Of a DNA stretch of 25,618 nucleotides, positions 1 through 25,618 are shown piece by piece. The notes under the pieces are model-generated. The model did not search any database, was not told where the DNA came from, and saw only the letters and a program-made list of their open reading frames with translations. The DNA is taken from positions 1 to 25,618 of the IMG/VR virus record IMGVR_UViG_3300010370_000214; one strand, given 5' to 3'. A program made the translations under genes and the position numbers. This DNA is from a virus. Positions within the stretch are counted from its first letter, which is position 1. Every line of letters starts with the position of its first letter.

Positions 1-1
1 A

Positions 2-1456
2 GTAACGGGGCCACAAGGTATTACTGGCCCAACAGGAGCCACTGGTATTCAGGGTGCCACAGGTGCAGCAGGTTATTCTTCAAGCTTGTTTAAATACAAT
101 GCAAAGACATCAACCACAACAGGCGATCCTGGTGCAGGCTATTTAATTTGGAACAATGCCACGCAAACAAGTTCCACAAGCATTAGTGTTAGTCATTTAA
201 CAAGCGACAGCGTTGATGCTGATATCTTTTTGGCTTTATTAGTTCAAGAAGAAAAGTTAACAATTCAAGATCAAAGCGCAAGCGCTAACTATCAAACTTG
301 GAAGATCAATGGCACGCCATCAAATACAAATCCTGGAGCAGCAAACAGTTACTGGACGTACCCCGTAAGTCTTGTGGCTTCAGGCGGTACTGGCACATCT
401 AATTTTTCAAATAACCAAGCTGTTTTCTTGGCGTTGGTTAATGGTTTATCTGGACCTACTGGCCCCACTGGAGCTACCGGTCTGCAAGGAAGTACAGGTC
501 CAACAGGTGCGACAGGTATAGCCGGTACAGCAGGGGCGACAGGAGCCACAGGCCCACAAGGTGCTACAGGCGCTATTGGCATTACTGGTGCTACAGGAAT
601 CCAGGGTGCCACAGGTGCCACCGGAGCAACAGGTGCAATTGGCATCACAGGTGCTACAGGTGTTCAAGGTGCTACAGGTGTCCAAGGTGCTACAGGCGCT
701 ATTGGCATCACAGGTGCTACTGGTATTCAAGGTGTTACAGGTGCTACAGGGCCCACTGGCCCTCAGGGAACCCCTGGTGGGGCAACTGGGGCCACGGGAG
801 CCACTGGTCCAGCAGGTACAAACGGCGCCACAGGTGCTACTGGCCCCGCTGGTACAGACGGTGCAACGGGTCCAACAGGTGTTACGGGCGCGACAGGCCC
901 TGCAGGCAGCGGTGGCGTCTCCCTCGCGAGAATTGATACTAGATATTACTTTCCCTATGGAGTTAATGCTGCTTCTACTACAAATGTAGTAATAACCGCA
1001 AATCGTGTTTACTATACAGCTTTTGTTAATACAACGACAACGACTTGGACCGAAGTAGGAATGAGGGTGACGACTGCGGCAGGAAGCTCTGCATTGCGTT
1101 TTGGTGTATATGCAGCCGGCTCTTCTGGCTTGCCAACAACATTACTTCAAGATTTTGGAACAGTTAGCTCTACTACAACCGGAACAAAAACAATTACGAT
1201 ATCATACCAAATGGATCCGGGTGTCTATTATCTGGCCTACACTTCAAACGGCGCTCCAACACTGGGCGGTTCGTCACTTACTGTTGCTTCTGTGACATTT
1301 TTATATGGATCACATAGTGCTGGGGTTACAGCTAGCATTGCGCTTTGGTACGAAGACCCTGGCCTAAGCGGTTCTTTGCCAAGTACGGCAAATACCTCAC
1401 TTTCTTTCCAAGATACTAGCCTTGTCAGGGCATATCCCTGGTTACGAATCGCTTAA
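2..1456 (+). CDS. Collagen-like tail fibre/adhesin protein, 5' end outside window
   Basis: Probable virion fibre or spike protein. The frame is open from base 2 with no stop, and its first 24 codons already read as Gly-X-Y triplets, so the gene starts left of the window; the TTG at 86 is only an internal codon. Domains in order: a collagen-like block (2-73), a globular domain of about 125 residues (about 74-451), a long Gly-X-Y block rich in GAT, GPT, GIQ and GIT triplets (452-916), and a C-terminal beta-rich domain of about 180 residues ending in LRIA. The globular insert resembles a domain common in phage collagen-like proteins. The C-terminal domain is a likely receptor-binding or trimerisation head (inference). 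The glycosyltransferase-methyltransferase gene follows after 10 bases. Collagen-like and structural nature is clear; exact virion position is not. Confidence 0.85.
452..916 (+). repeat. Gly-X-Y collagen-like coding repeat
   Basis: About 155 codons of nearly unbroken Gly-X-Y triplets, with Thr, Ala, Ile, Gln and Pro in X and Y. At the DNA level this gives 9-base periodic repeats built on GGTGCTACAGG-like units, with one break at the GTPGGATG stretch. Such tracts expand and contract by slippage. A shorter block of the same kind is at 2-73. Confidence 0.9.
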
Positions 1457-1466
1457 AAAGCTAACC

Positions 1467-3089
1467 ATGCAGCTTCATCTAATTGGCCTGTTCCACACGC
1501 GTACAACCCTAGATTATTCGCACTGCGCATTTACGGGAAAGGTCTTGCGTTTTCCCAAGATGATGCAGCGTTTTGGATATGAAGTTATTGAGTATTCAAA
1601 TTTTGACAGTGAGTCTACAGCTGATGAGCATGTAGAAATTTTAAATAAAGAACAGTTTAATTCTTTCTTTGGTAAACGTGAGAAAACTGATTTCTTTGGA
1701 GATCACGCCTGTGTTGGCAGCCCTGCCCACCAGTTATTTGAAGAGCGTTTAATCGTTGAACTACATCAACGTGTCAAAGAAAAAGATATTATCTGCCATC
1801 CGTTTGGACACGCACATCAAAAACTTTTAGCCGAGTTCCCTAATAATCACCACGTTGAGACTGGTATTGGCTATCCAACTTTGATGCCGAATACTTTTCG
1901 CATCTTTGAATCATACGCATGGATGCATTATCACCAGGGGAAAGAAGACAGACAAGGGCGTAATTACGAGTGGGTTGTGCCTAACTACTTTGATTTAGAT
2001 GATTGGGAGCCAAATGAAAAAAATGGAGATTATCTAGCTTTCCTTGGCCGCATTTGCAGCGCCAAAGGAATGGACACCATTCGTGCCATTGCAGATTATA
2101 GTCCGTGGCCCATCATTCTCCATGGACAAGGAGATCCATCCCCCTGGGCACACCCCAACATTTTTTATGAAGGCCCCATCTCTGGCATGGAGCGTTCCAA
2201 CTTTTTGCGTAACGCACGAGCCGCATTGATGCCAACAAACTTTACTGAGCCGTTTGGGGGGAGTGGTGTAGAGGCAATGTTATGTGGTACTCCGTTGATT
2301 GCCGTTGATTACGGTGCATTTACAGAGACCATCGTGGATGGTGTCACAGGATTCAGGTGTCACACGCTTCAAGATTGGATTGATGCGATTGAAAGAGCAG
2401 GTGATTTAGATCGAAAACAAATTGCACGCATCACAAGAGAACGCTACAGCCTGGAAACTTGCGGTGAGAAATATGACAAGATTTTCAAGGACATCAATGC
2501 GTTATGGGACAAAGGTTGGTATCAACTGAAAAATCATGATGTCATTGATTACACCAGTCTTGATATAGAGGAAAAACCCTTTGCCAAAAGGTTAGCTCGC
2601 TGGATTGACGATGCTTACTTTAGTCCCGATCTTCTGATCGATCTTGGTTGCGGACCAGGGACTTATGTTGAATGTTTTAATGAACTAGGGATTGATGCAA
2701 TTGGATACGATATTGATCCACGGATAGAAGGTAAGCCCAATCTTTTTTGCCAAGACCTTTTAACTGTCACGCCTGAGGAAAAGGCTGGCGTAGTTTTGTG
2801 TATGGAAGTAGCTGAGCACATGGATGAATCCAAAAACAAAGAAATCATCCAAGCTATTTTGCGTTGTTTAGCACCAAAGGGAATTTTAATTTGGACAGCA
2901 GCAGCCCCTGGTCAAGGTGGGGTTGGCCACATTAACTGCAAACCAAAAGAATACTGGAGAGACCTAATGGATAAAACACCTGGTCTATGTCATATGCCAG
3001 GGATAGAAGACGCTTTAATAAAAGACATGAAACGAGGGTATCACATGGGTTGGTTTGTACAGAATGTATTGGTATACTGCCAGCAATAA
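1467..3089 (+). CDS. Glycosyltransferase (GT4-like) fused to SAM-dependent methyltransferase
   Basis: A 540-aa two-domain sugar-modifying enzyme. Residues about 1-350 are a GT-B fold glycosyltransferase: LAFLGRICSAKGMDTI is the usual strand-loop-helix after the linker, and EPFGGSGVEAM (about 260-270) gives the E-x7-E nucleotide-sugar motif of retaining GT4 enzymes. Residues about 375-540 are a class I methyltransferase, with motif I LIDLGCGPGT near 390 and an acidic residue ending the next strand (GYDIDP). A likely role is to transfer a sugar and then methylate it, on a virion protein or host glycan (inference). I chose ATG 1467; the frame extends up to a TTG at 1422 but that would overlap the fibre gene. 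Position right behind the collagen-like fibre suggests the fibre as substrate. Family is sure; substrate is not. Confidence 0.85.
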   Translation: MQLHLIGLFHTRTTLDYSHCAFTGKVLRFPKMMQRFGYEVIEYSNFDSESTADEHVEILNKEQFNSFFGKREKTDFFGDHACVGSPAHQLFEERLIVELHQRVKEKDIICHPFGHAHQKLLAEFPNNHHVETGIGYPTLMPNTFRIFESYAWMHYHQGKEDRQGRNYEWVVPNYFDLDDWEPNEKNGDYLAFLGRICSAKGMDTIRAIADYSPWPIILHGQGDPSPWAHPNIFYEGPISGMERSNFLRNARAALMPTNFTEPFGGSGVEAMLCGTPLIAVDYGAFTETIVDGVTGFRCHTLQDWIDAIERAGDLDRKQIARITRERYSLETCGEKYDKIFKDINALWDKGWYQLKNHDVIDYTSLDIEEKPFAKRLARWIDDAYFSPDLLIDLGCGPGTYVECFNELGIDAIGYDIDPRIEGKPNLFCQDLLTVTPEEKAGVVLCMEVAEHMDESKNKEIIQAILRCLAPKGILIWTAAAPGQGGVGHINCKPKEYWRDLMDKTPGLCHMPGIEDALIKDMKRGYHMGWFVQNVLVYCQQ

Positions 3090-3116
3090 AAAACAGCTCT
3101 ACAATTTGTAGAGCTG
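3088..3116 (-). terminator. Rho-independent terminator of the minus-strand HTH gene
   Basis: A perfect 10-bp stem (CAGCTCTACA / TGTAGAGCTG) with a 3-base loop at 3094-3116. On the minus strand it is followed by six T's (A's at 3088-3093), so it ends transcription from the HTH gene at 3370. On the plus strand there is no T run behind it, so it would serve the upstream gene only as a hairpin. Confidence 0.85.
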
Positions 3117-3151
3117 CCATACATCCTCTTATCCCCGCTTTGTAATGTAGC

Positions 3152-3370
3152 TTACACTGCAACAGGCACCATACCCTGTTTATGCAGGTGCTTCCTGACG
3201 GCAGACACATTCCACTTATAGCTGTCCCTGGACATGGTGCCAGGGAATGCCGCAAAGTGAGGACCAAGCTTCAGTGTGCCGTCATCGCGGTACTGGAACA
3301 GAGTCTTCTTGTCAATACCCAGAAGTTGTTCTGCTTGCTGGATTGATACCCAGCCGGGATGCTTAGCCAT
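3152..3370 (-). CDS. Small HTH DNA-binding protein, excisionase/MerR-like
   Basis: A 72-aa protein with an N-terminal helix-turn-helix at about 8-34 (VSIQQAEQLLGIDKKTLFQY), followed by a short wing and a helix ending in VRKHLHKQG. The length and layout fit excisionase (Xis) or MerR-type winged-helix proteins, which are DNA-bending recombination factors or small regulators. It is a one-gene unit against the direction of its neighbours, with its own terminator and a possible promoter, as expected of a regulator. The second HTH protein at 10666-11079 has the same layout. No integrase lies in the window, so an excision role is only a possibility. Confidence 0.7.
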   Translation of the reverse strand: MAKHPGWVSIQQAEQLLGIDKKTLFQYRDDGTLKLGPHFAAFPGTMSRDSYKWNVSAVRKHLHKQGMVPVAV

Positions 3371-3390
3371 TGGAGTGGCAGTGGTTACCC

Positions 3391-3422
3391 TTATAACCTA
3401 CCGCGAGTCAAGGGCTTGTCAA
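3391..3422 (-). promoter_or_regulatory. Possible sigma70-type promoter of the minus-strand HTH gene
   Basis: On the minus strand TTGACA (3417-3422, perfect -35) is followed by TTATAA (3391-3396), 20 bases later and about 20 bases before the ATG at 3370. The spacer is 3 bases over the ideal 17. A better-spaced but poorer -10, TAGGTT, lies 16 bases from the TTGACA. Confidence 0.4.
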
Positions 3423-3506
3423 CGCCTTTAAGGAAAGTTTTATCTCTTTGTTTTACAGAGGAACATATGTGGGCAAACTAGAATGAATTAACGGCAATTA
3501 AATAGC

Positions 3507-3863
3507 ATGTTTTGCAGCCAGCACGAGCCCCTCGCCCTGCTAGTTGAACTAAAGCCAAAACTTGCAAAAAAACGTTTCAGAGAAGAGATATATAAAGCTT
3601 GGGACCATAAATGTGGCTATTGCCAAGAGCCGGCAACAAGTTTGGATCACGTAGTACCTCGTTTTAAATCTGGTTCATCTAATCGAAATAACCTGGTTCC
3701 TTGCTGTCGACGTTGCAATTCAAATAAAGCGTCTAGCAATATGGAGGAGTGGTTTAAGCAGCAAGAATATTTTACGGAAGAAAAATTAGCTAAAATAAAA
3801 ACCTGGATGGAAAATGAAATCATTAACCTATCTAGCTTCAAAGATCACTACCTTGCTTCCTGA
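3507..3863 (+). CDS. HNH endonuclease
   Basis: A 118-aa HNH nuclease of the common Cys4 zinc type. It shows CGYC, then DHVVPR with the first active His, NNL for the Asn, and CCRRCNSNK closing the zinc site. Such enzymes cut one or both DNA strands; in phages they are free-standing homing nucleases or packaging helpers. No ribosome site is visible before the ATG. Its TGA stop shares one base with the ATG of the next gene (TGATG at 3861-3865), so the two are probably translated in coupling, which is unusual for a selfish homing gene and may mean a useful role. Which role cannot be read from the sequence. Confidence 0.85.
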   Translation: MFCSQHEPLALLVELKPKLAKKRFREEIYKAWDHKCGYCQEPATSLDHVVPRFKSGSSNRNNLVPCCRRCNSNKASSNMEEWFKQQEYFTEEKLAKIKTWMENEIINLSSFKDHYLAS

Positions 3864-6082
3864 TGGCTTCTTTTACTTCCACGGTTGTTAATGGGCAACC
3901 TGTTTTGAAATATCTGGAAACAGATAATGAAGAGGAGAATGCTATTGCCGCAGATATTGCCCAACGCTTTAATGCGGCTTTACCAGGTACCTATAAATCA
4001 CAGCTAGCAAACATACAAAACAAGTACGGTAAAGATATTGTCAAAAAATATATTCCCACAGAAGCTTTAACTGCAATTACAGATTTTTATAAATCAAAAA
4101 ACGTATCGACGAAATGGAATACAAGCAATGGAGCAAAGCCCCCCGTGGGCGAGTTTGATGCTACTTATTATTCCAAACAAGTGCCAGACGTTGTGCAGAA
4201 GTGGAAAGAAGCAGAGAAAGCAGTGGAATTTGGCGACCAGTCTCTGCCAGATGTAGATATTACTGAGCGATATGACCCAGACACTTACCTTCAGTACCAC
4301 TACACGACAGTTGGCAAGCACTCAGGTATACGCGCAAACGAAGTACAAGATCTTCAAACTGCAAAACAATACCAAGAAAAGTGGGTACCAACTGACAGAG
4401 AGCAACAGATCATGCGGGACACTCTCTTGGCAAAGGGAGCAGGGGAAACTTCTTTAGTCGAAAGAGAAACACAGAAATACGTTAATGAACAAGGCGAACT
4501 TCGTTTCAACGCATTGGTGTCAGACACCCTAAAAGAAAGCCTTAACGAATTAAAAAAGGCCAAATGGAAAGAGACTCAGACTGACTTCATGAGTCGCATG
4601 CCAGAATTCTCGGAAGTTTACAATTTAACTTCTAATTTATCCAATTCGATTTTGGGAGATACGGGCATTGGTGGTTATTTAAATATTATGGGAGGAAGTA
4701 AAGCAGAAGAAAAAGTAACCAAAGGTTTAAAAAATGCCCTGGGAATGGGCAATAATGTTCAATACAACTGGCAACAATGGTTTGATAATACACTAACAAA
4801 AAGATATGAAACTCTTGAAAAAATACAAGACCCAACAGATGCAACCAAAGAGTATGAACTCGACAAGGAATTTGCAACGCGCTATATCAATGACTACTTA
4901 AAGCCACGTTTTGACACTTCTAAGTCAATGTCGGAATTTGTAAGTTATTTGGATGTTCTTGAGAGCGAACAAAATATCTTGCAGACTCAGACAGTGTCTA
5001 ACAAGCTGAAAGAATTAGGTACGTTAAAAGCACAATCATTTATTAAAGATCTCGCTGCTACTGGCGCAACTCGTTATTTTGATCCTGAGTTTTATTTTAA
5101 TCCAGGGGGGAACGACGCAAAAGCAAGCTTGTATCAGTTGCAAAAAGATAGCGTCGCAAAAGATTGGGATGCCGCCAAGAATAACCCAGACACTATTGCT
5201 GCTAACGGAGTGAGCTGGAGTCAGCTTGCTTATCAGTACGGTGTCGATTTGAACAATAAAGATCAATTTGCACAACTACATTATCAAGTCCTTGGAAAGG
5301 ATAAACAATATGATGCGGCTTCAGATGCACTGACTAATAAAGACTTGATAGATTTTATTCAGAAAGATCTTGCGACAACATTATCAGAAGCAGAGAAAAA
5401 CTATGGCTCTAATGTGTTTTTGGAATTTGTAACTCCGGAACAAATCGCAGATGTTTTGCTCAGCGGTCTAGACCCGGCCAAAACACCAGAAGCCTGGAAG
5501 GAAACTCTCAAGCAATACAACATTGAAGATACAGGTCAACCCATAGAAGAAGTTAAAAAACTGTTAATGCAAACAGTTAGAACAGTTCCCGCTGAATCAA
5601 TTCGAAATGCTATTGAACAAATCAACAAACAAAACAAGACACCAACCCAGGAGTTACTAGGAATTGAATACATCCAAAGACCTGAAGACGCAAAAACCGT
5701 TAAGTCAGAAGGAGAGACTACTTTATATAACGTATTCAAGAACGCTGGTTTCTCTGGAACTGAAGATGAATTTTATACCAATTTTATGCCTGATGTGAAC
5801 AGGAGTGAAATGGCATTACTAAGTCAGGGACAGAAAGGCACGGATACCGAAGGAAGTGTCTGGGCTAGCTTGAAGAGCAAAGATCCTTTCGAAGTGATGG
5901 GAGCCGCCGAGAGTTTATTTGATACAACATCCACTAAACCTACAACAACTTCTACCGCAAAGACAAGTAAAACGTCTGGCTATCTTACAATGTTGGAAGA
6001 TGAAGATGCTAACGCTAAATCAAAGAGCGGGCAACAAATCTTAAATGAATTTACATCAATGTTTGGCGGGTTTAAATTCTGA
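3863..6082 (+). CDS. Large probable virion protein (739 aa), unknown family
   Basis: I do not recognise a named family. It is hydrophilic, Lys/Glu/Gln/Asn-rich, largely helical in character, with no signal peptide or membrane segment and a Thr/Ser/Lys linker near the C-terminus (about 690-710). Two regions look related: about 98-156 (FDATYYSKQVPDV, then YDPDTYLQYHYTTVGKHSG) and about 403-487 (YFDPEFYFNP, then FAQLHYQVLGKDKQYD). Both resemble the short FDxxYYLxxNPDV...HYxxxG repeat seen in many surface and phage proteins. It sits between an HNH gene (1-base overlap upstream) and two small basic proteins (1-base overlap downstream). An internal-core, ejection or tail protein is the best guess from size, composition and position. 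Confidence 0.7.
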   Translation: MASFTSTVVNGQPVLKYLETDNEEENAIAADIAQRFNAALPGTYKSQLANIQNKYGKDIVKKYIPTEALTAITDFYKSKNVSTKWNTSNGAKPPVGEFDATYYSKQVPDVVQKWKEAEKAVEFGDQSLPDVDITERYDPDTYLQYHYTTVGKHSGIRANEVQDLQTAKQYQEKWVPTDREQQIMRDTLLAKGAGETSLVERETQKYVNEQGELRFNALVSDTLKESLNELKKAKWKETQTDFMSRMPEFSEVYNLTSNLSNSILGDTGIGGYLNIMGGSKAEEKVTKGLKNALGMGNNVQYNWQQWFDNTLTKRYETLEKIQDPTDATKEYELDKEFATRYINDYLKPRFDTSKSMSEFVSYLDVLESEQNILQTQTVSNKLKELGTLKAQSFIKDLAATGATRYFDPEFYFNPGGNDAKASLYQLQKDSVAKDWDAAKNNPDTIAANGVSWSQLAYQYGVDLNNKDQFAQLHYQVLGKDKQYDAASDALTNKDLIDFIQKDLATTLSEAEKNYGSNVFLEFVTPEQIADVLLSGLDPAKTPEAWKETLKQYNIEDTGQPIEEVKKLLMQTVRTVPAESIRNAIEQINKQNKTPTQELLGIEYIQRPEDAKTVKSEGETTLYNVFKNAGFSGTEDEFYTNFMPDVNRSEMALLSQGQKGTDTEGSVWASLKSKDPFEVMGAAESLFDTTSTKPTTTSTAKTSKTSGYLTMLEDEDANAKSKSGQQILNEFTSMFGGFKF

Positions 6083-6381
6083 TGTCTGATACACATAAGC
6101 GGGCAGCAAAGGCAGCAAAACTTGCGAAGGATTCCATGCATTGCAATAAACCCCGTCGCACCCCTGGGCACAAAACAAAATCACATGTGGTAAAAGCGTG
6201 CGAAGGAGGCGAGGAAAAGATTATCCGCTTCGGACAACAAGGCGTAGAGGGAGCTGGTAAACACCCCAAAACAGAGAAAGATAAAGCACGTAAGCGTTCG
6301 TACTATGCCCGCCATAACGCCCAGGATCCCAATCCTGAAAAGATGTCAGCACGTTACTGGAGCCACCGTGTCAAATGGTGA
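6082..6381 (+). CDS. Conserved small basic phage protein
   Basis: A 99-aa, very basic protein (many Lys, Arg, His). It begins one base inside the stop of the 739-aa gene (TGATG). The middle part, with KIIRFGQQGVEGAG and then KTEKDKARKRSYYARH, and the end MSARYWSHRVKW look like a small phage family whose members end in SAxYWAxxVKW. I recall the pattern but cannot name a function. The charge suggests contact with DNA or packing inside the capsid (inference). Confidence 0.75.
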   Translation: MSDTHKRAAKAAKLAKDSMHCNKPRRTPGHKTKSHVVKACEGGEEKIIRFGQQGVEGAGKHPKTEKDKARKRSYYARHNAQDPNPEKMSARYWSHRVKW

Positions 6382-6419
6382 TTTCTCCGCTAAGCTGCAT
6401 GGGCTGATTACTTTCCAGC

Positions 6420-6545
6420 ATGGCCAAACCCAAATCAACCACCACTCACATTGAGGGCAAGCCCAAGACCACTTCTATTGGTCAAGGTCAAAATAGCCGT
6501 CCTGAACGCCGAGGCAAGAAGAAGCTACGCGGCCAAGGTAAATAA
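6420..6545 (+). CDS. Very small basic protein (41 aa)
   Basis: An ATG-started frame of 41 codons reading MAKPKSTTTHIEGKP at the start and KKLRGQGK at the end, with a TAA stop. It contains TTSIGQGQNSRPERRGKKK. The Ser-Arg-Pro and basic RGQG ending recall tiny proteins found in structural clusters of many phages. It lies 38 bases after the previous basic protein and 24 bases before the lysozyme, in the same direction. Its charge pattern and clean fit in an otherwise empty gap support it as real; function unknown. Confidence 0.65.
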   Translation: MAKPKSTTTHIEGKPKTTSIGQGQNSRPERRGKKKLRGQGK

Positions 6546-6559
6546 AATTTATGTATATT

Positions 6560-6564
6560 GGGAG
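6560..6564 (+). promoter_or_regulatory. Ribosome binding site deciding the lysozyme start
   Basis: GGGAG lies 5 bases before ATG 6570. It supports that start over the in-frame TTG at 6558, which would place the site inside the gene. Confidence 0.7.
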
Positions 6565-6569
6565 TAATA

Positions 6570-7238
6570 ATGATTACTCCCATGTCGGATCTTTCGTGTG
6601 CTATTAATTTAATTCGTAAATACGAAGGATTCAACGAAAAAGCTTACCCCGATCCGACCACTGGCGGTGATCCCTACACCTTTGGGTATGGCACACAATT
6701 TTACCCAGACGGTTCCCCAGTGCGAAAAGGGCATTGTTGCAGTAAAGAAAAAGCCTTGGAATACTTGTTTCACGAGATTAACTTAATCGAAACACAGCTA
6801 TTAAAACTTAACTTTGGACTAGAAAGCCACATGCTCCAAGCTTTGATTTCATTTGTGCACTCAATCGGCTGGGAACCTTTTTTGTACACAAGCATCATCG
6901 ACCATCTTGAGCTGGAAAACTACGAGAGCGTTACTCACGAAATAAGTCGATGGATTTTTGATGCTGATCATAAAGTCATCGGGGGTCTCTTGGATCGGCG
7001 CAGAGAAGAAATTGATCTATTCCTCCAAGGGGTCAGCAACATTCCCGGCTGTGCCAACGGTGTTTTACTGACTGCCTTCCGTAATTACACTGCATCTGCA
7101 AAGCAGGTTAACGCAATTAGGCAATTAGAAGAAGCCATCAATCCCTATGTGCTCTCCGAATTTGCCAACAACTTCCAAACAGAAGAAGACCCTTGGGGGA
7201 TTGAGGAAGATGACACATATTTATTGTTTGACAGATAG
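6570..7238 (+). CDS. Phage lysozyme (GH24 muramidase), endolysin
   Basis: A 222-aa T4-lysozyme-type enzyme that cleaves the MurNAc-GlcNAc bond of peptidoglycan. The catalytic triad is visible: Glu19 in KYEGF, Asp28 in YPDP and Thr37 in YTFGYGT. The Glu-Asp spacing matches T4 lysozyme, with a short TTGGDPY insertion before the Thr. ALISFVHSIGW and GGLLDRRREE are the usual helical-lobe motifs. About 70 residues follow the RRREE motif (IPGCANG onward, ending in an acidic stretch); they have no clear family and could bind the wall or a partner. There is no signal peptide or anchor, so a holin would be needed for release. The nblA-like gene follows 24 bases later. Confidence 0.88.
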   Translation: MITPMSDLSCAINLIRKYEGFNEKAYPDPTTGGDPYTFGYGTQFYPDGSPVRKGHCCSKEKALEYLFHEINLIETQLLKLNFGLESHMLQALISFVHSIGWEPFLYTSIIDHLELENYESVTHEISRWIFDADHKVIGGLLDRRREEIDLFLQGVSNIPGCANGVLLTAFRNYTASAKQVNAIRQLEEAINPYVLSEFANNFQTEEDPWGIEEDDTYLLFDR

Positions 7239-7262
7239 ACTTAGAATAGTTGCATCTGAAAC

Positions 7263-7562
7263 ATGCAGAGAGGAATGGAAGAGTCAGTCGAAGCGAGAGA
7301 GTACGAGCTTCCATTGGAACTGCAGTTCTCTATGCGGAAAGCAGAGCTTGCGGCACGTGAGCTAACCTGGGACGAACTGTATTACGCTCTTCTTAACCTG
7401 TACCATCAACGACTGATGGAGTGGTACGCGATCAAGTCTCTCCTGGAAGACGAGAATATCTCAATTGATTTTGACATTCCAACTGACTTGGAATTAGAAG
7501 AACTCGCCGCCGCATGTACATACGACGACGAGGATGATGACGACGAACTTCAGCCGTTTTGA
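7263..7562 (+). CDS. nblA: NblA-like phycobilisome degradation adaptor
   Basis: NblA is a small adaptor that binds phycobilisomes and brings them to Clp protease, bleaching the cell. Residues 14-65 of this 99-aa protein follow the NblA pattern: YELPLELQFSMRKAEL matches the ELSLEQQFSIRxFE start, ELTWDELYYALLNLYHQR matches the MSxxQAxxFLVxLYxQM helix, and AIKSLLED matches the YQELLKH end. A usual NblA is about 60 aa. This one adds about 12 residues in front and 35 behind, ending in an acidic run (DDEDDDDEL). NblA genes are known in freshwater cyanophages and in an uncultured marine lineage. Another ATG at 7275 is possible but AGGA sits too close to it. TAGAAT at 7242-7247 could be a -10. The tail overlaps the convergent DUF3310 gene by 13 bases. 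The match is by eye. Confidence 0.8.
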   Translation: MQRGMEESVEAREYELPLELQFSMRKAELAARELTWDELYYALLNLYHQRLMEWYAIKSLLEDENISIDFDIPTDLELEELAAACTYDDEDDDDELQPF

Positions 7563-8065
7563 GCTTCGTCAAACGCAATAAGGCGATCTAAGTACCACTG
7601 ACCTTTTTTCAGTGACTTGGTACCGCCTTTCATTCGTTCACGCCAGCCATACTTCATTAAATTGCCTTTGCAATAACCACGGAATTCTTCCGGTGTTAAA
7701 GCAGCTTCAATTGCTTCAATACATTCAATTTCGCCATCGGTGTAGTGGGGAGGATGATTCACTTCGTCCCCTTGAACTACGGGCGCGTTTTCTTTAACAG
7801 CCCAAGGTACCGGGCAAACGCCATCCTTGCATTCCATGGCAGGTTTATCGCTGAATACTGTAATCTGGTCTACCGGATCAAACCACGACGTTTTGCCGAA
7901 AGCATCTGTTCCCTTTCCCCCGGTTCCGGTAGTTCCAGTACCAGTGCTTTCGGGCGCGGTGAAGCTCCAAGTGATAGGCCCTCCTCCATCGATGGGATGT
8001 AACCCGTCGTTCCTAGACGTTGACCCTCGAGATTCAATGGGTTCCTTTCGAGTCCCTGTTGGCAT
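7550..8065 (-). CDS. DUF3310-domain protein
   Basis: A 171-aa protein with a DUF3310 domain at about 102-166: VNHPPHYTDGEIECIEAI, then YCKGNLMKYGWRERMKGG and a WYLDRLIAF end. The domain is widespread in phages, usually near nucleotide and replication genes, and some members are annotated as nucleotide kinases without firm proof. The first 100 residues are low-complexity (Gly, Thr, Pro, Ser) and include the stretch ESTGTGTTGTGG. There is no ribosome site at ATG 8065, and another minus-strand frame (7870-8211) is open across this N-terminal half, so the true N-terminus is doubtful. It ends tail to tail with the nblA-like gene, overlapping by 13 bases. Confidence 0.8.
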   Translation of the reverse strand: MPTGTRKEPIESRGSTSRNDGLHPIDGGGPITWSFTAPESTGTGTTGTGGKGTDAFGKTSWFDPVDQITVFSDKPAMECKDGVCPVPWAVKENAPVVQGDEVNHPPHYTDGEIECIEAIEAALTPEEFRGYCKGNLMKYGWRERMKGGTKSLKKGQWYLDRLIAFDEAQNG

Positions 8066-8211
8066 GCAACTAATCCTCTGTTGTACATGTCATACAATGG
8101 TACGTCATTTTCTTCGTTATCGAGAGGGGCGCCAAAATCTTCTTCATCAAGACAACGGCACTTCACTTCGTCTTGTACAAAAGAGTCAAGAAACCCAGCG
8201 GCAGAATGCAT
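7870..8211 (-). CDS. Possible overlapping gene or upstream part of the DUF3310 gene
   Basis: A 113-codon frame from ATG 8211 (GTG 8214 just before it) that begins MHSAAGFLDSFVQDEVKCRC and has natural-looking composition up to YIPSMEEG. Its last part, over the DUF3310 reading frame, turns Arg/Leu/Pro-rich like an out-of-frame read. Residues 1-49 cover 8065-8211, which no other gene uses. Two readings are possible: a separate short gene overlapping the next by 196 bases, or one gene broken by a frame change. I saw no classic slippery heptamer. Confidence 0.35.
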   Translation of the reverse strand: MHSAAGFLDSFVQDEVKCRCLDEEDFGAPLDNEENDVPLYDMYNRGLVACQQGLERNPLNLEGQRLGTTGYIPSMEEGLSLGASPRPKALVLELPEPGEREQMLSAKRRGLIR

Positions 8212-8269
8212 CACGGCTAAACATTGATTCAGGTCTTTTACAATAATAAGATGGCAAACATTTAAGACT

Positions 8270-8620
8270 TTGAAAGCAAGTCAAAACTCTGGTACATCAG
8301 GAGCCGAAGTTTCTGATTTGCGTCCGGAACAGGCTTATGACACAGATCTGCGTCGCCTGGATCCAGAAGAGCGGTTTGCTACAGAGAGCATTAATGACAA
8401 TCAAGAACGTGTTGCCCGTTACATGAAAGCAGCACGTACCGCTGGAGCATATCAACAACGCACCGGTATTTCAGAGCCCTCCATTCGAGGGAAGACTCCC
8501 AGGTCCAGGGCTTCTATTGAGGGGACAGAGCTTCCTACTACTGGAGACTCAGGGGGGCGCAGCGGAGCAATTGGCTACGCCCGAAAACCTAAGCCTAACT
8601 TTGGGAAACCTTTTGTCTAG
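8270..8620 (+). CDS. Unknown hydrophilic protein, start uncertain
   Basis: A 116-aa protein with no recognised family: charged, with Arg/Ser/Gly-rich ends and a middle helix NDNQERVARYMKAARTAG. The only in-frame start codon is TTG 8270, with no ribosome site. An ATG at 8251 in another frame reads MANI and then stops at TAA. Moving forward one base there joins it to this frame (MAN.KTLKASQNSG). TACAAT at 8239-8244 could be a -10. The stop TAG and that of the convergent dCTP deaminase gene share the palindrome CTAG at 8617-8620. Confidence 0.65.
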   Translation: MKASQNSGTSGAEVSDLRPEQAYDTDLRRLDPEERFATESINDNQERVARYMKAARTAGAYQQRTGISEPSIRGKTPRSRASIEGTELPTTGDSGGRSGAIGYARKPKPNFGKPFV

Positions 8621-9204
8621 ACCTGGGAAAAGACCACATTGTTAGGTTGGTCTTGATACTTACCTTTTCGATCTTGATACGTGGTATGGCAGGGGTTGCC
8701 ACGATAGAACAGTAGTTGTGTAATTCCTTCATTGGCGTAAATGCGATTGAAGAGTCCAGTGCAATTACTGATCTCAAGCGTCAGGTAGCCTTCCCAACCG
8801 CTTTCGGCAGGTGTAATGTTGACTAAGATTCCCGACCGCGCATAAGTTGATTTACCTACGGCAACAACGGTGACATCCCTAGGGAGTTTTAACCGTTCTT
8901 GCGCAACACCAAGACAGTATCCGTACGGAGGAAGCAAGAAATATTCGCCTCGTTCGTCTTCGAAAAGTTCAGCTGGCTTAAGAATGTCAGGATCAAAGTT
9001 CTTTGGATCACAATCCCCTGCTTGCACTTTGCCAAAGATTAGGCATTGCTTGGGAGAAAGACGGATGTCATAGCCGTATGAGCTAAGGCCATAGCTCAAA
9101 AGTTTGCGTTCTCCTTCTTTGTTAATCAGACGATCAACAAAGGGAGCAATCATCTCCTCTTCTTCAGCAAGTTTTTTGATTTCCCAGTCGGCCAGGACGC
9201 TCAT
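8617..9204 (-). CDS. dcd: dCTP deaminase
   Basis: Turns dCTP into dUTP, the first step toward dUMP and thymidylate, raising dTTP supply during phage replication. The 195-aa length is normal for the family. Motifs seen: LSSYGYDIRL (about 40-49); FLLPPYGYCLGVAQERLKLP; GKSTYARSG with Ser119 and Arg123 at the substrate pocket; and GWEGYLTLEISN with Glu144 as the catalytic acid. The C-terminal end is longer than the E. coli enzyme and lacks an obvious second dUTPase motif, so I read it as mono-functional. AAGGA lies three bases before ATG 9204, and a TATACT element lies 21 bases upstream. It probably has its own promoter although it follows the methyltransferase gene. Confidence 0.92.
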   Translation of the reverse strand: MSVLADWEIKKLAEEEEMIAPFVDRLINKEGERKLLSYGLSSYGYDIRLSPKQCLIFGKVQAGDCDPKNFDPDILKPAELFEDERGEYFLLPPYGYCLGVAQERLKLPRDVTVVAVGKSTYARSGILVNITPAESGWEGYLTLEISNCTGLFNRIYANEGITQLLFYRGNPCHTTYQDRKGKYQDQPNNVVFSQV

Positions 9205-9222
9205 AAATCCTTGGAATCGTCC

Positions 9223-9241
9223 TTTAGTATACCGAAATTAA
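9223..9241 (-). promoter_or_regulatory. Promoter-like motif before dCTP deaminase
   Basis: On the minus strand this reads TTAATTTCGGTATACTAAA. TATACT matches a -10 in five of six positions, 21 bases before the ATG; there is no -35 at the usual distance. The motif runs over the stop codon of the upstream methyltransferase gene. Nearly the same string lies at 21056-21075 before a second minus-strand gene. Confidence 0.55.
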
Positions 9242-9825
9242 CAGATGACTCTTCCCTTTTCCGAATAAATTTCTACAAAACGTTCGATAGCTGCTGTGCT
9301 GTCGTTTATAGGGGGAAGGTAGACGATAAAAGAAGTGCAAGTTTTATGTGGCTTTACCTCCCCCTTGATGTTCCGCATTAAGATTGGGGCAGTTCTTAAA
9401 ATGCACACCGGAAAATCAAAGATCTTTTGTTCATAACGAATCATGTCAGGACAGTTGGTGAAATAAATTCCTTGCTCTACTTCACCAGCAATCCACTCGC
9501 GATATAAACGTCGAAACCAAACGGCATGAGACGAGGTAAGTGTCATGGATGACGCCCGTGTCATTTTCCACCGCTGGTTCTTTTGATCCCAGAAGTAGCA
9601 GCCACTTGGAGGGAAGAGGTAAACTTTTCCAAACCAAGGTTGTGCATTCAAGCCGTCTTGCGATGGAGTGTAGTACTCTTGCGCACCAACGTATTCATTT
9701 GCAATTGCAGAGCTGGCCACGTCTAAATCAATACCGCCCATTACAGCATTGGCAGCATTGACAAGATCACGATTTGTAATTAACTCAGCATCCTCACGTC
9801 TAACTGCAGTTGCAAATCCTGTCAT
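9238..9825 (-). CDS. Phage Dam-like adenine-N6 methyltransferase, altered motif IV
   Basis: A 195-aa protein resembling the phage Dam family. LDVASSAIANEY, YYTPSQDGLNAQPWFGKVYL and then a PP motif follow the family's usual order of SAM and catalytic regions; a later FIVYLPP is the usual strand near the end. The family would methylate adenine in DNA, often to avoid host nucleases. The catalytic motif, normally (D/N)PPY, reads FPPSG here (about 71-75), so both the acidic or amide residue and the aromatic residue are changed. The enzyme may be inactive or act on something else. It starts two bases after the stop of the upstream gene in a minus-strand run. Confidence 0.7.
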   Translation of the reverse strand: MTGFATAVRREDAELITNRDLVNAANAVMGGIDLDVASSAIANEYVGAQEYYTPSQDGLNAQPWFGKVYLFPPSGCYFWDQKNQRWKMTRASSMTLTSSHAVWFRRLYREWIAGEVEQGIYFTNCPDMIRYEQKIFDFPVCILRTAPILMRNIKGEVKPHKTCTSFIVYLPPINDSTAAIERFVEIYSEKGRVIC

Positions 9826-9827
9826 TT

Positions 9828-10211
9828 TTATTTTTCCGACTGTTCGTTATAGTCTATTTCTAAATAGCGAATGCCTGCGCCATCGTTGATGAGGTAGCCA
9901 GCTTTTTCCTGTGGATCAATCTTTTGAGCAGCAGACAGGATACGACGAAACGTTTCGGCCAGATCTCCGTTGTTTGCCTGTTCTTCTTGTTCTTGTGCAG
10001 AATGAATTTCTTTTAACGTCAGGTAAAACATGGTGCGATCTGAGTTGGGCTGAAAACACATGACACCTGGGCCCTCTGCTTCCCAGAACTTTACATAGAG
10101 TCCTCCCATGTCACCAAGAATAAGCTTCATGGTGGCGTCGAGCATTTTGCTGCGCGTCTCATCCAGCTCTGGGCCAATCACAGAAGTGATTAATTTTTCG
10201 CGGCGGTTCAT
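9828..10211 (-). CDS. Unknown protein (127 aa)
   Basis: No family recognised. The protein is soluble and mixed helix-strand, with LILGDMGGLYVKFWEAEGPG and YLTLKEIHSAQEQEEQANN as its most regular parts. ATG 10211 overlaps the stop of the upstream gene in an ATGA junction, and the methyltransferase follows two bases after its own stop. It is therefore part of the 11079-to-9238 minus-strand run, and a role in replication or DNA modification is plausible from context only. Confidence 0.75.
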   Translation of the reverse strand: MNRREKLITSVIGPELDETRSKMLDATMKLILGDMGGLYVKFWEAEGPGVMCFQPNSDRTMFYLTLKEIHSAQEQEEQANNGDLAETFRRILSAAQKIDPQEKAGYLINDGAGIRYLEIDYNEQSEK

Positions 10212-10666
10212 TTTTCTAGTAATCCTTGTCTTTGAAGCGATTCTACAAGTTTTTCCGTTGGCTGGTACATGACGACAAGCTTGCCCAGAATTCCTCTTTT
10301 CTTAACTAGCTTTCCGTTTTCATCACGAACTTTGTTGAATTCGCCTGAACGGATAAGATATTCAGCAACGCAACGTAACCGTCTTTTTAAAGGCAGTTCC
10401 GCCTGGGGAAATTTGCCACATATTGTGTCAACCTGCATGTCCTTAAAGGCCAAACGCAAGCGATTTGCCAAGGTCATATTGGAATTTAAATCCTCCTGTT
10501 CATAGTTCCGCAGATTTTCTAAATAGCGCTGGAGGCAACCATTATCAAATGATCCTTCAGGGGGAAGGAACATTTCGACTTGTAAAGCCAAGGAAGAAGG
10601 AAGCGTCGTTTTGTAGTTTTCGGTTGAAACTAAGGAAATATCAACCCCCTGGAAACGATGGGCCAT
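10208..10666 (-). CDS. Unknown protein (152 aa), possible winged helix
   Basis: The frame extends back to 10735, but ATG 10666 (MAHRFQGVDISL) is the better start because it sits on the stop of the upstream HTH gene (TAATG). No family is recognised. The C-terminal half, from LRCVAEYLIRSGEF to GKLVVMYQPTEKLVESLQRQ, looks like helix-helix-strand of a winged-helix domain with a basic loop, so DNA binding is possible. It is coupled to the next gene by an ATGA overlap. Confidence 0.75.
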   Translation of the reverse strand: MAHRFQGVDISLVSTENYKTTLPSSLALQVEMFLPPEGSFDNGCLQRYLENLRNYEQEDLNSNMTLANRLRLAFKDMQVDTICGKFPQAELPLKRRLRCVAEYLIRSGEFNKVRDENGKLVKKRGILGKLVVMYQPTEKLVESLQRQGLLEK

Positions 10667-11079
10667 TATTCCAGCCGCCCAAACGGACGTGGCGCATAAA
10701 GAGTATTGCCTTGTCGAAGGTCGGCAAAAGAGCACTCTTTATTTTTTGCAAATGATTGGATCAGCCGATTCCATGGAATACGAATCAACGCTTTTCGCTT
10801 GTGGTCTGGGGATACATTGACATAATGAATGCCTTCTACCCAGCCCTTGTCAGGGGTTTTGCGTCCGATTGAAATCCAGTTTCGAATCGTCTGATCTGAA
10901 ACACCCAATCGTTTTCCGCATTCTTCGGTTGAGATGTACTCATCGGCAAAAGCCTCTGGAGTCAACGTAGTTGTTTCGCCGTCTGCATACCGACTATGCC
11001 ATAAAGAAGAAAGAACGTTTTTGATTCCCTTTAATTCATAAGCAATGTCTTCAAGACCCTTGCGCATTCCGTATCGCAT
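10666..11079 (-). CDS. HTH DNA-binding protein, first gene of a minus-strand run
   Basis: A 137-aa protein with a helix-turn-helix at about 49-72 (ISTEECGKRLGVSDQTIRNW), then a wing (GWVEGIHYVNVSPDHKRK) and a further helix (WNRLIQSF). The N-terminal 45 residues contain a helix, LEDIAYELKGIKNVLSSLW, that may make dimers. The layout matches the 72-aa protein at 3152-3370, so the two are probably distant relatives. As first gene of the run that includes the methyltransferase it is a candidate regulator. It diverges from the membrane-protein gene across 50 bases that must hold both starts. Confidence 0.72.
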   Translation of the reverse strand: MRYGMRKGLEDIAYELKGIKNVLSSLWHSRYADGETTTLTPEAFADEYISTEECGKRLGVSDQTIRNWISIGRKTPDKGWVEGIHYVNVSPDHKRKALIRIPWNRLIQSFAKNKECSFADLRQGNTLYAPRPFGRLE

Positions 11080-11129
11080 AACAAAACTGTTTTTTAAATG
11101 CTAAGGTATGGGAAAATCTTTTGCGTCTT

Positions 11130-11426
11130 ATGGAAGACCAGATTCCCCCCAGCCAACAACCAGCTCGTGTCCCTATTCAACCAGACATTACGCCTGAGCA
11201 GCTAGAACAGCTTAAGGCCCGCGCTCGTCAGCTAGCCATTCAGCAAACACTGGCACAACAAGCAGCGACACCTGCGCAACCGCAAGTCATTTATGTGCGT
11301 CGCAACTTGACCGTTGCAGAACTCCTCCTTGTAATTCTACTTTCTTGTGGAATTGTAACAGGAGTTCAGTGGGGTTGGTCAACGGTTTCCAATCTTTTGC
11401 CGCGCATTGAAGTAAAAGTACGTTAA
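11130..11426 (+). CDS. Single-span membrane protein (98 aa)
   Basis: ATG 11130 is preferred to the TTG at 11121. Residues 1-55 are Gln/Pro/Ala-rich with a helix (LEQLKARARQLAIQQTLAQQ). One hydrophobic segment follows at about 60-83 (LTVAELLLVILLSCGIVTGV), then a short basic end IEVKVR. This gives one membrane helix. There is no signal-peptidase or lipobox site. It could be a membrane-bound lysis accessory or a virion membrane-contact protein; nothing decides between these. GGTATG at 11106-11111 is a weak -10 candidate. Confidence 0.72.
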   Translation: MEDQIPPSQQPARVPIQPDITPEQLEQLKARARQLAIQQTLAQQAATPAQPQVIYVRRNLTVAELLLVILLSCGIVTGVQWGWSTVSNLLPRIEVKVR

Positions 11427-11437
11427 GTAATTGCATT

Positions 11438-11443
11438 TATAAT
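11438..11443 (+). promoter_or_regulatory. Possible -10 element before the fibre operon
   Basis: A perfect TATAAT, 26 bases before GTG 11470, in an AT-rich gap between the membrane-protein gene and the fibre genes. No -35 at 17 bases. It could drive the 11470-17506 block. Confidence 0.4.
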
Positions 11444-11469
11444 AAGTAAAAAGAGCGCGTAAAAAGTAC

Positions 11470-11772
11470 GTGAGCAACCGAAAGATTAGTGAATTTCCAT
11501 CCATTAATGCGGCGGAGATTGACACTCAAGATATTCTGACGCTTGTTCACGTATTTGAGGTTGACCCTACACTGCGCAATCGTAAAATTACTTTTACGCA
11601 GTTTCGCGCTTATCTCGATCAATACTACGCAAACGTAAAGATTGGCCAGGAAAAAACTCCGGCCAGCGCATCTGCTACTGGTACCAAAGGAGAAATTGCC
11701 TGGGATAGTGATTACATTTATGTTTGCGTTGCAACAGATACCTGGAAACGAGCTGCATTATCAACTTGGTAA
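11470..11772 (+). CDS. Short fibre-associated structural protein
   Basis: A 100-aa protein starting at GTG. The last 40 residues, with PASASATGTKGEIAWDSDYI and ending in TWKRAALSTW, are a motif I recognise from the ends of many phage tail and fibre proteins. The first half (KISEFPSINAAEI, then FTQFRAYLDQYY) reads as a small attachment domain. It lies just before the 824-aa fibre gene, so it may connect the fibre to the tail or baseplate (inference). Confidence 0.7.
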   Translation: MSNRKISEFPSINAAEIDTQDILTLVHVFEVDPTLRNRKITFTQFRAYLDQYYANVKIGQEKTPASASATGTKGEIAWDSDYIYVCVATDTWKRAALSTW

Positions 11773-11792
11773 TTAAAAAGAAGGAATAAACA

Positions 11793-14267
11793 ATGGCATT
11801 CGGTACTCTAAAAGTAGACACGCTTACCTATACGGACGGTATTGGGGAAGCCAATATAACAGTCTCAGGTATTGCAGAAAATCTGGGACGAAACCTAACA
11901 GTTACCGGGACTGTATCCGGTGATGTTGTCATTGGGGGTACGCGGGTTTACGGCCTTACAGTTACTGGCGTCAGCGGTTTATTTACTACGGTTACGGGAA
12001 CAACTTCTCGTTTTACAACACAAAGCGGTGTAACTTTTACTGGCACCACTGCTAATTTTGTAAGTGGTGTCTTCACGACACAAGTATCAGGCGCCGTTAT
12101 TACTGGTGATACAGGTCGTTTTACAACCTTTACAGGAACAAATGTAAACGGTGTAACGGCAGTATTTACGACAGGTACTTTTACAGAAGTATCCCCATTA
12201 GCATCGCTTACTGTAACCACAGGAATTGTTGGCAGCGGCAGTGCCGCAAGTCCTGGACTTATTGCGATTGGGGACGTTGATACAGGTTTATACTTTCCAG
12301 GAACCAATCAGATTGGTATTGCAACAAGCGGTGTTGGACGTGTCCTGGTAGATAGTTCCGGCAATGTAAATATTGATAGCGGTGTTTTTTATATTGATGC
12401 TGCAAATAATAGAGTTGGTGTTAATAAAACAAATCCAGCAACAGCGTTTGATGTTTCTGGGACAGTTACTGCATCAGGCTTTACAGGACCATTAACCGGT
12501 AACGCATCTACTGCGACCACATTACAGACTGCACGTACTATTAACGGTGTTAGTTTTAATGGTTCTGCAAATATAACGATTAGTGGTAGTACAACTAATG
12601 CGGCCACTTTTGACGCAGGCGGAACGGGCGCTACTGCTGGAACCACATTTGACGGAAGCGTTGCTCGAACAATTTCCTACAACACAATTGGCTCTCCAAG
12701 TATCTCTGGCTCCAATGCAACTGGTACCTGGGGAATCAGCGTAAGCGGAAATGCTGCAACCGCAACAAAACTTGCAACTGCACGCAACATTAACGGTGTT
12801 GCATTTGATGGTACGGCCAATATTACGATTCCCGCAACGGCCGCTAATGCTGTTACTTTTAACAATAGCGGCACGGGAAGCGCTACAGGTATTACCTATG
12901 ACGGTAGCACCGCAATTACTGTTTCTTACAACACACTAGGTGCTCCTAGTGCCACAGGCGCAAATGCATCTGGCACGTGGAATATTGCAATCCTGGGCAA
13001 TGCAGCATCCGCCACTGCTCTACAAACAGCACGCAATATTAATGGAGTTAGTTTTGATGGTACTGGAAATATCACAATCACAGCCAATACCACAAATACT
13101 CTTACGCGCGGTTCTTACTTAACAGGAGACAGCTTTAACGGATCACTTGCAACTACATGGGCAGTAGATGCAACAACTACCAACACGGCAAGTAAAGTTG
13201 TTGCGAGAGACGCGTCTGGTAATTTTGCAGCGGGTACAATCACAGCGTCTTTGAGTGGCAACGCATCTACTGCAACAATATTACAAACCGCACGTACAAT
13301 TAACGGCACTTCTTTTAACGGTTCAGCAAATATTACAATTACAGCGGTAAATCCTTTTTCTCATACAAACGGATCTTATTTAACCGGTAGTGCGTACGAT
13401 GGATCCGGTGCTGTTACCTGGGCTGTTGATGCAACATCTACAAACACCGGAAATAAGGTCGTAGTCAGAGATACTTCTGGTAATTTTGCCGCAGGTACAA
13501 TTACAGCAAACCTTACCGGAAATGCAAGCACTGCCTCAACATTTCAAACGGCACGTAATATTAATGGCACTTCTTTCAATGGATCTGCAGATATTACGAT
13601 TACAGCAAACACTACAAACGCATTGACATTCAACAACGGTGGAGCAGGTGTTCTTTCAGGAAGTACGTTTAATGGCAGTGGTGCAGCCACGATTTCCTAC
13701 AACACCATTGGTGCACCAAGCACAGGAGGCGCTAACGCCACTGGTAATTGGGCAATTAATATTACCGGTTCTGCTGCAACATTAACAACGGCACGCACAT
13801 TTACTATTGGTAATACTGCAAAAACTTTTGATGGCTCTGCAAGCGTAACCTGGACATTAAATGATATTGGATGCGGAGACGTATTTGCCACCGGTATCCA
13901 AACACTTACAAACAAGACAATTGCAGGCGGTATTTATACAAGCACTGTTGATGTTACCGGCTCTTATAGAAGTGGAATTACAACAATCGCTGCCAGTAAT
14001 ATTGATTGCAGTGCGGGAAATTATTTTACAAAAACCATTTCATCAAACACTACTTTTACGATAAGCAGCGTACCTGCGAGTCGCGCTTATTGTTTTACGC
14101 TTGAATTACAACATGACAGTGGAGCAGTGACATGGTTTTCTGGTGTAGAGTGGCCAGGGGGGATTGCACCAACGTTGACAGCTGGCAAGACTAGTTTGTT
14201 TATCTTTGTTACTGACAACAGCGGAACACGTTGGCGCGGTGCATTCTTAGCTAATTACACTAACTAA
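11793..14267 (+). CDS. Long tail fibre with repeated modules
   Basis: An 824-aa fibre protein for host recognition. AAGGA lies seven bases before the ATG. Residues about 1-230 are Thr/Val/Gly-rich beta repeats (VTGTTSRFTT and similar). Residues about 236-603 carry five full copies of a 28-residue unit, ending INGVSFxGxANITI, separated by SYNTIGxPSxxGxNATGxW units or SYLTG...TWAVDATxTN units. A short C-terminal domain with FTKTISSNTTFTISSV and an LFIFVTDNSGTRWRG end probably makes the tip or trimer. The composition and repeats match phage tail fibre repeats. The propeller-like protein starts one base after its stop. Confidence 0.88.
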   Translation: MAFGTLKVDTLTYTDGIGEANITVSGIAENLGRNLTVTGTVSGDVVIGGTRVYGLTVTGVSGLFTTVTGTTSRFTTQSGVTFTGTTANFVSGVFTTQVSGAVITGDTGRFTTFTGTNVNGVTAVFTTGTFTEVSPLASLTVTTGIVGSGSAASPGLIAIGDVDTGLYFPGTNQIGIATSGVGRVLVDSSGNVNIDSGVFYIDAANNRVGVNKTNPATAFDVSGTVTASGFTGPLTGNASTATTLQTARTINGVSFNGSANITISGSTTNAATFDAGGTGATAGTTFDGSVARTISYNTIGSPSISGSNATGTWGISVSGNAATATKLATARNINGVAFDGTANITIPATAANAVTFNNSGTGSATGITYDGSTAITVSYNTLGAPSATGANASGTWNIAILGNAASATALQTARNINGVSFDGTGNITITANTTNTLTRGSYLTGDSFNGSLATTWAVDATTTNTASKVVARDASGNFAAGTITASLSGNASTATILQTARTINGTSFNGSANITITAVNPFSHTNGSYLTGSAYDGSGAVTWAVDATSTNTGNKVVVRDTSGNFAAGTITANLTGNASTASTFQTARNINGTSFNGSADITITANTTNALTFNNGGAGVLSGSTFNGSGAATISYNTIGAPSTGGANATGNWAINITGSAATLTTARTFTIGNTAKTFDGSASVTWTLNDIGCGDVFATGIQTLTNKTIAGGIYTSTVDVTGSYRSGITTIAASNIDCSAGNYFTKTISSNTTFTISSVPASRAYCFTLELQHDSGAVTWFSGVEWPGGIAPTLTAGKTSLFIFVTDNSGTRWRGAFLANYTN
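12498..13601 (+). repeat. Five imperfect 84-base fibre modules
   Basis: Five copies of a 28-codon unit (GNASTATxLQTARxINGxSFxGxANITI) begin at about 12498, 12750, 13002, 13254 and 13518, spaced by one or two intervening modules. A sixth, broken copy lies near 13770. The DNA copies differ mainly at third positions, so selection is on the protein. Confidence 0.8.
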
Positions 14268-14268
14268 A

Positions 14269-15369
14269 ATGGATCCAATTTCCACACCGTTATTAGCGGC
14301 TTCTCAGAAAGAACAAGAATATGATGGCTGTATTGCCATCACCTGCGGCAACTCTCCATATATAAATGTTTATCCTTTTACGCGTGCAAGTGGGTTTGGA
14401 ACAAAATATAGCAACCCAAGTACGCTACCAAACAGCGGAACATTCCAAGCGCGTTCTGTAATTTTTACAACAGATGGAACAGTAATTGCTTGGCCTTCTA
14501 ATACCGCTGCTTCTCCTGCAAATCTTTTTTTCTACTCCTGGTCAAAAGCTACAGGCTTTGGAGCAAGAATAACGCAGACTTCGGGACCTACAGCTAGTAA
14601 TCTATATGCTTCAGCTACGACAAAACCTTCTGAATACGGCGGGGGATGGCACTACATATTATTTGGGGGAAGCGATGGATTGATTTGGCGTTATCACGTA
14701 GCAAGTGGATCCGTTATAAATCAAGTAAACACAAAAAGCACAGGCTTTGGCGGCTATACTGCGATTGGAGATCTTAGATTTAGTAATGCTGGTAATTACG
14801 TTTTAGGTTCCGTGGGTTCTAACACACGTGTTTACCCATGGACCGATGGTTGGCTTTCAACTACTGTTAATTTAGGCACTCCCTTAGACGGCAGCTATCT
14901 AGGCTCGAGTGCGTGGTTTTTGAATGATTGGCACCCATCCGATACTGTTGTTATAGTTGGATCCACTGGTTCAACCGCTGGGTTGCGAGCGTTTAATTTC
15001 TCTGGGGGTTGGGGAGCGCTAATCAATAATGCAACAAGTCCCATGGCAAATTTAGAAAGCGTGCGATTTTCGGCCACTGGTAAAACTGTCTTTACCTCTG
15101 GCACAGATTCACCGTATCTTGAAGCATATGCTTTTAATCAAATAACCGGTTTTGGTAGTAAATTTTCAAATCCATCCACATTGCCGCCAGGGCCAAGTTA
15201 TACTGTAGCAGTATCAAAAACAAATGACCTTGTAGCTGTATCTTCTACAACGAGTCCGTATGTTGCGGTTTACCCCTGGAATGACTCCACTGGATTTGGT
15301 GTAAAATATTCCGATCCAGCAGCGGTAATTCCGGGCACACTCGGAAGTTACTCTTTAGCTTTTATGTGA
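14269..15369 (+). CDS. Propeller-like repeat protein, probable adsorption protein
   Basis: A 366-aa protein made of repeated blades. The clearest unit is SPYxxVYPFxxxTGFGxKYSNPSTLP: residues about 29-54, about 280-305 and about 330-353, with weaker copies between (FYSWSKATGFGARI, STGFGGYTAIGDLRFSNAGN, VYPWTDGW). Blades hold a hydrophobic strand and a later SxTGxxVFTSGT-like strand, as in WD40/YVTN-type beta-propellers. It begins one base after the long fibre gene, so it is probably a tail or fibre-tip protein that binds sugar or protein on the cell. There is no signal peptide. Fold and role are inference from repeat pattern and context. Confidence 0.72.
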   Translation: MDPISTPLLAASQKEQEYDGCIAITCGNSPYINVYPFTRASGFGTKYSNPSTLPNSGTFQARSVIFTTDGTVIAWPSNTAASPANLFFYSWSKATGFGARITQTSGPTASNLYASATTKPSEYGGGWHYILFGGSDGLIWRYHVASGSVINQVNTKSTGFGGYTAIGDLRFSNAGNYVLGSVGSNTRVYPWTDGWLSTTVNLGTPLDGSYLGSSAWFLNDWHPSDTVVIVGSTGSTAGLRAFNFSGGWGALINNATSPMANLESVRFSATGKTVFTSGTDSPYLEAYAFNQITGFGSKFSNPSTLPPGPSYTVAVSKTNDLVAVSSTTSPYVAVYPWNDSTGFGVKYSDPAAVIPGTLGSYSLAFM

Positions 15370-15376
15370 TTACACA

Positions 15377-15658
15377 ATGACAACACAAGCAAAAAAAGTC
15401 AGCATTCTTAAGCAAGCCCTGGCAGCACGAGAAGAAGAAATTTTTTCTTATCAAATTGATATTGATAATTTTGAAAGAGCAATTAAAAAAATTGAAATAG
15501 AATATGAAGAAGATGTTAATATGCAAGATTTTAAAGGCAACTTGCGCAATCTTTTAAAAGAAAATAAAGCACAGCAAGCAAAGGCAATTATTATCCATGC
15601 TGTTATTAAAGAACAGCTTTTTGAACTGACAGGAGAGTTATGTTTTACGTCCGATTAA
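15377..15658 (+). CDS. Coiled-coil protein between fibre and assembly genes
   Basis: A 93-aa, highly charged helical protein (KQALAAREEEIFSYQIDIDN; later NLRNLLKENKAQQAKA) with heptad-like spacing, starting at ATG 15377. Its 3' end overlaps the next gene by 19 bases. Position after the fibre genes suggests a fibre assembly helper or small stalk protein. No named family. Confidence 0.7.
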   Translation: MTTQAKKVSILKQALAAREEEIFSYQIDIDNFERAIKKIEIEYEEDVNMQDFKGNLRNLLKENKAQQAKAIIIHAVIKEQLFELTGELCFTSD

Positions 15659-16095
15659 ACAAAGATGGCGAGGTAGATCGCTATCCATATACGCTTACAG
15701 ATTTAAAGTACGAAAATAAACACATTAGTTTTCCAGATGTCATTGATGAATCTGTTGTTGATATGTTTAACGTGCGTCCAGTTACATTAACTGAACCACC
15801 AGAAATTAATCATACTCAAAATTTAATTCGTTCCGCAGCTCCAAATAAAAAAGGACAATGGTTTGAAACGTGGACAATCCAAGCTGCTACGTCAGACGAA
15901 ATTAAAGAGCGCACAGAAATGAAAAAAAATGAAGTGAGAGAGCGACGTACTCAACTACTTATTGAATCAGATTGGACTCAGGGTCTTGATGTGCCAGTAG
16001 ATCAAAAAACCTGGGCAGAATATCGACAAGATTTACGTGATGTCCCCCTACAAGAAGGGTTCCCTTGGAACGTAACTTGGCCGGAAAAACCGTAG
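15640..16095 (+). CDS. Phage tail assembly chaperone-like protein
   Basis: A 151-aa protein. The C-terminal half fits the phage tail/fibre assembly family: RRTQLLIESDWTQGLDVPV, then WAEYRQDLRDVPLQEGFPW and the WPEKP end. The N-terminal half (MFYVRLNKDGEVDRYPYTLT) is the usual beta start of cyanophage members. These proteins help long fibres trimerise and attach, which fits its place after the fibre and propeller-like genes. Confidence 0.82.
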   Translation: MFYVRLNKDGEVDRYPYTLTDLKYENKHISFPDVIDESVVDMFNVRPVTLTEPPEINHTQNLIRSAAPNKKGQWFETWTIQAATSDEIKERTEMKKNEVRERRTQLLIESDWTQGLDVPVDQKTWAEYRQDLRDVPLQEGFPWNVTWPEKP

Positions 16096-16117
16096 AATAA
16101 ATCTTTGCTTTTATCTC

Positions 16118-16288
16118 ATGCCGTGCAAAAAGAGTGAACTGGCTTCCGCTATTACTTCTTACGGATCTGCGCGTACTACAAATGATGGTAATTTAATTGC
16201 CATGTCTATTGATCTAGTAAAGCAACTAATGGACACCCTGGAGTACGCACCAGAAGAAGATGAAGTGCAGGAGTCCGAATCTGTGTAA
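16118..16288 (+). CDS. Small acidic protein (56 aa)
   Basis: An ATG-started frame beginning MPCKKSELASAITSYGSART, with an acidic end (APEEDEVQESESV). The pattern, with a basic start, a helix containing LVKQLMDTLEYAPEE and an acidic tail, looks like a small protein I recall from cyanophage lysis/fibre regions. TAGAAT at 16093-16098 lies 19 bases before the ATG. It fills the gap between the assembly protein and the lysin in the same direction. Function unknown. Confidence 0.7.
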   Translation: MPCKKSELASAITSYGSARTTNDGNLIAMSIDLVKQLMDTLEYAPEEDEVQESESV

Positions 16289-16298
16289 TTATTGACCT

Positions 16299-16326
16299 GA
16301 CCTAGAGTTGACAAAAGACTCGGGTC
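16299..16326 (+). promoter_or_regulatory. Hairpin directly before the lysin start codon
   Basis: GACCTAGAGT and ACTCGGGTC can pair over nine positions (one G-T pair, one bulged A) around a nine-base loop, ending three bases before ATG 16330. The only ribosome-site-like bases (GGG) lie inside the stem. No T run follows, so it is not a terminator. It could hold back lysin translation, as a hairpin does in early T4 lysozyme mRNA. Confidence 0.45.
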
Positions 16327-16329
16327 GAT

Positions 16330-17343
16330 ATGTCAATTAAACTCACAGACGCTGCAGAATTCTTTAAGAAAGAACAGCATCAGATTGATGCCTGGGAGTG
16401 GCTCCAAGGGCAGATTCATCCTTCTGTCCTGGAGACTTTTGAGCTTAAATATCGAGCCAAGCCAACTCCTTTGCCCACTCATTCCAATACGTGGGAAGGT
16501 GTATACGCAGCCGCAAAAGAGGCGGGAGCAAAATTTCCCGAATGCGTTTGTGCACAGTGGGCACTTGAATCAGGCTGGGGGAAACACTTCTCTGGTACTT
16601 GGAACGCGTTTGGACTAAAGGGATCTGGCTCTACAGTTAGCACACAAGAATTCATCAATGGCAAATGGATTACTATTCAAGCCGGCTTTATTGATTTCCC
16701 AGATTTAACAACATGCGTCCACTATCTTGTTGACCGTTGGTACAAAGACTTTGGGCGTTTTAAAGGCGTTAATAGGGCCGCGTCACGTAACGAGTGTGCA
16801 CAGCTGTTAGTTAAAGAGGGCTATGCAACAGATCCCGACTACAGTACAAAATTAATCCAGATCATGGATCGTCAGCTGCAAAATAGCGGCGGCAAGCAAG
16901 ACAGTAAAGATCCACATAGCAATAATTTCAATCCCTGGAGCCCATTCAGCTACAAAATTACGCCACATATTACGTATGGTGAGCTGACGCTTAATCAAGA
17001 GAAACGTCGTTTTACCAAGCAATACCAATGTGACACAGCAAAAGAACTATGTCTTTTTTTGGAAAAGGTGCGGACCAACTTCGGTAACAAACCGCTCGTT
17101 ATCACCAGTGCTTCTAGGCCAGAGCCCATCAACACACAAGTGGGTGGTGCCAAGAATAGCGAACACACCTATGACGCTCCTTCCAAGGGGGCTATTGATT
17201 TTTACGTAGAAGGAATTGACACGTACACGGTGCAGAGCTGGTGTGATGCCAAATGGCCCTATTCGCTAGGATACGGTGCCCCCAAAGGATTTGTTCACCT
17301 TGGCATCAGGGAAGGAAAACCACGCGTGCGTTGGGACTACTGA
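16330..17343 (+). CDS. Two-domain lysin: GH73 glucosaminidase plus M15 peptidase
   Basis: A 337-aa peptidoglycan hydrolase. Residues about 50-185 are a GH73/FlgJ-type glucosaminidase: CVCAQWALESGWGKH gives catalytic Glu80, followed by WNAFGLKG and FIDFPDLTTCVHYLVDRW. Residues about 205-337 are an M15 zinc peptidase of the cell-wall type: LVITSASRPEPIN, SEHT (His279), AIDFY (Asp290) and FVHLGIR (His323) supply the metal ligands. Together they cut glycan strands and peptide stems. No secretion signal is present. A second lysozyme is at 6570-7238, so this one could be a virion-borne entry enzyme; its place after the fibre genes fits that. The name is firm, entry versus exit role is not. Confidence 0.88.
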   Translation: MSIKLTDAAEFFKKEQHQIDAWEWLQGQIHPSVLETFELKYRAKPTPLPTHSNTWEGVYAAAKEAGAKFPECVCAQWALESGWGKHFSGTWNAFGLKGSGSTVSTQEFINGKWITIQAGFIDFPDLTTCVHYLVDRWYKDFGRFKGVNRAASRNECAQLLVKEGYATDPDYSTKLIQIMDRQLQNSGGKQDSKDPHSNNFNPWSPFSYKITPHITYGELTLNQEKRRFTKQYQCDTAKELCLFLEKVRTNFGNKPLVITSASRPEPINTQVGGAKNSEHTYDAPSKGAIDFYVEGIDTYTVQSWCDAKWPYSLGYGAPKGFVHLGIREGKPRVRWDY

Positions 17344-17344
17344 C

Positions 17345-17506
17345 GTGAAAAAATACAAAGAGCCCTATATACGCGTAAATATCTGCTGGGAAGTTGGCAG
17401 AGAAAAAAAGTGCGTAACACTTCCGAAAGCAGAAGCGTACGCAACAAGAGAGTGGGTCGAAAAACAAGGAGGAGTTTGCTTTTGGTTTCAAGCTCTTCCC
17501 GATTAA
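17345..17506 (+). CDS. Small protein after the lysin (53 aa)
   Basis: The GTG start at 17345, one base after the lysin stop, reads KKYKEPYIRVNICWEVGREK and ends VCFWFQALPD. The frame is open further upstream but that part lies inside the lysin. Mixed strand-helix, with no membrane segment. Its close spacing suggests coupling with the lysin. The stop abuts the stop of the convergent gene at 17507. Function unknown. Confidence 0.65.
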   Translation: MKKYKEPYIRVNICWEVGREKKCVTLPKAEAYATREWVEKQGGVCFWFQALPD

Positions 17507-17671
17507 TCAACGTTGTTTGGCGCGGCCAATAACAAGACCACCAATCTCGATCAGTTTGTAGAGTTTGCCGACAAGTTTGTCGTCTTTTGGCGTAGGAGTT
17601 AACGCCGTAATGGCTGAGCAAGCGGCGTGAATAGCTAAAGCTATTTCCAGGTACTGGTTAAGTTTGTCCAT
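17507..17671 (-). CDS. Small, partly hydrophobic protein (54 aa)
   Basis: ATG 17671 to TGA 17507. It begins MDKLNQYLEIALAIHAACSA, turns through TPTPKDDK and ends with a second weakly hydrophobic helix (LIEIGGLVIGRA) and a basic tail. Two helices around a Pro/charged turn, next to a lysin gene, could be a small holin-like or membrane-associated protein, but the hydrophobic parts are weak and the gene runs opposite to the lysin. Last gene of the 19421-17507 run. Confidence 0.65.
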   Translation of the reverse strand: MDKLNQYLEIALAIHAACSAITALTPTPKDDKLVGKLYKLIEIGGLVIGRAKQR

Positions 17672-17701
17672 GGTTATATTCCATTTCCCTCATTCTATCT
17701 T

Positions 17702-17818
17702 TTAGATGTCATAAACACGACAGCCCAACGAGTGTGGATTCTCTTTGCAATAGAGATGCCAAGGATGTTCTGTTGTTTTGCTTTTCCCTTTAAACCAGGC
17801 CAGTAAACGTTTGATCAT
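17702..17818 (-). CDS. Tiny conserved-looking protein (38 aa)
   Basis: ATG 17818 to TAA 17702. A basic amphipathic start (MIKRLLAWFKGKSK) is followed by a Cys/His/Pro segment, HPWHLYCKENPHSLGCRVYD, with two cysteines. The start overlaps the stop of the 302-aa gene (ATGA at 17815-17818), strong evidence that it is translated. I recall similar HPW..YC..NP..C.VY cyanophage peptides. Function unknown. Confidence 0.65.
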   Translation of the reverse strand: MIKRLLAWFKGKSKTTEHPWHLYCKENPHSLGCRVYDI

Positions 17819-18723
17819 GGTCTGTTTGTCAGCGGAACAAGGATGCTGGGGAAGGGATCATCCTCATGATGTTCATTCTCCCATGCTTGCTTCCAGGCGG
17901 AAAGCGAATGATCATGTATTGTGTCGAAATAAGCATCATCCCCTGGCTCCAATATAATTTTGTTTTGTTCATTTTCTGGAGCCGTGCCAATATACCAAAT
18001 GCCCAATCCTTGAATTGTTACAGTAATACCGTTGTTGATGATACAGCTTTGATCCGTGAAAGCATAAGAATTATCAAGAACAGTTGTATTAATTGCAATT
18101 GGAGAAATAATGTTTTCCGTAAAAGGAGTGGACTCTTGTAGAGCAACACTTCCGTCTTCGTCTTCTAATTCAAAAAATGCAATTGTTTCTTGGAATTCAA
18201 CAACAACAGCAACGTTGTAGGCTATTGGTTCATTGCGTGTTGACGAAATGCAAATTAAGTAGCTACCTTTCTCTAATGGATAGTAGCGTTCATCGCCACG
18301 ATCAAGGCGAACAGAAGAGAATTGATTATATAAATCTGATTGTGTATTCATTACCGTATCTAAATACGGTATATACACTTGTCCGTTAGAACTTGTTGCT
18401 AAAGAATCTGCCTCAAATATGGCATTACCTTCGATGGGTATTTTATCAAGGTCGTAAGCAGATACCTGAATGTAATTAGGCCTAGGTGCACCTTTGACAA
18501 GAATAATCCATGCCGGAGCCTCAATATTAATCTGGAACCAATGGTTGTAAGTGCCGCCACCAAAACCACCATTGGAGTTTTGGAAAGTGTCTGCATAACC
18601 AATAACACGATTCTTGGGGCCCAGAGAACCGTGCAGATTACGAGCGGCAGTTTCCGAAAAGGTACCAAGAACCAGGGGGTTTGCCTGGGTCCGTTGAGGT
18701 TGACTCAACTGGTTTCTTGCCAT
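17815..18723 (-). CDS. Unknown beta-rich protein (302 aa), probably virion
   Basis: No named family. After a Gln/Ser/Asn-rich start (MARNQLSQPQRTQANPLVLG) the protein has many alternating hydrophobic strands with Gly/Asn/Pro turns, such as NHWFQINIEAPAWIILVKG, YYPLEKGSYLICISSTRNEP and ITVTIQGLGIWYIG, typical of jelly-roll or Ig-like virion surface proteins. The C-terminus is acidic and helical (AWKQAWENEHHEDDPF). No signal peptide or membrane segment. It overlaps the upstream HNH-like gene by 19 bases and couples to a tiny downstream gene. Confidence 0.72.
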   Translation of the reverse strand: MARNQLSQPQRTQANPLVLGTFSETAARNLHGSLGPKNRVIGYADTFQNSNGGFGGGTYNHWFQINIEAPAWIILVKGAPRPNYIQVSAYDLDKIPIEGNAIFEADSLATSSNGQVYIPYLDTVMNTQSDLYNQFSSVRLDRGDERYYPLEKGSYLICISSTRNEPIAYNVAVVVEFQETIAFFELEDEDGSVALQESTPFTENIISPIAINTTVLDNSYAFTDQSCIINNGITVTIQGLGIWYIGTAPENEQNKIILEPGDDAYFDTIHDHSLSAWKQAWENEHHEDDPFPSILVPLTNRP

Positions 18724-19421
18724 TCGGATTGGTAATACTGTATATATTCACTATCATAATCGGAGTTGTTTTGGTTAACTAAAGGGTTCTGGATGGTGCA
18801 CTTGTAATAACGCTCGCGTAATACTTTGAGTTGATTTGCATCTTGCACTTGTTGATACTGCATTAATTTCTCAGGCTGGAAAGCATAATCAAAAGGGCTG
18901 ATCACACTGGGAGGAAATAAGCGGTTCCAATTTGAGACCAAGTGAAGAGGGTTGAGACACGTTTTGTTCCCACATACTCTCGTCACGAACAACGCACCCA
19001 CATCCCCCCAAGCGCATTGGTAGATCGCCTTGTGGGCGGTGACGTTGGTTGACTTGTCCCTGGCGTACAGCGACCGGTAGGAGGGCAAGCAGATGCGTTT
19101 CTGCGTCAATCCCGATGCCTCCCAGCACTCACCAGGGTCGCCAACCGCTATCTGGTTCCACAGGTCCGCATACTTGCGTTTGTACTCCTCCTGCATGTAG
19201 TTCAAGTCGAAACCACAGATGTTGTCACGAATTTTGCCGGCGCACAGATAACAGGAGTGATTGTCAAGCAGGCGAATGTCGTGTCCATGGGGGCAGGGAT
19301 AGCCCTTGTAAAGCCCGTTTGCCGTTAGTTCATCAGTACTAAGCCGCTCGGCATTTGGTACGTAGCGGAAAGAGTCGTGCTCCTTTACCAGGGAGGCGAT
19401 CTTTTTGGGGATGTTTGCCAT
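18705..19421 (-). CDS. HNH/His-Me finger-like protein with catalytic His replaced
   Basis: A 238-aa protein. I chose ATG 19421 (MANIPKKIASL); the frame extends to 19517 but that part lies in the inverted-repeat region. Residues 43-60 have a zinc-finger pattern (CPHGH ... CYLC). Residues about 94-165 fit the phage HNH plan CWEASG ... AHKAIYQ ... CGNKTCLNPLHL, with zinc ligands Cys150, Cys155 and His160 as in I-PpoI-type enzymes. The His expected two residues before the first Cys is Arg148 (VTRVC), so cutting activity may be lost. It may then be a DNA-binding protein; the adjacent inverted repeats are a possible target (inference). Confidence 0.75.
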   Translation of the reverse strand: MANIPKKIASLVKEHDSFRYVPNAERLSTDELTANGLYKGYPCPHGHDIRLLDNHSCYLCAGKIRDNICGFDLNYMQEEYKRKYADLWNQIAVGDPGECWEASGLTQKRICLPSYRSLYARDKSTNVTAHKAIYQCAWGDVGALFVTRVCGNKTCLNPLHLVSNWNRLFPPSVISPFDYAFQPEKLMQYQQVQDANQLKVLRERYYKCTIQNPLVNQNNSDYDSEYIQYYQSEWQETS

Positions 19422-19449
19422 GAATTGAAATGAGATGGAGTGGATGGGT

Positions 19450-19659
19450 GGACTTTCCGACTTTACCCCCGGTTTCACCTTTATTCTAAAAACTTCCCTT
19501 ACATTTCGGGGGGTCAAAGTGTAAGGGTTTCTTACCGTGAGACCAAGCTGAGAACGTGATCCTACTACCCTTACACTTTAACCCCCCAAAGTGTAAGGGC
19601 TCTCGTGTGATTAAAGATAGAAATACCCCCAAAGTCGGAAAGTCCGCCCAAAGTCCGAC
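19450..19659. repeat. Nested inverted repeats in a gene-free stretch
   Basis: The 320-base gap 19422-19742 holds no gene. The outer pair is a perfect 15-bp inverted repeat, GGACTTTCCGACTTT (19450-19464) and AAAGTCGGAAAGTCC (19631-19645), with a further AAAGTCCGAC at 19650-19659. Inside are two palindromes: CCCTTACA/TGTAAGGG (19496-19527, loop with GGGGGG) and a perfect 12-bp stem CCCTTACACTTT/AAAGTGTAAGGG (19568-19599, loop AACCCCCC). The G-run and C-run loops can also pair with each other. The symmetry suggests protein-binding sites: a replication origin, operator or recombination site. Confidence 0.75.
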
Positions 19660-19691
19660 CGTTACCCCCTAGTTTTGTATCAGCGCGCAAC

Positions 19692-19719
19692 AAAAAAGCC
19701 CCTGCTTTTCAGCAGAGGC
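19692..19719 (-). terminator. Rho-independent terminator of the glycosyltransferase gene
   Basis: On the minus strand a 9-bp stem (GCCTCTGCT / AGCAGGGGC, one U-G pair) with loop GAAA is followed by six T's, 24 bases after the stop of the gene ending at 19743. Confidence 0.88.
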
Positions 19720-19742
19720 CGGGTCACCCATTCGTCGCCCGC

Positions 19743-21044
19743 TTACTTTACGGCACCTGCCAGCTCACGACGCATCGGTTTACCTTTCTTCTTACGTGCT
19801 TTGGGCTTCTCGCCAATCTCAACATTGATCTCAGGTTGGACTGAGTGATCCACCTGGTTCATCACATCCTCAAAGATGCCGCCAAATTGAGACGCAACTG
19901 TATCCCATGAGAATTGAGGATCAGTAGCCCGCTGGTAGCACTTCTCACCAATCTCGTCGCAGATCTCAGGAACCTCGTACAGTTGGTCTAGGATCTCTAC
20001 CAGGTGTTCGGAGGAGGGGCAAGGCATCTCACGTCCGTAATTGGTATCCACATCAACGTGGTCGCAACGGATCAGCTCCCCATAGCCCTCAAAGATCTCC
20101 TTACATGATGTATGGTCAGGCACCACCTGGGGCACACCACATGCAGCGTGTTCAAAGTTGACAAGACCCCAGCCCTCACCTTTGCAGGTGTTAATGCCCA
20201 CATCACAGGCGTTATAGATGGTGTTGAGCATGTCCACTGATACGTTCGGCGGCCCTTCCGTCTGTGCCGTCATGATGATGCGCCCGTTGGGATCCAAACC
20301 CACCCTTGACATTTCCCTACCGAAGAGGCTCATCACATCCCAGCCCTGGTCCTTCATGCCCATGTGGAGGTACAGGCGGGCATCAGGGCGTCCGATAGCA
20401 AACTCAGCAAATGCCTTGATGGTGATGTCAATCCGTTTACGGAACTGATTCCTGTTTCCGTTGAACACGATGAAAAGGTCTTCATCAAGACCCAGCTTGC
20501 GACGACATTCCGCTTTGTCCTTGGGATAGAACTGACCAGGTGTAACACCGTGAGGGATGACGGCAATCGGCTTATTGATGCCACCTTTCACAAATTCGTG
20601 TGCACCAAATTCCGTATAGGAAATGATGGAGTCCCAATTGTTGGCGGTATCGGCTAGGCAACCAATCCACCCATACGAATCCATTGGCGCATAACCAACG
20701 AACTTGAACTTACCTGCTTTGTGCAGGTCTTCAATTTGCCGGTATTGCTCATTAATAATCCACATATCGTTAATTGAAAAAACGATATCCGGCTCTTCTT
20801 TCTCTACGATCTCTCGAATGCGCTGCTCACCAAAAGGCGCCGTTTGGAACCGGTTGGACGACGGATACATCTTGAAATCTTTCTGTTGATCGCACGGATC
20901 ACCCCACCAGTTGTGGCCGAGGACAACAATCTCAAAATCATCCTTCAGGCGATAGATGACGTTTTCAGTGACGCGTGCGAAGCCAGTCATGGCGACAATG
21001 TCACCACACCACAATACTTTTGTTTTCTTTGTCAAGGCAATCAA
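19743..21044 (-). CDS. Glycosyltransferase, GT4-like
   Basis: A 433-aa GT-B fold sugar transferase. The start motif WCGDIVAMTGFARV (about 12-25) is the usual N-terminal acceptor loop. FNGNRNQFRKRIDITIKAFA (about 194-213) is the linker strand-helix with Arg/Lys residues for the phosphate. E290-x7-E298 in GEGWGLVNFEHAACG is the retaining GT4 nucleotide-sugar motif. The C-terminus is basic (KPKARKKKGKPMRRE). No ATG is in reach: TTG 21044 is the only start between the upstream stop and the GD motif besides a TTG at 21035. It has its own promoter-like motif and terminator, so it is a one-gene unit. Target could be a virion protein, DNA base or host glycan; sequence does not tell. Confidence 0.85.
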   Translation of the reverse strand: MIALTKKTKVLWCGDIVAMTGFARVTENVIYRLKDDFEIVVLGHNWWGDPCDQQKDFKMYPSSNRFQTAPFGEQRIREIVEKEEPDIVFSINDMWIINEQYRQIEDLHKAGKFKFVGYAPMDSYGWIGCLADTANNWDSIISYTEFGAHEFVKGGINKPIAVIPHGVTPGQFYPKDKAECRRKLGLDEDLFIVFNGNRNQFRKRIDITIKAFAEFAIGRPDARLYLHMGMKDQGWDVMSLFGREMSRVGLDPNGRIIMTAQTEGPPNVSVDMLNTIYNACDVGINTCKGEGWGLVNFEHAACGVPQVVPDHTSCKEIFEGYGELIRCDHVDVDTNYGREMPCPSSEHLVEILDQLYEVPEICDEIGEKCYQRATDPQFSWDTVASQFGGIFEDVMNQVDHSVQPEINVEIGEKPKARKKKGKPMRRELAGAVK

Positions 21045-21055
21045 GAGTAACTTGA

Positions 21056-21075
21056 TTTACTATACCGAAAATTAA
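21056..21075 (-). promoter_or_regulatory. Promoter-like motif before the glycosyltransferase
   Basis: On the minus strand this reads TTAATTTTCGGTATAGTAAA, differing from the motif at 9223-9241 by one inserted T and one C/G change. TATAGT would be the -10, 14 bases before TTG 21044. It also lies between this gene and the divergent gene at 21105. Confidence 0.55.
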
Positions 21076-21104
21076 AAGAACGTAGACTAGAAAAAAACTA
21101 TATT

Positions 21105-21998
21105 ATGAATCAAGCTGCGCTTGCCGGGAAGTTTCTACAGTTACAACAAAATGATTTATTTCAAGAAGCTGTAGAAGGAACGCTACTTGGCGGAACAGCA
21201 GGCCTTACCCAACTTGGTACTGACACGCCGCCAGCTCAGGTTGCGATTCAAACCTTGGCGGGAATTGCTGGCGGTGTAGGCATTGGCTTATTAGGAAAAT
21301 CTATTGGAGCACGTATAGGTAAAGCAATTAATCCTAACGCTTTGAAAAATCAAGAAGGCGTCTTAGCAACTATAGGCCGAACAACAGGACAAAAAACTTT
21401 AGCTAAAGGAGCAGCCGAACAAGCTCGCTACGCAAAAGGACAGATTAAACAAGAGATAAAAGAGCAAACTTCCGCTCAACTTTTAAACGAAGCTTTGCAA
21501 AATCCACAAGCATTTGCTGGTAAATATGGAGTTAATCCTGAAACTTTTAAAAAATATCATACGTCCGTAGGAGCGGCTAGCCAAGCACGTGCCGGGCTGG
21601 AGACATTGGAAAATCTTTCTCCAGAACAACGCAAGCAACTAGGCGCTACTGCTCAACAAGTAATGGAACAAGGGTTTAATCAAGTTGAGAATTTAATTAA
21701 TACTCAAGCTGCAGCGCATTTAGATAACAATCTTATGAAAATGGCAATGCTCAATAAGAGCAAAACCGTCCCCGGAACGGATATAAACATTGGATCTGCG
21801 TTTGAAGCTCTTTTAAAAGATGCAAAACCAATTACTGGGGAACACTTGGGACGCGCAGCAGGCCGTTTTATTGGTGATGAAGTAGGCGTTGCTCTTGGGA
21901 TGGGTCTTGGCGGCGCGCTATCAGGAGCACTTGGTATCAAATCAGAAAAGGATAAAAAGATTGAAGAACTAGAACGCCAGCTAGGTCGGAGTTACTGA
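21105..21998 (+). CDS. Glycine-rich helical protein (297 aa), possible internal virion protein
   Basis: No named family. Two glycine-zipper-like hydrophobic stretches lie at each end: about 28-66 (LLGGTAGLTQLG, then LAGIAGGVGIGLLGKSIG) and about 250-280 (AAGRFIGDEVGVALGMGLGG). Between them are Gln/Ala/Lys-rich helices (KGAAEQARYAKGQIKQEIKE). Such glycine-rich segments can enter membranes, and phage ejection proteins often have this make-up. It is a lone plus-strand gene between minus-strand genes and overlaps the end of the convergent speD by 18 bases. The last residues (KDKKIEELERQLG) form a short coiled coil. Confidence 0.7.
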   Translation: MNQAALAGKFLQLQQNDLFQEAVEGTLLGGTAGLTQLGTDTPPAQVAIQTLAGIAGGVGIGLLGKSIGARIGKAINPNALKNQEGVLATIGRTTGQKTLAKGAAEQARYAKGQIKQEIKEQTSAQLLNEALQNPQAFAGKYGVNPETFKKYHTSVGAASQARAGLETLENLSPEQRKQLGATAQQVMEQGFNQVENLINTQAAAHLDNNLMKMAMLNKSKTVPGTDINIGSAFEALLKDAKPITGEHLGRAAGRFIGDEVGVALGMGLGGALSGALGIKSEKDKKIEELERQLGRSY

Positions 21999-22331
21999 CC
22001 GTTCTAACTCTTTCTGCGCTACAGTACCTGCTTTTAACTTCTCCGATAAAAATCTTGCGGCCTTGTGTGTTTGTGTAGTATCACCACAAGTGTAGAGGTC
22101 GATTGCACAATACCCAATCTCAGGCCAGGTATGAATCGACGCATGCGATTCAGCGAGTAGTGCCAGCAATGTCACGCCTTGCGGCTTGAATTTTTCACCG
22201 ATGATGCGTAAGATCGTAGCTTTTGCCATCACAAGAGAAGCCTCTAACAATCGTTGAAGCTCCTCGTAATCATCAAGGATCCCTGGATCACAGTCATAGA
22301 GATCCAAGATGAGATGGCGTCCGTTGCTCAC
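21981..22331 (-). CDS. speD: S-adenosylmethionine decarboxylase proenzyme
   Basis: A 116-aa prokaryotic-type AdoMet decarboxylase. It makes the aminopropyl donor for spermidine; polyamines help pack DNA and keep ribosomes working. The proenzyme cuts itself between Glu61 and Ser62 (LLAESHASIHTWPE) and Ser62 becomes the pyruvoyl group. His67 and Cys82 (YTCGD) are the processing and catalytic residues, in register with the bacterial enzyme. speD is known from marine cyanophages. The GTG start overlaps the primase-helicase stop (GTGA at 22328-22331), so it is translated with a replication gene and probably made early. No speE lies in the window, so host spermidine synthase would finish the reaction. 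Confidence 0.93.
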   Translation of the reverse strand: MSNGRHLILDLYDCDPGILDDYEELQRLLEASLVMAKATILRIIGEKFKPQGVTLLALLAESHASIHTWPEIGYCAIDLYTCGDTTQTHKAARFLSEKLKAGTVAQKELERSVTPT

Positions 22332-24970
22332 ATGTCTATTGCATTTTCATCCATTATCTCATCGGTAGTTGTTGATAAGGAGGCCCCATAGAATTCGCTG
22401 TACTTTTCGGGGTTAGCCGCAACCTCAACAATGGAAGGATAGCTTTCGTACTGCGTTTTATTTGAATCGCGGACAACAGCATTTACGATGCGTAGTCCTT
22501 TGCTGTTCTTGACGCCGTAGACATTGATCTTCAACTGGTGACGGCAGATGTCTAGGAACAAGGGCTCAAAACGACCACGCGACATGATGCCAACGTTGCA
22601 ACTACGGCAAAATTCTGCATAGCTTGCATAGAGCCATTTGTCCCAGTTGTCGTAGTAACCGGAGCTACCGCCCGGCTGCACCTTACAGAAGCCAACGGGA
22701 GAGCTGACGTTCGGATCAAAGACAACTTTATGGTCCATCCAGTCCAGTAGTGGATTAGAGCGCAGGCTTTGCGTCTTCTCATACCGCTGGAAGAACGAGA
22801 CATTCTTACCAGTTTCCATGAGATAGGAACGCATGTCCTCCTCTGTCATATCCAGCAACCAGTTGACGAGACCAGCCAGGAGAGGAGCAAAAACACCTTG
22901 CGGATTACCTTTGTTGTCAAATTTGATTAGTTCTTTTTGTTCTGCTTGGCCACCGGCAAACGGACGGTCGAAAGGAATGGTCAAGCGGCGACGAGCAAGA
23001 CCAGATGTGTAATCAGTGGATTGAATGGCTTCGTTAGCTGTAATCATGACCATCCCGTGGTACTGGAATGGATCTTGACTTTCCGTTTGATACTTACGTT
23101 CCGAGCGAATCCAGTCACCACCCGTGATTGCTTTTAGCTTGGAGACAGAACCACCCCATCGATCAACATCCTGGAACAGCAACAGCTTTTTACCCATGTA
23201 ACTTGCGGCCTCAAACCGGTTCTTCTCCAGGTTTTCAAAGTCTGTTGAGTAGGTGTTTTGCTTACCAACCAATGCAACAGCAAGGTTTGCGTAGGTGGAC
23301 TTACCGGACTTACCAGGTCCCACGATTTCAACAAACTTCTGAATTTCATGGCGCCCCAGCAGTGTTGCCCTGAGCCAGGCACGCAGAACTTGTGCCCGCT
23401 GGTAGCTGTCATGCTGCGTATGCTTCAGCCATTTAATAATTTCTTCACATGTGGCGGCAGGATCGTAGTCGTAGGGCATCTGCTGCGTGAGGTAAAGATC
23501 CCGCTGGAACTCCATCAGATCTTTAGTCTCAACATCCAAGACTCCATTAGTGAATAGCAGATACCTGGAGCCGTCGTACCATTCATCAAAAGGAATAATC
23601 GATTGCAGTTGCGAGTAAATGTCGTTCATGAGGTTCGTGCTGAACCCTTTGAACTTTTCGTTTTCTACGGTGACAAGGGTTTTGAGCTTTTCGCGCAGGC
23701 TCCCGAGCATCTCAACCTTTGTTAAAGGTTCCCATAATCCTTTCCGCTGGTCATATAAGAAGAACTGACCATGAGGTTGACTGTACCGGAGATTGCCTGT
23801 ATACATGTCGAACACACGATCCGCAATGACATCCGATGAAAGCCGCTTATCTTCCTTCTCTTCTTTTTTCTTGCTTGTTTTCTGCGCCAGCATTTGGTGC
23901 GTATTACTCCAAGCCTCAGCTTTATCTTTCTCAACCACCGCTGGAACAGATGCCATTTGTTTTAAATCCTCGTCAATTTGTTCAACCAGTTTTGAAACAT
24001 GCTCCAGTGTCTCATCATCAACACCAAACGCACGATAGTCCTGAGAAGGAGACCAACCATTCTCCTTTGCCATGTGGAAAAGAGTCCCAGCCGTGCGGCC
24101 ACCACCCTTTGTGAAGGAGAGCCAGCGTCTATGGCATTCACCTTCTTGATACTTCTCCGATTGCCTAGACCAGGCATCCCATTCGTCTAGCAAGGATTCA
24201 TCAACGGAATGAAGCGTCTGCCCAACAATGATCCAGAGATCGTAGTCGTCTGCAACTTCAGGAGGTAATGCCCAAGCCGCTTCCTTTGCGTTTTGAATTT
24301 CCCGTTCTTGTCCAATTGTTGATTGAACAACACTGCCAGCTGTTACTCGCCGCGTAATTTCCTGCGGAGGTTTACCTTGCTGTACGTTTTTATTAACGAT
24401 ACCGTGCAGTAACCAGGCCGGCATTTCCGGCAAACGATCAATCCATTCAAAACCCTGCCCTTCTGCGGTGAAGTAACCATCGGTCTCTGGATGCAAGCCC
24501 ATTAACACCCCTTGGTGCCGGGTCCAAAGAATCTCAAGTTTTTCGTCGGCTACTTCTTTGCTGTGCCAGACGTACTTATTACGGAGAAAAGAGTCGTGCT
24601 TTCTTTTTTCTACGCGGTATAGCTTGCGTTCGCGTCCAGGCTTACCGCTCAGAATGGTGAGCGTTGGAGGAAGTGCATCGTTGAACGGAAGACCAGAGAT
24701 TTCTTCCACAAGTTTGTAGATGCTTGCTCCATCCACATCAACCCAAACCAAACCGTAGGGATGATTAAAGACAGGACCCCCATGGAGACCAACCGCTTTG
24801 CACTTACCTGACAGAAGTTCTTTTTCAATTTCATCAGCGCTGAAAGGCCGCTTTTGCCAACCAAGTACATAAGGATCTTTCTGTGCACCGAGCGGAGTAA
24901 AGGGCCAATCAATAGGGAGGAGATCCAGTCGAATTTCCCCTGGTTTAACAGCGTATTGCTTCTGCGTCAT
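22328..24970 (-). CDS. Primase-helicase: Prim-Pol-like N-terminus, SF3 (D5) helicase
   Basis: An 880-aa replication protein. Residues about 25-190 look like a Prim-Pol-type primase/polymerase domain (KCKAVGLHGG, then GLVWVDVDG with likely metal-binding acids). About 228-310 fit the PriCT-2 linker (LPPEVADDYDLWIIVGQTLH; WLSFTKGG). About 380-500 are the D5-N region. From about 545 comes the SF3 helicase core: Walker A GPGKSGKST (about 551-559), Walker B LLLFQDVD, the motif C strand GMVMITANEAIQSTD and ARRRLTIPFDRPF. This type primes and unwinds DNA at an origin. Its ATG overlaps the stop of the upstream small gene (ATGA) and its stop overlaps the speD start, making a tight three-gene run. Confidence 0.92.
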   Translation of the reverse strand: MTQKQYAVKPGEIRLDLLPIDWPFTPLGAQKDPYVLGWQKRPFSADEIEKELLSGKCKAVGLHGGPVFNHPYGLVWVDVDGASIYKLVEEISGLPFNDALPPTLTILSGKPGRERKLYRVEKRKHDSFLRNKYVWHSKEVADEKLEILWTRHQGVLMGLHPETDGYFTAEGQGFEWIDRLPEMPAWLLHGIVNKNVQQGKPPQEITRRVTAGSVVQSTIGQEREIQNAKEAAWALPPEVADDYDLWIIVGQTLHSVDESLLDEWDAWSRQSEKYQEGECHRRWLSFTKGGGRTAGTLFHMAKENGWSPSQDYRAFGVDDETLEHVSKLVEQIDEDLKQMASVPAVVEKDKAEAWSNTHQMLAQKTSKKKEEKEDKRLSSDVIADRVFDMYTGNLRYSQPHGQFFLYDQRKGLWEPLTKVEMLGSLREKLKTLVTVENEKFKGFSTNLMNDIYSQLQSIIPFDEWYDGSRYLLFTNGVLDVETKDLMEFQRDLYLTQQMPYDYDPAATCEEIIKWLKHTQHDSYQRAQVLRAWLRATLLGRHEIQKFVEIVGPGKSGKSTYANLAVALVGKQNTYSTDFENLEKNRFEAASYMGKKLLLFQDVDRWGGSVSKLKAITGGDWIRSERKYQTESQDPFQYHGMVMITANEAIQSTDYTSGLARRRLTIPFDRPFAGGQAEQKELIKFDNKGNPQGVFAPLLAGLVNWLLDMTEEDMRSYLMETGKNVSFFQRYEKTQSLRSNPLLDWMDHKVVFDPNVSSPVGFCKVQPGGSSGYYDNWDKWLYASYAEFCRSCNVGIMSRGRFEPLFLDICRHQLKINVYGVKNSKGLRIVNAVVRDSNKTQYESYPSIVEVAANPEKYSEFYGASLSTTTDEIMDENAIDM

Positions 24971-25155
24971 TTGTTTGCAACGGGGGTTTCTACGGTTACT
25001 TTAAAGTTTTTATCAGGGAAACAGCTTTCCTTTAGCAAGTTGTAAGCATGGAGATGCATTAGCGTGGGTAGATAAAAACAGTCCCCATCCGCCGCATTCG
25101 TCATGCGACTCATGAGACTATTCATCCACTCACCCATGCCGACAGTGATGTCCAT
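24967..25155 (-). CDS. Small protein upstream of the primase gene (62 aa)
   Basis: ATG 25155 to TGA 24967. It begins MDITVGMGEWMNSLMSRMTN; an internal ATG seven codons later is possible. It contains a helix ADGDCFYLPTLMHLHAYNLL and no membrane segment. Its stop overlaps the primase start (ATGA at 24967-24970), good evidence for translation. No family recognised; context suggests replication or early function. Confidence 0.68.
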   Translation of the reverse strand: MDITVGMGEWMNSLMSRMTNAADGDCFYLPTLMHLHAYNLLKESCFPDKNFKVTVETPVANK

Positions 25156-25227
25156 GAGGAGGGAGGCTGAGTTGTCTTCTTATCCTACGGTGCCCAACCT
25201 GTTGCACTCCTCAAGACAAAATTAAAA

Positions 25228-25413
25228 TCACTGAGTCTTATTGGACTCGCGTTCTCTATATTTGTTTCGCTTATCCGTTGCTTCAAAATCTTTCATGATT
25301 TTGTTGTACAACGTAATTGCGTCTTCTTTTGTTACGACAGCTTGCTCACAGGCGATCGTCCACGCTAGGCGCTTCCTGCACTCCATCTTGCCGTTGGGGT
25401 TGTATGGGGTCAT
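25228..25413 (-). CDS. Small protein (61 aa), start uncertain
   Basis: A minus-strand frame with WTIACEQAVVTKEDAITLYN and a strongly charged end (DKRNKYRERESNK). I chose ATG 25413. GTG 25464 would lengthen it by 17 residues and ATG 25386 would shorten it by nine. None has a clear ribosome site. Overlap with the upstream frame is 68 bases with this start. Function unknown; it precedes the primase run by 72 bases. Confidence 0.55.
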   Translation of the reverse strand: MTPYNPNGKMECRKRLAWTIACEQAVVTKEDAITLYNKIMKDFEATDKRNKYRERESNKTQ

Positions 25414-25618
25414 TGTACCAAGGTGCACGTAGCTCCATGGCTCCGCCCAGTTTCCTGGACTCACCAGTCTGGAGTTGAGGATCTATTTCATGTTCAATAT
25501 AGATTGGTTTATTTTGTTTCTCACGTTCAAGCTCAGCCTCAATTTGATTCTCCCATTCGATCATGGTGAGCCGCGCCTTAAGCCTGGCTTCAAACCAAAC
25601 CTGCTTCCACCACTTAAC
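25346..25618 (-). CDS. Unknown protein, 5' end possibly outside window
   Basis: The frame is open to the right edge. From ATG 25564 it reads MIEWENQIEAELEREKQNKP, a charged helix, and the 18 codons before it (WWKQVWFEARLKARLT) continue that amphipathic, natural-looking helix, so the gene may begin outside the window. The last 25 residues (from YNDPIQPQRQDG) overlap the next frame and look less ordered. No family recognised. Confidence 0.5.
   Translation of the reverse strand, partial: VKWWKQVWFEARLKARLTMIEWENQIEAELEREKQNKPIYIEHEIDPQLQTGESRKLGGAMELRAPWYNDPIQPQRQDGVQEAPSVDDRL

Follow-up and report, generated by a model that had tools for sequence, protein, structure and literature searches.

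An imperfect 206-bp palindrome, kept as symmetry rather than as sequence, is a proposed replication origin of S-EIV1-like cyanophages

The window, i.e. the whole 25.6-kb IMG/VR record analysed here, contains a gene-free block that forms a single imperfect palindrome of 206 bp, composed of outer arms, two inner palindromes, a G-run and a C-run. We propose that an S-EIV1-like freshwater cyanophage starts its replication at this block, which would be the site of initiator loading and an origin of the type put forward for pRN1 and BPP-1, a reading to which we assign a probability of roughly 0.6. An earlier note on the same DNA had suggested an origin, an operator or a target of the neighbouring HNH-like protein; among these, the origin is now best supported, because dozens of relatives keep a symmetric DNA structure downstream of their Prim-Pol/SF3/winged-helix gene, an arrangement also found in pRN1 and BPP-1, and the operator and the HNH target stay in play as rivals.

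Results

The block is one long inverted repeat

Judged by its sequence, the window is an S-EIV1-like cyanobacterial virus (cyanophage): its primase-helicase is 56% and its HNH protein 41% identical to those of Synechococcus phage S-EIV1, and the two share the same gene order. The block was indeed found to be free of genes and to lie between the terminator and the HNH gene HNH-B (Table 1), whose ATG at 19421 is kept in relatives. Elsewhere in the window, a second, separate HNH endonuclease gene is located at 3507-3863 (+), distant from the block, and positions 86-1456 (+) encode a collagen-like protein with glycine-rich repeats that may be a tail fibre.

Table 1. Positions of the block, its parts and the neighbouring genes in the window
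Feature	Position	Strand	Remarks
Dyad block, imperfect 206-bp palindrome, proposed replication origin	19445..19650	.	self-complementary alignment; equivalent gap compared in 90 loci
Outer left arm TGGGTGGACTTTCCGACTTT, two GACTTT-type repeats	19445..19464	+	
Outer right arm AAAGTCGGAAAGTCCGCCCA, inverted counterpart of left arm	19631..19650	+	
AT-rich segment, left arm (TTTCACCTTTATTCTAAAAA)	19473..19492	+	counterpart in relatives conserved as TATATAAAGATAAAA
AT-rich segment, right arm (ATTAAAGATAGAAAT)	19610..19624	+	
Inner palindrome 1, G6 loop 19508-19513, ACACTTT/AAAGTGT box	19496..19527	.	
Inner palindrome 2, C6 loop 19582-19587, two ACACTTT/AAAGTGT boxes	19568..19599	.	
TGAGAC word, central spacer	19538..19543	+	
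HNH-family endonuclease gene HNH-B, start adjoins block	18705..19421	-	phrog_1872 E 1.9e-10; conserved HK, cysteine, NPLH residues
Intrinsic terminator, primase-speD-glycosyltransferase side	19697..19720	-	
Glycosyltransferase gene, upstream of terminator	19743..21044	-	
speD (S-adenosylmethionine decarboxylase), gene order shared with relatives	21981..22331	-	
Primase-helicase: Prim-Pol, PriCT_2, D5_N, DUF5906 (SF3)	22328..24970	-	
Primase C-terminal winged helix, residues about 737-839	22454..22762	-	structurally nearest P4 origin-binding domain

Aligned to its own reverse complement, the block matches over 206 bp with 67% identity (E 2e-10). In a dynamic-programming scan that scores imperfect inverted repeats, it reached 102, the highest of 170 tiles of the window, the next unrelated tile scoring 49. 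When folded as single strands, both strands likewise formed a single long hairpin (z -7.5 and -8.9 versus shuffles), and no shuffle folded as well. The individual elements described in the earlier note are present: the perfect 15-bp outer repeat (GGACTTTCCGACTTT at 19450-19464 pairing with AAAGTCGGAAAGTCC at 19631-19645), which extends to 20-bp arms paired at 19 of 20 positions, the two inner palindromes (CCCTTACATTTCGGGGGGTCAAAGTGTAAGGG and CCCTTACACTTTAACCCCCCAAAGTGTAAGGG), and a further copy, AAAGTCCGAC, at 19650-19659 (+), which is kept in the nearest relatives.

The finer folding claims required adjustment. The near-complementarity between the downstream half of the first palindrome and the upstream half of the second was borne out, the figure being 20 of 21 positions (19508-19528 versus 19567-19587) and not 19 of 20. 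Two hairpins and one long stem, offered as alternative folds, fare equally well within the near clade, where 119 and 123 pairs, respectively, are preserved across the six nearest sequences, and the block as a whole is better described as one long imperfect palindrome. Pairing of the G6 with the C6 loop has both of its runs in the window and is not general: it fails in two loci, L104 and L099; in the former, each loop carries a C-run, both on one strand.

Symmetry is conserved among relatives while the letters change

Motif and protein scans yielded 90 distinct loci in which primase-helicase, speD, glycosyltransferase, gap and HNH follow one another in this order, the HNH gene not being found in four of them. 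Counting as significant an inverted repeat that scored above all shuffles and above 45, we found one in the gap of 69 of the 90 loci, compared with 1/90 inside the primase gene and 2/90 further downstream; the corresponding median scores were 77.5, 33 and 32. The 69 repeats have a median span of 209 bp, arms of 91 bp and 75% Watson-Crick columns. In the gaps of the remaining 21 of 90 loci no significant inverted repeat was detected, and the repeat of S-EIV1 itself is weak (score 53). One locus, L131:10001-12640, showed primase-helicase matches in more than one reading frame, indicative of a frameshift or an assembly error.

The letters of the arms are a different matter. Arms of the GGACTTTCCGACTTT type are common to six close sequences, and other lineages have entirely different ones (AATTCATGTCAAA, AAAAACCGGTATA, AATCGACAAATGC, AAAATCCGATAAT, AAAACAGAGAATA, AAAACCGGAATGA and others); despite these unrelated letters, left and right arms match each other within each phage. 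Co-variation of the stems in related genomes, the check that the earlier note had called for, is therefore what is observed: paired letters change and symmetry stays. A mobile element or MITE was rejected as an explanation, as the block always occupies the same syntenic place, has no plasmid match and turned up once, as a stray match, among 85,000 genomes. Copies of the window motif in hosts or satellites were discarded as well, since only S-EIV1-like contigs were matched, plus one likely chance match (L006).

The primase-helicase is a likely partner of the block

All four domains of the primase-helicase listed in Table 1 scored above their Pfam cut-offs, so that Prim-Pol and SF3 are combined in one replication protein as in the pRN1/BIP-1 type. 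Its helicase part is 30% identical to P4 alpha and also resembles the solved primase 7OLA. For residues 690-880, AlphaFold predicts a winged helix (pLDDT about 90 over the domain), which would supply the C-terminal DNA-binding domain of pRN1/BIP-1-type proteins. The best structural match of this model is 1KA8, the P4 origin-binding domain (Foldseek E 0.009, prob 1.00; by VIA, Z 9.4, 3.1 A over 93 residues), suggesting a P4-type origin-binding winged helix; the next matches include other winged helices, the C-terminal domain of the African swine fever virus PrimPol and ORC/Cdc6 initiators. The N-terminus is Prim-Pol and not the TOPRIM-type primase domain that goes with P4-type origins.

Short words are enriched in the gap

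Two short words recur in the gap. CACTTT/AAAGTG, seen in the window as the ACACTTT/AAAGTGT box, is about 10-fold enriched there in 41 loci, and TGAGAC/GTCTCA is present in the gap of 55 of 69 loci, at 4.10 per kb versus 0.46 elsewhere (about nine-fold). As both are steadier than the outer arms, we infer that they are better candidates for sequence-specific contacts of an initiator. GTCTCA-3-TGAGAC pairs (start-to-start 9) occur at times in the gaps. In one locus, L114, the gap between glycosyltransferase and HNH genes (about 13500-13600) holds six near-perfect tandem 11-bp units, ATGACACTTT; these units (ATGACACTTTA/T), with an inverted counterpart, are an expansion of the inner box.

Such words could also belong to a regulatory region, in which a promoter and dyad operators of the HNH-g302 transcription unit would be bound by a phage repressor or activator. 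The block follows a terminator and stands immediately 5' of the HNH gene, in 54 of 69 loci A and T are more frequent in its right arm than in its left, TATATAAAGATAAAA is found near the ATG in relatives, and the words are enriched in this gap. We nevertheless consider this explanation unlikely: the arms are symmetric and face outward, yet a gene reads away on one side only; a scan for sigma-70-like promoters was empty; within the window, ACACTTT plus its flank occurs in the block alone, which argues against a regulon; and the paired letters vary as the symmetry stays, as outlined above for the proposed origin.

Outer cores switch in concert, probably together with a small HNH gene

Two loci, L147 and L205, have primases that are about 99% identical, with winged helices identical at 100%, and nonetheless carry different outer cores, CCGGA in one and CACAC in the other, from which it follows that the primase cannot dictate the outer core. 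Each core is present in three copies (left, centre and right); the three 13-bp copies have changed in concert, and neighbouring differences between the arms stay. Over the block and a small HNH gene (HNH-A), identity between the two loci falls to 65-77% and then returns to about 95%, suggesting that block and HNH-A were probably exchanged as one cassette, within the first 650 bases after the glycosyltransferase stop. HNH-A (phrog_99-like, about 117-130 aa) is an optional gene: 52 of 69 loci have it, placed between the block and HNH-B, and the window lacks it.

In line with this exchange, the block might be a target or footprint of HNH nucleases, i.e. part of a cassette for homing or interference, made up of block and HNH gene, that passes from phage to phage, the block's core being altered to escape self-cutting. 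The identity dip in L147/L205 covers both partners, and HNH-A relatedness tracks core type and not primase (L145-L147 84.6%, L146-L205 78.4%, other pairs 70.9-76.1%). Furthermore, GACTTT-type cores are found in 15 of 17 loci without HNH-A versus 11 of 52 with it (Fisher p 1e-6, raw), and similarity of the inner block tracks HNH-B. However, HNH-A adjoins the block, so linkage alone explains a joint swap; the core association, which we keep as a lead only, is not significant on the primase tree (2.7 versus 0.2 independent pairs); in 26 loci no partial correlation with HNH-A is seen; and the window clade has the block without having HNH-A. Taken together, we regard this explanation as decidedly unlikely.

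Outer arms and the SF3/C-terminal portion of the primase were significantly associated in 58 loci (partial correlation -0.18, 0 of 500 permutations); the association was gone in a 26-locus subset and, for the outer core, is contradicted by L147/L205; co-evolution of the two was accordingly not retained.

GC skew carries no origin signature at the block

A cumulative GC-skew minimum at the block, suggested in the earlier note as a check, was not seen: in the window the block lies near a maximum, and in the complete S-EIV1 genome, with a minimum at 35.3 kb and a maximum at 74.5 kb, the block (7.9 kb) is at neither. These S-EIV1 extrema (L014/L015) are 39.1 kb apart in a 79.2-kb circle, i.e. at 180 degrees, as might be expected of an additional or alternative origin and terminus at these places. 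At the block itself, skew falls from about +0.09 to -0.02 (69 loci), a step opposite in sign to that of an origin, so that a skew signal was abandoned as evidence; its sign is that of a terminus or simply of the end of a replication operon.

The terminus-like switch, the strong dyad and the matched cores with variable letters, which resemble recombination crossover sites, would also suit a site of another DNA transaction, such as dimer resolution, replication termination, packaging or segregation. This is very unlikely in our estimation, given that no recombinase or packaging gene was seen in the conserved neighbourhood and that the position of the block is tied to the replication operon.

Mismatches in the arms comprise 345 G.T versus 425 A.C, with no preference for the gene-sense strand, and this lack of an RNA-like excess of G.U over A.C suggests that the block most likely acts as a DNA element. 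Transcription across the block into a structured RNA (a leader or a regulatory RNA), with which the strong folding of either strand would agree, is extremely improbable and was discounted on the same grounds, together with the lack of any Rfam match at gathering score in the window.

Discussion

The proposal of a replication origin draws on the palindrome, its structural conservation, its position, the domain make-up of the replication protein and the enriched words. From these, we infer a model of binding, bound word, melting and bidirectional start: the primase-helicase would bind repeated sites in the two inverted arms, and hexamers would assemble facing each other on the block. The AT-rich arm segments and the central palindromes would then melt, the palindromes possibly being driven by supercoiling into a hairpin or cruciform, and both forks would be primed by the primase-helicase.

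What outer-core switching leaves to be explained is why a matched core changes quickly while the initiator does not. One speculation, to which we give little credence, is that the outer core serves as an identity tag, for which any letters would work if all copies in one phage match. The block would travel with a small HNH nuclease attacking origins with other tags, and co-infecting phages would compete through origin-directed nucleases, whereby cores diversify.

In the literature searched, we found no description of an origin for S-EIV1-like phages. For this widespread cyanophage lineage, a predicted 206-bp minimal origin and its putative initiator can now be named.

Among known systems, the proposed origin and its putative initiator can be compared with phage P4, whose alpha protein has the related SF3 helicase and binds its origin through a winged helix that shares its fold with the one predicted here, but has a TOPRIM primase where Prim-Pol is found here. 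P4 replication uses iterons at ori plus a second site, crr.

Origin modules that are swapped are known from PLE, with its ori and RepA, and ICP1 Odn, a phage nuclease aimed at the origin, is a model for the HNH lead (PMC8263062). Unlike PLE RepA, which changes with its origin (PMC8263062), the primase described here can stay while the outer core changes; no homology is claimed.

A close parallel is the Sulfolobus plasmid pRN1, whose replication protein ORF904 likewise joins Prim-Pol, SF3 helicase and C-terminal winged helix. There, a 100-nt stem-loop behind the replication gene and terminator is a required cis element that restored replication when moved elsewhere; the stretch is kept among pRN plasmids as a stem and not as sequence, a stem mutation was rescued by restoring symmetry, and no specific binding of the replication protein to linear DNA was seen (PMC4234260). 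In both systems a large inverted repeat lies 3' of the replication gene, beyond a terminator, and it is the base pairing, not the sequence, that is conserved. The pRN1 loop, about 100 nt, stands directly behind its gene, whereas the block is about 206 bp with repeated words in its arms, and speD and glycosyltransferase genes (2.7 kb) intervene. The helical linker domain here is PriCT_2, as in BIP-1 and unlike pRN1.

For phage BIP-1, an origin of this stem-loop type was proposed by the pRN1 authors (PMC4234260). Applying the same scan downstream of the BPP-1 primase, we obtained an inverted-repeat score of 80 (shuffle maximum 52); weaker inverted repeats were present at this place in Javan472 and LincolnB, and three further SF3 phages, LR797314, R9Y2 and Vibrio 1.032, showed none behind their primases. 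BIP-1/BPP-1 share with the window a Prim-Pol/PriCT_2/SF3 protein and a downstream inverted repeat with tandem repeat pairs per arm (TTGCCTCGTTTGCCTCG) and an inner hairpin; their repeat, itself a putative origin only, differs in sequence, is shorter (133 bp) and adjoins the primase gene. A stem-loop origin as a kind is already known as a proposal; its spread across a phage lineage and the concerted core switching are new, and they take stem-loop origins for Prim-Pol/SF3/winged-helix initiators from a single-plasmid, single-phage proposal to a pattern across dozens of natural variants.
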